From: Aequorivita echinoideorum
GTDB lineage: Bacteria; Bacteroidota; Bacteroidia; Flavobacteriales; Flavobacteriaceae
DNA length: 64,000 nucleotides
Reading direction: 5' to 3'
NCBI RefSeq assembly: GCF_018476645.1
Contig: NZ_JAHCTB010000001.1
Span: forward strand, 372,001-436,000
How positions within the stretch are numbered: position 1 is the first letter of the stretch; the number at the start of each line of letters is the position of its first letter. The notes beneath the pieces are model-generated. The model was not told where the DNA came from. It did not search any database and was given only the letters and a program-made list of their open reading frames with translations. This document shows positions 1 to 64,000 of this stretch, piece after piece. The position numbers were made by a program, and so were the translations under genes.

Positions 1-1
1 C

Positions 2-811
2 GAGGTTATTATTTTCACTCCAGCCTATGATTGTTACGCGCCCACGGTAGAACTTTTTGGCGGAAATATTGTTCCAATTCAATTAAAACCTCCTTTTTAT
101 AATGTGGATTGGCAGAAAGTTGAAGATAAAATTTCTTCCAAAACGAAAATGATAATCATCAATTCACCACACAACCCCAGCGGAATGCTTTTTTCAGAAG
201 AAGATATGCTGCAGTTACAGGATTTGGCAGAAAAAAATAATCTTCTGGTTTTAAGTGATGAAGTTTATGAACATATTATTTTTGATGGAGAAGTGCACCA
301 AAGCGCTTCAAAGTTTGAAGCATTGGCGAAACGTAGTTTTATAACAGCCTCTTTCGGAAAAACATTTCACAATACAGGTTGGAAAACGGGCTATTGTGCC
401 GCGCCAGAAAACTTGATGAAAGAATTCCAAAAAGTGCATCAATTTGTGGTTTTCTGCGTAAATCATCCTATTCAAAAAGCATTGGCAACCTATTTGAAAC
501 ATGAAAAAAATTATTTGAAAATTCCTGATTTTTATCAGCAAAAGCGGGATCTTTTTCTTCATTTGTTGCGAAGGAGCAATTTTAAAATCATTCCTTCAAA
601 AGGAACTTATTTTCAAATGCTTGATTTTTCAGAAATTTCCAAAGAAAGCGATATAGCTTTTGCGGAAAGATTGACGAAGGAAATGAAAATTGCTACCATA
701 CCTACATCGGTTTTTAATGAGGGAAAAAGTGATTTTAAACAAATTCGTGTTTGTTTTGCAAAAACTGATGAAACGTTGATTAATGCCGCCAAGATTCTGA
801 ATTCAATTTAA
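2..811 (+). CDS. Methionine aminotransferase (PLP, class I/II), 5' end outside window
   Basis: The reading frame is open from base 2, so the gene starts upstream of the window; about 269 codons are present. The visible part is the large PLP domain second half and the C-terminal domain of a fold-type I aminotransferase. The segment NSPHNPSG carries the PLP-contacting Asn, LSDEVYEH carries the Asp/Tyr pair, and SFGKTFHNTGWKTGYC carries the Schiff-base lysine in the form typical of YbdL-like methionine aminotransferases. The family transfers the amino group between methionine or other amino acids and 2-oxo acids such as KMTB. An omega-amidase lies 3 kb downstream, the usual partner when glutamine is the amino donor. 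Other glutamine or aromatic transaminases of the same subgroup cannot be excluded. Confidence 0.85.
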   Translation, partial: EVIIFTPAYDCYAPTVELFGGNIVPIQLKPPFYNVDWQKVEDKISSKTKMIIINSPHNPSGMLFSEEDMLQLQDLAEKNNLLVLSDEVYEHIIFDGEVHQSASKFEALAKRSFITASFGKTFHNTGWKTGYCAAPENLMKEFQKVHQFVVFCVNHPIQKALATYLKHEKNYLKIPDFYQQKRDLFLHLLRRSNFKIIPSKGTYFQMLDFSEISKESDIAFAERLTKEMKIATIPTSVFNEGKSDFKQIRVCFAKTDETLINAAKILNSI

Positions 812-861
812 AATTTCTATTCAATAAATCTTTTCCATAGACAAAATCAATTGGTGGATTA

Positions 862-3183
<2,322 letters not shown>

Positions 3184-3207
3184 GTATTTTAAATAATCCA
3201 TAAAACC

Positions 3208-3241
3208 AAACAGAGTTGCATCTTATGTGGCTCTGTTTTTT
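3208..3241 (+). terminator. Rho-independent terminator after katG
   Basis: The 8-bp stem AAACAGAG (3208-3215) / CTCTGTTT (3231-3238) is followed by a T run. It lies 25 nt after the katG stop codon. Confidence 0.8.
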
Positions 3242-3340
3242 TACTTTTATAAGACTATGAAATTCAAAAAAAATTGCACCTCATATGAAGATGAATAATT
3301 TGGGCATTCCATCTTCCATTTTATCAAAAATTTTACACGG

Positions 3341-3811
3341 ATGAAAGAAAGATTATTTGATGCCATACGGCAAGAAGAAACTCGCGAAGTTTCAACAATA
3401 TTACAGGAAAATCCAGCATTGGTTTCAGAAAAGGATGCCCGCGGCTCTACCCCGCTATTGCTCGCCACTTATTACGGTCTCTACGATATTTCAGAAATGA
3501 TTTTAAAATATCCACAAAATATCGATGCGCAGGACGCCTCTGGTAATACGGCGTTGATGGGCGTTTGCTTCAAAGGTTTTGACAATATTGCGAAGCTGCT
3601 GTTGGAGCATAATGCCAATGTGAACGTGACAAATTTTAATGGTGCCACCGCGCTGATTTTTGCCGCCACCTTTGGCAGAAAAGGAATTGCAAGAATGCTT
3701 TTAGCAAACGGTGCAGATAAAAATCTAAAGGATGACCGTGGGCACACGGCTACAGATCACGCAAAAATGCAGGGAATCAGGGAAATGGTAGAATTGCTGG
3801 AAGCCCATTAA
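3341..3811 (+). CDS. Ankyrin-repeat protein, catalase-associated
   Basis: This 156-residue soluble protein is made of about four ankyrin repeats. Diagnostic pieces are GSTPLLLATYYG (about residue 37), GNTALMGVCFKG (about 69), GATALIFAATFGRKGIARML (about 103) and GHTATDHAKMQG (about 137). No signal peptide or membrane segment is visible. Single ankyrin genes beside catalases, such as ankB next to katB in Pseudomonas aeruginosa and Cj1386 next to katA in Campylobacter, support full catalase activity, in the latter case through haem handling. The same role is inferred here from position after katG. A terminator separates the two genes, so it may be transcribed partly on its own. Confidence 0.88.
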   Translation: MKERLFDAIRQEETREVSTILQENPALVSEKDARGSTPLLLATYYGLYDISEMILKYPQNIDAQDASGNTALMGVCFKGFDNIAKLLLEHNANVNVTNFNGATALIFAATFGRKGIARMLLANGADKNLKDDRGHTATDHAKMQGIREMVELLEAH

Positions 3812-3837
3812 TCTCCAAAGGGGGAACTCACAATTTT

Positions 3838-3867
3838 CCTGCAAGATTTTCAAAACCTTGAAGGTCT
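3838..3867. repeat. Dispersed hairpin repeat, copy A
   Basis: This 30-bp sequence begins CCTGCAAG and ends AAGGTCT, and can fold back on itself. It matches 25 of 30 positions of a second copy at 61594-61623. It sits between the ankyrin gene and the omega-amidase gene. Confidence 0.65.
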
Positions 3868-3887
3868 TTCAGAAGAACGAAAATACA

Positions 3888-4664
3888 ATGAAAAACAATC
3901 TCAAAATAACAATTATTCAGAGTGAATTGCACTGGGAAAACGCATCGGCCAACCGATCTATGTTTTCACAAAAAATTCAGCAAATTGAAGGCGAAACGGA
4001 TTTAATCGTATTGCCGGAAATGTTTTCAACAGGTTTTTCAATGAATGCAAAAAAACTTGCTGAAGAAAATAATGGCGAAACGTTGAATTGGATGATTTCC
4101 GAAGCAAAAAAGCACAACACAGCGATCACCGGAAGCGTGATAATTTCTGATAAAAATCATTTTTACAATCGCTTATTTTTCGTTTTTCCAGATGGAAGTT
4201 TTCAAAAATATGATAAGAAACACACCTTTACTTTAGCGAAGGAAAACGATGTTTATACCGAAGGAAACGACCGATTGATTTTGGATTATAAGGGGTGGAA
4301 AATCTGCCCGCTTATATGCTACGATCTCCGATTTCCCGTTTGGGCCAGAAATACAGAAGATTACGATTTTTTAATTTACGTTGCAAATTGGCCAAAAACC
4401 AGAACCTTGGCTTGGGATATCTTGCTTCGCGCACGAGCCATTGAAAATATGGCCTACTGCGTGGGTGTAAATAGGGTTGGTTTTGATGGAAATGACCACG
4501 AATATGTAGGCCACTCTGCGGTTTATGATGTACTTGGACAGCAGATTTCAGCTTCTTCCTTTGGCGAATTTTCACAAACGGTAACTTTGGAAAAGGAGCA
4601 CATCAAAAGCAATCGGGAACACCTTCAATTTTTGAATGACCGGGATTCTTTTACTTTAACGTAA
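3888..4664 (+). CDS. Omega-amidase / carbon-nitrogen hydrolase (YafV/Nit2 type)
   Basis: This 258-residue nitrilase-superfamily enzyme has the catalytic triad Glu44 (VLPEMFSTGF), Lys110 (YDKKHTF) and Cys144 (PLICYDLRFP). Family members of this size hydrolyse the amide of 2-oxoglutaramate or 2-oxosuccinamate, products of glutamine or asparagine transamination. This pulls methionine regeneration by the aminotransferase upstream in the window. The ATG at 3888 is chosen because the upstream in-frame TTG (3858) lies inside the hairpin repeat, and family members begin a few residues before KITIIQ. The 3' end overlaps the convergent Ig-like lipoprotein gene by 14 bp. Confidence 0.9.
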   Translation: MKNNLKITIIQSELHWENASANRSMFSQKIQQIEGETDLIVLPEMFSTGFSMNAKKLAEENNGETLNWMISEAKKHNTAITGSVIISDKNHFYNRLFFVFPDGSFQKYDKKHTFTLAKENDVYTEGNDRLILDYKGWKICPLICYDLRFPVWARNTEDYDFLIYVANWPKTRTLAWDILLRARAIENMAYCVGVNRVGFDGNDHEYVGHSAVYDVLGQQISASSFGEFSQTVTLEKEHIKSNREHLQFLNDRDSFTLT

Positions 4665-6255
4665 AAGTTTCGTTTAAACTCCAATTGGCGCGCACTTCAA
4701 TCTGCTTCGGATAGTAAATTATTCGTTCTGGCGATAGCCTGTTGAGAAAATTTCCCGTATCCCATCGGCCATTCCCGTTATCGTCGTAAATAATTCGAAG
4801 ATAGTATTTATCCGGATTGAGCGCTTCGAATAGAATATTTTGATTTTCGGTTAAATATTTTTCGGCAACCACTTCATATTTACTGTTTGTCAACTGTACT
4901 ATAATAGGAAATCGATTCACGTTGTTGAGCGTGAGCGCCATCGTTCCATAATCTGAAGCCGATTTGGTTGCCAGACTATATTTTAGCGTATCATTTTCTT
5001 TTCCAAAAAAATCTGTAATTGCGCCCGGATAAAGGCGTACACTATAGCTTTGATCTTCTCTCTTCGGAAAAAAAATATTTGCCGTGTTGTATTTTGAATC
5101 GATTTTAATTTCGGCAGAAATAAATGTGGAATCCTTTGCCATAACCTCAACTTTTTCGGCATTTACGGAGACAAGTGGGGTATTCGCGCTTAATTTGATG
5201 GTGTCATTCAATTTTATACTTGCGCTACCCAACGAACCAAATTTTAGGGAATCTGCATATAATTCCCGCATTCGAATTGTGGTAGTATCAATCTGATTTC
5301 GACTCGTAACCTTAAATGTTATGGAATCGGTCTCTATCGGCGGTTTGTACCAATAGTGGAGCGTATCTTTGTTGCGTTCGTTGTATGTGCGACTTTCAAA
5401 ATCCGGCGGCACGGTAGAAAGAACCTCAACAGCAAGACTGTCCTCTGGTCCGTAATAACCAAAGGTCATGTGGTTTTTTGCTTCCTGTTTTGGCCTGGCG
5501 AGGGAATATTCCGGTAATTCCTTAAAAAGCGTAACGGTGTAGGTACTATCCGTTGGTAGCGTTACAAAATCTGAAACAAAACCTATTTTATCATTTTGTG
5601 GCTGAAAAATGTAGTCGCTATTTTTTTCCTTTAAGGCCAAAAGCAAATATTGACCTTCTTTTAAATTGGAAAATTCAAAAGTTCCCGTGCTGTCTTTGGT
5701 AACGGTTATGTACGTTGGTTTTTCAGAATAAATCAAAGAGTCCGTAAATGTTTCGTTTGCTTCATAGAGCAAAACAGTTGTGGGAATTTCTGGCGCAACC
5801 AATTCTGCATCACGCACGCGGCCAGAAAGTTTAAGACTGTCTATATAACTTCCGGTAGAAAAAACGTATTTAAAATATTCGAATTTATTTTCCTCATTGT
5901 TGTCTACAATACTATTTCCAAAGTTGAAAGAATACGTGGTATTCGGTTTCAGCGTATCTAGAATTTTAATTTTTAGGATTCGGGACGTGTTTAAAGGCGT
6001 GATTACCGGAGTATATTTTAACGGTGGGGAAATTATGAGTTCCCTATTTACATCTTTCAATTTTATGTATTCATCAAAGCGAATTTCAATTTCATCACCA
6101 CTGAAATTCGTACTGTAATTTTCTGGAATACTGCGCACGATTACTGGAGGAATGGTATCCCGTGCGCCTCCATCTGGCGTTCCTTTTTTTGCGCAATCCA
6201 TAAACGAGAGCATAAATAGAAATGAAATGAAAAATAAAAGGAGGCGGTGCTTCAC
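4651..6255 (-). CDS. Ig-like domain lipoprotein
   Basis: This 534-residue secreted protein has a hydrophobic signal peptide ending LSFMDCAKKG, an apparent lipoprotein Cys with an unusual Asp at -1. The segment DTIPPVIVRSIPENYS followed by EIEIRFDEYI is characteristic of bacterial Ig-like (SbsA/Big_5) domains of Bacteroidetes lipoproteins; further beta-rich modules follow. The GTG at 6255 is preferred because it places the signal peptide at the N-terminus. An upstream TTG at 6306 would add 17 residues and overlap comF by 8 bp. It is probably co-transcribed with comF. The exact function is unknown; a cell-envelope location is inferred. Confidence 0.8.
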   Translation of the reverse strand: MKHRLLLFFISFLFMLSFMDCAKKGTPDGGARDTIPPVIVRSIPENYSTNFSGDEIEIRFDEYIKLKDVNRELIISPPLKYTPVITPLNTSRILKIKILDTLKPNTTYSFNFGNSIVDNNEENKFEYFKYVFSTGSYIDSLKLSGRVRDAELVAPEIPTTVLLYEANETFTDSLIYSEKPTYITVTKDSTGTFEFSNLKEGQYLLLALKEKNSDYIFQPQNDKIGFVSDFVTLPTDSTYTVTLFKELPEYSLARPKQEAKNHMTFGYYGPEDSLAVEVLSTVPPDFESRTYNERNKDTLHYWYKPPIETDSITFKVTSRNQIDTTTIRMRELYADSLKFGSLGSASIKLNDTIKLSANTPLVSVNAEKVEVMAKDSTFISAEIKIDSKYNTANIFFPKREDQSYSVRLYPGAITDFFGKENDTLKYSLATKSASDYGTMALTLNNVNRFPIIVQLTNSKYEVVAEKYLTENQNILFEALNPDKYYLRIIYDDNGNGRWDTGNFLNRLSPERIIYYPKQIEVRANWSLNETFTLK

Positions 6256-6298
6256 TGCGAAAGTCTGATTAAATTTTTTCAAAAATAAACAATAACTT

Positions 6299-6961
6299 TT
6301 AGGCAATGGCTATGGTGGCAACACTTATGGTAACATTCTGGGCTTTCTGCAATTGCAGCGCACATTTTTCAAGGGTGGCGCCTGTGGTAATAATATCATC
6401 CACCAATAAGATGTGCTTCCCGATTATGGATTCCAAATTTTTGCTTTCAAAAACTTCTTCGGCCTCAAAACGAAGTATCCGGGTCTTGAAAACCTGCGAG
6501 CCAGATTTTGAGACTTTTAGCAAAACATCATCTTTATAAGGAATGGTGAGTGCTTTTGCAATTTCCTTCCCAAATCCTTCCACTTGATTATAACCGCGTT
6601 TTTTCAGTTTTTGTTTGTGAAGCGGCACGGGAATTACCATATCAACATTTTTATAGGATTCAATTTCTGAAAGTTCAGCGCCAAGCCATTTGCCGAAATA
6701 ACCGCTAATCTTTTCTTGTTTTCGGTATTTTAAATTATGGAGAACTTCCTGTGTTATTCCCCTTTTTTGAAATTTGAGCAGTGCGGTGGCATTTGCAATG
6801 GGTACTCTTCCGTAGAACATATTTTTCATAAACTCATCCCCGGACTTATGGAATTGAGCCAAGGGAAGTCTATGAACGCACTCGCCACAAATAATTTCCT
6901 CATCACTCATTAACAGTTCTTTACACCCAGCGCAAATTTTTGGAAAAAGTAGATTTAACAT
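6299..6961 (-). CDS. comF: ComF family phosphoribosyltransferase-like protein
   Basis: This 220-residue protein has an N-terminal four-cysteine zinc ribbon (CAGCKELL, then CGEC) followed by a type I phosphoribosyltransferase fold. The PRPP-binding loop is VDDIITTGATLEKCA near residue 190, and KKRGYNQ (about 124) is the conserved ComF segment. ComF proteins take part in DNA uptake in competent bacteria; whether this species is transformable is not shown. The gene precedes the Ig-like lipoprotein gene on the same strand. Confidence 0.92.
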   Translation of the reverse strand: MLNLLFPKICAGCKELLMSDEEIICGECVHRLPLAQFHKSGDEFMKNMFYGRVPIANATALLKFQKRGITQEVLHNLKYRKQEKISGYFGKWLGAELSEIESYKNVDMVIPVPLHKQKLKKRGYNQVEGFGKEIAKALTIPYKDDVLLKVSKSGSQVFKTRILRFEAEEVFESKNLESIIGKHILLVDDIITTGATLEKCALQLQKAQNVTISVATIAIA

Positions 6962-6992
6962 CTTTTAAGAATTTTTACCATTTTATAAACGT

Positions 6993-7020
6993 TTGTTAAA
7001 GAAATACCTACCTAATTTTA
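6993..7020 (+). promoter_or_regulatory. Promoter of the coiled-coil protein gene
   Basis: TTG (6993-6995), a 17-nt spacer and TAATTTTA (7013-7020) fit the Bacteroidetes -33/-7 pattern with one deviation at the last base. The downstream ATG is at 7046. Confidence 0.5.
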
Positions 7021-7045
7021 CCGCGTTATCTAAAACTTACTGATT

Positions 7046-7927
7046 ATGAGTACAGAAAATAATAGCGGTAAATTCAAAATACTGATTGGCGTACTTTCAG
7101 TCTTGCTTATCGCCTTGGCAGTTTACACTGTTACGTTATTTAACGACCGCGAAAACACGGTTTCAAACCTAGAACAGCAAAAAGCAGACATCGAGCAAGA
7201 ACTTGAAGGTCTCATCGCTAATTATGATGAGGTTATCAAAGATAACGAATTAAAGGACAAAGATTTATTGGCAGCTCGAGAAAGAATTACCGTTTTATTG
7301 GATTCCGTGAAAGGTGCTAAAGCTAATTTAGCTTTGATAGACCGCTATAAAATTGAAGTAGGAAAATTGAAGCAGGAACGTGCCATGCTATTTAAAAGAG
7401 CAGATAGTTTGATTGCTGCGAACAAACAGTTGGCAATGGAGCGTGATAGCACAAATGTGGCCCTTACCAATACTATAAAAGTTGTGGATTCCGTAAATAT
7501 GGAAAATATGGCGATGAATGAAACAATTAGAAAGGGTTCTATTGTGAAGGCTACCGATCTTCGGGGAGAAGCCGTAATTGTTAGAAATAGCGGAAAGGTA
7601 GTGGACACAAAACGTTCCAGCCGTGCAGATAAAATCAGGGCGTGCTTTACCATGGCCCCGAACGCCATTGCCCAAAAAGGAGATAGAACGCTTTATGTTC
7701 AGGTAATTAACCCTAGGAATAAAACTTTGGGAGACAATGCTTCAAAACAATTTGAAAACAAACTGGTTAATTACAGTGCGAGCTCCAATGTTTTCTACGA
7801 AAATGATGAACTTGATGTGTGTATTCTCGTAAATGCAACCGAAGCTGATTTAATTGAAGGTAGATATACCATAAACCTTTACGATGGTGAAAATCTAGTA
7901 GCTACTACTGCAATGCAATTAAAATAA
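7046..7927 (+). CDS. Membrane-anchored coiled-coil protein of unknown function
   Basis: This 293-residue protein has a short cytoplasmic head, one transmembrane helix at about residues 10-31 (ILIGVLSVLLIALAVYTVTL) and a long charged coiled coil from about 35 to 165. A C-terminal beta-rich domain (about 170-293) contains ARSSRADKIRACFTM-like and YVQVINPRNKTLGDN segments. The arrangement suggests an inner-membrane anchor with a periplasmic coiled coil carrying a globular tip. Similar proteins are common in Flavobacteria, but I do not know a function. The gene stands alone, with its own promoter and a strong terminator. Confidence 0.85.
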   Translation: MSTENNSGKFKILIGVLSVLLIALAVYTVTLFNDRENTVSNLEQQKADIEQELEGLIANYDEVIKDNELKDKDLLAARERITVLLDSVKGAKANLALIDRYKIEVGKLKQERAMLFKRADSLIAANKQLAMERDSTNVALTNTIKVVDSVNMENMAMNETIRKGSIVKATDLRGEAVIVRNSGKVVDTKRSSRADKIRACFTMAPNAIAQKGDRTLYVQVINPRNKTLGDNASKQFENKLVNYSASSNVFYENDELDVCILVNATEADLIEGRYTINLYDGENLVATTAMQLK

Positions 7928-7970
7928 GGCATATACTATTAATTTAAAGTATAATTCAAAATAAATGAAG

Positions 7971-8000
7971 CCGCTGTGAGATGTTCACAGCGGTTTTTTT
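7971..8000 (+). terminator. Terminator between coiled-coil gene and glyS
   Basis: The perfect 9-bp stem CCGCTGTGA (7971-7979) / TCACAGCGG (7985-7993) is followed by seven T. The T run merges into the -7 element of glyS. Confidence 0.9.
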
Positions 8001-8007
8001 ATTTTTG
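8000..8007 (+). promoter_or_regulatory. -7 element of glyS, leaderless arrangement
   Basis: TATTTTTG ends 4 nt before the glyS ATG at 8012. No clear TTG is present at -33. With a start site about 5-7 nt downstream of the box, the transcript would begin at or next to the start codon. Confidence 0.5.
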
Positions 8008-8011
8008 CGCT

Positions 8012-9550
8012 ATGGCAAACAACAGCGAAGATCAGTTCAAAAAAGTTATTTCACACGCAAAGGAATACGGTTACATTTTTGCTTCAAGTGAAATTTACGA
8101 CGGCCTAAGTGCCGTTTATGATTATGCCCAAAACGGTGCAGAATTAAAGAAAAATATACGTGAGTACTGGTGGCGAAGCATGGTTTACATGCACCAAAAT
8201 ATTGTGGGCATCGATTCTGCAATATTGATGCACCCCACCACTTGGAAAGCCTCGGGTCACATTGATGCTTTTAACGATCCGCTTATAGATAATAAAGATT
8301 CAAAAAAAAGATATCGTGCCGATGTTTTAATTGAGGACCACGCCGAAAAAATTTATCAAAAGGCACAAAAGGAGATTGAAAAAGCTCGCGGCCGTTTTGG
8401 TGAAAGTTTTGATGAAGAGCAATATAAAACAACCAATCCGCGAGTCGTCAAATATCTTGAAGATCACAAAAACATGCTTTCAAGAATGGCGAAATCCTTG
8501 GAAAATGAGGATTTGGCTGATGTGAAAGCGCTTATTGAAGAATTGGAAATAGCAGATCCGGATACTGGATCAAAAAACTGGACGGAAGTTCGCCAATTCA
8601 ATTTAATGTTTGGAACAAAACTGGGCGCTTCCGCAGAAAATGCAATGGATCTTTATCTTCGGCCGGAAACCGCCCAAGGAATATTTGTGAATTTTCTGAA
8701 TGTCCAAAAAAGTGGGCGCATGAAAATTCCTTTTGGAATTGCCCAAACCGGAAAAGCCTTTAGAAATGAAATAGTTGCTCGCCAGTTTATATTCCGTATG
8801 CGGGAATTTGAACAAATGGAAATGCAATTTTTTGTACGTCCCGGTGAAGAATTGAAATGGTATGAATACTGGAAGGAAACCCGCTTGAAATGGCATCTTT
8901 CATTGGGAATGGGAGAAGAAAATTACCGTTTTCACGATCACGAAAAATTGGCGCATTACGCAAATGCCGCAGCAGATATTGAATTCAATTTCCCTTTTGG
9001 CTTCAAGGAACTGGAAGGAATACATTCCCGCACCGATTTTGATTTAAAGGCTCACGAGAAACATTCAGGAAAGAAATTACAATTTTTTGATCCAGAAATG
9101 AATGAAAGTTATGTACCCTATGTTGTTGAAACTTCAATAGGCCTCGATAGAATGTTTCTTGCCGTGTTGAGCAATTCGTTGCAGGATGAAACCCTTGAGG
9201 ATGGAAGTACCCGCACCGTGCTTAAAATCCCAGCTATTCTGGCTCCCGTAAAAGCAGCCGTTCTCCCGCTGATTAAAAGGGATGGCCTGCCAGAAATAGC
9301 ACAAAAAATCATTGAAGATTTGCAGTGGGACTATAATGTAACGTATGATGAAAAAGATGCCGTGGGAAGACGTTACCGACGTCAAGATGCAGCGGGAACG
9401 CCTTTCTGCATTACCGTGGACCATCAAACCATTGAGGATAATACCGTGACCATTCGCCATCGCGATAGTATGGAGCAGGAACGAATTGCCATAAGTGAAA
9501 TTTCAGAAAAAATGAGGGAATCTATTTCCTTCAAAAATTGGTTGAAATAA
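8012..9550 (+). CDS. glyS: Glycyl-tRNA synthetase (alpha2 type)
   Basis: This 512-residue class II aminoacyl-tRNA synthetase charges tRNA-Gly. The N-terminal region contains WWRSMVYMHQNIVG and HPTTWKASGH. Motif 2 is in FRNEIVARQFIFRMREFEQMEM-like sequence, preceded by YLRPETAQGIFVNF. Motif 3 is in VETSIGLDRMFLAVL, and the anticodon-binding domain covers about 400-512. This is the single-chain homodimeric form rather than the alpha2beta2 form. The ATG at 8012 is chosen; the in-frame GTG at 7976 lies inside the terminator hairpin. Confidence 0.97.
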   Translation: MANNSEDQFKKVISHAKEYGYIFASSEIYDGLSAVYDYAQNGAELKKNIREYWWRSMVYMHQNIVGIDSAILMHPTTWKASGHIDAFNDPLIDNKDSKKRYRADVLIEDHAEKIYQKAQKEIEKARGRFGESFDEEQYKTTNPRVVKYLEDHKNMLSRMAKSLENEDLADVKALIEELEIADPDTGSKNWTEVRQFNLMFGTKLGASAENAMDLYLRPETAQGIFVNFLNVQKSGRMKIPFGIAQTGKAFRNEIVARQFIFRMREFEQMEMQFFVRPGEELKWYEYWKETRLKWHLSLGMGEENYRFHDHEKLAHYANAAADIEFNFPFGFKELEGIHSRTDFDLKAHEKHSGKKLQFFDPEMNESYVPYVVETSIGLDRMFLAVLSNSLQDETLEDGSTRTVLKIPAILAPVKAAVLPLIKRDGLPEIAQKIIEDLQWDYNVTYDEKDAVGRRYRRQDAAGTPFCITVDHQTIEDNTVTIRHRDSMEQERIAISEISEKMRESISFKNWLK

Positions 9551-9925
9551 TTATTCGTCCCTATTCTCAATGGCATTCAGTTCTACGGGATTCGCTTTGC
9601 TACAGCGGTTGGCGCGGCGCAGTCCTGTGAATTTTACCCAAACCGTTTGCCCATCTCGATGAAATTCATCACTTAAATTGATGGGATCTACGTAGTAAAA
9701 TTCGGTTTTATCGTCTTTTAATTGAATAGTATATCGGCAATCATCCTCAATATCCGAAAAAATTATCCTTCCCGGAAGGTATCCATCCTCAAGCATCTTT
9801 TCAGCCGAAATTTTTTCGGCAATAACTTCACGTTCATTCTCCCTTTCATCTTGGGGAACTCTTTCCAAAGGCTTGCATGATAGGGTTATCATTACAAAAA
9901 CGAGTAGCGTAATTTTTGACAGCAT
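9551..9925 (-). CDS. Small hypothetical lipoprotein
   Basis: This 124-residue protein has a lipoprotein signal (LVFVMITLSC, acylated Cys17), an acidic linker rich in Glu and Arg, and a short beta-rich domain with two cysteines. The family is not recognised. Its stop codon abuts the glyS stop codon, so the two genes converge with no spacer. It lies downstream of the large outer-membrane protein gene on the same strand, 38 nt away, and may share its transcript. Confidence 0.7.
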   Translation of the reverse strand: MLSKITLLVFVMITLSCKPLERVPQDERENEREVIAEKISAEKMLEDGYLPGRIIFSDIEDDCRYTIQLKDDKTEFYYVDPINLSDEFHRDGQTVWVKFTGLRRANRCSKANPVELNAIENRDE

Positions 9926-9963
9926 TTATATTTTTTTGAAAGTGAAGTTGAAAGGTACAAAAT

Positions 9964-12900
9964 TTAAAAATACGCACGTAACTGTACACTGCCCGTGTGT
10001 ACTGTATTTGTGGTTTCGCTTTTCCTCCCAAAATATGAAAGATTGGCATCCAAATATTTGGTGATTCGTTTTTGGAAGAGCAACCGCCACGTAAAATTGG
10101 TGCCAGGCTGCAACCCTTCCAGCATTTGGTACGCAACCGGGGAAAACGCGCTACCCTCAAATTTGTTATCAATATAGCTAACTTCCCCATTTACCGATAT
10201 TTTTTCGGCATTTGTATATGCAAATGAAAGTCCGAAGGTCTGCTGGTCCAGTTTTTCCATCTCGCCCAGTTGGTTATCCTGGTTCATAAATTCATAAAAC
10301 GCATCAAATCTTGTTTGCTGGTTCAACAAATAGGAAACTTTCGGATTAAAATCATAACTATCCAATCGGTAATTTCTATTTTCAAAATTAGCGGAAAGAC
10401 TTTCGTTGCTGCTTGTCGCGGTTTTCAGATTCAGAAGCCAACTTTCCCAAAATTTATGGTTGAAATTGAGTTGATGGCTTTGCAATTCATTCTGTTGAAG
10501 TCCCACGGCCAGCAAATTATTACTTGAGGTTGAAATAAACGTATAACTGGTAGTATAGCGTTGTTTCCCACGGTTGAAAAATAAAGCATTTCTGAAATTG
10601 AGCGTCAATCCAAGCTGATCTTCCCCTCCATCCAAAAATGGATTTATGTTGAAACCATCATTCCTTCGGCGTACTTTTCTGTCCAAAACATAAGATGTTT
10701 GATTGTAAAAATGCGAAAGTAACTTTTTAAATCCTTCCTTGTTTGACCAGCTTTGCGGATTCAACGTAAGGATTTGGCTAAACCTATTTTCACGAATTTT
10801 CACAAACAGCTGATTTGGCAAAAGCACGCGCACATACTCCGCTTCGTCCTGAAATTGCGCAATCTCAAATTCCTCCAACTCCTGAATTCCGTTATTGTTA
10901 TAATCATTCCAAGTATAAACGCCCTGTCCGGGATCCGTTTTCACATACGTAAATTCCTGTTGGGCAATCACACCATTATTGCTTTCCAGCGCCGTGTTCC
11001 AAATAATGCCATTCTCAAAAAAAGTTTGGTTGTACAGAATTCGGGAATTGAGGGATTTTTCAATTTCATTTTCCTCCCTTTCAGCAAGTTGGAGTGGATT
11101 TTCATATTTAATGGTACGGTAATTCGCAAATGCGGAAAGTTGGGTTCTATCGGTATTTATAAGTCTCGATTTCAGGTAATACGTATTTGCCGTATTCACT
11201 TTTTGAAGCAGATTATTTCGAACGCTATCCGTTACCCGAAATTGATAACCCGTTTCCACAAAAACCTTTGTACTGTCCCCAACACCCGCAAAAACTTCAA
11301 ACGCACTAAATCGCTGGCTCACGGGCGATAGACTGTCCAGATCCACATCGTTTACTTGATTATCTTCTAACGCAACCTTGCCGCCTACCCACGATTTTTT
11401 GAGAGAATAGGCCGTTCTGTTATTTAATCTGAAAAATTGGGAGGCAATAGAATCTGCCTTACTATCCAAATAACTTCCGTAGGTGGTGATTTTCAGCTTC
11501 TTCAAATTGATGTCTGAAGCAATAACGTGCCGAATCCCGCTGAAATTTTCAGAATAATCCAAATTCTGGAATTCATATCTTCCGCCACCATATTTGGGAT
11601 CCGTAACCTCAAAACCAGAAATGAGAAAACGCTGGTTGCCCACCGGATTTACAAGGTTCCAATCCCTGCTGAATTCGATATTATAGATACGCTCCACCGT
11701 TCTAAAATCCCTATTCACAAAATCTATGGAGCCAAAACCGTCAATTTTCAGCGTATCCGCTGTTGTGAGAAGGGTCTGTTTGGCTGCCAATCTTCCGGCA
11801 AAACCATCATTGTTATTGTCATCCAATTCTGAAAAAAGGTTTAGATTGTTTTGGCTTCCGGCAACTTCAAAGTCAATTCGGGTTTTTTCAGAAGGGTGAA
11901 AACTTCCGTTTAAACCCCCAACTTGCAGTTTCGTTGGCGCATTTAATTGAATAATAGGCGCGTAATTTCCTTGTTGGATTCCATTGATGGGTGGCACGTA
12001 TTCAAAAATTCTACTAATTGCACTCGTATTGCTTATCACATAATCCCCCATATTATTGCCAACGAGGGTAAAGCGAACGCTGAAAAGCTCATCTTCCGGA
12101 TTACTGGAAAAGACGAAAATTTCCTCCCCATTGAGAATTTCCTTTCTATAAAGAATTTTATTTTCTGAAAAAACATCTGGCACGGCAGATGGCGCCGTCA
12201 TTAAATCAGGATCATCGCCAGCGGCTTGCAGAATTTCCACCTGCTCTTCAGAAAGGTTTTGCTGAAGTGGCTGGTTTTTGGCATCATTTTCAGAATAAAC
12301 ATATACGCCCAAGTCCAGATTTTCACTACTATAATTTCCACCGCCGTAGCCTATGAACCGCGTATAGTTTCTATCAGTATATTGATATTCCACTACAATT
12401 CGCATGTTGCTGGTGATGGGATACGTAGAATTGAATTTTATCTCGCCTGCGTTATAATCTATTACATAATCCTCATTTTCGCCACGCCTCAATAGCAGTC
12501 CGTTAACATATACGCGCTCACTGCCAGATACTACCAGAATAAAAAGTTCGCCATTGGGACCAATCAATTTATACGGCCCTTGGTTTCCCTCCTGCCCTAC
12601 AAATTCGCTTCTCGCAAAAACGCCCCTAACCAGCGCGCCAGAGCCGAATGCCGAAATTTTCGAGCCATTGTCATTATTGAAAGTGCCACCGAGCGAAATT
12701 CCCTGTACTTTTTTTATAAATCTCCCAAAATAGCTCGTACTGTTTTGAAGATCAACATCCCCAGCGCGAATATTCCAATTATCGCTGAAAAGCTCAATGA
12801 AAATTTGATCAAACTCATTTAAACTTTGTGAGTATCCGCCTTCCTGCGTTGGGATATTTGCATCTTGAATGGACGCTCGAATGGAAACTTTATCACTCAA

Positions 12901-13401
12901 CTTTCCTGTAATTTGAAGATCTAATTGACTGTTTAAAACTGCATTTTGATTATTCCCAATGGTAACCCCTCGCGATATGCTACCGGAAGTATTTAAACCT
13001 TCAAACGGTGTAAAAACATTGGTATTAGTACTTTGCTGCAACGAATAGAGTTTATCCATACTTCCCGTATTTTCCACAATAATCTTGGGATCGAGCGCAA
13101 AATAGTCGCGCGTCAAAAAATCCGGATATCGCAAATATTGAACAGTAAGTGAATCTTTTGTTTGTTGTAATTCTTCTGAAAAAATTAAAATCCCTTTTTT
13201 GAAATCCATTCGGTAACTGAATGGACTTGGTGAATTTCCGCCATCATCCAAAATAGCGAAGTTTTTGGGGTTTATACTCACCGAATCGAGCACAACTGTA
13301 TCTCGCACCGCTACTTTTTTTTGTCTGTAATTTGAAGAAATATCCTGCGCAAAGCCAATGGCTGCCATAAAAAACAGGAAAATAAACAGATATAACTTCA
13401 T
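9964..13401 (-). CDS. Large outer-membrane beta-barrel-like protein
   Basis: This 1145-residue secreted protein has a signal peptide (about residues 1-18, ending GFAQ). The N-terminal third is soluble and beta-rich: it has a segment TSGSISRGVTIGNNQNAVLN and then IRAGDVDLQNSTSYFGRF. The remainder shows alternating polar/aromatic strands typical of an outer-membrane barrel, and the chain ends in Phe (QLRAYF), the usual terminal residue recognised by the BAM machinery. Homologous hypothetical proteins are widespread in Bacteroidetes. I do not know a demonstrated function; a transport or surface-biogenesis role is inference. Confidence 0.8.
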   Translation of the reverse strand: MKLYLFIFLFFMAAIGFAQDISSNYRQKKVAVRDTVVLDSVSINPKNFAILDDGGNSPSPFSYRMDFKKGILIFSEELQQTKDSLTVQYLRYPDFLTRDYFALDPKIIVENTGSMDKLYSLQQSTNTNVFTPFEGLNTSGSISRGVTIGNNQNAVLNSQLDLQITGKLSDKVSIRASIQDANIPTQEGGYSQSLNEFDQIFIELFSDNWNIRAGDVDLQNSTSYFGRFIKKVQGISLGGTFNNDNGSKISAFGSGALVRGVFARSEFVGQEGNQGPYKLIGPNGELFILVVSGSERVYVNGLLLRRGENEDYVIDYNAGEIKFNSTYPITSNMRIVVEYQYTDRNYTRFIGYGGGNYSSENLDLGVYVYSENDAKNQPLQQNLSEEQVEILQAAGDDPDLMTAPSAVPDVFSENKILYRKEILNGEEIFVFSSNPEDELFSVRFTLVGNNMGDYVISNTSAISRIFEYVPPINGIQQGNYAPIIQLNAPTKLQVGGLNGSFHPSEKTRIDFEVAGSQNNLNLFSELDDNNNDGFAGRLAAKQTLLTTADTLKIDGFGSIDFVNRDFRTVERIYNIEFSRDWNLVNPVGNQRFLISGFEVTDPKYGGGRYEFQNLDYSENFSGIRHVIASDINLKKLKITTYGSYLDSKADSIASQFFRLNNRTAYSLKKSWVGGKVALEDNQVNDVDLDSLSPVSQRFSAFEVFAGVGDSTKVFVETGYQFRVTDSVRNNLLQKVNTANTYYLKSRLINTDRTQLSAFANYRTIKYENPLQLAEREENEIEKSLNSRILYNQTFFENGIIWNTALESNNGVIAQQEFTYVKTDPGQGVYTWNDYNNNGIQELEEFEIAQFQDEAEYVRVLLPNQLFVKIRENRFSQILTLNPQSWSNKEGFKKLLSHFYNQTSYVLDRKVRRRNDGFNINPFLDGGEDQLGLTLNFRNALFFNRGKQRYTTSYTFISTSSNNLLAVGLQQNELQSHQLNFNHKFWESWLLNLKTATSSNESLSANFENRNYRLDSYDFNPKVSYLLNQQTRFDAFYEFMNQDNQLGEMEKLDQQTFGLSFAYTNAEKISVNGEVSYIDNKFEGSAFSPVAYQMLEGLQPGTNFTWRLLFQKRITKYLDANLSYFGRKSETTNTVHTGSVQLRAYF

Positions 13402-13406
13402 AATTT

Positions 13407-13424
13407 TTCCCGGGCGGGCGGGAA
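13407..13424. repeat. GC-rich inverted repeat in the 5' leader of the large OMP gene
   Basis: TTCCCG (13407-13412) and CGGGAA (13419-13424) flank a G-rich loop, only 6 nt upstream of the minus-strand ATG at 13401. It is strikingly GC-rich in an AT-rich intergenic region and could fold in the mRNA leader. Confidence 0.5.
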
Positions 13425-13567
13425 TCTTTTGATTCGACCAAAAACTTGATAGTAAAACTAAATACGCAGGTTTTTATTTTGTAGATTATTTATTGATAAC
13501 CTTTTGCGGTTTGGTTAGGGTAAAAATACAATCTTATTTACTTTAGCCACACAAACATTCCGAGTAA

Positions 13568-13635
13568 CTCCGCGGATTTCTGCTTAACGCTGCACCTACG
13601 CAATAATGCTTGTTTGAGTAAAAAATCCTTCGGAG
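13568..13635. repeat. Interrupted inverted repeat upstream of xth
   Basis: CTCCGcGGATT (13568-13578) pairs with AATCCttCGGAG (13624-13635) across a 45-nt loop. The block is more GC-rich than its surroundings and ends about 20 nt before the xth start. It may be a remnant of an intergenic repeat; no coding function is seen in the 13402-13657 gap. Confidence 0.35.
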
Positions 13636-13657
13636 CCTCAAGCTAAAAAATTCAATT

Positions 13658-14422
13658 TTGAAAATAATATCATACAACGTAAATGGAATTCGCGCCGCCA
13701 TGCGCAAAGGTTTTATTGATTGGCTGAAGGCCGCCAATCCAGATGTAATCTGTCTTCAAGAAACAAAGGCAAATTTTGACCAGGTAGAAATCGAGGCAAT
13801 TGAGGAAGCTGGATATCCTTTTCATTATTGGTTTAGTGCCGTAAAAAAAGGGTATAGTGGCGTCGCCATTTTTTCCAAAATAAAACCAAACCACGTAGAA
13901 TATGGTACGGGCATAGAATATATGGATGCGGAGGGAAGAAACATCCGCGTGGATTTTGATAACCTATCGGTGATGAGTCTTTACCTTCCCAGCGGTACAA
14001 ACATCAACAGACTGGAGCATAAATTTACCTATATGGCAGATTTTAAGAAATATATAGATACGCTGAAACTAGAATTTCCCAATTTAATTATTTGTGGAGA
14101 TTATAATATTTGCCACGAAGCAATTGATATCCACGACCCAATTCGGAATGCAAACGTGTCTGGTTTTTTGCCTTCAGAAAGAAAATGGCTGGATGGCTTT
14201 ATGAAAAGTGGCTTTATTGACAGTTTTCGACATTTCAACAAAGAACCGCACAATTACACGTGGTGGAGCTACCGCGCCAATGCCCGAAACAATAACAAGG
14301 GTTGGCGTATAGATTATAATCTGGTCTCGCAGCCACTGCAAGATAATTTGAAACGCGCCGTTATATTGCCAGATGCCATGCATAGCGACCACTGTCCGCT
14401 TTTGGTGGAGTTGGAGTTTTAA
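13658..14422 (+). CDS. xth: Exodeoxyribonuclease III (AP endonuclease)
   Basis: This 254-residue member of the exonuclease-endonuclease-phosphatase family cuts DNA at abasic sites in base-excision repair. The start KIISYNVNGIRAA carries the first conserved Asn, CLQETK carries the metal-binding Glu, and CGDYNICH carries the Asp/Asn pair. SDHCPLLVEL carries the catalytic Asp-His near the C-terminus. The start codon is TTG: the protein begins exactly at the family N-terminus, and no in-frame ATG lies nearby. Confidence 0.95.
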   Translation: MKIISYNVNGIRAAMRKGFIDWLKAANPDVICLQETKANFDQVEIEAIEEAGYPFHYWFSAVKKGYSGVAIFSKIKPNHVEYGTGIEYMDAEGRNIRVDFDNLSVMSLYLPSGTNINRLEHKFTYMADFKKYIDTLKLEFPNLIICGDYNICHEAIDIHDPIRNANVSGFLPSERKWLDGFMKSGFIDSFRHFNKEPHNYTWWSYRANARNNNKGWRIDYNLVSQPLQDNLKRAVILPDAMHSDHCPLLVELEF

Positions 14423-14465
14423 AAAATGTTGCAGGATAGAAATAACTAAAAATCAACCTTTCAAA

Positions 14466-15422
14466 ATGATAAAAAAAATTTTCTTCGGAATTGTTCTCGT
14501 GAGCTTAACAACTTCTTGTGTTTCTTCAAAAATATATGAAGATTTGAAGGCCAAAAATGAAATGCTTAAAGCCGAAAATGAGACATTGATGTCCCGCTTA
14601 AACGAAAAAAATGGTGGAAATTCCAATCAATATTCAGTTGCAAACCTTCAAAAGGAAATTGAAAAGTTGAATTCCGAAAAAAGCAGATTGGCAATGGATT
14701 TGGCTGCCGCCGAAAGCAACTACCAAAGAATGAAGGATAGTTATGATGCTTTGGAAGAAAACAGCTCATCTGCGCTTACGGATAATCTGGCCCTCAATCG
14801 TGATCTTTTGGTAAAACTGGAAGAAAAAGAAAAAGCATTGGCCGCTGAAAGCGTGCGACTTGAAAAACTGCAAAGAGATCTTGCTGCACGTTCGGCACGT
14901 GTTGAGGAACTTGAGGGAATTATCGCTTCAAAAGATGCAAAAATGAAATCGCTTAAAGATGCCATTTCCGCAGCATTGACAAATTTTGAGGGCAACGGTC
15001 TAACTGTGGAACAACGCGATGGCAAAGTATATGTTTCCATGGAAAATAAACTGCTATTTGAAAGCGGAAGTTGGGCAGTGGGCACTCGTGGACGCGAGGC
15101 TGTAATGGAGTTGGGCAAAGTACTCGCTAAAAATCCTGAAATCGCTGTATTGATTGAGGGGCATACCGATAATGTGCCATATGGCGGAAGCGGAAATATT
15201 GAAAATAACTGGGATCTCTCCACCAAACGCGCAACAGCAATCGTTCAAATTTTGACTGAAAACGGCTCAATTCCCAAAGAAAATTTAACCGCCGCCGGCC
15301 GAGGAGAATTTTCTCCCGTAATGCCGAATACTTCAGCGGAGGGAAAAGCCAAAAATCGCAGAATAGAAGTTGTGCTAACTCCAAAACTTGATGAAATTAA
15401 CAAGCTATTGAATGAGATTTAA
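14466..15422 (+). CDS. OmpA family lipoprotein with coiled coil
   Basis: This 318-residue outer-membrane lipoprotein is predicted from a signal peptide ending LVSLTTSCVSSK. A long coiled coil (about residues 25-165) precedes a C-terminal OmpA domain. The OmpA domain contains IEGHTDNVPYGG, NNWDLSTKRA and NRRIEVVL, the Asp/Arg residues that bind the peptidoglycan diaminopimelate. It probably tethers the outer membrane to the cell wall. The ATG at 14466 is chosen because it begins the signal peptide; the open frame extends further upstream, toward the xth end, without such a signal. Confidence 0.92.
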   Translation: MIKKIFFGIVLVSLTTSCVSSKIYEDLKAKNEMLKAENETLMSRLNEKNGGNSNQYSVANLQKEIEKLNSEKSRLAMDLAAAESNYQRMKDSYDALEENSSSALTDNLALNRDLLVKLEEKEKALAAESVRLEKLQRDLAARSARVEELEGIIASKDAKMKSLKDAISAALTNFEGNGLTVEQRDGKVYVSMENKLLFESGSWAVGTRGREAVMELGKVLAKNPEIAVLIEGHTDNVPYGGSGNIENNWDLSTKRATAIVQILTENGSIPKENLTAAGRGEFSPVMPNTSAEGKAKNRRIEVVLTPKLDEINKLLNEI

Positions 15423-15450
15423 TTTTAGAATTTGCCTATTTGAAAATTAA

Positions 15451-15487
15451 TTGCTTATGATAATTTGTACGTATATTTGTACACAAA
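15451..15487 (+). promoter_or_regulatory. Promoter and operator of the yefM-yoeB pair
   Basis: TTG (15451-15453), an 18-nt spacer and TATATTTG (15472-15479) are a near-ideal Bacteroidetes promoter. A dyad TTTGT-AC-ACAAA (15476-15487) overlaps the -7 box, and GTAC occurs at 15467-15470 and 15479-15482. Antitoxin binding here would block transcription, the usual autoregulation of this family. Confidence 0.65.
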
Positions 15488-15497
15488 AAATTTAATT

Positions 15498-15752
15498 ATG
15501 CAAATTACAACTGTCTCAGATTTTAGAAAAGACATAAAAACGTATTTGGACAAAGTGGTAAAGAATTTCGAAACTTTGATTATCAATAGAGGAAAAGATT
15601 CGGGAATTGTAATAATGTCTTTGGAGGAATACAACTCTTTAATGGCAACAAATCACGAATTATCCTCTCGAAAAAATGAATTGAGATTAGATTCAGCTAT
15701 TGAAAAATTAAAGAGCGGAAGTGGCATTGATAAAGATTTGATCGAGGAATAA
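15498..15752 (+). CDS. yefM: YefM/Phd-family antitoxin
   Basis: This 84-residue protein has an N-terminal Phd/YefM dimerisation and DNA-binding domain (residues 1-55, with ITTVSDFRKDIKTYLDKV and IVIMSLEEYNSL). A charged C-terminal tail would wrap and neutralise the toxin. It is followed after one base by the YoeB toxin gene. The ATG at 15498 is chosen because YefM proteins start immediately before this segment, and the promoter -7 box lies just upstream. Confidence 0.93.
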   Translation: MQITTVSDFRKDIKTYLDKVVKNFETLIINRGKDSGIVIMSLEEYNSLMATNHELSSRKNELRLDSAIEKLKSGSGIDKDLIEE

Positions 15753-15753
15753 G

Positions 15754-16011
15754 ATGAAATATATATTTGTCGATGAATCTTGGGAGGATTATTTATATTG
15801 GCAAAAAACAGATAAGAAAAAACTGCAAAAAATAAACGAGCTTTTAAAAGATATAGCCAGAAATCCATTTGATGGAATTGGCAAACCGGAAGCTCTTAAA
15901 CACAAATATTCTGGATTTTGGTCAAGAAGGATTGATAATGTGCATCGACTCATTTATCAATATAACGAAAATGAGATCATCATAGTAAAATGTAGATTTC
16001 ATTACGACTAG
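15754..16011 (+). CDS. yoeB: YoeB/Txe toxin, ribosome-dependent mRNA endonuclease
   Basis: This 85-residue RelE-fold toxin has Glu46, Arg65, His83 and Tyr84 at the same positions as the catalytic set in Escherichia coli YoeB, and ends CRFHYD. The core segment FWSRRIDNVHRLIYQY is diagnostic. It cuts mRNA in the ribosomal A site when not bound by antitoxin. All catalytic residues are present, so the toxin is predicted to be active. The gene starts one base after the yefM stop codon. Confidence 0.95.
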   Translation: MKYIFVDESWEDYLYWQKTDKKKLQKINELLKDIARNPFDGIGKPEALKHKYSGFWSRRIDNVHRLIYQYNENEIIIVKCRFHYD

Positions 16012-16051
16012 TAAAGAAATTTGATCTTCAATTTATCTAAAAAATTTCATC

Positions 16052-17416
16052 CTAAACAAACGCGCTGTAACCAGTAATCGCCCGGCCCACAATCAACGAA
16101 TTTATCTCCTTCGTACCTTCATAGCTGTAAATTGCTTCGGCATCTGCCACAAAACGTGCAACGTCGTGTTCCAGTAAAATTCCGTTACCGCCCATAACTT
16201 CTCTCGCACGGCTTACCACATCGCGGGTTCGCATACTGCAGAACACTTTGGCGAGTGAGGCGTGCTCGTCTGTCAACAACTTTTCATCCTGCAATTCCGA
16301 AAGCCTAAAACACATAGTCTGCATCGCCGTCAAATTTGCCACCATTTCCACCAAATGATTTTGAATTAACTGAAATGAAGCAATCGGTTTTCCAAATTGC
16401 TCGCGCTTTTTGGTATATTTCAAAGCACTTTCATAGGCTCCTCGCGCGCAGCCCACTGCTTGCCACGCAACAGCGGCACGAGTCATTTTCAGCACCTTGG
16501 CGGTATCCTTGAAGCTATCGCATTTTTGGAGTCTGTCACTTTCGGGAACACGGCAATCGGTCATGGTAATCAATGCATTTTGAACGGTTCGCAATGCCAT
16601 TTTATCTTCCATTTTTTCAGCTTTGAAACCGGGATTTCCTTTTCGAACCAAAAAACCTTTCACTTGGTCTGAAGCCTCATCACGCGCCCAGATAATTACA
16701 ACATCTGCAAAAGTGGCGTTGCCTATCCATTTTTTCTGTCCGTTCAAAACCCATTCGTCGCCCTCAAGCCTGCACGTGGTTCCCAGACCGCCGGCAACCC
16801 CAGAGCCAACCTCCGGTTCCGTTAAGCCAAATGCGCCAATCAATTCCATACGTTGCATTTTGGGGAGCCATTCCTGTTTTTGTTCCTCGCTGCCACACAA
16901 GTAAATAGAGCCCATAGCCAGACCGCTGTGCACTCCAAAAAAGGTAGAAATGGAAACATCTACCCGCGCAAGTTCCATCGCAATGATTCCCTCCATTAAA
17001 AAAGGTTGTTCGTATTTCCCGATTCCTTCGTATGAAATTCCGCAGATGTCCAGTTCTGCCATTTTCGGAATAATTTCAAAGGGAAATTCGGCTTTGTTCC
17101 AATATTTATTGGCTATCGGTCTTATTTCTTCTTCCATGAAATTCCGAACTTTAATCTGCAATTCGCGTTGTTCCGGTGAAAGTTTTAAACTTAAATCGTA
17201 GAAATCGCCATCAATGGGAGGTAATTTGTGCTGTCCTTTTTTTCCGCCTTTGTGCTTCAGCATTTTCATTAAACCGGCCAGCTGGCGGTCATCGAGTTCG
17301 CCCACGGTTTTCATAATTTCAGAAAGATCTACTTTTTGCGATAGCTTTCCCAGCGCATCAAGGTCAACATCTTTCATTAAATTTATAGTCTGCTTTATTT
17401 TGGAAAAAATGGACAT
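16052..17416 (-). CDS. Acyl-CoA dehydrogenase, glutaryl-CoA dehydrogenase-like
   Basis: This 454-residue FAD-dependent acyl-CoA dehydrogenase has an extra N-terminal helical segment of about 65 residues before the canonical domain begins at LSPEQRELQIKVRNFMEEE. FGLTEPEVGSG and WIGNATFAD are the FAD- and substrate-binding segments. The probable catalytic base is Glu433 in YSYEGT, followed by LIVGRAITG, a tail resembling glutaryl-CoA dehydrogenases. It oxidises acyl-CoA thioesters in fatty-acid or lysine breakdown; the true substrate cannot be read from sequence. The gene stands alone, convergent with yoeB. Confidence 0.88.
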   Translation of the reverse strand: MSIFSKIKQTINLMKDVDLDALGKLSQKVDLSEIMKTVGELDDRQLAGLMKMLKHKGGKKGQHKLPPIDGDFYDLSLKLSPEQRELQIKVRNFMEEEIRPIANKYWNKAEFPFEIIPKMAELDICGISYEGIGKYEQPFLMEGIIAMELARVDVSISTFFGVHSGLAMGSIYLCGSEEQKQEWLPKMQRMELIGAFGLTEPEVGSGVAGGLGTTCRLEGDEWVLNGQKKWIGNATFADVVIIWARDEASDQVKGFLVRKGNPGFKAEKMEDKMALRTVQNALITMTDCRVPESDRLQKCDSFKDTAKVLKMTRAAVAWQAVGCARGAYESALKYTKKREQFGKPIASFQLIQNHLVEMVANLTAMQTMCFRLSELQDEKLLTDEHASLAKVFCSMRTRDVVSRAREVMGGNGILLEHDVARFVADAEAIYSYEGTKEINSLIVGRAITGYSAFV

Positions 17417-17483
17417 AACGAAGTTTTTCAGAATTGATTTCTAAAGATACCAATATGCCCATTCCAAAAAATCTAAATAAACG

Positions 17484-18617
17484 TTAATTTGAAGATAAGT
17501 CTTTCAGCAAGGACTGATTTATATAGCCTTTCAAACTATCTTTTGTTTGAATGTGAAACCATTTTTCATTTTTTCCGAGTACTAAAACGGTATCGTTTTT
17601 CTTCAAAAGTTTTAATTCCTTAAAAACGGTTGCAGGCCCTTTCCGCAATTCGGCCCTATTTTTTGTGACCGAAGCAACAACAACTTTTGAAGTATCCTTT
17701 ATTTGCTGAATTTCGGTCAATTTTATATATGGATACGGATTAACGGCGCCAGAATTTCTATAAATTCCAAAATGCAAGTGGGGCTGTGTGGTTTTTGCGT
17801 TCCCAGTATTTCCCACAAAACCTAGCGTATCACCAAGTTTGACTCTTTCTCCAGAGGTGGCGGCAATGCTGTCCAAATGAGCGTAATAAATGCTTTTCCC
17901 AAAAAGACCATCACGCAACCAGACCTGCTTTCCGCCCAGTCCCCGCTCACCCGTATAGCCTATTCTACCATCAGCGACTGCAACAACAGGGGTTCCACGA
18001 TCTGCAAAAATATCTACACCCTCGTGCGAACGCTTTCCACCTTCGCGCGGATCTGCCCAAAAACTCTGCACGCTTTTATTTGTCCCACCACTCACGGGAA
18101 AAAAATACATAGGCTGCGAATAAATTTTCAAAATAAAAGGGATACTGCGCCTCATTTCCGGCTGCACAATGATTTTGTAAAAATCTGATTTATCAATTTC
18201 AAAAGAAAGAAACGCCTGCTTGTCCTCTGAACTTTTTATGAGTTTGAAAGTCTTCAGCGAATCGCTCTGCATCTGAAAAAAATCGATAAAAACAGATGCA
18301 GAATCGGGTTGCTTTTCAACCTCAACGATCAATTTTTCACCTTCCTTCAGTTGAAGATTATAGCTATACACGTGATTATTTTCTTCAGAAAAAATTCCAC
18401 TTTCAGAATAGGGAAGCGTTATTTGCAGGCTGTCCCTCTTTGCAAGTTCAAAGGCGTTTTTCCAGCCTAGTAACAAGGAATCATCCTTTTTAAAATTACG
18501 CTCATAGACCTCGCGGGCAGTTGGTTGAATAATTACATCTGCTGCTTTCTGGACTTGCTTACAACCTACCATACACAGCACGAATACTGCTAAAATGTAG
18601 CCAATTCTTTTTTTCAT
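17484..18617 (-). CDS. M23 (LytM) metallopeptidase lipoprotein with SH3 domain
   Basis: This 377-residue envelope protein starts with a lipoprotein signal (VLCMVGCKQ). A beta-rich N-terminal domain is followed by the LytM fold at about 195-300. Zinc ligands are His and Asp in SHEGVDIF and the second His of HLHFG; YYAHLD is also present. A C-terminal bacterial SH3 domain (about 315-377) likely binds peptidoglycan. It is predicted to cut cell-wall cross-links. It lies just downstream of radA on the same strand, 36 nt away. Confidence 0.92.
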   Translation of the reverse strand: MKKRIGYILAVFVLCMVGCKQVQKAADVIIQPTAREVYERNFKKDDSLLLGWKNAFELAKRDSLQITLPYSESGIFSEENNHVYSYNLQLKEGEKLIVEVEKQPDSASVFIDFFQMQSDSLKTFKLIKSSEDKQAFLSFEIDKSDFYKIIVQPEMRRSIPFILKIYSQPMYFFPVSGGTNKSVQSFWADPREGGKRSHEGVDIFADRGTPVVAVADGRIGYTGERGLGGKQVWLRDGLFGKSIYYAHLDSIAATSGERVKLGDTLGFVGNTGNAKTTQPHLHFGIYRNSGAVNPYPYIKLTEIQQIKDTSKVVVASVTKNRAELRKGPATVFKELKLLKKNDTVLVLGKNEKWFHIQTKDSLKGYINQSLLKDLSSN

Positions 18618-18653
18618 AGCGTTACACTTTTAAGCAGAAATTGTACCAAAAAA

Positions 18654-20024
18654 TTATCCAAATAAATGGTGTACAACATCGTGGACTTTTGCAACCTTTA
18701 TAATATTTATGTGAAAGGAATGCTTTGGAATTTTGCAGTATTTTGAAATAACTATGGAAGTGAATCCTAATTTTTCGGCTTCCAAAATACGCTGCTCCAC
18801 ACGGTTTACGGGTCGCACTTCCCCCGCAAGGCCAACTTCGGCGGCAAAACACATTTGCTTGTCGATGGCCATATCAATATTTGATGAGAGTACGGCAGCG
18901 ACTACTGCCAAATCTATTGCGGGATCGTCCACGGTTATGCCGCCGGTAATATTCAAAAAAACGTCTTTTGCACCCAACTTAAAGCCGGCGCGCTTTTCCA
19001 AAACAGCCAAAATCATATTCAGTCTTTTGGCATTATATCCAGTGGCACTTCGTTGTGGCGTGCCGTAGACCGCGCTGCTCACAAGGGCCTGAATCTCAAT
19101 CATAAGCGGCCGCATTCCTTCCAGCGTTGCTGAAATTGCGGTACCGCTCAATTCCTCATCATTTTTGGAAATCAATATTTCTGATGGATTGCTCACCTCG
19201 CGCAAGCCGCTTCCCTGCATTTCGTAAATTCCCAATTCGTTTGTGCTTCCAAAGCGGTTTTTATTCGCCCGTAAAATTCTATAGATATGGTTTCGGTCGC
19301 CCTCAAATTGAAGGACTGTATCAACCATATGTTCCAGGATTTTGGGCCCGGCAATATTCCCATCCTTCGTTATGTGCCCTATCAAAATGACTGGAGTGGC
19401 GGTTTCTTTTGCAAATTTTATAAGTTCGGTTGTGGTTTCCCGAATCTGCGAAATGCTTCCGGCACTGCTTTCAATATTATCTGTGTGCAATGTTTGAATG
19501 GAATCAATAACCACGATATCCGGCTCAATTTCTTCAATATTTCTGAAGATATTTTGCGTTTTTGTTTCGGTGAGAATGTAACAATTTTCTGAAACGGGCT
19601 GAATTCTTTCGGCCCTCATTTTTATTTGCTGTGCACTTTCCTCGCCAGAAACGTACAATGTTTTATAGGGAAGCTGAAGCGCAATCTTCAGCATTAATGT
19701 GCTTTTTCCAATTCCCGGCTCGCCGCCTAAAAGTGTTAATGAGCCCGGCACGAGACCGCCGCCCAAAACCCGGTTGAGTTCGTTGTTTTTTGTATTGAGT
19801 CGTGCCTCGCTTTGGGTTGAAATCTCTGAAATGCGTTGCGGTTTCGCGGTTCGGTTTTTAGTTCCGCCAGAGGAATCGTTTATCTTCCAACTGGATTTTT
19901 CAGCTTTTTGGATTACTTCTTCGGCGATGGTGTTCCATTCTTTGCAGGAAGTGCATTGCCCTTGCCATTTAGCGTACTGTGCGCCGCAGTTTTGACAGAA
20001 AAAAGTGGTTTTTGTTTTGGCCAT
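18654..20024 (-). CDS. radA: DNA repair protein RadA
   Basis: This 456-residue RecA-like ATPase promotes branch migration during recombination. The N-terminal zinc finger uses Cys10, Cys13, Cys24 and Cys27. Walker A is GGEPGIGKST (about residues 93-102), the RadA signature KNRFG is present in RANKNRFGSTNE, and the C-terminal Lon-protease-like domain occupies about 270-456. The length is normal. Confidence 0.97.
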   Translation of the reverse strand: MAKTKTTFFCQNCGAQYAKWQGQCTSCKEWNTIAEEVIQKAEKSSWKINDSSGGTKNRTAKPQRISEISTQSEARLNTKNNELNRVLGGGLVPGSLTLLGGEPGIGKSTLMLKIALQLPYKTLYVSGEESAQQIKMRAERIQPVSENCYILTETKTQNIFRNIEEIEPDIVVIDSIQTLHTDNIESSAGSISQIRETTTELIKFAKETATPVILIGHITKDGNIAGPKILEHMVDTVLQFEGDRNHIYRILRANKNRFGSTNELGIYEMQGSGLREVSNPSEILISKNDEELSGTAISATLEGMRPLMIEIQALVSSAVYGTPQRSATGYNAKRLNMILAVLEKRAGFKLGAKDVFLNITGGITVDDPAIDLAVVAAVLSSNIDMAIDKQMCFAAEVGLAGEVRPVNRVEQRILEAEKLGFTSIVISKYCKIPKHSFHINIIKVAKVHDVVHHLFG

Positions 20025-20070
20025 AATATTCAGCTAAAATAAATATATTTACGCTACCAACCACAGCTGG

Positions 20071-22941
20071 ATGAAACTTCTCAAGCTCGTCATTTGCTCT
20101 CTTTTATTCATAACCAATTGCGCCATCGCGCAGAAATATTCCTTTAAGAATTTTACTATTGAGGATGGTTTGGTAAGCAATGAAACTTCAGATATATTTC
20201 AGGATAAAAAAAACCGAATCTGGGTTACCAGCACAGGCGGTGTAAGCTGTTTTAACGGCAAAAGTTTTACCAATTATTCTACCAAAAATGGACTGGCCTC
20301 TAATGTTGCCTTCAGCATTTTTGAGGATTCCAAGGGGAGGATTTGGGTTGGCACGTTGAACAATGGCATAAGTATTATTGAAAATGGAAGAGTGAGGAAT
20401 CCGCAAGGGATTGATTTTTCTACGCTTGGCAGTTGTAATGATTTTTTGGAGGCCGCGGATGGCACTATTTACATTTTTTTCTCAAAAGCCATTGCTACCT
20501 TCAAAAATGAAAAGCTTGAATTGATTGAAAATCTTCACAACAACGAAAAAATAAATAGCATTGAAAGCGCGGAATGGTACGATAGCAATACCATTTATAT
20601 GGCATCGCTATCTTCAGGCGTATTGAAGTGGACTTTGAATCCGCAGAAGATTGAGATTTTCAACAATGAAACCCATGGCATCAACAATATCTGTTATTCA
20701 ATTTATGTAGATAAAAACAAGGACGTGTGGGTAGGGGCGTATGGCGAATTGAATAGATTTTCAAAGGGAAATCTCAAAAAATTTAGTTTTGACAAAGAAG
20801 ATTTCGACAAAAACCGGATTTATCACATTTGGGAGGAAAATGAAAATGAATTCATTTTAAGTACGGAAGGTAACGGCTTTGGAATTTTCAATAAGAATAC
20901 CGGAAAAATAAAATTTTACAATGAAGCACAAGGTTTACCCAGTCGATATATCTATACTTCAATTAAAGATACGGAGGGAAATCACTGGTTTACCTCTTTC
21001 GGGAAAGGAATTATCCGATTTCGGGACACGGCTTTCAAGATTTATGATGAAGATCACGGATTACCGTCAAATTCGGTAACCGAGTTGGTTGAATGGAAGC
21101 AAGACTGGTTGGTGGGCACGGATAACGGACTAGTTGCAATAAAGGATGGCAATGTTCAAAATGTGCTGATAGACGGCCGCGTAGTGAATAATCTTTCAGT
21201 CACTTCTGAAAATAATTTGCTTGTAGCTACGGATAAAAATACCGTTGAATTTTCAGAAGAACAAAAGCCGAAAATAATTGATGAGGGTTACTTCAATTTG
21301 GCTTATAAAGATAAAGGGAAGTATTATTTATTCGGGACCAATGAAATAAAGATTATGGAAAATGATACGTTTCATAAATTCCGAACCGGAAAGGCCATTG
21401 CAATAAATGCTTTGGATGACAGATATATTCTCACAAAAATAAGCGGGCTTTATCAGCTTCACAATAACAAGTTGGACACCATACCGGGCTTGAGTCCATT
21501 TGAAACCAGTGACTTTCATTCTACGGACGTAATTAATAAAAATGAACTTTTAGCGGGAAGCGAAAAGGAATTGTTCCATATAAAATTGCAGAACGGTATC
21601 TATAAAATTCGTTCTTTTCGAATGAACCGGTTTTCATCCCTCCACCATTTTAGGGCGTTACGCGTTGTGGGCAATGCTTTATGGCTTGGCGGCAGGGATG
21701 TAATCTGCAAAGTGGATCTAAAACTTCTTTTGGAAAAAGATTCGGTGAAAATAAAATATTTCAAGACTGCAAAAAATTTCCTGGCCAACGATATTGATTT
21801 CAATTCATTTACCATGACGAGTGATAGTACGCTTTTGGCAACTTCGGTCAATGGAATTTTGGCTTTCAATGAATCTTCCTATAAAACGAACACGCAAGCC
21901 CCAAAACTTGATATTTCAGAAATATTACTTTTTTCGGAACCGCTGGTAGACAGTATTTATAAAACCAAAACAGGCATCAGATTACCGCACCAAAAAAATT
22001 ATCTGACCTTTACGATGGAGGCGATAACGTTTACCAATCCAGAAAACGTTCATTACAAATATAGGCTTAAAGGATTGCGGGAAGGCGACACGTGGTCCCA
22101 ACCCACTATGGACGCACAGGTTGTTTTCAGCTATTTGCCTCCGGGAAATTATACATTTGAATTTACAGCAGATAATGGTGATGGAATTTGGCAGGAAAAC
22201 CCATATACATATTCCTTTGTTATTGACCTTCCCTTTTGGAAAACGTGGGAATTTTGGTTCTCTACGCTCATTTTGCTGGGCGGTTGCGTTTTCGCAGTTA
22301 GCTATTACCGGAATAAAGCCCTTTTGAGGCGAAGTGAAGCCTATTCCCACGGTCTTATAAGAGCACAGGAAGAAGAAAGAACGCGCGTTGCCAGAGAACT
22401 TCACGACAGCGTTGGCCAAAAATTAATGCTGTTGACCAAAAAAACCAAGGACACTGGAAATGTTGAAATGGAATCCTTGGCGGGAAATACACTTGAGGAA
22501 TTACGAAGCATTTCTCGCGGACTTCATCCGGCAAACCTTGAAAAATTGGGCATAAGCGCCGCACTAAGAAATATGATTGATGAAATTGATGCCAACACTA
22601 ATATTTTCTTTACCCACGAAATTGAACAAATAGATGCTTTGCTATCCAAAGAAGCCTCCCTACATTTGTATAGGATTATTCAAGAAGTGCTAAGCAATAT
22701 GGTTAAACATGCGCAAGCAAAATCTGCCATGATACGTATTCAAACAACAGGAAATACCATCGAAACCGTAATCCGTGATAACGGAAAAGGATTTGTTATT
22801 TCTGAAAAAATGAAAACTTCCGGCAGTTTGGGAATGAACACACTTTATGAACGGGCAAAAATCCTAAATTCAAAATTGGATATTAAAAGCCAAATAAATA
22901 AAGGAACCACTGTAAAATTGACTATACCTATTTCAGCATAA
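20071..22941 (+). CDS. Two-component sensor histidine kinase with beta-propeller sensor
   Basis: This 956-residue kinase starts with a signal peptide (ending AIAQ). A periplasmic sensor of repeated propeller motifs, such as IWVTSTGGVSCFNG and IWVGTLNNGISI, is followed by a Y_Y_Y domain (about 650-725). One transmembrane helix (about 730-750) precedes the kinase core. The phospho-acceptor is His778 in ARELHDSVGQ (HisKA_3 type), followed by an ATPase domain with NMVKHAQA and DNGKGF. The response regulator gene overlaps its stop codon by one base. The propeller architecture resembles polysaccharide-sensing regulators of Bacteroidetes, but no polysaccharide genes are nearby, so the signal is unknown. 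Confidence 0.93.
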   Translation: MKLLKLVICSLLFITNCAIAQKYSFKNFTIEDGLVSNETSDIFQDKKNRIWVTSTGGVSCFNGKSFTNYSTKNGLASNVAFSIFEDSKGRIWVGTLNNGISIIENGRVRNPQGIDFSTLGSCNDFLEAADGTIYIFFSKAIATFKNEKLELIENLHNNEKINSIESAEWYDSNTIYMASLSSGVLKWTLNPQKIEIFNNETHGINNICYSIYVDKNKDVWVGAYGELNRFSKGNLKKFSFDKEDFDKNRIYHIWEENENEFILSTEGNGFGIFNKNTGKIKFYNEAQGLPSRYIYTSIKDTEGNHWFTSFGKGIIRFRDTAFKIYDEDHGLPSNSVTELVEWKQDWLVGTDNGLVAIKDGNVQNVLIDGRVVNNLSVTSENNLLVATDKNTVEFSEEQKPKIIDEGYFNLAYKDKGKYYLFGTNEIKIMENDTFHKFRTGKAIAINALDDRYILTKISGLYQLHNNKLDTIPGLSPFETSDFHSTDVINKNELLAGSEKELFHIKLQNGIYKIRSFRMNRFSSLHHFRALRVVGNALWLGGRDVICKVDLKLLLEKDSVKIKYFKTAKNFLANDIDFNSFTMTSDSTLLATSVNGILAFNESSYKTNTQAPKLDISEILLFSEPLVDSIYKTKTGIRLPHQKNYLTFTMEAITFTNPENVHYKYRLKGLREGDTWSQPTMDAQVVFSYLPPGNYTFEFTADNGDGIWQENPYTYSFVIDLPFWKTWEFWFSTLILLGGCVFAVSYYRNKALLRRSEAYSHGLIRAQEEERTRVARELHDSVGQKLMLLTKKTKDTGNVEMESLAGNTLEELRSISRGLHPANLEKLGISAALRNMIDEIDANTNIFFTHEIEQIDALLSKEASLHLYRIIQEVLSNMVKHAQAKSAMIRIQTTGNTIETVIRDNGKGFVISEKMKTSGSLGMNTLYERAKILNSKLDIKSQINKGTTVKLTIPISA

Positions 22942-23591
22942 TGATTGACAAAAATTCCATAACGTTAATAATTGCAGATGACCATCCGCTGTTGTTGAAG
23001 GGACTTTATGAGGAATTTACAAGAAACAATTACAATGTTTTGGGGCAAGGGAAAAATGGGACCGAAGCGCTTCAGCTTATTTTGGCGCACGAGCCGGACA
23101 TTGCATTTCTGGATATTGACATGCCTTATTTAACCGGTTTTGAAGTAATAAAAACTGCCAAGGAAAAAGGCGTAAAAACAAAATTTATAGTACTGTCTTT
23201 TCACAAGGAGCAGGAATATATTTCACAGGCAAAAGCGCTTCAAATAAATGGCTATCTTTTAAAGGAAGACAGCTTTTTTGAAATAGAACGCTGTATGGAA
23301 AACGTTTTAAAAGGGGAATATTGTTTCAGCCGTTCGTTTGAGGCAGACTTGCTTAAAAGCGCCAGTGATGACATCAAAAATCTGCAACTGCTGACACCTT
23401 CGGAAAGCACGATACTCAAAATGGTTTCGCAAAACAAAAGCAGCCACGAAATTGCCGAGGCACTTTTTATTTCAATCCGTACCGTAGAAAAACACCGAAG
23501 CAATATAATCAACAAACTTAAACTGGACCCAAACAACAACACTCTTACTTCGTGGGCTTTGAGCAATAAAGCGGTTATTCAGAAATTATAG
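22941..23591 (+). CDS. LuxR-type response regulator
   Basis: This 216-residue NarL/FixJ-type regulator has a receiver domain (about residues 6-125) with phospho-acceptor Asp58 in FLDIDMP, acidic residues DD at 13-14 and a conserved Lys in YLLKED. A LuxR helix-turn-helix (about 150-210) contains SSHEIAEALFISIRTVEKH. It is translationally coupled to the kinase gene through a TAATG overlap, so the pair forms one system. Targets are not evident in the window. Confidence 0.95.
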   Translation: MIDKNSITLIIADDHPLLLKGLYEEFTRNNYNVLGQGKNGTEALQLILAHEPDIAFLDIDMPYLTGFEVIKTAKEKGVKTKFIVLSFHKEQEYISQAKALQINGYLLKEDSFFEIERCMENVLKGEYCFSRSFEADLLKSASDDIKNLQLLTPSESTILKMVSQNKSSHEIAEALFISIRTVEKHRSNIINKLKLDPNNNTLTSWALSNKAVIQKL

Positions 23592-23592
23592 T

Positions 23593-24741
23593 TTAATACC
23601 CAAAGTCCGTTTTTATTTTATCGGCACGGTCCAATAACATATCTATCGTCAAGAAATCCACTTCCTCCTTATCAAATGCCGCTTGATAGGTGCGCATGGC
23701 TTTTTTGGGATCGCCGTTTTCTTCGTAATAACGACCCATATAATAATCGCCCAAAATAGTATTTGGATAATCCTTTTGGGCCATAGAAGCTATTTCGCGA
23801 AGCGATTCCCATTGCTTTTTCTTTTCGGAAGCCGTTGCGGTTGCAATGTAATCATTCACACGAATGGGATTATCAAGTCCAAAAAGATCTTCAATGGTAG
23901 CGTATTTGTCAATTAAATATTGATGGATTGGCGTGTTCAGCTTCATTACCACGTCACTATATTCCTTTTTACTTATCGGCCTATACACAGAGAATATTTT
24001 TTCAAGCGCATTGGGTATTCCCCTTCCTACCAGGGAGTAATGCGTGGCATTTTCAAAATTATCATAATAGTAATTGAATGTTTGGCTTTTTAAACCTACT
24101 AATTTAGTGTTGAGGGCTTCCGTACTTTCCATCAACCCTTTAATATCATCAGTCCCCGTTGCCAGATAATAAAATACTTTTTGTGAAATGGAAGGTAGGC
24201 GTTGCGCAATTCTATCATCAATCATTGGTGCCAAATCTGGACTCAAAACTATATATCCATTGAATAACGGCGGGTCTTTAAAAAGGTAATAATTGAGGAA
24301 ATTCGCCGTAAAATCGTGCCCCACGCCTATCACAAATTTCGCCGTGCGGTATTTGCCGTCAATATAGGGCAAAAGCTCCAAGCCTATAAATTCAAAAAAC
24401 TTTGCGCTGTCCTCATCCGGCATAAACGTGTTATCATCGTACGCGCAATCCTCATAGCGAGAATCTCCCTGCATAATACCTACCACAATAGATTCTGGCA
24501 TATCTTCCCAATAGCTGAAATAATCCACATTTCCCGCCACTGGTTCAAAAAGATAGTCTCCGTCCAGAACGATGACTATGGGATAAACCTTGTCTTTATT
24601 TGAATCATAATTTCGGGGAAGCTGGATTTTCAACTTTCGGGATTCACCAAGTTTTGAAGAGTTGAATTCTTCATAAATTATTTGTGAAAACGCCGAAACA
24701 TTAAAAAAAACACAGATTGCAAGCAGTAGGATTTTATTCAT
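23593..24741 (-). CDS. Esterase-like alpha/beta hydrolase with altered nucleophile
   Basis: This 382-residue secreted protein (signal peptide ending SAFS) has the fold of Fes/IroE/esterase-D-type hydrolases: YPIVIVLDGDYLF, an oxyanion-region strand, and YIDGKYRT. The nucleophile elbow, normally GHSxGG, reads GHDFTANF, so an Asp replaces the catalytic Ser. The late His (NATHYSLV) is kept. A C-terminal tetratricopeptide-like segment (about 330-382) follows. It may be a non-catalytic binding protein or use Asp as nucleophile. The gene is convergent with the response regulator gene with one base between them. Confidence 0.8.
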   Translation of the reverse strand: MNKILLLAICVFFNVSAFSQIIYEEFNSSKLGESRKLKIQLPRNYDSNKDKVYPIVIVLDGDYLFEPVAGNVDYFSYWEDMPESIVVGIMQGDSRYEDCAYDDNTFMPDEDSAKFFEFIGLELLPYIDGKYRTAKFVIGVGHDFTANFLNYYLFKDPPLFNGYIVLSPDLAPMIDDRIAQRLPSISQKVFYYLATGTDDIKGLMESTEALNTKLVGLKSQTFNYYYDNFENATHYSLVGRGIPNALEKIFSVYRPISKKEYSDVVMKLNTPIHQYLIDKYATIEDLFGLDNPIRVNDYIATATASEKKKQWESLREIASMAQKDYPNTILGDYYMGRYYEENGDPKKAMRTYQAAFDKEEVDFLTIDMLLDRADKIKTDFGY

Positions 24742-24759
24742 GGGTAGAAATTTTATATT

Positions 24760-24802
24760 CTTCGGAAAGATAACAATTTTTGGATTCGCAGTTTTTCCGA
24801 AG
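24760..24802. repeat. 9-bp inverted repeat in intergenic region
   Basis: CTTCGGAAA (24760-24768) and TTTCCGAAG (24794-24802) form a perfect inverted repeat with a 25-nt loop between the flippase-like gene end and the esterase-like gene start. No T run follows on either strand, so it is not a standard terminator. Confidence 0.4.
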
Positions 24803-24819
24803 CAAAAAATTTAGACCCG

Positions 24820-25785
24820 CTACAGTTTTACCCTGTTATAGACCGGCAAAAGCAGAAATGAAAGTCCACCAAAAAAGATGATGGATGCAATGCTGGACGT
24901 CCAAACAATCCAACCGAATGCAGTCCCAGCCGTTTCAGCTATACCAAAAACGGCCAAAATTCCAGCTACGAAAAAGGGATAAGAACCAAAACCGCTATTG
25001 GTAAAGGCAAAGGCAAAACTCCCCACTACAAATGTAATTATAAGCGTACTCGCCGAAATGAATTCAGTTTCGGAAAGTGCGTGGGTTGCGGTATAAAATG
25101 ATAAAAAATATAGTGCCCAAATAATGCAGGTATGAAGCAGAAAAGCGAATTTCTTCTTCATTTTCAGAATACTAAAAACACCTTCCTTTAACCCGGAGAT
25201 AAATTTCTTCAATTTATTCCGAAGATTGCTTTTTGAATGTTTCATAAACAGGAAAAAGAAAACCACCAACGCTATGAGTGTAGCCATTGCGAACAACATT
25301 TTTGTGGGTTCCACAACTTCCTTCAAATAAGCAAACAGTACGTCAAACTGAATTAAAAGTGCGGCAATGGTAAATAAAAAGAGAAAAATCAAATCCACGA
25401 CCCTTTCAGAAATTATACTTCCGAAGCCTTTTTCAAAAGGAACCTTTTCGTATTTATCCAGCACAATGGCTCGGGAAACCTCACCACTTTTCGGAATAAA
25501 AATATTCATCAAATATGCTATATACACAGCCATGAAATTGTTGGCCAGCTTGGTCTTATAGCCCATAGGTTCCAGCATAAAATTCCAGCGATAGGCACGG
25601 GATATGTGGCTCAAAAAACTTAAAAAAACCGACAGTGCCACAATGGCATAATCCGCCTTTCCGAAGTAAATTTTTATCTCCTCAATTTGCTCCGGAGAAA
25701 ACCGGCTATAGGAATACCATATTAAAAAAATGCCCAAACCCAGCGGCAAAGCAATCTTGAGAAATTTAGAAAGGGAGCGGCTCAA
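24820..25785 (-). CDS. Lysylphosphatidylglycerol-synthase-type transmembrane (flippase-like) protein
   Basis: This 321-residue integral inner-membrane protein has about eight hydrophobic helices. SHISRAYRWNFMLEPMGYKT and FIPKSGEVSRAIVLDKYEKVPFEKG-like segments match the membrane domain shared by MprF and the UPF0104 family. The aminoacyl-transferase domain of MprF is absent, so it may move a lipid across the membrane rather than modify it. The start codon directly follows the panD stop codon, giving a panC-panD-flippase transcript. Confidence 0.85.
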   Translation of the reverse strand: MSRSLSKFLKIALPLGLGIFLIWYSYSRFSPEQIEEIKIYFGKADYAIVALSVFLSFLSHISRAYRWNFMLEPMGYKTKLANNFMAVYIAYLMNIFIPKSGEVSRAIVLDKYEKVPFEKGFGSIISERVVDLIFLFLFTIAALLIQFDVLFAYLKEVVEPTKMLFAMATLIALVVFFFLFMKHSKSNLRNKLKKFISGLKEGVFSILKMKKKFAFLLHTCIIWALYFLSFYTATHALSETEFISASTLIITFVVGSFAFAFTNSGFGSYPFFVAGILAVFGIAETAGTAFGWIVWTSSIASIIFFGGLSFLLLPVYNRVKL

Positions 25786-26136
25786 TTATTTTAGAAGATT
25801 TGTTTCCTCATCTGGGAAGACCAGAGCTGGTTTGAAAGCTTTTGCCTCCTCAACTTCCATAAGGGCATAACATATAAGTATAAGCACATCGCCGGGAGCA
25901 ACCCTGCGAGCGGCGGCACCGTTCAATGTAATTTCGCCACTTTTGCGCGGACCAGGGATTGCGTATGTTTCCAGACGTTCGCCATTATTGTTGTTGACTA
26001 TCTGTACTTTTTCGCCCTCAATAATATTGGCGGCATCCATTAAATCTTCATCAATAGTTATGCTTCCTATGTAATTTAGGTCTGCGCCGGTAACTTTTAC
26101 CCTATGGATTTTAGATTTTACTACGTGTATTTGCAT
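25786..26136 (-). CDS. panD: Aspartate 1-decarboxylase
   Basis: This 116-residue proenzyme makes beta-alanine for pantothenate. The self-cleavage site is Gly24-Ser25 in YIGSITID, where Ser25 becomes the pyruvoyl cofactor. [17 protein letters not shown] and [14 protein letters not shown] are conserved. It lies 12 nt downstream of panC, whose product uses beta-alanine, so the operon supplies the last two steps of pantothenate synthesis. Confidence 0.97.
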
Positions 26137-26148
26137 TGTGCAAAGGTA

Positions 26149-26994
26149 TTAATTTAAAGGCATATTATCTATTAACCTGACGTCCCCCGCAAAGACCGCT
26201 ACAAACGCCCGATATTTTGCATCTTCGCTTTTTGAGCTGGCAGACTTGAGGGTTTTTTCATCGGCAATTTCAAAATATTCCAAATTGAGATTGGGAGTAG
26301 ACAAAAACCGTTCCGTAACCATTTGATTGAGTTCTTCCAAAGTTTTTTCTTTGAAATGTCTTCGAACTTCGGTCAATATTTTATAAATAATACTGGCTTC
26401 TTCAAAAAGTTGTGGGCTCAGTCGTTTATTCCTTGAACTCATTGCAAGACCATTTTCCTCACGAACAATAGGACAACCAATAATGGTCACGGGAAGTTTT
26501 TCAATTTCAACCAATTGTTTCACAATCTGCAATTGCTGAAAATCCTTTTCGCCCAAGTAGGCAAAGTCTGGTTCAATGATTCTAAAAAGCGAATTTAAAA
26601 TGGTTCCCACGCCGTTGAAATGCCCTTTTCTGTGCTTGCCTTCCATTTCATTTTCCAGACCACCATAATCATAATTCTTTGCGGCAACCTTATCTTCATA
26701 TATATCTGAAATTTCCGGAGCATAAACTAAAATATTCTTGTTAAGACTTTTTAAAAGCTCACAATCTTCATTCAGCGTACGGGGATATTTTTTTAAATCT
26801 TCGGCATTATTGAATTGTGTTGGGTTAACGAAAATACTTACCACGACCACATCATTTTCATCCAAAGCTTTTTCAACCAAAGAAAGGTGCCCTTTGTGCA
26901 GCGCGCCCATAGTAGGAACAAAACCGATTTTTTCATCTCCCCGAAAGGAATCCAGCGCGTTTTTAAGATCTTTTTTATGGGTGTACAACACCAT
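26149..26994 (-). CDS. panC: Pantothenate synthetase
   Basis: This 281-residue enzyme joins pantoate and beta-alanine with ATP. VPTMGALHKGHLSLV contains the nucleotide-binding HxGH motif (His33, His36), and FVNPTQF and GEKDFQQ are the pantoate and ATP sites. MSSRNKRL is the KMSKS-like loop. It is the first gene of the panC-panD-flippase operon and is divergent from the GT5-like gene. Confidence 0.97.
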   Translation of the reverse strand: MVLYTHKKDLKNALDSFRGDEKIGFVPTMGALHKGHLSLVEKALDENDVVVVSIFVNPTQFNNAEDLKKYPRTLNEDCELLKSLNKNILVYAPEISDIYEDKVAAKNYDYGGLENEMEGKHRKGHFNGVGTILNSLFRIIEPDFAYLGEKDFQQLQIVKQLVEIEKLPVTIIGCPIVREENGLAMSSRNKRLSPQLFEEASIIYKILTEVRRHFKEKTLEELNQMVTERFLSTPNLNLEYFEIADEKTLKSASSKSEDAKYRAFVAVFAGDVRLIDNMPLN

Positions 26995-27014
26995 GTTTTT
27001 TGTTTAAGAGCGGG

Positions 27015-27061
27015 CAAAATTAATATATTAAAGACAATCTACATAAATTTTCGTAATTTTG
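27015..27061. promoter_or_regulatory. Back-to-back promoters for panC and the GT5-like gene
   Basis: The minus strand has TAATTTTG (27022 to 27015) ahead of panC, and the plus strand has TAATTTTG (27054-27061) ahead of the GT5-like gene. The 31 bp between the boxes must hold both -33 regions; neither shows a clean TTG. The two -7 boxes are identical. Confidence 0.55.
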
Positions 27062-27175
27062 CGTGTTTAAAATTCCAAGCCCAATATTGCGCCTATTTGA
27101 GCAACGCCAACGAGGAACTTTAAAAAAATTCAAATTTGGCACCGCTCCATTTAATTAATTATAAAAAAAGTATAG

Positions 27176-27985
27176 ATGAAAGATAAAAGAGTCTTGTATG
27201 TGTCTTCCGAAGTTATTCCATACCTTCCCGAGACCGAGATTTCTTCAATGTCGTTTGAAGCCCCGCGAATGATAAACAGCCAAGGCGGCCAGATTAGGAT
27301 TTTTATGCCCCGCTATGGGAATATAAACGAACGCCGGCACCAACTGCACGAGGTTATACGCCTTTCTGGTATGAATTTGGTTATCAATGATTTTGATATG
27401 CCTCTTATTATTAAAGTGGCCTCTATCCCAAAAGAACGCATACAGGTTTATTTTATAGATAATGACGATTACTTTAAAAGAAAAGCTACGTATGCAGATG
27501 AGGATGGCAATTTCTATCCAGACAATGATGAGCGCGCTATATTTTTTGCAAAAGGCGTTATTGAAACGGTCAAAAAACTGAATTGGTCGCCAGACATTAT
27601 ACACGTACACGGCTGGCTGGCTTCACTTTTTCCGCTATATCTACGTAATTATTACGGAAATGAGCCCTTGTTCGAAAACAGTAAAATTGTTACCTCAGTA
27701 TACAATCAAGGCTTTGAAGGCACGTTAGATAAAAACATGATCAATAAGGTACGTTTTGATGCCATTGATGATGAGGCTATAAAGGATTTGGAAAATCCCA
27801 CCTATGCCAATTTAATGAAAGTTGCCGTAAAGCATTCTGATGCCGCTATTATCGGTTCTTCTGAAATTCCAAGTGAACTGGAAACCTATTTGTCCCAAGT
27901 AGACAAGCCGGTGTTAAAGTATCATAATATGGATAATTTTTCTGAAGCATATTTGGACTTTTACCGCACCGAAGTTTTAAAATAA
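27176..27985 (+). CDS. Half-size glycogen/starch synthase-like protein (GT5 N-terminal domain)
   Basis: This 269-residue protein corresponds only to the N-terminal Rossmann domain of GT5 glycogen synthases (usual length about 470-480). KRVLYVSSEVIPY matches the family start, and DIIHVHGWLASLFPLYLRN matches the region that binds the acceptor. The ADP-glucose loop KTGGL expected near residue 15-20 is replaced by sequence around PETEISSM, and the C-terminal domain with the catalytic Glu is absent. Such half-size forms recur in Flavobacteria next to panC, DUF4270 and glmS, so the truncation is probably old. Glycogen synthase activity is unlikely; a sugar-nucleotide-related or regulatory role is inference. 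Confidence 0.82.
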   Translation: MKDKRVLYVSSEVIPYLPETEISSMSFEAPRMINSQGGQIRIFMPRYGNINERRHQLHEVIRLSGMNLVINDFDMPLIIKVASIPKERIQVYFIDNDDYFKRKATYADEDGNFYPDNDERAIFFAKGVIETVKKLNWSPDIIHVHGWLASLFPLYLRNYYGNEPLFENSKIVTSVYNQGFEGTLDKNMINKVRFDAIDDEAIKDLENPTYANLMKVAVKHSDAAIIGSSEIPSELETYLSQVDKPVLKYHNMDNFSEAYLDFYRTEVLK

Positions 27986-28007
27986 AATTTTTTACCGCGT
28001 ATATTTT

Positions 28008-29540
28008 ATGAAAATTAAAAATTTATTGCCCAAGCTTGGCGCCATACTTTTTATAATTATTGCGATGGCCTCGTGCCAAGAGGACATCAGCACAATAGGT
28101 TCCGAGATTTTGGGAGAAGAAACGCCCAATGGAATTCTATTTGACCAAAGCACCGTTATTGCTTACAGCAAAAAATTGAACTCAGTACAAACCAATAGAC
28201 TTCCCGCATATCAATTAGGAGTTTACAACGATGCCGTATTCGGAAAAACTACGGCCAATCTTCTCTCACAACTAACACTTTCACAGAATGCGCCAACATT
28301 TGGCGAAAATGCAAGTCTGGATAGTGTTTATATTTATATACCATATTTTAGCACAGGAACAACCGTGGATAGCGAAACTACATACGTTAATGACTCCATT
28401 TTTGGGAATTCAGAGATTAATATCCGGGTTTCGCGATCCAATTATTTTCTACGGGATTTGGATCCCAATTCAAATTTTGAACAGGCCCAAAAATATTATT
28501 CTGATGATGCTTCCCTTTTTGAAGCTAATCTCGGCGAGGAATTAGCCTACATTGAAGATTTTAAACCAAATTCTAACGGATATATTTTTAATGAAGGTAC
28601 AGACGATGAAGTAATACTGGGTCCAGGGCTGCGCATAAAATTGGACTCAACATTTTTTGCGGAGAATATTTTAGCTAAGGAAGGCATGCCAGAATTAAGC
28701 AATAATAACAACTTCATTAATTTTTTAAGGGGAATTTATGTTGAAACAAGTTCGCCAACGGATGATGGAAGCCTCTTTCTTTTTAATCCCGCAAATGCGA
28801 ATATTACTTTGTATTACAGTTCAGATGGAGACGATGGTGAACGGGAGTCAGATACTTTTGTACTGAATTTAGGCGGTATAAATGTAAATACTTTTGAACG
28901 TGAAATCCCAGCTGAACTCAATAGTACATTGGAAAATCAAGATGTAATCAATGGGGAAGAAAATATATATTTACGAGGCGGCGATGTACTGGGCATTGTT
29001 GAGCTTTTCGGGGAAGACCTCGATGGCAACGGCGTACCCGAAGAGTTGGAAATGCTTCGCGAGAAACAATGGCTTATCAACGAGGCCAACCTAATTTTTT
29101 ACGTGAATCAAGATGTAGTCGCTGGCGGTTCCACAGAACCTGAACGGATTGTAATTTACGATATAAACAATAGTAATGTCTTGGCGGACTATACGCTAGA
29201 TTACACAAATGGTCTTGCTCCCGTAAATGCATTAAACATTCATTTGGGAAGACTGGATCGCGGCAATGACGAAAATGGTGATTTTTACAAAATCAGAATA
29301 ACCAATCACATCAGTAATCTAATTAATAGAGATAGTACAAATGTAAAACTGGGTGTCATGGTTTCACAAAATGTACTTGCCCAGACCACCCAAGGCGTAA
29401 GAATTCCCACTTCTCCGGGAGTGAAGGATGTTCCCACAAGTGCCGTAATCTCTCCTGAAGGAACTGTTTTATATGGAAATGCTTCAGCAAATCTGGAAAA
29501 AAGATTAAAACTTCAAATTTATTACACTGAACCCAACTAA
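28008..29540 (+). CDS. DUF4270 lipoprotein
   Basis: This 510-residue secreted lipoprotein has a signal peptide ending IAMASCQED. The start of the mature chain, ISTIGSEILGEE, and the following LPAYQLGVYNDAVFGKTTA are the recognisable DUF4270 segments. The remainder is beta-rich with Asn/Asp-rich loops. DUF4270 proteins are found in Bacteroidetes and have no established function. The gene lies 22 nt after the GT5-like gene and 6 nt before glmS, so the three are very probably co-transcribed, which suggests a link to cell-envelope amino-sugar supply. Confidence 0.88.
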   Translation: MKIKNLLPKLGAILFIIIAMASCQEDISTIGSEILGEETPNGILFDQSTVIAYSKKLNSVQTNRLPAYQLGVYNDAVFGKTTANLLSQLTLSQNAPTFGENASLDSVYIYIPYFSTGTTVDSETTYVNDSIFGNSEINIRVSRSNYFLRDLDPNSNFEQAQKYYSDDASLFEANLGEELAYIEDFKPNSNGYIFNEGTDDEVILGPGLRIKLDSTFFAENILAKEGMPELSNNNNFINFLRGIYVETSSPTDDGSLFLFNPANANITLYYSSDGDDGERESDTFVLNLGGINVNTFEREIPAELNSTLENQDVINGEENIYLRGGDVLGIVELFGEDLDGNGVPEELEMLREKQWLINEANLIFYVNQDVVAGGSTEPERIVIYDINNSNVLADYTLDYTNGLAPVNALNIHLGRLDRGNDENGDFYKIRITNHISNLINRDSTNVKLGVMVSQNVLAQTTQGVRIPTSPGVKDVPTSAVISPEGTVLYGNASANLEKRLKLQIYYTEPN

Positions 29541-29546
29541 AATATT

Positions 29547-31394
29547 ATGTGCGGAATTGTAGGTTATATTGGCAAAAAAGAGGCATATCCCATTGTTTTA
29601 AATGGCCTAAAGCGTTTAGAATATCGAGGTTATGATAGTGCCGGAATCGCATTGTATGACGGTACCGATATTCAACTTTGCAAAACGCAGGGGAAAGTAG
29701 CAAGTCTTGAAGAAAAGGCTGAATCTGAAATTTCAAGAAAAGGAAGTTTGGGAATAGGCCACACCAGATGGGCAACGCACGGGGTGCCTAACGATGTAAA
29801 TAGCCACCCGCACTACTCAAATAGCGGAGATTTGGTAATTATCCATAATGGAATTATCGAAAATTACGATTCCTTAAAAAAAGAACTAAAAAAACGCGGT
29901 TATATATTTCATTCCGATACCGATACCGAGGTGCTTGTCAATCTGATTGAGGATATTCAAATAAATGAAAAAGTAAAACTGGGAAAAGCCGTCCAGATTG
30001 CGCTCAACCAAGTTGTTGGGGCGTACGCCATAGCTCTTTTTGATAAGAAGAAACCAGATGAAATTGTAGTGGCAAAACTGGGAAGTCCGTTGGCCATCGG
30101 GATTGGTGATGATGAATTTTTTGTAGCCAGTGATGCATCACCTTTTATTGAATTTACGAACAATGCCATTTATTTGGAAGATGAAGAAATGGCGATTATC
30201 CGTTTGGGTCGTGATGTAAAAGTGCGTAAAATCAAAGATGATAAATTGGTTGCTCCTTACATTCAAGAACTTCAATTGAATTTGGAACAAATTGAAAAAG
30301 GAGGTTATGACCATTTTATGCTGAAGGAAATTTACGAACAGCCGTCGGTAATAAAAGACACCTATCGCGGGAGATTGCTTGCCGAAAAAGGAATCGTTAA
30401 GCTGGGAGGACTCGAGGATTACATTGAAAAATTCATAAATGCGGACAGAATTATAATCGTTGCCTGCGGAACCTCTTGGCACGCAGGTTTAGTGGCTGAA
30501 TATATTTTTGAAGATCTGGTTCGTATTCCCGTTGAAGTAGAATATGCATCAGAATTTAGATATAGAAATCCGGTAATCTCCGAAAATGATGTTGTTATTG
30601 CCATTTCGCAAAGCGGTGAAACCGCAGATACATTGGCAGCCATAAAACTTGCAAAATCAAAGGGAGCTTTTGTTTATGGAATTTGCAATGTTGTGGGTTC
30701 AACAATTTCAAGGGAAACACACAGCGGCACCTATACCCACGCCGGACCCGAAATTGGCGTAGCTTCTACCAAAGCATTTACTACCCAAATTACGGTACTT
30801 ACTATGATTGCCCTGCGATTGGCAAAAGCCAAAGGCACCATTAGCCAGCGGGATTTTATGCTTTATCTTAGGGAATTGGATCTAATCCCGGATCAGGTTG
30901 AAAAAGCATTAAAAACCGAAGATAAAATCAAGGAAATCGCGGCGGTTTTTAAGGATGTACGCAACTTTCTTTATCTGGGAAGAGGATATAATTTTCCCGT
31001 AGCACTTGAGGGTGCGCTAAAACTCAAGGAGATTTCATACATTCACGCAGAAGGCTATCCCGCCGCCGAAATGAAACACGGCCCAATTGCGCTTATCGAT
31101 GAGCAAATGCCCGTTGTAGTAATTGCCGTGAAAAGCGACCATTACGACAAAGTTGTCAGCAATATTCAAGAAATTAAGGCCCGTAAGGGAAAAATAATCG
31201 CAGTTGTTTCCAAAGGAGATACAGCGGTAAGGGACTTGGCGGATTATGTGATGGAAGTTCCAAAAACTCCCGAAGCATTAACCCCATTGGTCACCACTAT
31301 TCCTCTTCAGCTTTTATCATACCACATAGCCGTAATGTTAGGCAGAAATGTGGATCAGCCCCGTAATTTGGCGAAATCTGTTACGGTTGAATAA
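29547..31394 (+). CDS. glmS: Glutamine-fructose-6-phosphate aminotransferase
   Basis: This 615-residue enzyme makes glucosamine-6-phosphate, the first step to UDP-GlcNAc for peptidoglycan and LPS. The N-terminal glutaminase nucleophile is Cys2 (MCGIVGYIG). TRWATHGVPNDVNSHPH is the glutamine-binding segment, and two SIS domains follow, with CGTSWHAGLVAEY, SQSGETADTLAA and the terminal LAKSVTVE. There is no glmS ribozyme; the gene is only 6 nt from the preceding stop codon. Confidence 0.98.
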   Translation: MCGIVGYIGKKEAYPIVLNGLKRLEYRGYDSAGIALYDGTDIQLCKTQGKVASLEEKAESEISRKGSLGIGHTRWATHGVPNDVNSHPHYSNSGDLVIIHNGIIENYDSLKKELKKRGYIFHSDTDTEVLVNLIEDIQINEKVKLGKAVQIALNQVVGAYAIALFDKKKPDEIVVAKLGSPLAIGIGDDEFFVASDASPFIEFTNNAIYLEDEEMAIIRLGRDVKVRKIKDDKLVAPYIQELQLNLEQIEKGGYDHFMLKEIYEQPSVIKDTYRGRLLAEKGIVKLGGLEDYIEKFINADRIIIVACGTSWHAGLVAEYIFEDLVRIPVEVEYASEFRYRNPVISENDVVIAISQSGETADTLAAIKLAKSKGAFVYGICNVVGSTISRETHSGTYTHAGPEIGVASTKAFTTQITVLTMIALRLAKAKGTISQRDFMLYLRELDLIPDQVEKALKTEDKIKEIAAVFKDVRNFLYLGRGYNFPVALEGALKLKEISYIHAEGYPAAEMKHGPIALIDEQMPVVVIAVKSDHYDKVVSNIQEIKARKGKIIAVVSKGDTAVRDLADYVMEVPKTPEALTPLVTTIPLQLLSYHIAVMLGRNVDQPRNLAKSVTVE

Positions 31395-31403
31395 TTTTTG
31401 CCA

Positions 31404-31580
31404 TTAAGATATTGCCCTTATTTTCTTTGCAAAGTTTGAAAGAAATGCCTGCAAAATTGAAAAAGCGAATAAAATTCCGAAGAACAAATAAATATAGTTG
31501 GGATGATTGCTTACTAGCGCTGCTGAGCCAAGTAATATTATTGCCCAAATTATCGCGTTGACTGTTATTAGTTTTCTCAT
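31404..31580 (-). CDS. 58-residue two-helix membrane protein
   Basis: A short open frame starts at ATG (31580) and reads MRKLITVNAIIWAIILLGSA, then NHPNYIYLFFGILFAF, ending FAKKIRAIS. Two hydrophobic helices (about residues 5-24 and 29-49) are separated by a polar turn, with basic residues at both ends, consistent with a hairpin in the inner membrane with both termini inside. The stop codon lies 10 bp from the glmS stop codon in convergent orientation. No family is recognised with confidence. Confidence 0.6.
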   Translation of the reverse strand: MRKLITVNAIIWAIILLGSAALVSNHPNYIYLFFGILFAFSILQAFLSNFAKKIRAIS

Positions 31581-31840
31581 AAATTATAAGTACGATAATT
31601 ATTTACTTGTTACATAATTGCCTTAAAAGTTTTCCAAATTGCGAAATGAAATTTTAAGTCTGCTCGAAAGTTTTACTTAATAAAATCCATTTTAAGAAAA
31701 TTTCCCTGCCGATATATTCTTTTATAGAATTCGTCGAAAATCACGCAACTAACTTTAAAATGTTACTAGTCATATAATTATATTTAAAAAAGAGAATGGT
31801 TAAGTCTATTAAAATTCTTCGAATTTTTTAAACACAGCCA
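31581..31840. other. Non-coding stretch upstream of atpD
   Basis: An AT-rich region with no convincing open frame or RNA gene. One small inverted repeat, AAAATTC-TTC-GAATTTT, lies near 31811-31827. The atpD promoter begins at 31841. Confidence 0.5.
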
Positions 31841-31872
31841 TTGCGATTTTTATTCAGAAAAAACTATCTTTG
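31841..31872 (+). promoter_or_regulatory. atpD promoter
   Basis: TTG (31841-31843), a 21-nt spacer and TATCTTTG (31865-31872) match the Bacteroidetes consensus. A leader of about 55 nt follows before the atpD ATG at 31934, containing a G run and a T run but no Shine-Dalgarno near the start. Confidence 0.7.
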
Positions 31873-31918
31873 CACCGTTCAAAAAGGGGGTGGTTTTTTT
31901 GCCCTTAGTTAACTATAA

Positions 31919-33439
<1,521 letters not shown>

Positions 33440-33450
33440 ATTGGTTAACA

Positions 33451-33491
33451 GTTGATAGTTGTTGGTCAATAGAATGCCAACAACTATCAAC
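33451..33491 (+). repeat. Perfect 15-bp hairpin between atpD and atpC
   Basis: GTTGATAGTTGTTGG (33451-33465) and its exact complement CCAACAACTATCAAC (33477-33491) enclose an 11-nt loop. No T run follows, so it should not terminate transcription. It occupies most of the 73-nt gap between the two genes. Confidence 0.85.
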
Positions 33492-33512
33492 TAACAACAA
33501 ACAACTAAAAAT

Positions 33513-33788
33513 ATGTACTTAGAAATAGTAACCCCAGAAGCGTCATTAGTTGCCGGAGAAGTTGAAAGTGTTACCGTTCCGGGAGTGGAAGGCGAATTCC
33601 AAATGTTGAACAACCACGCTCCTATTGTTTCTGTTTTGCAGGAGGGAAAAGTGAAGTTTAAGGGAAACCCAACAATTGCGGAAGCTTTCAAAAACAAATT
33701 CACCCAGGAAGATGGAAAATGGATTCTTCATATAAACGGCGGAACTGTGGAATGCAATAACAATCGCGTGATGGTCTTGGCAGATTGA
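33513..33788 (+). CDS. atpC: ATP synthase F1 subunit epsilon
   Basis: This 91-residue protein is the beta-sandwich domain of subunit epsilon: LEIVTPEASLVAGEVESVTVPGVEGEF-like start and LNNHAPIVSVLQEG. The usual C-terminal helical hairpin (full length about 130-140) is absent, as in other Bacteroidetes. That hairpin mediates ATP inhibition in Escherichia coli, so that control is probably lacking here. It is co-transcribed with atpD through the intergenic hairpin and followed by a terminator. Confidence 0.95.
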   Translation: MYLEIVTPEASLVAGEVESVTVPGVEGEFQMLNNHAPIVSVLQEGKVKFKGNPTIAEAFKNKFTQEDGKWILHINGGTVECNNNRVMVLAD

Positions 33789-33811
33789 AACTTCACAATC
33801 TAAAAAATACT

Positions 33812-33849
33812 AAAACCTTCAAACCCAATTCTGGAATTTGAGGGTTTTT
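33812..33849 (+). terminator. Terminator after atpC
   Basis: AACCTTCAAA and TTTGAGGGTT pair with one G-T wobble and are followed by T residues, 25 nt after the atpC stop codon. Confidence 0.75.
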
Positions 33850-33905
33850 CATTTATATTCCTTAAAGTTATATTAATATTCCAATAACTTATACCTCAGG
33901 ATTTG

Positions 33906-33913
33906 TAAATTTG
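33906..33913 (+). promoter_or_regulatory. -7 element of the JmjC-like gene
   Basis: TAAATTTG ends 7 nt before the ATG at 33921, so the transcript would be leaderless or nearly so. No good TTG is seen at -33. Confidence 0.45.
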
Positions 33914-33920
33914 CGCGTTG

Positions 33921-34793
33921 ATGAAGCATATGCAGTTACAGCAAATAGACAGGGTAAAAACCATTACCAAAGAAGATTTTCTAAAAAAATATTTTAAGCC
34001 CCAAAAGCCGGTTGTCATTGAACGGTTTGTTGAGGATTGGCCCGCATTTTCAAAATGGAATCTGGATTATATGGCAGAGGTTGCTGGTGAAAAACAAGTT
34101 CCGCTATATGATAATAGGCCCGTGAGCCACGAGGATGGTTTTAACGAGCCGCACGCCAAAATGAAAATGCGCGATTACGTGGAGCTTCTTAAAAAAGAAC
34201 CTACAAAATACCGCATCTTTCTTTGGAATATTTTAAAGGAAGTGCCCCAACTGCAAAAGGATTTTTGGTTTCCGGATTTTGGGCTGAAATTAATGAAGGG
34301 GCTGCCAATGCTCTTTTTTGGCGGAAAAGATTCGTACACCTTTATGCATTACGACATTGATCTGGCGAATATTTTCCACTTTCATTTTCAAGGAAAAAAG
34401 GAAGTAATTCTTTTTGACCAAAAGCAGAACGATTATCTCTACAAAATCCCTCACTCGCTCATAACCCGCGAAGACATTGATTTTCACGACCCCGATTATG
34501 AAAAATGGCCCGCTTTAAAGAAAGCGAAAGGTTACATTACCCATTTGGAGCACGGAAACGTGCTGTACATGCCCGAAGGCTATTGGCACTACATGCGCTA
34601 TATAACACCTGGTTTTTCCATGAGTCTGCGCGCCATTGCTCGCAATCCAAAAAACTTGGCCAAAGCCATTTACAATATTGCGATTATGCGGTATTTCGAC
34701 ACGTTAATGAGAAAGCTGAAAGGGCAGGAATGGATAGATAAAAAAAATGAGAAAGCTATTCATAACACTCATAAAAAACTGGGCATAGTTTAA
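33921..34793 (+). CDS. Cupin/JmjC-like 2-oxoglutarate oxygenase
   Basis: This 290-residue protein has a cupin_8/JmjC fold. Iron ligands are His143 and Asp145 (MHYDIDLANIFHFHFQG) and His223 (EGYWHYMRYI). PQKPVVIERFVEDWPAFSKW is the typical N-terminal segment of the family. It has the complete HxD...H triad, so an Fe(II)/2-oxoglutarate-dependent hydroxylase is predicted. Relatives hydroxylate proteins or tRNA, but the substrate here is unknown. No signal peptide is seen. Confidence 0.88.
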   Translation: MKHMQLQQIDRVKTITKEDFLKKYFKPQKPVVIERFVEDWPAFSKWNLDYMAEVAGEKQVPLYDNRPVSHEDGFNEPHAKMKMRDYVELLKKEPTKYRIFLWNILKEVPQLQKDFWFPDFGLKLMKGLPMLFFGGKDSYTFMHYDIDLANIFHFHFQGKKEVILFDQKQNDYLYKIPHSLITREDIDFHDPDYEKWPALKKAKGYITHLEHGNVLYMPEGYWHYMRYITPGFSMSLRAIARNPKNLAKAIYNIAIMRYFDTLMRKLKGQEWIDKKNEKAIHNTHKKLGIV

Positions 34794-34798
34794 AGATT

Positions 34799-35272
34799 TT
34801 AGGATATCTCTGAAATCTTTCCATAAACAAGCTCACTTTCCCAGCCGCGATAAAAAAGATAATCGGCAAATTTTTTTCTTTTTTTCTGAAGATTTTTTTC
34901 TGAAGTTAATTGCTGCAAACGCTTTTCTGCCAAGGCTTCAAAGGTATTGTAATATTCCTTTTCTGAAATTTCCTTTAGGGCAATTTGAATATTAAATTTA
35001 GATATTTCGCGAAGCTTCAGTTCATTCAAAATTCTATTTTTGCCCCATTTTTTGGTTCGGAATTTTCCCCGGGCGAAGGTTTGCGCAAATCGTGTTTCGT
35101 TTAAATAATTATTTTCAATTAAATGAAGTAAAATCTGGTCTGCCGCTTCGGGAATCATTCGCATTTCATACAGTTTTTGGGTCACCTCCTTATAGCAGCG
35201 CTCTTGGTACGCGCAATAGCGTTCCAATCTTTTCTTGGCTTCATTTACAGTGTAGGTTTTGTGGGTATCCAA
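34799..35272 (-). CDS. recX: Regulatory protein RecX
   Basis: This 157-residue helical protein limits RecA filament growth. AKKRLERYCAYQERCYKEV is the N-terminal RecX repeat, and ENNYLNETRFAQTFARGKFRTKKWGKNRI is the core, recognised in pieces such as YLNETRFAQTFA and KKWGKNRI. The start codon appears to be TTG (35272); no ATG lies before the conserved region. recA is not in the window. The gene converges on the JmjC-like gene with 5 bp between stop codons. Confidence 0.9.
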   Translation of the reverse strand: MDTHKTYTVNEAKKRLERYCAYQERCYKEVTQKLYEMRMIPEAADQILLHLIENNYLNETRFAQTFARGKFRTKKWGKNRILNELKLREISKFNIQIALKEISEKEYYNTFEALAEKRLQQLTSEKNLQKKRKKFADYLFYRGWESELVYGKISEIS

Positions 35273-35402
35273 TAGAAAATTTTAAGTGAAGATAAAACTT
35301 TTTATTTCCGCAGAAAAAAACCAAGACCCCTGCGCTATAAGAATCACGAACCTAGATGATAGAAACAAAAGCATCCATAGTATCGATAGAATCCATAGAA
35401 AA

Positions 35403-35440
35403 TAAAAAAACCCTTCCGAAGTAAAGTCTTCAAAAGGGTT
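35403..35440 (-). terminator. Terminator after RNase G gene
   Basis: On the minus strand AACCCTT (35440-35434) pairs with AAGGGTT (35415-35409), with an inner GAAG/CTTC pairing, followed by a run of T. It lies directly after the RNase G stop codon. Confidence 0.8.
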
Positions 35441-35446
35441 CTTTTG

Positions 35447-37006
35447 CTATTTTATTAAGTTACCATCTTTGTCGTGAAAGTGGTATTCAAGATACGTGTA
35501 TGCATCCCGAGGTTGAATTTTTACCCATTTTTTGTGCTCCATAAACCATTTGGTACGCACACTGGGAAAACCTTTGGTTAAAAAGGCGGCTATAAATGGA
35601 TGCGCATTGAGCGTTATCTTTTTATAGTCTTTCGTGAAAAGGCGTTTTACCTCATCGTTTATTTTGTTTATCACGATGATGGGCGCTTCAATCTCTCCGT
35701 TTTCATCGCCACCGTTCCCGTTTGCATTTGGGTCTTCCTCACGCGTCTTTATGTTCATTTCTGGACGTACGCGCTGTCTGGTTATCTGTATTAACCCAAA
35801 TTTACTCGGGGGAAGTATTTTGTGCTTTGCCCTATCGTCCTTCATCTCGTCACGAAGATGATTGTAGAGTTGTTTTCTGTGATTGGCATTTGCCAAATCT
35901 ATAAAATCGATCACAATAATACCGCCCATATCACGCAACCTAAGCTGTCTTGCCACCTCTGTGGCCGCAATTAAATTCACTTCCAGCGCTGTGCCTTCCT
36001 GTGTTTTCTGCTTGTTGCTTCGGTTGCCGCTATTTACGTCTATAACGTGCATGGCTTCGGTGTGTTCTATTACCAAATAGGCTCCTTTGCTACCTGATAC
36101 CGTTTTCCCGAAGGAAGTCTTAATCTGTCTTTCAATTCCAAATTTTTCAAAAATGGGAATGTTGGAATCATAAAGTTTTACGATGTTCTCTTTTTTCGGT
36201 GCAATTTCCTGCACGTAATCTTTTATTTGCAAGTAGAGATTTTCATCATCAATATGTATTGCAGAGAATGAATCGTTGAACATATCTCTAATAATTGATG
36301 CGCCCCTGTTTAGCTCGCTCAGCACTTTTGAAGGGTGGTGCGCCCCTTGTAGCTTTTTGCACATGGCCGTCCAGCGATCCATGAGATTTTGTAAGTCTTT
36401 GTCCAGTTCTGCTACTTTTTTGCCCTCGGCTACGGTGCGTATTATCACGCCAAATCCTTTTGGTTTTATGCTTGTAATCAAGCGTTTCAACCTATCCTTT
36501 TCTTCGTTGCTTTCTATTTTCTGTGAAACGGAAACGCGGTCTGAAAATGGCACCAGCACAATATACCTTCCGGCTATGGAAAGTTCTGAGCTTATGCGTG
36601 GGCCTTTGGTGGATATGGGTTCCTTCACTATTTGAACCAATATGGATTGATTGCTTTTAAGGGCATCATTCAAGTTGCCATTTTTATCAATCTCTTTTTC
36701 AAATGGAAAATTATTTAGGGAATAATCCTTGAGTTTTCCGGAACTTACGCTTTTTACAAATTTTAAAAGCGAGAGCACCTTGGGCCCAAGGTCATGATAG
36801 TGTAGAAAACCATCTTTCTCATAGCCTACATTCACGAAGGCGGCGTTAAGCCCGGGAACAGTTTTACGGATTTTGGCAAGAAATATATCGCCTACCGTAA
36901 AGTTATTGTCCTCTTCCTCCTTGTGTAATTCTATAAGTTTTCCATCCTTTAGAAGGGCAAAATCAACTTCTTGTGAACCGGACCTAATAAATAATTCGTA
37001 GTTCAC
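35447..37006 (-). CDS. rng: Ribonuclease E/G family protein
   Basis: This 519-residue endoribonuclease is RNase G-like, with an N-terminal S1 domain (about residues 35-130; GDIFLAKIRKTVPGLNAAFV) and the DNase I-like catalytic region. The Mg ligands are expected in AMHVIDVNSGN and GGIIVIDFIDL. The zinc-link CPxC motif that joins protomers in Escherichia coli RNase E is not visible. Only one cysteine (MCKKLQG) is found in the chain. It processes rRNA and mRNA in the cytoplasm. It lies downstream of HU and the 30-residue basic protein gene. Confidence 0.93.
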   Translation of the reverse strand: MNYELFIRSGSQEVDFALLKDGKLIELHKEEEDNNFTVGDIFLAKIRKTVPGLNAAFVNVGYEKDGFLHYHDLGPKVLSLLKFVKSVSSGKLKDYSLNNFPFEKEIDKNGNLNDALKSNQSILVQIVKEPISTKGPRISSELSIAGRYIVLVPFSDRVSVSQKIESNEEKDRLKRLITSIKPKGFGVIIRTVAEGKKVAELDKDLQNLMDRWTAMCKKLQGAHHPSKVLSELNRGASIIRDMFNDSFSAIHIDDENLYLQIKDYVQEIAPKKENIVKLYDSNIPIFEKFGIERQIKTSFGKTVSGSKGAYLVIEHTEAMHVIDVNSGNRSNKQKTQEGTALEVNLIAATEVARQLRLRDMGGIIVIDFIDLANANHRKQLYNHLRDEMKDDRAKHKILPPSKFGLIQITRQRVRPEMNIKTREEDPNANGNGGDENGEIEAPIIVINKINDEVKRLFTKDYKKITLNAHPFIAAFLTKGFPSVRTKWFMEHKKWVKIQPRDAYTYLEYHFHDKDGNLIK

Positions 37007-37025
37007 TTTAAATTAATTTTTTTCC

Positions 37026-37033
37026 CAAAAATA
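37026..37033 (-). promoter_or_regulatory. Candidate -7 element of rng
   Basis: The minus strand reads TATTTTTG (37033 to 37026), 20 nt upstream of the ATG. No clear -33 TTG is seen. The remaining gap up to 37243 holds a small hairpin, GGTTTTA-TC-TAAAACC (37086-37101), and no gene. Confidence 0.35.
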
Positions 37034-37224
37034 TACCTATACCAGGCGTGCATTATTTGGGAAAGATTAAACAATATTTTTAACAGGTTTTATCTAAAAC
37101 CCGGCGAAATCGCTATATAGCAATGAATGCCTATTCCACGATTTCATTTTCAAAGAACGATTTTTTTAAACTGTTATTCTGAATGGAAGGAATAAAATCC
37201 TTGTTTTCAGAAACATTTTAAAAA

Positions 37225-37254
37225 AGAAAAAGTAGTTTAGAAACTACTTTTTCT
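37225..37254 (-). terminator. Terminator overlapping the stop of the small basic ORF
   Basis: On the minus strand a 14-nt arm AGAAAAAGTAGTTT (37254-37241) pairs with AAACTACTTTTTCT (37238-37225) and is followed by T residues. The arm contains the TAG stop codon (37246-37244) of the 30-residue gene. Confidence 0.85.
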
Positions 37255-37336
37255 TTTTGTGGCGGTTAGCGCGTCTTCTCTTCTTGCGCTTATGGGTCGC
37301 TACTTTATGTCTTTTTCTTTTTTTACCACTTGGCAT
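37244..37336 (-). CDS. 30-residue Lys/Arg/His-rich protein, candidate small ribosomal protein
   Basis: The ORF starts MPSGKKRKRHKVATHKRKKR, continues RRANRHKKKK and ends at TAG. Twenty of 30 residues are Lys, Arg or His, there are no acidic residues, and no hydrophobic helix. This is the composition of very small ribosomal proteins such as bL34, bL36 or THX. A new large-subunit protein, bL38, was reported in the Flavobacterium johnsoniae ribosome; I suspect this is the same protein but cannot confirm it from memory. It lies 63 nt downstream of the HU gene, and a terminator begins inside its stop codon, so its mRNA ends exactly here. That favours a real gene. Confidence 0.7.
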   Translation of the reverse strand: MPSGKKRKRHKVATHKRKKRRRANRHKKKK

Positions 37337-37399
37337 ACTAAAGTTTTTTATGTCCCTCCTATCCAGATTTGCACCGGGACGTGGCGGGGCGGGTTATTA

Positions 37400-37690
37400 T
37401 TATTTTACGTCCACGTTAGTCTTAACACCTTCAACAAAAACTTTCGCTGGTTTAAAGGCTGGGATATTATGGGCAGGTATTTTGATTGTAGTGTTTTTAG
37501 AAATATTTCTTCCAGTTTTTTCAGCTCTTGTTTTAATGATAAAACTTCCAAAACCTCTTAAATAAACGTTGTCACCACTCTCCAATGAATTTTTCACTTC
37601 ATCCATAAAGGTTTCAACAGTAGCTTGAACTTCATTCTTTTCCATTCCTAGTTTTTCTGAGATCTTCGCTACGATATCTGCTTTCGTCAT
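37400..37690 (-). CDS. HU/IHF family DNA-binding protein
   Basis: This 96-residue nucleoid protein starts MTKADIVAKISEKLG and carries the DNA-binding arm region GFGSFIIKTRAEKTGRNISK followed by IPAHNIPAFKPAKVF. The arm carries the conserved Arg and the intercalating Pro region (NTTIKIPAHNIPAFKP). The C-terminal tail is short. It bends and packages DNA. It has its own promoter, and the small basic ORF follows. Confidence 0.96.
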   Translation of the reverse strand: MTKADIVAKISEKLGMEKNEVQATVETFMDEVKNSLESGDNVYLRGFGSFIIKTRAEKTGRNISKNTTIKIPAHNIPAFKPAKVFVEGVKTNVDVK

Positions 37691-37740
37691 TATATATAAA
37701 TTTTAATTAATTAATCTTTTACTAGATTTTTTTGAGTGGG

Positions 37741-37772
37741 CAAATATACGTATTTTAAAATCAATAAATCAA
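37741..37772 (-). promoter_or_regulatory. Promoter of the HU gene
   Basis: On the minus strand TTG (37772-37770), a 21-nt spacer and TATATTTG (37748-37741) match the Bacteroidetes consensus. The leader is about 45 nt. Confidence 0.65.
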
Positions 37773-37818
37773 ACCATAATCCTTTAAAATTTAATCACAT
37801 ATAGGCTATTTTTACCGA

Positions 37819-38883
37819 ATGCCGAAAAACACCCCCTCTTTTTCCAAAAAACTGATTTCGTGGTATTTACACAATAAACGGGAATTGCCGTGGCGCGGTA
37901 CCAAAAATCCTTACCATATTTGGCTTTCTGAAATTATGCTACAGCAAACCCGCGTGGCGCAAGGGCTTCCGTATTATTTGAAGTTCATTGAAAACTATCC
38001 CACAGTGCAGCAACTGGCCCACGCTCCCGAAGACGCTGTTTTAAAACTATGGCAGGGTCTGGGCTATTATTCCCGGGCCAGAAATCTCCACGCCACGGCA
38101 AAAATGGTTTCCAAAGATCTAAAAGGGGTTTTCCCAAAAACCTATAAAGATTTGTTGCAGCTTAAAGGCGTTGGCGATTACACCGCGAGTGCCATTGCCA
38201 GCATTTGTTATAACCTGCCGGAGGCGGTGGTGGATGGAAACGTGTACCGTGTGCTATCTCGGTATTTTGGCATCAGCACACCTATTAATTCATCAGCTGG
38301 GCAAAAGGAATTCAAAAAGCTCGCCCAACTTGTTATCGATACAAACGAGCCGGGCACCTATAACCAAGCCATAATGGAATTTGGCGCCCGCTTTTGCGTT
38401 CCCCAGAATCCGAATTGCGGAAACTGTATTTTTAATGATAGTTGTGAAGCCTATAAAAGCAATAAAGTTTCTGAATTACCAGTAAAACTGAAATCCAAGG
38501 CCGTGCGGAAACGCTTCTTCAATTATATGGTCATTATTTCAGAGGACGAAAAAACGCTTCTCCAACAACGATTGGGAAAGGGAATTTGGCATAAACTGTA
38601 TGAATTTCCACTCATTGAAACTTCAGAAGAAGTAACCCTTTCAGAATTAAAAAAACTTCCGCAGTTTCAGAAATTTTCAGAAAATATGGAAATTGAATCC
38701 ATCTCGCTTTACAATGAAACGCCCATAGTCCACAAACTCTCGCACCAACACTTACTTACCCGGTTTTGGATTGTTACCTCAAAAAAGGAAGTTAAAAACT
38801 TGATTCCGATTTCTGAAATCTTCAAATATGCGGTACCTGTTTTGATCGAGAATTTTGTTTCAGAATTTTTTGAGGGTTCTTGA
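37819..38883 (+). CDS. mutY: A/G-specific adenine glycosylase
   Basis: This 354-residue base-excision repair enzyme removes A opposite 8-oxoguanine. The catalytic Glu38 is in LSEIMLQQTRV, the helix-hairpin-helix is LKGVGDYTASAI, and the catalytic Asp is in VVDGNVYRVLSR. The iron-sulfur cluster motif is CVPQNPNCGNCIFNDSC (C-X6-C-X2-C-X5-C). The C-terminal NUDIX-like domain (about 235-354) reads the opposite 8-oxoG. A TATTTTTA box ends 4 nt before the ATG. It is followed by ssb, gldE and gldD. Confidence 0.97.
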   Translation: MPKNTPSFSKKLISWYLHNKRELPWRGTKNPYHIWLSEIMLQQTRVAQGLPYYLKFIENYPTVQQLAHAPEDAVLKLWQGLGYYSRARNLHATAKMVSKDLKGVFPKTYKDLLQLKGVGDYTASAIASICYNLPEAVVDGNVYRVLSRYFGISTPINSSAGQKEFKKLAQLVIDTNEPGTYNQAIMEFGARFCVPQNPNCGNCIFNDSCEAYKSNKVSELPVKLKSKAVRKRFFNYMVIISEDEKTLLQQRLGKGIWHKLYEFPLIETSEEVTLSELKKLPQFQKFSENMEIESISLYNETPIVHKLSHQHLLTRFWIVTSKKEVKNLIPISEIFKYAVPVLIENFVSEFFEGS

Positions 38884-38960
38884 AAAATTCATTTCAATTC
38901 CAATCGTGAAATCGTCTCATATAAAAATTCAAAAAATCTGTATATTTAAAACGCAAAATC

Positions 38961-38968
38961 TACCTTTG
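38961..38968 (+). promoter_or_regulatory. -7 element upstream of ssb
   Basis: TACCTTTG followed by CA matches the -7 consensus and lies 23 nt before the ssb ATG. The -33 element is not clear. Confidence 0.5.
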
Positions 38969-38991
38969 CACAAATTGAAAAAGAAACAATT

Positions 38992-39447
38992 ATGAGTGGG
39001 ACTTTGAACAAGGTAATGCTGATTGGGCATACGGGCGATGATGTAAAAATGCATTATTTTGAAGGCGGCAACAGTCTGGGCCGTTTTCCGCTTGCTACCA
39101 ATGAAACATACACAAACAAAACAACGAACGAACGCGTAACCAATACCGAATGGCACAATGTTGTGGTACGCAACAAGGCCGCGGAAATCTGCGAAAAATA
39201 TTTGAAGAAAGGTGATATGGTCTATATTGAAGGCCGCCTGAAAACCCGCAAATGGCAGGACGAAAAAGGAATGGACAGATACAGTACTGAAATCCATTGT
39301 ACGGATTTTACCTTTTTAACGCCTAAAGGCGATAGCAACCCAAATAATTCTGGCAACAACGCCGGGCAGTCACCACAAAAACCACAACCTTCGCAACAGC
39401 AGCAAAACAATGCCCTGCCGGAGGATGACGACGATTTGCCATTTTAA
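38992..39447 (+). CDS. ssb: Single-stranded DNA-binding protein
   Basis: This 151-residue protein has an N-terminal OB fold (residues 1-110; NKVMLIGHTGDDV, EWHNVVVRNKAAEICEKYL, YIEGRLKTRKW). A Gln/Asn/Pro-rich linker follows, and the acidic tail is DDDDLPF, the docking peptide for repair and replication partners. It coats single-stranded DNA during replication and repair. Confidence 0.97.
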   Translation: MSGTLNKVMLIGHTGDDVKMHYFEGGNSLGRFPLATNETYTNKTTNERVTNTEWHNVVVRNKAAEICEKYLKKGDMVYIEGRLKTRKWQDEKGMDRYSTEIHCTDFTFLTPKGDSNPNNSGNNAGQSPQKPQPSQQQQNNALPEDDDDLPF

Positions 39448-39468
39448 TGTTTAACTAAATCCATCAAC

Positions 39469-40785
39469 TTGGACACGGAGCCCCCTGGTTTATTAATTTT
39501 CGCACTTATAGATTTTTCGCAAGTATCGAGCATCATCTTGTTGATTGTCCTGCTCGCTTGTTCCGCGCTTATTTCTGGCGCCGAAGTCGCACTCTTCTCC
39601 TTAACACCGGCAGACCTCGAGACAAACGAAGAAAAATCGATCTCAAAAAATCTTGCCATTATCCAGCGGTTGCTCTCCAAGCCCAAAAAGCTTTTGGCAA
39701 CCATTTTAGTGGCAAACAATTTTATAAACATTGCCATAGTTTTGCTTTTTGATACGCTAAGCGATGCCATGTTTTCTGGGATCAACGCAAATTACTTTGG
39801 TATCGATATCCGTTTTATTGTTGAAGTGGGCGTTGTTACGTTCTTCATTTTGCTTTTCGGGGAAATTCTTCCGAAGATATACGCAAACCGCAACCGCCTT
39901 TCATTCGCCGTGTTTATGTCCACGCCCTTAAACATTCTGGACACCCTGCTTTCACCCATCAGTTTACCTATGCGCGCGCTCACGCTGTATCTTCACGACA
40001 AATACGGCAAGCAAAAGTCAAACATAAGCGTGGACCAACTTTCGCAGGCTTTGGAACTTTCAAACCAGGATACAACCCACGAGGAGCAAAAAATTTTACA
40101 GGGCATTGTAACCTTTGGAAATACAGATACCAAACAGGTCATGAAAAACCGGATGGATATTTTTGCCCTCAGTGAGGATATGACCTTCAAGGAAATTATG
40201 CCCGAAATTATTGAGCATGGCTATTCGCGAATTCCCGTTTATAAAGATAGTATGGACAACATCACGGGGATTCTGTACGTAAAGGACCTCATTCCTTACA
40301 CAGACCGAAAAATTCTGGACTGGAAAACCCTAAAGCGCGAAGCCTACTTTGTCCCGGAAAATAAAAAACTGGATGATTTGCTGAATGAATTCAAGGAAAT
40401 GAAAATGCACCTCGCCATTGTGGTCGACGAATATGGCGGTACCAGCGGACTCATTTCCCTAGAAGATATTATTGAGGAAATTGTGGGCGAGATAAGTGAC
40501 GAATTTGACGACGAGGACCTCATATTCTCAAAACTGGACGACAACACTTTCATTTTTGAGGGAAAAACACCCTTGAAGGATTTTTACAAAGTAATAAAAC
40601 CCGAGAATACGGAAATTTTTGAGGAAGAAAAAGGCGAAGCTGAAACGCTTGCAGGCTTTCTGCTCGAAATCTCCAAAGGTTTCCCCAGAAAAAACGAAGT
40701 AATATCCTTCCACAATTATGCGTTTACCATTGAAGCCTTTGAGGGAAAACGCATCAAACAAATAAAACTTGCCATTGAAAATTAA
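39469..40785 (+). CDS. gldE: Gliding motility protein GldE (CNNM/CBS-domain membrane protein)
   Basis: This 438-residue membrane protein has a CNNM/DUF21 domain with about four hydrophobic helices (residues 15-185). A pair of CBS domains (about 205-330; YSRIPVYKDSMDNITGILYVKDL, VDEYGGTSGLISLEDIIEEIVGEI in pieces) and a CorC/HlyC domain follow. The order mutY-ssb-gldE-gldD is characteristic of Flavobacteria. GldE is homologous to CorC-type transporters and supports gliding. The start codon seems to be TTG (39469), because DTEPPG follows as expected for GldE and no ATG is near. Confidence 0.92.
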   Translation: MDTEPPGLLIFALIDFSQVSSIILLIVLLACSALISGAEVALFSLTPADLETNEEKSISKNLAIIQRLLSKPKKLLATILVANNFINIAIVLLFDTLSDAMFSGINANYFGIDIRFIVEVGVVTFFILLFGEILPKIYANRNRLSFAVFMSTPLNILDTLLSPISLPMRALTLYLHDKYGKQKSNISVDQLSQALELSNQDTTHEEQKILQGIVTFGNTDTKQVMKNRMDIFALSEDMTFKEIMPEIIEHGYSRIPVYKDSMDNITGILYVKDLIPYTDRKILDWKTLKREAYFVPENKKLDDLLNEFKEMKMHLAIVVDEYGGTSGLISLEDIIEEIVGEISDEFDDEDLIFSKLDDNTFIFEGKTPLKDFYKVIKPENTEIFEEEKGEAETLAGFLLEISKGFPRKNEVISFHNYAFTIEAFEGKRIKQIKLAIEN

Positions 40786-41335
40786 AAGCTTACTATACAT
40801 TGTTTCACTTTCATTTTTGGCCCTTTCCTGTGGCGACGAGGTAATTGTAAAACCGCGGGCGCTCCTTCGCTTGGATTACCCAAAGCCGGAATACCGCACC
40901 GTACAGACAGATTGCCCCTATTCTTTTGAAATGAATGAAAATGCAACCCTCATAAAAAAGAAAGGCTGCGGCACCAACATTACTTACCCAAATATGAAGG
41001 CAACTTTGTACTTAACCTACCAAGATGTAAAGAACAACAACCTGGATTCCCTGCTGCGCGATGCGCAAAAACTGGCGTACGACCATACCATAAAGGCAAA
41101 CAGCATCCCCGAGCAACCCTTTATAAACCCGGACAAAAAAGTGTACGGAATGTTTTATATGATAAACGGGAACGCCGCCACCCAGGCAGAGTTTTACGTA
41201 ACGGACAGTATAAACCACTTTTTGAACGGCGCCCTGTATTTTGACGCCAAGCCCAATTTTGACTCCATTTATCCCGCTGTGGAATACCTTCGGGAAGATA
41301 TACGCAAGTTGATGGAGACGGTTACTTGGGAGTAA
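40775..41335 (+). CDS. gldD: Gliding motility lipoprotein GldD
   Basis: This 186-residue lipoprotein has a signal peptide MKIKSLLYIVSLSFLALSC. The mature segment RALLRLDYPKPEYRTVQTDC and the C-terminal YPAVEYLREDIRKLMETVTWE are typical of GldD, which is required for gliding and type IX secretion in Flavobacterium johnsoniae. The TTG at 40775 is preferred because it starts with MKIK; a second TTG at 40769 would add two residues. The gene overlaps gldE by 11 bp, giving translational coupling. A strong terminator follows. Confidence 0.93.
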   Translation: MKIKSLLYIVSLSFLALSCGDEVIVKPRALLRLDYPKPEYRTVQTDCPYSFEMNENATLIKKKGCGTNITYPNMKATLYLTYQDVKNNNLDSLLRDAQKLAYDHTIKANSIPEQPFINPDKKVYGMFYMINGNAATQAEFYVTDSINHFLNGALYFDAKPNFDSIYPAVEYLREDIRKLMETVTWE

Positions 41336-41360
41336 CGTGCTAAGAATATAATCGCAAAAC

Positions 41361-41394
41361 AAAACCGCCCCCATTGCTGGGGGCGGTTTTCATT
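41361..41394 (+). terminator. Terminator after gldD
   Basis: The perfect 12-bp stem AAAACCGCCCCC (41361-41372) / GGGGGCGGTTTT (41379-41390) has a 6-nt loop. It can act on both strands and also serves the convergent lipoprotein gene. Confidence 0.92.
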
Positions 41395-41416
41395 TACAAA
41401 ATTATTATTTTATCAT

Positions 41417-41995
41417 TTAATCCAGAAAACAAGGCTTTTGGGTATTGTCCAGCGTAGATTTGTTAAGGTTAAACTCCCCGGTAATTGTTTTCTTAACTGA
41501 AGGATCTGCGGTGCTTACCAGCTCTGCCGTAAAGGTGCCCACCAGTATTCCTAAATTATTGTCATATCGGGTTATTTCAACTTGTCCATTTTCAGAGCTT
41601 ATAAATGAATACGTGCTATTTATTTCATCACGTATATACAAAGAAATAACCTCATCACAAAAAGCTGGAATTTGGGAACTGTCTCCCGCCTCTATTGAAT
41701 AATTACCAATACTATTTACATTTATCAAGTACAAATAAAAACTTGGGCCATTATTTTCTGTGTTTACAGATAAATACCAGTTACCCTCATTCTCACTGCA
41801 TCTATTAAAATTTAAGGTATAGACACCAAATCCACCTCCTTGGGCGTAATGAGGTTCAATCGTTGTCCCATCAAATTGGGCCTCAAAAAAATTCTCTTCC
41901 TTTACGCAGCCTTGCTCTTCTTTGCCGTCATCATCCTTGTTGCAGCTGGTTGCCAAGAGGGCAAACAACATCATAGTCTTTACTATCATTTTCAT
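41417..41995 (-). CDS. Surface-type lipoprotein of unknown function
   Basis: This 192-residue protein has a lipoprotein signal ending LLATSCNKDDDG. The acidic stretch right after the acylated Cys resembles the lipoprotein export signal that sends Bacteroidetes lipoproteins to the cell surface. The mature part is beta-rich with cysteines spread over the chain, and no domain is recognised. It is convergent with gldD. The upstream region up to 42487 contains the minisatellite. Confidence 0.8.
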   Translation of the reverse strand: MKMIVKTMMLFALLATSCNKDDDGKEEQGCVKEENFFEAQFDGTTIEPHYAQGGGFGVYTLNFNRCSENEGNWYLSVNTENNGPSFYLYLINVNSIGNYSIEAGDSSQIPAFCDEVISLYIRDEINSTYSFISSENGQVEITRYDNNLGILVGTFTAELVSTADPSVKKTITGEFNLNKSTLDNTQKPCFLD

Positions 41996-42160
41996 AATTT
42001 ATTCTTTAACGTTCTATACTTATATGTTTAATTGTTTCATTTCCATTCATGGCTTGAAGGCCCGCAATATATTTAAAATTATCTTAAAGTTTTAGGTTGA
42101 ATTTTAAGAATTCTTGTAATTCACTAAACCCTAAACGTTTGATGATTATAATTTAACATC
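41996..42160. other. AT-rich intergenic stretch
   Basis: Between the lipoprotein gene start and the minisatellite I see no gene, RNA or terminator; it probably holds the lipoprotein promoter. Confidence 0.4.
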
Positions 42161-42391
42161 TTCAATGCTCCAACTCCCATTTTCATCGCTCCAACTTCCA
42201 ATTTCAATACACCAACTTCCATTTTCAAGGCTCCAACTCCTATTTTCAATGCTCCAACTCCCATTTTCAACGCTCCAACTTCCATTTTCAATGCTCCAAC
42301 TCCCATTTTCATCGCTCCAACTTCCATTTTCAATGCTCCAACTCCCATTTTCAACGCTCCAACTCCCAATTTCAATGCTCCAACTTCCATT
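42161..42391. repeat. 21-bp minisatellite, 11 copies
   Basis: Eleven imperfect tandem units of exactly 21 bp cover the whole interval. Each unit begins TTCA, has the core GCTCCAACT and ends CC(C/A)AT. Units alternate: odd units mostly carry TTCAATGC with CTCCCATT, even ones TTCAACGC or TTCATCGC with CTTCCATT, giving a 42-bp higher-order period, clearest at units 5-10. Because 21 is a multiple of three, three frames stay open, giving heptad peptides such as MEVGALK on the minus strand. These are not considered genes. No gene is seen in the rest of the gap up to 42487. Confidence 0.95.
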
Positions 42392-42487
42392 AATAAAGGG
42401 CAAAATTAATTTTTGATAAAACTGAAAAAAAATTCATTACTTTAGATTGAATGGATATTTTTCTAACCTTAACTAAATGAAACTATT

Positions 42488-43144
42488 ATGATTCCGAATA
42501 AAAGAACGTATCAGGACAAGTTTGAGCTGTTCAACATGGCACTCACCAATGCTGAGGAGCAACCAGAAATTGCCGCTGCCATGGCACAATATGGCTACAC
42601 CGCCGCCCGTATTCAAGAAGGGAAAGACCTTCTGGAAACCACACAGGATATTGCCAACACAAATGCCAAAGAGCTTAGGGAAGAACACCAAAGCTATGCA
42701 GAATACCTGCCATTGTACACCGAAGTGAGAGACACCTATAGAACCCACCGCCGTTTGGGAAAAGTAGCGTTCAAAAAAGACCACGTAGCATTGAGCGCCC
42801 TAAAGCTTATTGGCCAGTTGCCCGTAAACTACATTCCTTGGTTGGCGCATGTTAAAACATTCTATGAGGGCACACTTAGCAACCCAAATTATATAACCAA
42901 AATGGCAAATTTTGGCATAACCGAACAAGTGCTTACCCAGACCAATGAGAAAGTTTCACAAATGGTTAATGCCCGTAATGTGTACCAAAAAGAAAGTGGG
43001 GAAGGCCAAGACGCAACAAAGCACAAGGAGGAAGCCTTCGAAAATTTGGATGAGTGGATGAGCGATTTCTATGCAGTGGCAAGAGTGGCTTTAAGAGAAC
43101 ACCCGCAGCTACTGGAATCCTTGGGCAAATTTGTAAGAAGCTAG
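42488..43144 (+). CDS. Hypothetical all-helical protein
   Basis: This 218-residue, mostly helical, soluble protein has no signal peptide or membrane segment. It starts MIPNKRTYQDKFELFNMALT and ends LLESLGKFVRS. The helices look like two four-helix bundles: about 10-110 and 120-218. No catalytic motif is visible, and I do not recognise the family. It has its own terminator and lies beside the minisatellite, which occupies most of its upstream region. Confidence 0.8.
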   Translation: MIPNKRTYQDKFELFNMALTNAEEQPEIAAAMAQYGYTAARIQEGKDLLETTQDIANTNAKELREEHQSYAEYLPLYTEVRDTYRTHRRLGKVAFKKDHVALSALKLIGQLPVNYIPWLAHVKTFYEGTLSNPNYITKMANFGITEQVLTQTNEKVSQMVNARNVYQKESGEGQDATKHKEEAFENLDEWMSDFYAVARVALREHPQLLESLGKFVRS

Positions 43145-43172
43145 CCAACCCTACCATACCTCCCCAAAAACA

Positions 43173-43204
43173 AAACCGCCCCCAATACTGGAAGGCGGTT
43201 TCTT
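43173..43204 (+). terminator. Terminator after the helical protein gene
   Basis: AAACCGCC (43173-43180) pairs with GGCGGTTT (43194-43201), with a short C/G extension in the loop. It resembles the gldD terminator and serves both converging genes. Confidence 0.8.
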
Positions 43205-43224
43205 ATTAAAAGGGAAAAATTATC

Positions 43225-45291
43225 TTAGTTGAAATCGGCATCGCTCACCCCTTCGTTGATCTTCACATCGGTAATGTTGAAGGTCAACACCTGCGGCCCG
43301 GCGGTCTGCCCAATGGTGTACGGCAATTTTATTCCGTTTACTTCCTTGTAGTTTCCAAAGGTGGTAGTGGCATTGATGGTCTGACCCATCATTTCGGTAA
43401 CAGTGTTTTGCTTCACCTTAAGCCCGCTTTCCTTCTCATAAAAAATTTCGGTATTCTCCCCTGTTGAAATCACGTAGGCATCCTTACCGTCCACTTGCTC
43501 CATACGTTCCAGCTTGGCATCTTTTACTTGCAGCTCCATAAAAGGCAGCGCTTCCATTTTGGCAGCGGCGTTTTGCTTGGCATCATAATCAATACGCTGG
43601 CCCTGTACCATCATATATCCTTTTTCGCCATCAAAAACTATTTTCTGAATCGAAGTGCCACCCATAGTTACGTTTACAAGCGATTGGCTTTTGGTAGTGT
43701 TCTTGGTTTCAAGACCCAATTGCATTCCCTGCATCTCTGCGGTTGCGGTCACCATAAGTGACTTTACAGCTTCAAGTTTCTCGCGTCCCCCAATGGCATC
43801 AATGTATTTATTGATAACGGTTTCGGCGGTAACGCCTGCATCCATAGCTTTGTTATAGTCCGGTGCCGCCACGGGATTTCCAAACTTATCAAAATACTGT
43901 ACGGGTATCTCTTTGCCTTCCGCATTTTTCAAGTTCTTGAGTCCGTCCAGCACTTCAGATCCTTTTCCTACCACTACAATACGAAGGTTGCCCGGCTTGT
44001 AATATTTTTTGGCCACGCGCTGTACATCTTCGGCAGTTACGGCATTTATCTTTTTAAGATAATCTACATAGAAATCTTTTGAAAGATTTTGGGTCTCAAT
44101 TTCCAGCGCATAATCCGCAATGGTTTCTGGGCGTTCCAGCGCAAGTACAAAGTCGCCCACAAATTTTGCCTTGGCATTTGCCAACTGCTGTGGGGTAACT
44201 TTGTTATCACGTAAATAGCGAATCTCCTTCAGCGTTTCAACCACGGCGCTATCCGTCACCGCATTGCGCACGCTTGTGGTGGCAATGAAACGGGTAATGT
44301 TCTTATCTGCCCCGGTGCTTGAGCGCGCGCCATACGTCCAGCCATGCTCCTCACGAAGGTTCATATTCAATAAACTGTTGAAACCGCCGCCCAGTATTTT
44401 GTTCGCAATTAAAACTGCGTGATAGTCCGGGTCGCTCATTTTCAGTTTAACCAAGTTCTGCACGGCAAGTTCAGACTGTACCGCGTTTGGCATATCCACA
44501 AAGTTCACCTGCGTAAACTGAACATCCTTAGGCTCTGTATAGCTGTAAGAACGTGCCGCATTTGAAGCCCAATCGGCTAAGTTGGCACGCACCAAAGTCT
44601 CAACGTTCTTTCTTGAAACATCGCCCACCACAACCAGATAAGCGTTTCTTGGGTTGAAAAAGTCTTCGTAGAAATCCTTTACATCGGCTAGGGTAAGTTT
44701 CTCCACTTTTTCAATTGTGGTAAATTCCCCTTTTGGGTGATTGCTGCCATACAGCAGGGAAGAACGAACTCTGCTCGCCACGGTTGAAACATCTTTTTCC
44801 TGCGTTTTAAGACCGTCTATAAGTTTGTCTTTTTCTTTTTTGAATTCCTCTTCGGTAAGTAACGGATTTTTAATGGCATCTGCCATCAATTCCATAATCC
44901 GTGGAAAGTATTCTGAAAGAGAACTGGCATACGCACTTTCTGAACCAAAGAATATGCTGGCCCCCAGGTAATCTACTTCTTCATTGAATTGGTCTTTGGG
45001 AATGTTGGTAGTACCGTTACCCATCATTTGTGAAAAGAGACTTTCTACCCCGGCTTTTTCGCCAGAAGCGTGAATGGGATTGTCTATTAAAAGCTGAACG
45101 CGTACTGCGGGCAGTTTGTGATTTTCCACCACCATAACCTTCAATCCGTTGGGAAGGTCAAAACTGGAAGGTTGGGTTAAATTTATTTTTGGTGCGGGAC
45201 CGGGCTTGGGTTGTTTGCTTCGATCTATCTGCGCAGTTGCAAGCGTGCTTATGAAAATACTTGCAATGAATAGGTATATATATTTTTTCAT
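43225..45291 (-). CDS. M16 peptidase-like protein without zinc motif, LolA-like C-terminal domain
   Basis: This 688-residue secreted protein (signal ending TLATA) has two M16 domains (about 40-470) and a C-terminal LolA/outer-membrane-lipoprotein-sorting-like domain (about 490-688). The place of HxxEH is VESLF at 82-86, so zinc cannot be bound in the usual way. It is the likely structural partner of the catalytic M16 protein encoded 22 bp upstream, as in two-subunit M16 proteases. Conserved parts such as LREEHGWTYGARS, which contacts substrate, are present. The location is periplasm or outer membrane. Confidence 0.9.
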   Translation of the reverse strand: MKKYIYLFIASIFISTLATAQIDRSKQPKPGPAPKINLTQPSSFDLPNGLKVMVVENHKLPAVRVQLLIDNPIHASGEKAGVESLFSQMMGNGTTNIPKDQFNEEVDYLGASIFFGSESAYASSLSEYFPRIMELMADAIKNPLLTEEEFKKEKDKLIDGLKTQEKDVSTVASRVRSSLLYGSNHPKGEFTTIEKVEKLTLADVKDFYEDFFNPRNAYLVVVGDVSRKNVETLVRANLADWASNAARSYSYTEPKDVQFTQVNFVDMPNAVQSELAVQNLVKLKMSDPDYHAVLIANKILGGGFNSLLNMNLREEHGWTYGARSSTGADKNITRFIATTSVRNAVTDSAVVETLKEIRYLRDNKVTPQQLANAKAKFVGDFVLALERPETIADYALEIETQNLSKDFYVDYLKKINAVTAEDVQRVAKKYYKPGNLRIVVVGKGSEVLDGLKNLKNAEGKEIPVQYFDKFGNPVAAPDYNKAMDAGVTAETVINKYIDAIGGREKLEAVKSLMVTATAEMQGMQLGLETKNTTKSQSLVNVTMGGTSIQKIVFDGEKGYMMVQGQRIDYDAKQNAAAKMEALPFMELQVKDAKLERMEQVDGKDAYVISTGENTEIFYEKESGLKVKQNTVTEMMGQTINATTTFGNYKEVNGIKLPYTIGQTAGPQVLTFNITDVKINEGVSDADFN

Positions 45292-45313
45292 TTCTGAAGT
45301 TTTCTTTTTTAGA

Positions 45314-46630
45314 TTATTGATTTTTTTCTGGCAAGTATTCCAAACGCAAGCGTTGGTTTGGATTTAAATATTTTTTGGCTACCTCTCTTATTTCCTCACG
45401 GGTTATGTTTTTGTAGATATCCAGTTCCTTATTGATAAGGTCCGTATCGCCATAAAAGGTATAATAGTTGGCCAATGAATTTGCGATACCCGCAACGGTT
45501 GCATTTCTGGTAACAAATTGATTTTTGTAAATATTCTGAAGTTTTTCAAATTCCCTTTCAGAAATAAGCTCCGTTTGAAGTTTTACAATTTCTTCATCAA
45601 TTTCCCTTGTAATATCTTCCAAAGGCGTATTGTTTAAAGGAATTGCCAGCGTCACGTAGCTTCCGTAATCTTCTTGGCTTAAATTAATGGCCGCCACCTG
45701 AAGCGCCATTTTTTTATCGTCTACCAATTTTTTGTAAAGCCGCGAACTTTTACCATCACTTAAAATCGTTGAAATCATATCCAGCACATACGCATCGTGC
45801 TCCAGCATAGACGGTGTACGGTACGCGTGCACAATCATAGGCAACTGAATGTTGGGGTCGTAGTATTTAGCGTCTATCTGTTTTGTGATAGGCTGTTCCT
45901 TTGCATCTACCTGAACTACTTCGGCACCTTTTGGAATGCCTCCAAAATAGTCCTCAATCATTTTCTTCACCTTTGGTTTATCGATGTCTCCAGCAACAAC
46001 TAGCGCTGCATTATTAGGCACATAATATTTTTTATTGAAATCCTGAAATTCCTGAAGCGTGGCAGCGTCCAAGTGTTCCATAGAACCAATGGTTGCCCAA
46101 CGGTACGGATGGTTGGTGAACAATTTTTCCTTTACGGCTTTTAAAAGATTTCCGTATGGTTGATTGTCCACACGCAGTCTTTTTTCCTCCTTAACCACTT
46201 CGTTTTGGGTATCGACACCTATTTGGTTGATGATGGGATGGTACATACGCTCGCTTTCCATCCAAAGGCCCAATTCCACATTGTTTGATGGAAATACTTC
46301 ATAATAATATGTACGATCATCGGTAGTATTGGCATTATTGCTACCACCTTGGGAAGAAACTATTTCGAACCATTTTCCGCGTTCTATGTTTTTGGTTCCT
46401 TCAAATAGAAGATGTTCAAAAAAGTGGGCAAAACCCGTACGTTCCGGGTTCTCGTTTTTGGCCCCAACGTGGTACATAACCGAAGTAATTACTACTGGTG
46501 CGGTTTTGTCTTCGTGTAAAATAACGTGCAAGCCATTTGGCAGGTCATATTCTTCAAAATCTACTTGCTGCGCTTGGCTGCCGAAAAAACCGGCACAAAC
46601 CAACAAGGTGGAAAGAAATGTTTTTTTCAT
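45314..46630 (-). CDS. M16 zinc metallopeptidase, catalytic subunit
   Basis: This 438-residue secreted protease (signal ending SQAQ) has the inverted zinc motif HFFEH (His69, Glu72, His73) in TGFAHFFEHLLFEGT. The downstream zinc Glu is in NEVVKEEKR. The second half-domain lacks the motif, as normal for the family. It is the first gene of a two-gene transcript with the non-catalytic partner and presumably degrades peptides in the periplasm. Confidence 0.95.
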   Translation of the reverse strand: MKKTFLSTLLVCAGFFGSQAQQVDFEEYDLPNGLHVILHEDKTAPVVITSVMYHVGAKNENPERTGFAHFFEHLLFEGTKNIERGKWFEIVSSQGGSNNANTTDDRTYYYEVFPSNNVELGLWMESERMYHPIINQIGVDTQNEVVKEEKRLRVDNQPYGNLLKAVKEKLFTNHPYRWATIGSMEHLDAATLQEFQDFNKKYYVPNNAALVVAGDIDKPKVKKMIEDYFGGIPKGAEVVQVDAKEQPITKQIDAKYYDPNIQLPMIVHAYRTPSMLEHDAYVLDMISTILSDGKSSRLYKKLVDDKKMALQVAAINLSQEDYGSYVTLAIPLNNTPLEDITREIDEEIVKLQTELISEREFEKLQNIYKNQFVTRNATVAGIANSLANYYTFYGDTDLINKELDIYKNITREEIREVAKKYLNPNQRLRLEYLPEKNQ

Positions 46631-46665
46631 TTTAATTATTTAGAGGTTATTATTTTCATTTTTTG

Positions 46666-46699
46666 CAAAAATACAAAGTTTGATGTGCTTTGTTGCCAA
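46666..46699 (-). promoter_or_regulatory. Promoter of the M16 operon
   Basis: On the minus strand TTG (46699-46697) and TATTTTTG (46673-46666) are separated by 23 nt. A hairpin GCTTTG-TTGC-CAAAGC (46687-46702) covers the -33 region and could be an operator. Confidence 0.5.
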
Positions 46700-46898
46700 A
46701 GCATAAGTCCATTAAGATTTATTTATGTTACAAAAATTACCAAATACTTTATTCTGAAATTTTATTATAAATCAATTATTTAACCATTTGAACAGATACT
46801 ATTTCCTGTAGCGACAAAGGCTTGGTAGAAAAAGTTAACAAACCGTTTGTACAATATAATTGAAGTTTTTGTAACTTTTCACCATAAAACTAACAACT

Positions 46899-47360
46899 AT
46901 GTTCAAGATATATTCACGCTTTGGTATTTGGATTGCCGTAATATTAATCGCCTATTTTCTGCTTTTGAAAATTGTCGGTCTTCACCAATATCCCGTTTTG
47001 AGTGCGGCAAACGGACTTATTTATGCAATAGGTCTATACATGGCGATGAAAACATACCGTTCCAGAAAGACCACAAGATTAAAATATGAAAAAGGATTTG
47101 AAGTTGGCCTTTTCTGCGGTGGCATTGCCACCATTTTGTTTACCATTTTTATGGCGATCTACATGTACCAAATTGATGGGGAATTTGCCGCAAATATTAT
47201 GGAATCTTGGGATCTTGAATATGATCTTGGCACTTTAATGCTCCTTATATCATTATTAATCATGGGTTTTGCCACTACTCTTGTATTGACATTGGCTTTT
47301 ATGCAACTTCTCAAAAATTCATGGAATACCCCGGACGGCAATAGAAACACAATGAAATAA
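46899..47360 (+). CDS. DUF4199 membrane protein
   Basis: This 153-residue inner-membrane protein has four hydrophobic helices at about residues 8-25, 30-47, 68-90 and 110-135. The motif KTTRLKYEKGFEVGLFCGG between helices two and three is typical of DUF4199. No function is established for the family, which is common in Bacteroidetes. Confidence 0.85.
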   Translation: MFKIYSRFGIWIAVILIAYFLLLKIVGLHQYPVLSAANGLIYAIGLYMAMKTYRSRKTTRLKYEKGFEVGLFCGGIATILFTIFMAIYMYQIDGEFAANIMESWDLEYDLGTLMLLISLLIMGFATTLVLTLAFMQLLKNSWNTPDGNRNTMK

Positions 47361-47437
47361 TTCAGTATTTTATGAATTAAATATTGTCTTCGAAATACTT
47401 TACCTCCTTGGCTCCGAAAAGATTAAATAAAAACACT

Positions 47438-47467
47438 TTGTTGTTTAGTTTTTAAAAATTATATTTG
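47438..47467 (+). promoter_or_regulatory. rplU-rpmA promoter and leader hairpin
   Basis: TTG (47438-47440), a 19-nt spacer and TATATTTG (47460-47467) form a near-consensus promoter. The leader of about 55 nt carries a hairpin TTTACC-GGAC-GGTAAA (47476-47491), a candidate site for feedback control by L21, though this is inference. Confidence 0.75.
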
Positions 47468-47526
47468 CACCCGCTTTTACCGGACGGTAAAGGCATTTTG
47501 TTTAACCATTTTATAAACGATTCGCT

Positions 47527-48267
47527 ATGTACGCAATTGTAGAGATAGCAGGGCAGCAAGTAAAAGTTGCGAAAGACCAAAAGGTGTATGTTCATCGTTT
47601 ACCAGTAGAAGAAGGAAAAAGTGTTTCTTTTGACAATGTTCTTCTTATAGGTGACGGAGATAATATTACCATAGGCGCCCCGGCTATAAACGGCGCTCTT
47701 ATAGGAGCAAAAGTCGTAAAGCACCTTAAAGGTGATAAAGTTATTGTTTTCAAGAAAAAAAGAAGAAAAGGTTTCCGTAAGAAAAACGGACACCGTCAGT
47801 ATCTTTCTGAAATTATGATTGAAAGCATTGTTGCTTCTGGAGGAAAGAAAGAAGCACAGAAAGAATCAAAGCCTGAGCCCAAAAAAGAAACCGCTAAAAA
47901 AACAGAAGCTAAGCCTGAAACAAAAAAGGCAACCACTTCTAAAAAAGAGGTTGAGGTTAGTGAAAATTTGGTTTCCAGAGCTGAAAAAAGAGCTGAGAGC
48001 GCAAACATCGAAATCAATATCGAGAAAGTGCTTAACAGCATTGGCACTGCGCCAAAATCTGCCGCAGATGACTTAAAATTAATCAATGGAATTGGCCCAG
48101 TTTTCGAAGAGAAATTGAACGAACTTGGTATCTATACCTTTGAGCAAATCAGCAAACTTAAAGCTGCAGACCGCGATGAACTTTCAAGTATCGATGGAAT
48201 AACCCGCGAAAAAATCGAGGCCGATGAGTGGGTAAAGCAGGCAAAAGAATTGTTGAAGAACAAATAA
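47527..48267 (+). CDS. rplU: Ribosomal protein L21 with C-terminal helix-hairpin-helix extension
   Basis: This 246-residue protein is L21 (bL21, normally about 103 residues) in residues 1-101: MYAIVEIAGQQVKV, VLLIGDGDNITIGAP, KKKRRKGFRKKNGHRQ. A Lys/Glu/Pro-rich linker (about 110-165) is followed by a helix-hairpin-helix domain (about 182-246): LKLINGIGPVFEEKL and SSIDGITREKI. The extension is seen in some Flavobacteria; its role is not known to me. rpmA follows 31 nt later. Confidence 0.95.
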   Translation: MYAIVEIAGQQVKVAKDQKVYVHRLPVEEGKSVSFDNVLLIGDGDNITIGAPAINGALIGAKVVKHLKGDKVIVFKKKRRKGFRKKNGHRQYLSEIMIESIVASGGKKEAQKESKPEPKKETAKKTEAKPETKKATTSKKEVEVSENLVSRAEKRAESANIEINIEKVLNSIGTAPKSAADDLKLINGIGPVFEEKLNELGIYTFEQISKLKAADRDELSSIDGITREKIEADEWVKQAKELLKNK

Positions 48268-48298
48268 ACTAAAGTTATTAATTAAAAATCTATAAACC

Positions 48299-48562
48299 AT
48301 GGCTCACAAAAAAGGAGTTGGTAGTTCCAAAAACGGTCGCGAATCAGAATCGAAACGTCTTGGCGTTAAGATTTTTGGTGGTCAAGAGGCTATCGCTGGA
48401 AATATCATCGTAAGACAAAGAGGCTATACGCATCACCCTGGTGAGAACGTGTATGGCGGTAAAGATCACACTTTGCACGCAAAAGTGGATGGTGTGGTAA
48501 AATTTACCAAAAAAAGAGATGACAAAAGCTACGTTTCAATTATTCCGAACGCAGAAGCATAG
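48299..48562 (+). CDS. rpmA: Ribosomal protein L27
   Basis: This 87-residue large-subunit protein has the conserved N-terminus [20 protein letters not shown], which reaches the peptidyl-transferase centre, and [20 protein letters not shown]. The N-terminus is not of the cleaved Firmicutes type. It is co-transcribed with rplU and followed by a terminator. Confidence 0.98.
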
Positions 48563-48588
48563 TCACTTCATTTATATCTTAAATATTC

Positions 48589-48622
48589 AAAAGCCTTCAC
48601 AACAAACTGTGAGGGCTTTTGT
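48589..48622 (+). terminator. Terminator after rpmA
   Basis: AAAAGCCTTCACA (48589-48601) pairs with TGTGAGGGCTTTT (48608-48620) with one G-T wobble and a 6-nt loop. Confidence 0.9.
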
Positions 48623-48691
48623 ATTTAATTGAATGATTTCGATTCTGCAAATAATATTATTTTAGCAACAAATTGCTTTCAGTCAATAACT

Positions 48692-50896
48692 ATGGTTTTC
48701 AGAATAATCTTTCCTCTTCTTTTACTTTTTTCTTCTATTCACATTGCGGCACAAAATCAAGCCCAAAAATCCGTTACCAATCAAAAAAAAGCGAAGGACT
48801 CCCTTAAGAAACTTCAGGATAAAGTTGATTTTCAACTCTTCGAGGGAAAATATGATTCTGTAGTACTCAATAGCATTGAGAATATAAAATTTGCAGAACG
48901 TTTGGGCGATACCGCTGCCGCATTTTACTCCAGATACATAATGGCAGCCACCTTTATGTACATGGAGGATTTCAAAAATGCACACGAATACACAGAAGCT
49001 TATAAAAATTTTGCCGAGGAAAAAAAGGATACGTTTAAAATGGCTCGTGCCTACAATCTAATGGGCGCACTTTTCGTGAGTGAAAAAAACCATGAAGCTG
49101 CGCTACCCTATTTCCAAAAGGCGCTGCCGCTTTCAAAAAAACTTGGAGACACCATTGAATATTCTATGGTATATTACAATTTATCAGAATCCTACCTCAA
49201 TCAAAATGACAGAAAAAAGGCTATTTCCTTCTTCGAAAAAGCCAAAGCAGGTTTTGATGCCGTGAAATTCAATGGGCTTACCACTGAAATGAAACTGCTG
49301 GAGGGTAAAATAAATTTGGCAAATAACAATCCAGAAACAGCTATTAAAAATTTTGAGATCGCCATTGACTTTGCATTAAAAGGTGAATACAACGATGACA
49401 ATCTTATAGAGGTTTACAAGGAATACAGCAAGGCGCTTTTTGAAAACAAAAATTATAAAGAAGCTTTTCTAATCCGAAAAAAATATGACAGCCTGAATTC
49501 ACTTCAATTTGAAAAAGAAAAGATGATGGCAATGCAGACTGCCAATGCGCAGTTTAGCGTAAACGAATATAAACAACAAGCCAAACAGGCGGAACTGGAG
49601 ACCGAACTTAGCAGACAAAAAGCGCGACAAAGCAGTATTCTCCTTTACATTTTTATAGCAGCTGCCTTTGTTTTGGCCACATTTCTTGTCATTTTGTGGA
49701 TTAATTATAAACGTCGGAAAGTGTTGCTCTTAGATTTAAAGGAGCAAAATAGATTATACCAAATCGCAAAGGAAAAATCTGAAGAACTAGCCAAAGCCAA
49801 AAGCCAATTTTTTTCAACGGTAAGTCACGAATTGCGCACTCCGCTTTATGGCGTTATAGGGTTGAGTACCATTTTACTGGAAGATGAGGGGCTCAAAGAC
49901 CACGAGAAGGATTTAAAACACTTAAAATTTTCTGCAGATTACCTTTTGGCGCTAATTAATGATGTACTCCAGATAAGCAAAATAGAATCAAAAACCTTGG
50001 AGGACGTTCAGATTTCTTTTGATTTGGAAGAACTTATCAATTCCATTGCATCATCTTTTGAATACATTCTTCTTCAGAATAAAAATGAAATTCGATTAAA
50101 TATTTCCGAGGAAATTCCTAGCCCGCTTATTGGGAACCGAATGAAGCTTTCACAAATTTTAATGAATCTTGTGGGCAATGCTTCAAAATTTACAGAAGAA
50201 GGTGTTATTTCAATCATATTAAATTTGGAGAGCGCAACGGATGATTTTGTAACCATTCGTTTTGAAATAAAGGATACCGGCGTGGGAATTCCTTATGAAA
50301 AGCAGCAGACCATTTTTGAGGAATTTCAGCAGGTGGATTCCCACGAATATAAATTTCAGGGTACCGGACTCGGGCTACCCATTGTCAAAAAACTGCTGGA
50401 CAGTGCCAATACAACTATTCATTTAGAAAGTGAGCCGGGGAAGGGTTCTTCTTTCATATTTAATTATACGTTTAAAAAAGGCGTGATAGCTAGCGACGAG
50501 AAAAATGTTTTGGATGAAACAAAATTGCTGGCCGGTAAAAATGTTTTGGTCGTGGATGACAATAGAATCAACCAATTGGTTTCAAAGAAAATTTTAGAAA
50601 ATCACCATTTAAAATGCACGATAGCGAACAACGGCGATGAGGCAATTGAAATTTTGAAAAATACGGAATTTGACCTTGTTTTGATGGACATCAACATGCC
50701 CGGAAAAAATGGCTTGGAAACAACCTTGGAAATAAGAAAATTCAATAAAACCGTACCCATTATTGCGTTAACAGCCGTGGAAGAGGAAAATATGCTTTCC
50801 GCAATTATGGAAAGTGGAATGGATGATATCATGGTGAAACCGTATAACGTGGACAAATTTCTGAAAAAACTATCCAAGCATATTCAAAAAAATTGA
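48692..50896 (+). CDS. Hybrid sensor histidine kinase with TPR sensor
   Basis: This 734-residue kinase starts with a signal peptide or first helix (IFPLLLLFSSIHIAAQ). Tetratricopeptide repeats (about 40-280), a coiled coil, a transmembrane helix (about 315-340), HisKA with His379 (VSHELRTPLYGV), HATPase with DTGVGIP and GTGLGL, and a receiver with Asp666 (VLMDINMPG) follow. The ATG at 48692 begins the hydrophobic segment; a TTG at 48629 would add 21 unlikely residues. No partner regulator is adjacent; no DNA-binding domain is fused, so phosphotransfer goes elsewhere. Confidence 0.93.
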   Translation: MVFRIIFPLLLLFSSIHIAAQNQAQKSVTNQKKAKDSLKKLQDKVDFQLFEGKYDSVVLNSIENIKFAERLGDTAAAFYSRYIMAATFMYMEDFKNAHEYTEAYKNFAEEKKDTFKMARAYNLMGALFVSEKNHEAALPYFQKALPLSKKLGDTIEYSMVYYNLSESYLNQNDRKKAISFFEKAKAGFDAVKFNGLTTEMKLLEGKINLANNNPETAIKNFEIAIDFALKGEYNDDNLIEVYKEYSKALFENKNYKEAFLIRKKYDSLNSLQFEKEKMMAMQTANAQFSVNEYKQQAKQAELETELSRQKARQSSILLYIFIAAAFVLATFLVILWINYKRRKVLLLDLKEQNRLYQIAKEKSEELAKAKSQFFSTVSHELRTPLYGVIGLSTILLEDEGLKDHEKDLKHLKFSADYLLALINDVLQISKIESKTLEDVQISFDLEELINSIASSFEYILLQNKNEIRLNISEEIPSPLIGNRMKLSQILMNLVGNASKFTEEGVISIILNLESATDDFVTIRFEIKDTGVGIPYEKQQTIFEEFQQVDSHEYKFQGTGLGLPIVKKLLDSANTTIHLESEPGKGSSFIFNYTFKKGVIASDEKNVLDETKLLAGKNVLVVDDNRINQLVSKKILENHHLKCTIANNGDEAIEILKNTEFDLVLMDINMPGKNGLETTLEIRKFNKTVPIIALTAVEEENMLSAIMESGMDDIMVKPYNVDKFLKKLSKHIQKN

Positions 50897-50903
50897 GCAC
50901 AAA

Positions 50904-50928
50904 AAATCCCGATCTTAAATCGGGATTT
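50904..50928. terminator. Bidirectional terminator between hybrid kinase and sdhB
   Basis: AAATCCCGAT (50904-50913) pairs exactly with ATCGGGATTT (50919-50928) with a 5-nt loop. It lies between convergent genes. The minus strand has a longer T run (6) than the plus strand (3), so it is the better terminator for sdhB. Confidence 0.85.
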
Positions 50929-50951
50929 CGCATATTAATATGGATTTTGTT

Positions 50952-51698
50952 TTATCCTTTTATACTCGCTCCTAAATATTCACGATTCATTCTTGCAATA
51001 TTTTCCAATGAAATTCCTTTTGGGCACTCAATCTCGCAAGCGCCTGTATTGCTACAATTTCCGAACCCTTCCTTATCCATCTGTGCAACCATATTGAGAA
51101 CGCGTTCTGTTGCTTCGGTTTTTCCCTGTGGCAATAAAGCGAATTGGCTCACCTTTGCTGAAGTAAACAGCATCGCACTCGCATTTTTACAGGCAGCTAC
51201 ACACGCACCGCAACCAATACATGTAGCCGCGTTGAAAGATTCGTCAGCATCGTGCTTATTTACAGGGATTGCATTGGCATCAATAGTGTTTCCAGAAGTA
51301 TTCACCGAAATAAATCCACCCGCCTGCTGAATTCTATCAAACGAACTTCTATCCACTACCAAATCCTTAATTACTGGAAAGGCCGTAGCGCGGAATGGCT
51401 CAATTACAATAGTATCTCCATCCTTGAACATACGCATATGTAGTTGGCACGTAGTAATCAACCTATCTGGGCCGTGCGGCTCACCATTTATTTGTAGTGA
51501 GCAGCTTCCACAAATTCCCTCACGGCAGTCGTGATCAAAAACTACGGGCTCCTCACCTTTGTTTATTAAACCTTCGTTCAATACGTCAAGCATCTCAAGA
51601 AAAGACATATCGCCCTCAATTCCATCGATGGGATATGTTTTTAATTCTCCTTTAGTATTTGCGTTTTTTTGGCGCCAGATTTTTAAAGTAAGTTTCAT
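50952..51698 (-). CDS. sdhB: Succinate dehydrogenase/fumarate reductase iron-sulfur subunit
   Basis: This 248-residue subunit has the [2Fe-2S] cluster cysteines in [12 protein letters not shown] and a later TTC. The [4Fe-4S] and [3Fe-4S] cysteines are in [14 protein letters not shown] and CEIECPKGI. It passes electrons from SdhA to the membrane subunit SdhC in the TCA cycle and respiratory chain. It is the third sdh gene but is separated from sdhA by the inserted four-helix-bundle element. Its ATG lies only 7 bp from the element end. Confidence 0.97.
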
Positions 51699-51705
51699 AT
51701 TATAA

Positions 51706-51728
51706 AGGAATTAGAAATTAGCGAAAAG
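51706..51728 (+). repeat. Left inverted repeat of the IVS-like element
   Basis: This 23-bp sequence starts AGGAATTAGAAATTAGCG and matches the reverse complement of 52110-52132 at 19 of 23 positions. Its outer end lies 7 bp from the sdhB start codon. Confidence 0.7.
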
Positions 51729-51738
51729 CAAAGAGGGA

Positions 51739-52101
51739 TTATTCTCTTTCATTCAAGCTTTTAATCAGTGCATTCAACATTTTGCTAATTTCAATTATTA
51801 AACTTTCAATATTTTTAGTATTTGTAAAAAAATTCAGCTCTGCTGAAATAATTATTTGAGTTTCCAATTCAAACAAAGAACCTCTTGCCGTTCTAAGAAA
51901 TAGAATATAACTTTTTTTTGACATCCTTCCCCACCCTTCTGCAATATTTGATGGGACTGAAACAACCGAACGTCTCATTTGGGAAACCAATCCGTATTTT
52001 TCATCCTCTGGAAAAGAATTGGTGAGCAAGTAAATTTCCTTAACAAGCTTTATGGCTTTTTGCCAAACAATTAATTCTTTATAGGATTTTACAGAGCCCA
52101 T
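51739..52101 (-). CDS. Four-helix bundle protein (23S rRNA intervening-sequence protein family)
   Basis: This 120-residue helical protein belongs to the S23/IVP family: YKELIVWQKAIKLVKEIYLL, the hallmark MRRSVVSVPSNIAEGWGR, and the long fourth helix. Members form pentameric rings of four-helix bundles and are often encoded within 23S rRNA intervening sequences, or elsewhere in Bacteroidetes genomes. A function is not established; RNA or DNA binding through a basic surface is proposed. It starts 8 nt inside the right inverted repeat and ends 10 nt before the left one. All helices are intact, so it is under some selection or recently arrived. Confidence 0.92.
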   Translation of the reverse strand: MGSVKSYKELIVWQKAIKLVKEIYLLTNSFPEDEKYGLVSQMRRSVVSVPSNIAEGWGRMSKKSYILFLRTARGSLFELETQIIISAELNFFTNTKNIESLIIEISKMLNALIKSLNERE

Positions 52102-52109
52102 TTTATTGA

Positions 52110-52132
52110 CTATTCGCTATTCTCTTATTCCT
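52110..52132 (-). repeat. Right inverted repeat of the IVS-like element
   Basis: Read on the minus strand it starts AGGAATAAGAGAATAGCG. Its outer two bases overlap the TAG stop codon of sdhA (52133-52131). Confidence 0.7.
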
Positions 52133-54134
52133 ATTTATAGGAACGTGACTTCACTTCAATATTCTCATAATCCAATTCTTCTTTATGCAGCACCTCGTTT
52201 CCGGGATCTCCGGTGTATTCCCAAGCGGCTACGTACATAAAGTTCTCATCATCGCGCAATGCCTCTCCTTCCTCGGTTTGGTATTCCTCACGAAAATGGC
52301 CACCACAACTCTCATTTCTGTGCAGCGCGTCTTTTGCAAACAATTCGCCCAATTCAAGGAAATCTGCAACACGGGTTGCTTTTTCTAGCTCGCTGTTCAT
52401 TTCGTCCATCCCGCCAGGTACTTTCACATCTTTCCAGAATTCCTCCCGAAGCGCTCTTATTTCAGACATTGCAGACTTCAAATCCTCTGCATTGCGCGCC
52501 ATTCCGCATTTGTCCCACATAATTTTTCCGAGCTTTTTATGGAAATAATCTACGGAATGCGTGCCGTTGTTGTTAACCAATTTATTTAGAAGTTCACGAA
52601 CGCGGCTTTCAGCTTCGTCAAATTCTTTTGTTTCAGTCGAAATTTTTCCTGTTTTAATATCTTTTGAAAGGTAATCACCAATGGTGTACGGCAATACAAA
52701 ATAACCATCCGCAAGACCTTGCATCAACGCCGAAGCACCCAAGCGATTGGCTCCGTGGTCGCTGAAATTAGCTTCACCCGTAACGTAGCAGCCTGGAATC
52801 GTGGATTGCAAATTATAATCTACCCATACACCACCCATTGTATAATGTACCGCGGGATAAATCATCATGGGAGTTTCGTATGGATTTTCATCTACAATTT
52901 TCTCATACATCTGGAAAAGGTTTCCGTATTTGCTTTCAATAACCTGCGTTCCTAATTTTTTAATTTCGGCATCACTTGGATTGTGGTTTCCGTGGATGGC
53001 AGCCTGTTCTTTTCCGTAGCGCTCAATCGCCGAAGCAAAATCCAAATAAACAGCTTCACCTGTTTTATTTACACCATAGCCGGCATCACATCTTTCTTTT
53101 GCGGCACGCGAAGCAACGTCCCGTGGCACCAAGTTTCCAAAAGATGGATATCTTCGTTCCAAATAGTAATCTCTTTCTTCAGCTGAAAGATCAGTGGGTT
53201 TCTTTTTTCCGTTTCTGATTGCTTCCGCATCCTCCTTTTTCTTCGGAACCCAAATTCTTCCATCATTTCGAAGTGATTCAGACATCAAAGTAAGTTTACT
53301 TTGGTGATCTCCGGAAACAGGAATACACGTTGGGTGAATCTGCGTGTAACACGGATTTGCGAAATACGCCCCTCTTTTATGAATTTTCCAAGAAGCGGTT
53401 ACGTTACTTCCCATAGCATTTGTTGAAAGGAAGAAAACATTTCCATAACCACCCGAGGCAATAACCACGGCGTGTGCGGAATGTCTTTCAATTTTACCTG
53501 TTACCAAATCACGCGCTATAATTCCTCTAGCCTTTCCATCCACGATCACCAAATCCAGCATTTCGTGACGGTTGTAAGGTGTTATTTTTCCACGGTTTAT
53601 TTGGCGATTCATGGCAGCATAAGCCCCTAAAAGCAACTGCTGACCAGTTTGGCCCTTCGCGTAAAAAGTTCTTGAAACCAACACCCCTCCAAAAGAGCGG
53701 TTGTCCAGCATTCCACCGTATTCACGCGCAAAGGGAACACCTTGGGCAACGCATTGGTCAATAATATTTGCCGAAACCTCAGCAAGACGATACACGTTTG
53801 CTTCGCGAGAGCGATAATCACCTCCTTTTATGGTATCATAGAATAATCTATAGGTTGAGTCGCCATCGCCTTGATAATTCTTTGCGGCATTGATACCTCC
53901 CTGTGCAGCAATAGAGTGTGCGCGGCGAGGTGAATCTTGATAGCAAAATGTTTTTACGTTGTAACCAAGCTCGGCCAGGGTTGCGGCGGCACTTCCCCCT
54001 GCAAGACCCGTGCCCACCATAATAACATCAATGTTACGTTTGTTGGCGGGGTTAACGAGGTTTATATCGTTTTTATGTTTTGTCCACTTATCGGCTAAGG
54101 GTCCTTTGGGTATTTTGGAATCTAATATCGACAT
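52131..54134 (-). CDS. sdhA: Succinate dehydrogenase/fumarate reductase flavoprotein subunit
   Basis: This 667-residue flavoprotein oxidises succinate. The FAD dinucleotide fold is [38 protein letters not shown] contains the loop near the flavin, and active-site residues are in [17 protein letters not shown] and the late [14 protein letters not shown] and [17 protein letters not shown]. Length and order (sdhC-sdhA-sdhB) are of the Bacteroidetes type B complex. It is 11 bp downstream of sdhC. Confidence 0.98.
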
Positions 54135-54145
54135 CGCTTTTTCTT

Positions 54146-54808
54146 TTAGTGGATTTGATTAAAATGAAGGTATAGTGCAATAAATATAAAACCAAGCGGA
54201 ATAGCTATTGCATAAACTTGGGTAAAAGCCCTTAATCCCTTAGAATATTTGTTGTTCCATCCCATACTTTGAAAGGAAGAGGAAAAACCATGCCAAAGGT
54301 GAAGCATCAACAATACAAATGAAACACAGTAAATACCCGTACGAACAGGGCTTCTAAATTTCTCAACCAATTCTGGATAATATCTCGTGGGATCCTCTGG
54401 GTTCGATTCTAAATATTTATACGTTATTTCGTGAAACCAGAAATCGTAAAAGTGAAGTCCCAAAAATGCTAAAACAACCAATCCGGTTACTATCATATAC
54501 CGAGATGCCCAAGTTGAATTTCTATCGCCTTTATAGGATTTGTATTTTATTTTCCGCGCGCTATTATTTTTAATTTCAAGAAAAATTCCCATACAAAAGT
54601 GAAAAATAACGCCAAAAATCAAGATGGGCTGAAGCACACCTTGAACAAGTACATTTGTACCCATAAAATGTGACCAGCTATTGAAGGTATCCGGATTTAT
54701 GACCGATATAACATTGATGGTAAAATGCTGGGCAAGAAAGACCACAAGAAACAAGCCAGAAAGTGCCATAGCTACTTTTCGGGCAATTGAAGAGGATAAT
54801 ATTCCCAT
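54146..54808 (-). CDS. sdhC: Succinate dehydrogenase cytochrome b subunit
   Basis: This 220-residue membrane anchor has five hydrophobic helices. Haem-ligand candidates are the His residues in [26 protein letters not shown] and [12 protein letters not shown]. It resembles the single-subunit, two-haem anchor (type B) of Bacteroidetes and Bacillus. It passes electrons to menaquinone. It is the first gene of the operon and is preceded by a good promoter. Confidence 0.95.
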
Positions 54809-54836
54809 TATTATTTTATTTCAAGAATTGAGAATG

Positions 54837-54867
54837 CAAAAATACACTACGAGACATTGAATGCCAA
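54837..54867 (-). promoter_or_regulatory. sdhCAB promoter
   Basis: On the minus strand TTG (54867-54865), a 20-nt spacer and TATTTTTG (54844-54837) match the Bacteroidetes consensus; the sdhC ATG follows 28 nt later. Confidence 0.75.
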
Positions 54868-54910
54868 AAAAATAGCATTATTACTACACTATTTAGACTT
54901 ATTAAAGCAA

Positions 54911-54935
54911 AAACCACCCAATGGGTGGCTTTTTT
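54911..54935. terminator. Terminator after the T9SS cargo gene
   Basis: CCACCC (54914-54919) and GGGTGG (54923-54928) form a tight hairpin with T runs on both strands. It lies 27 nt after the cargo-protein stop codon on the minus strand. Confidence 0.85.
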
Positions 54936-54954
54936 CTAAGTAATTTAGCAAAAG

Positions 54955-56070
54955 TTATTGTACAACTAATTTTTTAGTGGCCGTGGCATTGTTTTGTGTT
55001 ACACTAATCATATAAACTCCAGCTTTTAATTCAGAAATATTAAGCTCATCTCCTGAAAGAATAGTGCTCAATACTTGTTTTCCTAAAACATCATAAATAA
55101 CAATACTCTTTTCGCCAGATAGTTTAGTTTGAATATTTACTATACCATTTGCAGGATTAGGATATAGATTGAAGTTTGCAATGCTGTTATCATTTACGCC
55201 AGCAATAACATCTTCAAATAATTCTAGAACAAACAATTGATCAGAAGGAGTACCTTGAGATACACCAATAATAACAGAAGTATCTTGGACTAATTCATCT
55301 GTAATAAAAAGACCACCAGCAATACCAGTGTTTCCTGCGGGTTGACCAGATAAGTTATAATCATACACTACGCCAGTTGGATTTCCGGAAGGAAGCTCAA
55401 GTTGTACAACCAAATCTCCCCCACCAACAGCAGTTTGATCGTGAATCCATAAAAAAGGGCCATCTGGGCTAACAAGATCCACTGCTCCGCCATATATGGT
55501 TGTTAAATGTGTAGATTGGGGAATAACTGATATTTCATTTCCGGACATATCAAAAGAAGCTATATCAGAACCAAAATTTCCAGTCCAAAAACCTCCATTG
55601 CCTCCATCAAGAGTAGGATCATAGGCGACCATTCTCGCTGTCGCATCAGTAGATGGCGAAATTGTTATTGCACCAGTATTTGTTCTGGTTGCAGGATCTA
55701 TAATTAATATTTGTGTTGATGCAGTGCCTATATAAATATTTGTGCCATCTGTAGTCATTGATCGAGTTCCTGTAACTCCAGGAATGCTAAATGTTTCTAT
55801 AAAATTACCATTAGAATCGAGAACGTGAATTAAATCTGAAGCCCAAGCCGATATCCAATATTGGTCATTGAAAAATATGACCCCGGCATTACCCTGGGCA
55901 CCTATTTCTGCGCCAATATCATAATTGAAAAGCAAATCAAAAAGTTCATTAGTATCTTCAATTTCATAAGAAGAATTAGTAGTTGGAGCCATTTCTGCAT
56001 TTTGAGCAGCACCTTTTGTAAATATTGTCAAAGACAATACGATCGATAAAGCAAGTAGTTTTTTCATCAT
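54955..56070 (-). CDS. Secreted protein with type IX secretion sorting domain
   Basis: This 371-residue protein has a signal peptide (ending GAAQ), a beta-propeller-like central part (about 45-290, with repeated FWTGNFGSDIASFDMSGNE-like blades) and a C-terminal type A sorting domain. The domain runs from NFNLYPNPANGIVNIQ to GVYMISVTQNNATATKKLVVQ. Such domains direct export through the type IX system and anchoring or release at the surface. GldD, encoded in this window, is part of the gliding/secretion machinery. The ligand or substrate is unknown. Confidence 0.93.
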   Translation of the reverse strand: MMKKLLALSIVLSLTIFTKGAAQNAEMAPTTNSSYEIEDTNELFDLLFNYDIGAEIGAQGNAGVIFFNDQYWISAWASDLIHVLDSNGNFIETFSIPGVTGTRSMTTDGTNIYIGTASTQILIIDPATRTNTGAITISPSTDATARMVAYDPTLDGGNGGFWTGNFGSDIASFDMSGNEISVIPQSTHLTTIYGGAVDLVSPDGPFLWIHDQTAVGGGDLVVQLELPSGNPTGVVYDYNLSGQPAGNTGIAGGLFITDELVQDTSVIIGVSQGTPSDQLFVLELFEDVIAGVNDNSIANFNLYPNPANGIVNIQTKLSGEKSIVIYDVLGKQVLSTILSGDELNISELKAGVYMISVTQNNATATKKLVVQ

Positions 56071-56110
56071 ATTAGTTTTTTAAATTGTTAGAAGCATTAA
56101 ATATAAAAAA

Positions 56111-58945
56111 TTATTCTATTGAAAAATTGGTAAGTGAAGTAATTTCTTCTAATTTGATTTGGACAGAATATTTCCCCGACGGCAAATAATACAACCCATT
56201 TTCAGCTTTCGATATTTTCTCTTTATCAAAATATTTAATTCTCTTTTCAGATACCGTGAAATCATATTCCACAACATTTACCCCTTTTTCTGCATCAACT
56301 GTCCATTGCTTCAATTCCTTTCCCTCCTCGGAAGAGATTAAAATTATTGCCTTTCCTTTTTTCGGTGCATAAAATTGAATTGAAGTTTTCGGTTCATAAA
56401 ATTTGCCCCACGTGCTAAATTTGCTTCCCCAACGTGGTGAAAATTCTATGGTATCCATTTCAGAAACAACAATTTCTTTCATCGTATCATCCGTCAATTT
56501 TTGAAGCAGGGCAATATCCGCAACATAAAGTGAGCGGCCGTGTGTTCCCAGAACTAAATCTTTTGCCTCTGGCTGAATTACCAAATCGTGCACGGCAACA
56601 TTGGGTAGTTCCTTTGAAAAAACCTCCCAATTTTCGCCTCTATTGAAAGAAATGTATGCACCGTTATCTGTTCCCAAATAAAGAAGATTTTCATTTACTG
56701 GATCTTCTTTTACTACATTAACAGGAGAGGCTGGAAGATTGCCGCTGATGTCTTTCCAAGTGTTTCCAAAATTTTCGCTTACATAAACGTAAGGTTTAAA
56801 ATTGTCGAAACGATAGCCATTAAGCGTGATGTAAACTCTTTCCTTTTTATGCGAAGAAGCAATGACACGGCTTACCCAAAGATCCTTCGGAAGACTACCC
56901 GATATATTATTCCAATTTCCACCACCATTTTTTGATATATGAATCAATCCATCATCGCTTCCGGTGTACAATAACCCAAACTGAAATGGAGATTCGCTGA
57001 TGGAAGTAAGCGTGCCGTATGCCACGTTTCCAGCTTTTCCGCCCTGTGTTAAATCTTCTGAAATAGCAGTCCAATCAGTACCCTGGTTCATACTCCGCAT
57101 CAATTTATTTCCGCCCAAATAAAGAATGTCCTGATTGTGCGGACTCAATAAAATAGGTGTCTGCCAATTAAAACGATACGGACTTTCCCCCAACTCGTGT
57201 TTGGGCTGTATGTACGTAGTCTCATCTGTTTTTCTATTTATCCTGAAATAATTCCCAAACTGAAACCCCGTGTAAACCACATCGCTATTTCGGCTATCAA
57301 TTTGAACCTGCATGCCGTCACCGCCCATAATGCTTTCATACGGATATTTGCCATTTTGTTGCCAGCCAGCGCTTTCCTCGTAATTATGTGGGCCTACCCA
57401 GACGCCATTGTCTTGCAAGCCTCCATAAACATTGTAATTTTTTTCAGAATCAACATTAACGGAATAAAACTGACCTACAGCTGGAGCATTATTTTTTATC
57501 CACGTTTTGCCATCATCATACGTAATGTTTACCCCGCCATCGTTGCCATCAATCAAATGTCCGGGCATATTGGGGTTTATCCAAAGTGCGTGATGGTCTG
57601 CGTGCACGTTATCGGCATCGATGCTTTCAAAAGTTTTTCCTCCATCAGAAGATTTTAAAATGGGGACCCCATAGATGTAGATTTTATTGGCATCGCTTGG
57701 GTCCACATGGATTTTTCCGAAATAATATCCATAGGAATAATAGAGATCGTCCAGAAAACCATCGTGGGTTTTTATCCAGCTTTCCCCTCCATCCAAACTT
57801 TTATAGACCTCTGCCCCAATCACGGGCGTATTGAACAACTGGCTATTTGCATCTTCAAGATATTTTGCTAAATCTTCCGGTTTTACCGTACCTACACGAA
57901 CCATTTGCTTTATATTTTCAGCCCTATATTTTTCCTGAAAACCGTTTGCCTTCAGAAATTGGTTTAACTTTTTATCCTCCATCTCCAAAAAAGTTTCGGC
58001 AGTCATCCCAATAAAAAAATCTTTTGAAATAATATCAGTTTCTTCCTTTTCCGTTTTCTCTTCGCGGTGAAATTGGTTATCCACAATTAAATAAACAGTT
58101 TCATCATCCACAACTGCCGTCCCCATCCTGCCCATTCCTTTGCCTATGGGAAGACCACTAGTTTCGGTAGAAATTTTTACCCACGTGCTCCCAGCATCAG
58201 TGCTCTTGTACAGTCCACTGCCCTCACCACTGCCTTCAAAATTCCACGCTTTGCGGTCCTTTTCCCAAGCCGCCGCATACATAGTATTGAAATTTTCCGG
58301 ATTCGCCGAAATTTCAATAACGCCCGTTTTATCATTAATAAAAAGTGTTTTTTGCCAAGATTTCCCGCCATCAATTGTTTTAAAAACCCCTCTTTCCTCA
58401 TTAGTGGAGTATAGATGTCCCACCGCACCAACTACTACTTCATTTGGATTTGACGGATTTATAAGGATGCTTGCTAAGTGATGGCTGTCCGTAAGCCCCA
58501 TATTTTCCCAAGTCTTTCCTCGGTCAGTGCTTTTCAAAAGACCAATTCCCGCGTAGGAAGATCGAGAGGCATTAACCTCACCCGTGCCCACCCATATAGT
58601 ACCATTTTTCCAATCTACAGCCACACAGCCCACATTTTGAGTCGGACTGTTGTCCATTACAGGTGCAAATGAAGTTCCGTTGTTGTTTGTGTACCAAAGT
58701 CCTCCACTGGCGTAGCCCACGTAAAACTCTGTGGGGTTGGCTGGATTTACCGCAAAATCAACTACCCGGCCACTCATAATTGAGGGACCTATATTTTTAA
58801 AGGAAAGATTTTTTACCGCGGAATTTTGAGCGAGTTCATTTTTTTGTTGAATTCCATTTTGAATAATTATTGCTGGGGTGGGCGGTTGCTGTGAAAACGC
58901 CAGAAATGAAATAAGGCACGTAACTAAAAAAAAATTTTTTTGCAT
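56111..58945 (-). CDS. BNR/VPS10-type beta-propeller protein
   Basis: This 944-residue secreted protein (signal ending LAFSQQ) contains many sialidase-type Asp-box repeats, for example STDRGKTWENM, TIDGGKSWQKT, STDAGSTWVKI and SLDGGESWIKT, forming two propellers as in sortilin-like (VPS10) proteins. A C-terminal beta domain follows. It is usually annotated as glycosyl hydrolase, but catalytic residues of sialidases are not evident. The ATG at 58945 starts the signal peptide; an upstream frame opening at 58990 is not needed. It is upstream of the T9SS cargo gene by 40 bp on the same strand, though it lacks a sorting domain itself. Confidence 0.88.
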   Translation of the reverse strand: MQKNFFLVTCLISFLAFSQQPPTPAIIIQNGIQQKNELAQNSAVKNLSFKNIGPSIMSGRVVDFAVNPANPTEFYVGYASGGLWYTNNNGTSFAPVMDNSPTQNVGCVAVDWKNGTIWVGTGEVNASRSSYAGIGLLKSTDRGKTWENMGLTDSHHLASILINPSNPNEVVVGAVGHLYSTNEERGVFKTIDGGKSWQKTLFINDKTGVIEISANPENFNTMYAAAWEKDRKAWNFEGSGEGSGLYKSTDAGSTWVKISTETSGLPIGKGMGRMGTAVVDDETVYLIVDNQFHREEKTEKEETDIISKDFFIGMTAETFLEMEDKKLNQFLKANGFQEKYRAENIKQMVRVGTVKPEDLAKYLEDANSQLFNTPVIGAEVYKSLDGGESWIKTHDGFLDDLYYSYGYYFGKIHVDPSDANKIYIYGVPILKSSDGGKTFESIDADNVHADHHALWINPNMPGHLIDGNDGGVNITYDDGKTWIKNNAPAVGQFYSVNVDSEKNYNVYGGLQDNGVWVGPHNYEESAGWQQNGKYPYESIMGGDGMQVQIDSRNSDVVYTGFQFGNYFRINRKTDETTYIQPKHELGESPYRFNWQTPILLSPHNQDILYLGGNKLMRSMNQGTDWTAISEDLTQGGKAGNVAYGTLTSISESPFQFGLLYTGSDDGLIHISKNGGGNWNNISGSLPKDLWVSRVIASSHKKERVYITLNGYRFDNFKPYVYVSENFGNTWKDISGNLPASPVNVVKEDPVNENLLYLGTDNGAYISFNRGENWEVFSKELPNVAVHDLVIQPEAKDLVLGTHGRSLYVADIALLQKLTDDTMKEIVVSEMDTIEFSPRWGSKFSTWGKFYEPKTSIQFYAPKKGKAIILISSEEGKELKQWTVDAEKGVNVVEYDFTVSEKRIKYFDKEKISKAENGLYYLPSGKYSVQIKLEEITSLTNFSIE

Positions 58946-59114
58946 TGGGAAGTGTTTTGAAAGTTGAAGGTATAAAAACAAAATGTGCAATACAACTTGA
59001 GATGTGACAATAGCATAAAATCAAATAGGATATTAAAAACCAATTAAATTTTATACAAATAAAATTTAACCACCCATTTAATCGCTACATTCGCAAACAT
59101 CAAACTTCCACACT

Positions 59115-60137
59115 ATGTATGTAAGAAGGCAGATTCGCTGGACTTTAATCTTTCGGTACACTTGGCTTAATATTGCACTTTTTATCGCTTATTCGTTTTT
59201 AATTTTTTGCGTGTACAATTATCTGGGATGGACCTTTATTGATATTCCTTTCGAGCCGCTGACCGTTATAGGTATTGCGGTTTCGTTTTATGTGGGCTTT
59301 AAAAATAGTCAAAGTTATGAGCGTTTTTGGGAAGGCCGGAAAATTTGGGGCAACGTTGTAAATTATAGCAGAACTTGGACTATTCAGGTTTTAAGTTTTG
59401 TGCAAACGGGAAATACCGAAGCCGATAAAATTTTCAAAAAAAGAATGGTTTACCGCCACATTGCCTGGATGAACGCATTGCGAATACAGTTAAGACAGTC
59501 CAGGCCTTGGACACTCGATCACGGTTATTTCATGGAACGAATGTTCAACAGACACGGCGAAAGAGATATTCCATTCGATATGCTTTCAGAATTTTTAGAT
59601 AACGAAGAATATAAAGATGTTACGAACAGGGTAAATCCTGCCACGCACCTAATAAAAAATCAAGCTGCGGATATATCGCAACTTCGAAAAACATACAACT
59701 TAGACGCCCTGCAGGAACAAACCATGCACGGAATTTTGGAAATGTTCTACAATTTACAAGGTATGTGCGAACGTATCAAAAACACACCATTCCCCAGGCA
59801 ATACGGTGATTTCTCGCGTATTTTTACGTGGGTCTTCGTTCTGTTGATTCCTTTGGGGCTCTTAAATATTTTTGAGGAACATGTATATGGTGACGTAGCC
59901 GAAAGTTTTGAAATTTCCCTACTTTTTTTACAAATGATTCCTTTTACGGTATTGATTATGTGGATTTTCACAACCATGGAATTGGTTGGAGATATAAGTG
60001 AAGATCCTTTTGAAGGCCGCACAAATGATGTTCCTATCACTGCACTTTGCCGTACCATAGAAATTGATCTTCGGGATATGCTGGATGAAGACAATTTACC
60101 CCCGCCCGTTTTGGCCAAAGATGACATTCTTTATTAG
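59115..60137 (+). CDS. Bestrophin family anion channel
   Basis: This 340-residue membrane protein belongs to the bestrophin/UPF0187 family. The segments FVGFKNSQSYERFWEGRKIWGN-like (FYVGFKNSQSYERFWEGRK) and WTIQVLSF are diagnostic. Hydrophobic helices lie at about 20-38, 45-62, 233-250 and 262-285. RIFTWVFVLLIPLGLL is the fourth helix region. Bacterial members form pentameric chloride- or cation-conducting channels; selectivity cannot be read here. Confidence 0.93.
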   Translation: MYVRRQIRWTLIFRYTWLNIALFIAYSFLIFCVYNYLGWTFIDIPFEPLTVIGIAVSFYVGFKNSQSYERFWEGRKIWGNVVNYSRTWTIQVLSFVQTGNTEADKIFKKRMVYRHIAWMNALRIQLRQSRPWTLDHGYFMERMFNRHGERDIPFDMLSEFLDNEEYKDVTNRVNPATHLIKNQAADISQLRKTYNLDALQEQTMHGILEMFYNLQGMCERIKNTPFPRQYGDFSRIFTWVFVLLIPLGLLNIFEEHVYGDVAESFEISLLFLQMIPFTVLIMWIFTTMELVGDISEDPFEGRTNDVPITALCRTIEIDLRDMLDEDNLPPPVLAKDDILY

Positions 60138-60271
60138 CATTTTTCCTATTTCATTTGCACTAAAAATGATTTCTTCTTAAATAAACCTCAACATTGGTAC
60201 ACTTTTAACCCCCAACTTTCTTGGCTTCGGTTTAGAATAATTAATTTTGAAGAAATTCAGAAAAATTCAAG

Positions 60272-61564
60272 ATGAAATACAAGCAAATAAACAGCAAACT
60301 ATTCATTAAAAACCGCAAGAATTTTATGGCCAAAATGAAGCCGAAAAGTCTTGCCGTATTCAATAGCAATGATATTTATCCCATTGGCGCAGATAGCACG
60401 ATGCCATTCCAGCAGGCACGCGATATCTTTTACCTCACCGGCGCGGACCAAGAGGAAACCAAATTGGTACTCTTTCCAGATGCGCCCAATAAAGAGCACC
60501 GCGAGATGCTCTTTGTGCGCGAGACCAATGATCACATCGCGGTTTGGGAAGGTGAAAAATTGACCAAGGAAAAAGCATTTGAAGTTACCGGAATTAAATC
60601 CGTGCATTGGCTCAAGGATTTTGATAAAATTTTCTTTGAGGTAATGACCCAAGCGGAAACCATTTATTTCAATACAAATGAGCATTATCGCGCATCTGTT
60701 GAGACCGAAACGCGCGAAGATCGATTTATAAAAGCGACAAAGGCGAAATTCCCAGCGCACAACTGGGAGCGTAGCAATCCCATTTTACAGCGATTGCGCT
60801 CGGTCAAGGATCAAATTGAAATCGATTTGATTCAGGAAGCCTGCAATATCACCGAGAAAGGTTTCAAAAGAATCCTAAATTTCGTAAAACCAGGTGTTTG
60901 GGAATATGAAATTGAAGCAGAATATATGCACGAGTTTTTAAGAAACCGGTCACGAGGTTTCGCGTACACGCCCATTGTCGCAAGTGGAAACAATTCAAAT
61001 GTGCTCCATTATATTGAAAATAACCAGCAGTGCAAAAAGGGCGATCTTATTTTGATGGATGTGGGTGCGGAATATGCCAATTACAGCAGCGATATGTCCC
61101 GAACCATTCCCGTGAGCGGAAAATTTAGCAAACGTCAGCGCCAAGTTTATGATGCCGTGCTCCGTGTGAAAGATGAAGCTACAAAAATGCTCGTTCCCGG
61201 AAACTACTGGAAGGAATACCACGTTGAAGTGGGTAATTTAATGACCAAGGAACTGCTCGACCTGAAACTATTGGACAAGGCAGATTTAAAAAATGAAGAT
61301 AAAAATTGGCCAGCCTACAAAAAATATTTTATGCACGGCACCAGCCACCATTTGGGTCTAGATACCCATGATTACGGGATTCTATGGGAAAAAATGACCG
61401 AAAACATGGTCTTCACCGTAGAACCGGGCATTTACATTCCGCAGGAAGGTTTCGGGATTCGGTTGGAGGACGATGTGGTTATCCAGAAAAAAGGCGAACC
61501 TTTTAACTTAATGCGCAACATTCCAATTGAAGCTGAAGAAATTGAGGAATTGATGAATAAATAG
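60272..61564 (+). CDS. pepP: Xaa-Pro aminopeptidase (M24B)
   Basis: This 430-residue protein has the creatinase-like N-terminal domain (about 1-170) and the pita-bread M24 domain. Metal ligands: Asp in LILMDVGAEYANYSSDMSR (two), His in HGTSHHLGLDTHD, Glu in TVEPGIYIP and Glu in GIRLEDDVV. It removes N-terminal residues preceding proline in the cytoplasm. It is followed by a dispersed hairpin repeat and an alpha/beta hydrolase gene. Confidence 0.93.
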   Translation: MKYKQINSKLFIKNRKNFMAKMKPKSLAVFNSNDIYPIGADSTMPFQQARDIFYLTGADQEETKLVLFPDAPNKEHREMLFVRETNDHIAVWEGEKLTKEKAFEVTGIKSVHWLKDFDKIFFEVMTQAETIYFNTNEHYRASVETETREDRFIKATKAKFPAHNWERSNPILQRLRSVKDQIEIDLIQEACNITEKGFKRILNFVKPGVWEYEIEAEYMHEFLRNRSRGFAYTPIVASGNNSNVLHYIENNQQCKKGDLILMDVGAEYANYSSDMSRTIPVSGKFSKRQRQVYDAVLRVKDEATKMLVPGNYWKEYHVEVGNLMTKELLDLKLLDKADLKNEDKNWPAYKKYFMHGTSHHLGLDTHDYGILWEKMTENMVFTVEPGIYIPQEGFGIRLEDDVVIQKKGEPFNLMRNIPIEAEEIEELMNK

Positions 61565-61590
61565 AAGAAAGAAAAGAGAATAATAACATT

Positions 61591-61623
61591 AGACCTGCAA
61601 GGTTTCAAAAACTTTGTAGGTCT
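61591..61623. repeat. Dispersed hairpin repeat, copy B
   Basis: AGACCTGCAAGGTTT and its near complement ending AGGTCT form a 15-bp stem with two G-T pairs. It matches copy A at 3838-3867 at 25 of 30 positions. It lies 10 bp before the ATG of the alpha/beta hydrolase gene and could also act as a terminator for the aminopeptidase gene, though no T run follows. Confidence 0.7.
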
Positions 61624-61632
61624 ATTTCAAAC

Positions 61633-62403
61633 ATGACTTTTAAATTCAAAAATATTTCCATCCATTACGAAATCTTCGGGCAAGGCCCGGCGGTAGTTTT
61701 ATTGCACGGTTTTTTGGAAAGTAGTACCATGTGGAACTATTTAATTCCGAAGCTTTCTGAAAAAAATACGGTTCTTATTTTGGACTTTCCCGGTCACGGC
61801 AAGAGCGAAACAGTTCACGAAACCCACAGTATGGAATTGATGGCGGATGTAGTCAATTCACTTTTGAAAGAATTGAAAATTCAAAAAGCCACATTTGTTG
61901 GGCATTCCATGGGAGGTTACGTGGCTTTGGCCTACGCCGAAAAATATGTGGATTCCGTTGAAAAACTCATTCTTTTGAATTCAACAACTGCCGAAGATTC
62001 TGAGGAAAGAAAGCAAAACAGAGATCGCTCGCTTGAGATAGTGGATAAAATTCCGGAAGCCTACATAAGTATGGCCATCGGCAATCTTTTTGCAGAAAAT
62101 TCTAGGGAAAAATTTGCTTCGGAAATAGAAAAATTAAAAAACGAAGCCAAAGCCTTTCCCATGGAAGGCATAAAAGCAGCCATTCGCGGGATGCGCGACA
62201 GAAAGGATCGAACTTCGGTTTTAAAAAATTTTCCAAGAGGGAAATACATCATTTCCGCTTCCGAAGATCCCATAATCCCGATGGATGAAATCAAAACTAT
62301 TTCAGAAAAAACGGGTGCAAAATTGAAAACGCTTCCCGGCGGCCATTTAAGTACCGTTGAAAATGGGCAAGCAGTTTCGGATTATCTGCTTTCAGTTTTG
62401 TGA
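61633..62403 (+). CDS. Alpha/beta hydrolase
   Basis: This 256-residue protein has the classic fold: HGFLES (oxyanion loop), DFPGHGKS, and nucleophile Ser92 in GHSMGGYVALAYAEKY. The acid is Asp in ASEDPIIP (about 216), and the base is His in PGGHLSTVE (about 240). It is MenH/bioH-like in size, but no substrate-defining motif is seen. No signal peptide is present, so it is cytoplasmic. It converges on thiL. Confidence 0.9.
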   Translation: MTFKFKNISIHYEIFGQGPAVVLLHGFLESSTMWNYLIPKLSEKNTVLILDFPGHGKSETVHETHSMELMADVVNSLLKELKIQKATFVGHSMGGYVALAYAEKYVDSVEKLILLNSTTAEDSEERKQNRDRSLEIVDKIPEAYISMAIGNLFAENSREKFASEIEKLKNEAKAFPMEGIKAAIRGMRDRKDRTSVLKNFPRGKYIISASEDPIIPMDEIKTISEKTGAKLKTLPGGHLSTVENGQAVSDYLLSVL

Positions 62404-62416
62404 AATTCAGAATACA

Positions 62417-63472
62417 TTATTCTTCGTTTTTAAGCGCATTCCAGCCACGCGCAACGAGCGGAATTTTGGTATTTGCCCTACTTATAAGATGAATCCCCTC
62501 GCTTTCGGCAGTCATATGCCCTATAATTGTTAAATGCGGGTTTGATTTTATTTTCGGGAAATCTTCCGTTTTAATTGTGAATAGAAGTTCGTAATCCTCG
62601 CCTCCACTGAGCGCAATGGTGGTACTATCAATATTGAATTCCTCACAAACAGAAATCACCTGCGGGTCCAGCGGGATTTTATCCTCATATACATTACAGC
62701 CCACTTTTGAGCTTTTACAAATGTGAATTATTTCCGAAGAAAGACCGTCGCTAATATCAATCATGGCACTGGGCAAAACGTCAAGTTCTGCCAATAATTT
62801 CGGTATATCTTGGCGTGCTTCAGGTTTTAATTGCCTTTCAACCAAATAGGAATATGGTTCCAAATCTGGCTGCGAATTTGGATTTACCTTAAAAACTTCC
62901 TTTTCGCGTTCCAAAACCTGAAGTCCCATATAGGCTGCTCCCAGATCTCCGGTAACAACGAGCAAGTGGTTTTCCTTTGCGCCGTTTCGGTACACAATTT
63001 TTTCTTTCGCGGCCTGCCCTATTGCGGTAATACTTAATAGCAATCCCGTGGTTGACGAAGTAGTGTCGCCACCCACAACATCAACATTATATATTTTTGC
63101 GGCGGCTTCTATTCCGGCGTATAATTCTTCCATAGCTTCTAACGGAAATCTATTTGAAACCGCAACGGAGACAGTAATTTGGGAAGGTTGAGCATTCATA
63201 GCAAACACGTCTGAAAGATTTACAACCACGGCTTTATAACCTAAATGTTTTAGCGGCATATAGCTAAGATCAAAATGGATGCCTTCCAAAAGCAAATCTG
63301 TGGTAACTACAATTTCTTTTTTCGCTTCCGCGGAAATTACGGCAGCATCATCGCCAATCCCCATAATAGTGGATTTCTGCTTAATTTTGAAATTTTTGGT
63401 GAGATGATCTATGAGACCAAATTCGCCGAGTTGGGAAATGCCGGTTTTGGAATCGTCCTTATTTTCAAACAT
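62417..63472 (-). CDS. thiL: Thiamine-monophosphate kinase
   Basis: This 351-residue enzyme phosphorylates thiamine phosphate to the active cofactor. GEFGLIDHL starts the conserved region, and MGIGDDAAVI carries metal-binding Asp residues. VVNLSDVFAMNAQP, VVGGDTTSS, GDLGAAYMGLQVL and SGGEDYELLFT are diagnostic. The ATG at 63472 is preferred; an upstream GTG at 63511 would add 13 residues. Confidence 0.95.
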   Translation of the reverse strand: MFENKDDSKTGISQLGEFGLIDHLTKNFKIKQKSTIMGIGDDAAVISAEAKKEIVVTTDLLLEGIHFDLSYMPLKHLGYKAVVVNLSDVFAMNAQPSQITVSVAVSNRFPLEAMEELYAGIEAAAKIYNVDVVGGDTTSSTTGLLLSITAIGQAAKEKIVYRNGAKENHLLVVTGDLGAAYMGLQVLEREKEVFKVNPNSQPDLEPYSYLVERQLKPEARQDIPKLLAELDVLPSAMIDISDGLSSEIIHICKSSKVGCNVYEDKIPLDPQVISVCEEFNIDSTTIALSGGEDYELLFTIKTEDFPKIKSNPHLTIIGHMTAESEGIHLISRANTKIPLVARGWNALKNEE

Positions 63473-63669
63473 GCTGTCTTTTTTGAAATTTCCGCAAAAA
63501 TACGGCTTCACTTTCTATTAAAAATAATAAATATCACAATATGTTGAAGGTCTGTGAGTTTTATTGCTGAGTCCACTCAATTATAGCCCATTAACTTTTA
63601 ACCTTTCTCATTTGCTAATTTGCCCTTAATATAAGTACTTTTAAGCCCTTCTTAACATTTTATACTATT

Positions 63670-64000
63670 ATGAAAAAATTACTACCCTATTCCCTCTTAT
63701 TACTTTCTTATATTACAATTGCCCAAACTCCCTGCGTTAATGGAATGGCAGGAGCCTACCCTTGTAGTGGAATGGATCTTCAATCCAGAATTTCCCTAAC
63801 AACTATGAATGCCTTTGCTGGTAACGATTCTTGGGGCTGGACAGATCCGCAGGACGGCAAGGAATATGGAATTATGGGCCTTGATAACGGAACAGCCTTT
63901 ATTGATATTACAGATCCCATCAACCCCATTTATCTTGGAAAATTACCTACCCATACTGATCCAAGTATTTGGCGCGATATAAAGGTGTATAACGATCACG
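63670..64000 (+). CDS. Choice-of-anchor B family protein, 3' end outside window
   Basis: The open frame starts at ATG (63670) and runs to the window end (110 residues visible). A signal peptide (LLPYSLLLLSYITIAQ) is followed by CVNGMAGAYPCSGMDLQSRI. WGWTDPQDGKEYGIMGLDNG and TAFIDITDPINPIYLGKLP then fit LVIVD-repeat proteins of the choice-of-anchor B family. It is probably secreted by the type IX system, but the C-terminus is not visible. Confidence 0.8.
   Translation, partial: MKKLLPYSLLLLSYITIAQTPCVNGMAGAYPCSGMDLQSRISLTTMNAFAGNDSWGWTDPQDGKEYGIMGLDNGTAFIDITDPINPIYLGKLPTHTDPSIWRDIKVYNDH

Follow-up and report, generated by a model that had tools for sequence, protein, structure and literature searches.

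Why should an operon as central as sdh carry, exactly between two of its genes, a small reading frame framed by inverted repeats, in the manner of the intervening sequences (IVSs) of 23S rRNA? In the window, by which we mean the whole 64,000-nt stretch of Aequorivita echinoideorum DNA that was analyzed, the upstream host gene sdhA (52131..54134; NF005749, 1190 bits) and the downstream host gene sdhB (50952..51698; NF005746, 429.5 bits) both lie on the minus strand, and the gap between them is taken up by an IVP/S23 four-helix-bundle ORF of 120 aa (51739..52101, minus strand; pI 9.4; matched by PF05635, TIGR02436 and PDB 2gsc) with a 23-nt arm on either side. The 5′ (sense-left) arm (52110..52132, minus strand) takes in the final two bases of the stop codon of sdhA (52131-52133); the 3′ (sense-right) arm (51706..51728, minus strand) ends 7 nt short of the sdhB start; and the two arms, one of them read as its reverse complement, agree at 19 of 23 positions. 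ORF and arms together make a unit of about 430 nt. The initial annotation of this DNA took it for a mobile, IVS-like unit, proposed that its arms fold into a stem in the sdh mRNA, and thought its presence in a core operon unusual. The geometry that it described, including the overlap with the sdhA stop codon and the 7-nt distance to sdhB, agrees with the coordinates; its further claims fare unequally, as discussed below.

The arms are not a product of chance: with flanks of 45, 60 and 200 nt, the two sides of the window IVP pair with scores of 18, 20 and 21, as compared to dinucleotide-shuffle means of 8.2, 8.9 and 9.8, and these scores are equalled by 1 of 2000 shuffles at 45 nt and by 0 of 2000 at both 60 and 200 nt; moreover, with 200-nt flanks this ORF ranks top (21.0) among the 49 reading frames of 100 aa or more in the window, the next best of the other 48 reaching 16.5. 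The window arms are arrays of heptamers, a feature that the initial annotation does not mention; to the eye, it is clearest in a congener (genome G006), whose unit also sits at sdhA|sdhB and encodes an IVP 87% identical to that of the window.

A common protein under purifying selection

The window IVP scores 131.3 bits against PF05635 (curated cut-off, 33.8) and 126.4 bits against TIGR02436 (cut-off, 24), placing it in both families, and matches the solved Xanthomonas protein, PDB 2gsc, with an E value of 2.1e-23. IVP/S23 genes are common and unexplained; the NCBI name of TIGR02436 is simply “four helix bundle protein.” We know of no transposase or nuclease site in PF05635, and of no HUH or DDE catalytic site in an IVP. 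The 2gsc protein has been described, to go by a title cited in PMC10053308, as an assembly of five four-helix bundles. IVPs are mostly basic (median pI 8.55, 10th percentile 6.25; 9.40 in the window).

The A. echinoideorum genome contains 21 PF05635 matches, four of them with an in-frame TAA; among the matches listed, the copy closest to the sdh IVP is 46% identical to it. Each of the 28 genomes of the genus that were searched, this one included, has at least four matches to the window protein, and a search of 14 well-known control genomes for PF05635 returned none. Six PF05635 matches lie inside 14 kb at G000:C20:278468-292117 (loci L072 and L078), where the scored ones are found between co-directional genes.

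Among 48 disjoint pairs of IVPs from the same locus, 45 of them usable, the median dN/dS is 0.077 and the maximum 0.31; for the units of the window and of G006, dN is 0.076 and dS 0.63. The IVP is under purifying selection, and from the low dN/dS it follows that the protein is used. Used for what? Selection at a fixed site is also compatible with a function in the host, and to this extent it counts against a transposon.

Arms are heptamer arrays that follow the protein

To learn what is common to such units, we pooled 171 distinct IVP reading frames, from only some of the copies in the match lists, and kept the 140 rows with at least 95 aa and at least 200 nt of flank on both sides. These represent 139 distinct genes, 130 from the genus and 9 from other genera; one locus (L158) appears twice, and its duplicate is still within the autocorrelation, arm-end, within/cross-arm and lineage-pair counts. 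Since this genus-centred set includes orthologues, it was reduced to 62 units or 54 lineages for some tests. When each upstream flank is compared with the reverse-complemented downstream flank of the same gene, the median score is 19.5, as opposed to 10.5 for swapped partners; the score lies above the 95th percentile of partner-swapped flanks for 105 of the 139 genes and below it for 34. Among the 62 non-redundant units, arms are retained in 49.

The arms are mostly degenerate arrays of a 7-nt, in some cases an 8-nt, repeat. Their autocorrelation reaches about 0.52 at a lag of 7 and 0.48-0.49 at a lag of 14, where shuffles give about 0.316; the best period is 7 in 74 of 106, 8 in 22, 9 in 3 and 6 in 1. 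A periodic array is present in 96 of the 124 flanks of the 62 units (period 7 in 72, period 8 in 18), and the median array of period 7 is 32 nt long. The same architecture extends over many phyla: in a named set with one genome per species, for which the 80 top-ranking loci were taken from at least 585 relatives, 76 loci could be scored (four were dropped for short flanks or N), 55 of which have arms, with a lag-7 autocorrelation of 0.474. Arms are found in 28/37 loci of Bacteroidota and near relatives (a label that here covers one Ignavibacteriae and one Rhodothermia record), 6/6 of Planctomycetota, 5/6 of Acidobacteriota, 5/7 of Clostridia, 5/9 of CPR and 6/11 of others. Rfam detected no rRNA in the 20 of these 80 loci that were searched, all of them outside Bacteroidota.

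Do the arms belong to the site or to the protein? Arm heptamers track the IVP lineage, not the locus. For pairs of units that have no homologous flank, arm similarity is 0.50 where the likeness of the IVPs reaches 70% or more (47 pairs) and 0.48 where it is 60-70% (27), and is 0.20 at 50-60% (330), 0.19 at 40-50% (1610) and 0.178 below 40% or with no hit (3263); part of these pairs are neighboring tandem units, so that not all of them stand for long-range moves. When both flanks are homologous, the similarity is 0.64 where IVP likeness is 70% or more (113 pairs) and 0.192 where it is below 40% (42). The idea that arms are a property of the site was therefore rejected: unrelated IVPs at one junction have unrelated arms.

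Rapid concerted evolution of the two arms of a unit is not apparent among close relatives: likeness within a unit exceeds likeness across genomes in only 7 of 98 same-locus pairs with IVPs at least 80% identical, arguing that copying between arms, if it takes place, is slow, and in 25 of 30 pairs at 60-80%, where concerted change does become apparent. Among sdhA|sdhB units of several genera that score at least 14 (9/13), the median is 18.5 within and 10.0 across units.

Operon gaps are the usual home

Is a core operon an odd place to find an IVP unit, as was initially supposed? On the contrary, gaps between co-directional genes are where these units usually live: in the genus-centred set, both neighbors share the orientation of the IVP in 129 of 135 cases, the upstream neighbor alone does so in five, and both run against it in one (the 135 are distinct IVP genes flanked on each side by a reading frame of 80 aa or more, 130/136 with the duplicate; neighbors are the longest reading frames rather than annotated genes). 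The outer end of the arm lies at a median of −2 nt from the end of the upstream gene (n = 103) and +6 nt from the start of the downstream one (n = 98). The hosts themselves, sdh, atp and mur, are unrelated to each other, and the A. echinoideorum genome has further IVP units at atpA|atpG and mraY|murD.

In the named set, where neighbors are defined in the same way and are least safe in G+C-rich genomes, both are co-oriented with the IVP in 58 of the 73 loci that have two neighbors: in 36/37 from Bacteroidota and near relatives, but only in 22/36 from elsewhere, the other 14 comprising six between divergent genes, five with the upstream neighbor alone co-directional, and three with both neighbors against. 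The orientation bias suggests that expression of the IVP needs read-through from the host operon; the looser orientation outside Bacteroidota implies that this would not be a general rule. In Flavobacterium columnare, a gene for a four helix bundle protein is listed, in a table of PMC5524665, between the guanylate kinase and nicotinate-nucleotide adenylyltransferase genes of two strains, under phage elements; this gene could represent a further IVP unit lodged in an operon gap.

Empty, filled and ORF-less junctions

If these units come and go, relatives should differ at the same junction. The comparison of sdhA|sdhB junctions that the initial annotation had called for reveals just that: of 27 genomes of the genus, 8 are empty, with a gap of 3-5 nt, and 12 contain IVP units or remnants of four lineages (11 detected by profile; the interrupted copy of G005, which the profile misses, was placed in lineage c by eye). 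The remaining ones have a 71-nt hairpin (one genome), hairpins of 89-90 nt and a different type (four), a 152-nt insert (one) and a scar-like gap of 26 nt (one). Among 28 genomes of other genera, picked from 118 outside the genus because their sdhB is closest, 14 have gaps of 1-25 nt, 11 have inserts of 53-75 nt and 3 have IVP units. Relatives are thus not uniformly filled, and the same kind of arms recurs at other loci, tracking the IVP lineage from one to the next; the description of the sdh insert as an IVS-like unit, an ORF with inverted arms, is supported by both, and neither of the outcomes that the initial annotation named as refuting it was observed. Empty sites, together with terminal inverted repeats tied to the element’s own protein, are what is expected of a DNA transposon. 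By eye, no target-site duplication is evident when the empty and filled sdh junctions of the genus are compared. As for the 89-90-nt sdhA|sdhB hairpin of G007, G012, G020 and G024 (loci L057, L052, L040 and L061), by eye it is not heptameric, and its 39-nt end recurs with at most three mismatches in seven more genomes; a paralogous sdh pair in G024 is separated by 7 nt.

Two ATP synthase junctions contribute hairpins that lack the ORF. In the window, the atpD|atpC gap (33440..33512, plus strand; neighbors named by TIGR01039 and, below cut-off, by epsilon-subunit models) holds an ORF-less heptamer hairpin of the same class, its 25-nt arms alike at 21 positions; the left arm scores 24 against one IVP unit of the same genome (C11:116102), at most 14 against the other 20 units, and at most 16 in 500 letter shuffles. 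At atpA|atpG (atp and mur genes were named by NCBIfam models), 27 genomes divide into 10 with TATTGAG hairpins, 9 with CACAGAG-type hairpins and 8 with IVP units, two of which, including that of the window genome, are interrupted. The TATTGAG heptamer is found in flanks of IVP units in nine genomes, which include 8 of the 10 with an atpA|atpG hairpin, a count uncorrected for kinship; a further hit, in G026, is an sdh unit with octamer arms. The TATTGAG hairpin is not a high-copy MITE, its exact pattern occurring at no more than two places per genome in 28 genomes. At mraY|murD, 27 genomes were scored (G014 is missing): 15 are empty, 7 intermediate, and 5 have IVP units or remnants; here, a gap of 19 nt denotes an empty junction because the gap runs up to a conserved murD motif, and the 26 nt of G016 are the same junction aligned further in.

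Derivation of the CACAGAG hairpins from IVP units found no support, since 0 of 140 IVP rows have two or more such heptamers in a flank. GxxExxY genes (PF13366, PD-(D/E)XK) do carry CACAGAG heptamers in their flanks, and in this genus they often lie inside inverted CACAGAG-type arrays with a spacing of 8-9 nt (L390, L392, L410, L412 and others). Their flanks score above 16.5 in 18 of 28 cases and show no lag-7 peak; only 7 of 28 exceed the swapped 95th percentile, because many have one arm sequence in common. With three mismatches allowed, as many as 24 matches per genome are obtained for a 26-nt CACAGAG pattern. Elsewhere in the window, 42157-42391 is a tandem array with a 21/42-bp unit, about 11 copies of 21 bp.

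Residents or travelers?

Do empty and filled junctions record movement or merely loss? Units could be long-resident alleles, spread at fixed junctions through natural transformation or homologous recombination and removed again by deletion, in which case the protein would be no mobility factor and the units would have hardly moved for a long time. The sdh locus itself has much of this character: IVP lineages b, c and d of this junction are mutually closest (52-61% identical to one another, 44-51% to IVPs of other loci in this set); among the best 80 of at least 585 named relatives, the top seven (57-66% identical to the window IVP) are all found at sdhA|sdhB, in other genera, and sdhA and sdhB adjoin the IVP in 12 loci. 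Remnants and scars are also frequent (by eye in G002, G005, G008, G016 and G025, in addition to the four interrupted matches among the 21 of the window genome). A rough three-gene tree of the genus gives 18 changes of state at sdhA|sdhB, 8 of them when only presence or absence of the IVP is counted; these counts are rough, since good support is limited to 9 of 24 inner branches and the observed states show no more clustering than after shuffling (18 changes vs. a mean of 17.3). Jumping may have shaped the sdh junction less than did long residence, combined with loss and local exchange. As an account of the units at large, however, residence is unlikely: 74 pairs with IVPs at least 60% alike and with alike arms have non-homologous flanks, some being tandem neighbors, and the atpD|atpC gap has an ORF-less hairpin of one IVP lineage. 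These similar units at non-homologous loci, together with that hairpin, indicate that some movement between loci has occurred. The sdh unit may be mobile, as first proposed, but this is an inference: no recent second copy, target duplication or intermediate was seen.

Complementarity in RNA or in DNA?

If the arms pair, in which nucleic acid does pairing matter? In 23S rRNA, IVS arms form a stem that RNase III cuts, and the initial annotation extended this logic to the sdh transcript, whose cleavage would separate the sdhA and sdhB messages. For the 23S IVS of Coxiella, PMC4990558 describes a terminal stem of 28 bp and cleavage by RNase III in vitro. In the window unit, both the minimum-energy and the centroid RNA folds pair the arms around the ORF, and the nearly invariant sense orientation between two host genes (129/135) would suit an element that acts in mRNA. 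Yet this fold has a z-score of only −1.72 and is matched in stability by 6 of 100 shuffles; Rfam has no match at E 0.1 or better in 50900-54900; and the mismatches between arms show no excess of G-U over A-C on the sense strand. RNA helices tolerate G-U, hence a stem kept as RNA is expected to have more sense G-U than A-C mismatches, an expectation whose sensitivity was argued rather than calibrated on a known RNA helix: the counts are 88 vs. 90 in the reduced genus-centred set (62 units; p = 0.94), 167 vs. 189 in the full set and 114 vs. 100 in the named set (p = 0.37). Processing of sdh mRNA by RNase III is thus left with a possible fold and is, in our judgment, unlikely. With G-U and A-C mismatches equally frequent, complementarity looks to have been made and kept at the level of DNA, RNA pairing being a by-product.

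Another reading places the benefit with the host: the IVP and its arms could form a regulatory or insulating cassette that adjusts how the downstream cistron is translated or how stable it is. The arms would supply stop codons in several frames, as repeats of 7 or 8, which are not multiples of 3, would do. The low dN/dS at fixed sites (0.077) and the orientation bias are both consistent with such a role, and sense-strand stop triplets are indeed more numerous in the left arm in 33 units of the named set and fewer in 12 (10 ties, p = 0.0025). However, in the lineage-reduced genus-centred set the difference (22 vs. 14, 7 ties, p = 0.24) is not significant, so a need for stop codons in three frames as the cause of the 7-nt period is kept as a lead only; furthermore, 8 of 27 genomes of the genus have no insert at sdhA|sdhB, and the host genes (sdh, atp and mur) are unrelated. 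We regard a host-serving cassette as rather unlikely.

A proposed compact transposon-like element

Our preferred explanation, to which we give about an even chance (roughly 0.5), is that the heptad-armed IVP unit is a compact transposon-like element, akin to the IVSs of 23S rRNA and expressed by read-through. The unit consists of a degenerate array of a 7-nt, sometimes 8-nt, repeat, the IVP ORF, and the same array inverted; it lodges in the space from one gene's stop codon to the start codon of its neighbor, at least in Flavobacteriales almost always oriented with its co-directional hosts, and would draw its expression from their operon. The IVP, usually a basic four-helix bundle, would recognize its own arms as DNA, be it duplex, hairpin or single strand, and would take part in making, copying or moving the unit, much as a transposon protein acts on its terminal repeats; the strand-breaking enzyme may be a host factor. 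ORF-less hairpins would be deletion derivatives of IVP units. An IVP oligomer may sit well on arrays of about 32 nt; five subunits at 7 nt each would make an attractive fit, though for now this is numerology.

A broader version is more tentative, and we hold it to be possible but somewhat less than probable: the IVP genes of bacteria at large would be the autonomous members of a class of transposable elements so far undescribed. An IVP oligomer would bind lineage-specific heptamers, DNA hairpin copying would keep the two arrays alike, ORF-less hairpins such as that at atpD|atpC would be non-autonomous derivatives, and the IVSs of rRNA genes would be the visible tip of the class.

Relation to known systems

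How new is this arrangement? The closest known system is the 23S rRNA IVS, which shares with the window unit a PF05635 protein, terminal inverted repeats around its ORF, and the size class (428 nt in Coxiella, about 430 nt here); the Coxiella IVS, as described in part of PMC4990558, also has tandem heptamers upstream of its ORF, and it is these heptamers and the terminal stem that link rRNA IVSs to the operon-gap units. The two differ in their host, an rRNA helix for the IVS and the mRNA gap between sdhA and sdhB for the window unit, which has inverted repeats around an IVP ORF but is inserted in neither a 23S nor a 16S rRNA helix. They also differ in the fate of the protein, reductive evolution being reported for the Coxiella ORF (PMC4990558, in the part consulted) and strong purifying selection acting on operon-gap IVPs, and in the arms, which lack an RNA-strand bias in operon-gap units. 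The same source cites, in that part, earlier proposals that IVSs are remnants of transposition or of mobile elements.

The Avd protein of diversity-generating retroelements is a related four-helix bundle, but the window IVP falls below both curated cut-offs (PF22296, 29.4 bits vs. 40; NF033474, 31 bits vs. an equivalog cut-off of 80), and its neighbors are sdhA and sdhB. In REP/RAYT and MITE systems, hairpin repeats in gene gaps have a small protein gene as a candidate partner and shorter derivatives without the gene. IVP units share with them the gap hairpins, the candidate partner gene and the short ORF-less forms; they differ in that their arms are period-7 arrays that vary by lineage. Heptamer arrays, TAACTGA and others, have been reported from gene gaps of Beggiatoaceae, some cyanobacteria and five Bacteroidetes (MacGregor, 2015; PMC4679880), those of the Beggiatoa genome mostly directly ahead of start codons; in the parts of that paper that describe them, these arrays are direct repeats without a partner gene, and its main text, as available to us, contains none of the terms “intervening,” “S23” and “four helix.” In the open-access literature searched, we recognized no earlier account that joins IVP genes with heptamer arms in operon gaps.

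What operon gaps may hold

The IVP cassettes of operon gaps appear to be a transposon-like element that has so far been little described, related to the inserts of rRNA genes and present in many bacteria. If an IVP and its lineage-specific heptamer array are indeed the two parts of one element, then a protein family of unknown function would acquire a testable substrate, rRNA intervening sequences would gain a possible origin, and the heptamer repeats of Bacteroidetes and other phyla may gain a partner gene. The gaps of core operons such as sdh, atp and mur would, in that case, have been emptied and re-filled over the course of evolution.
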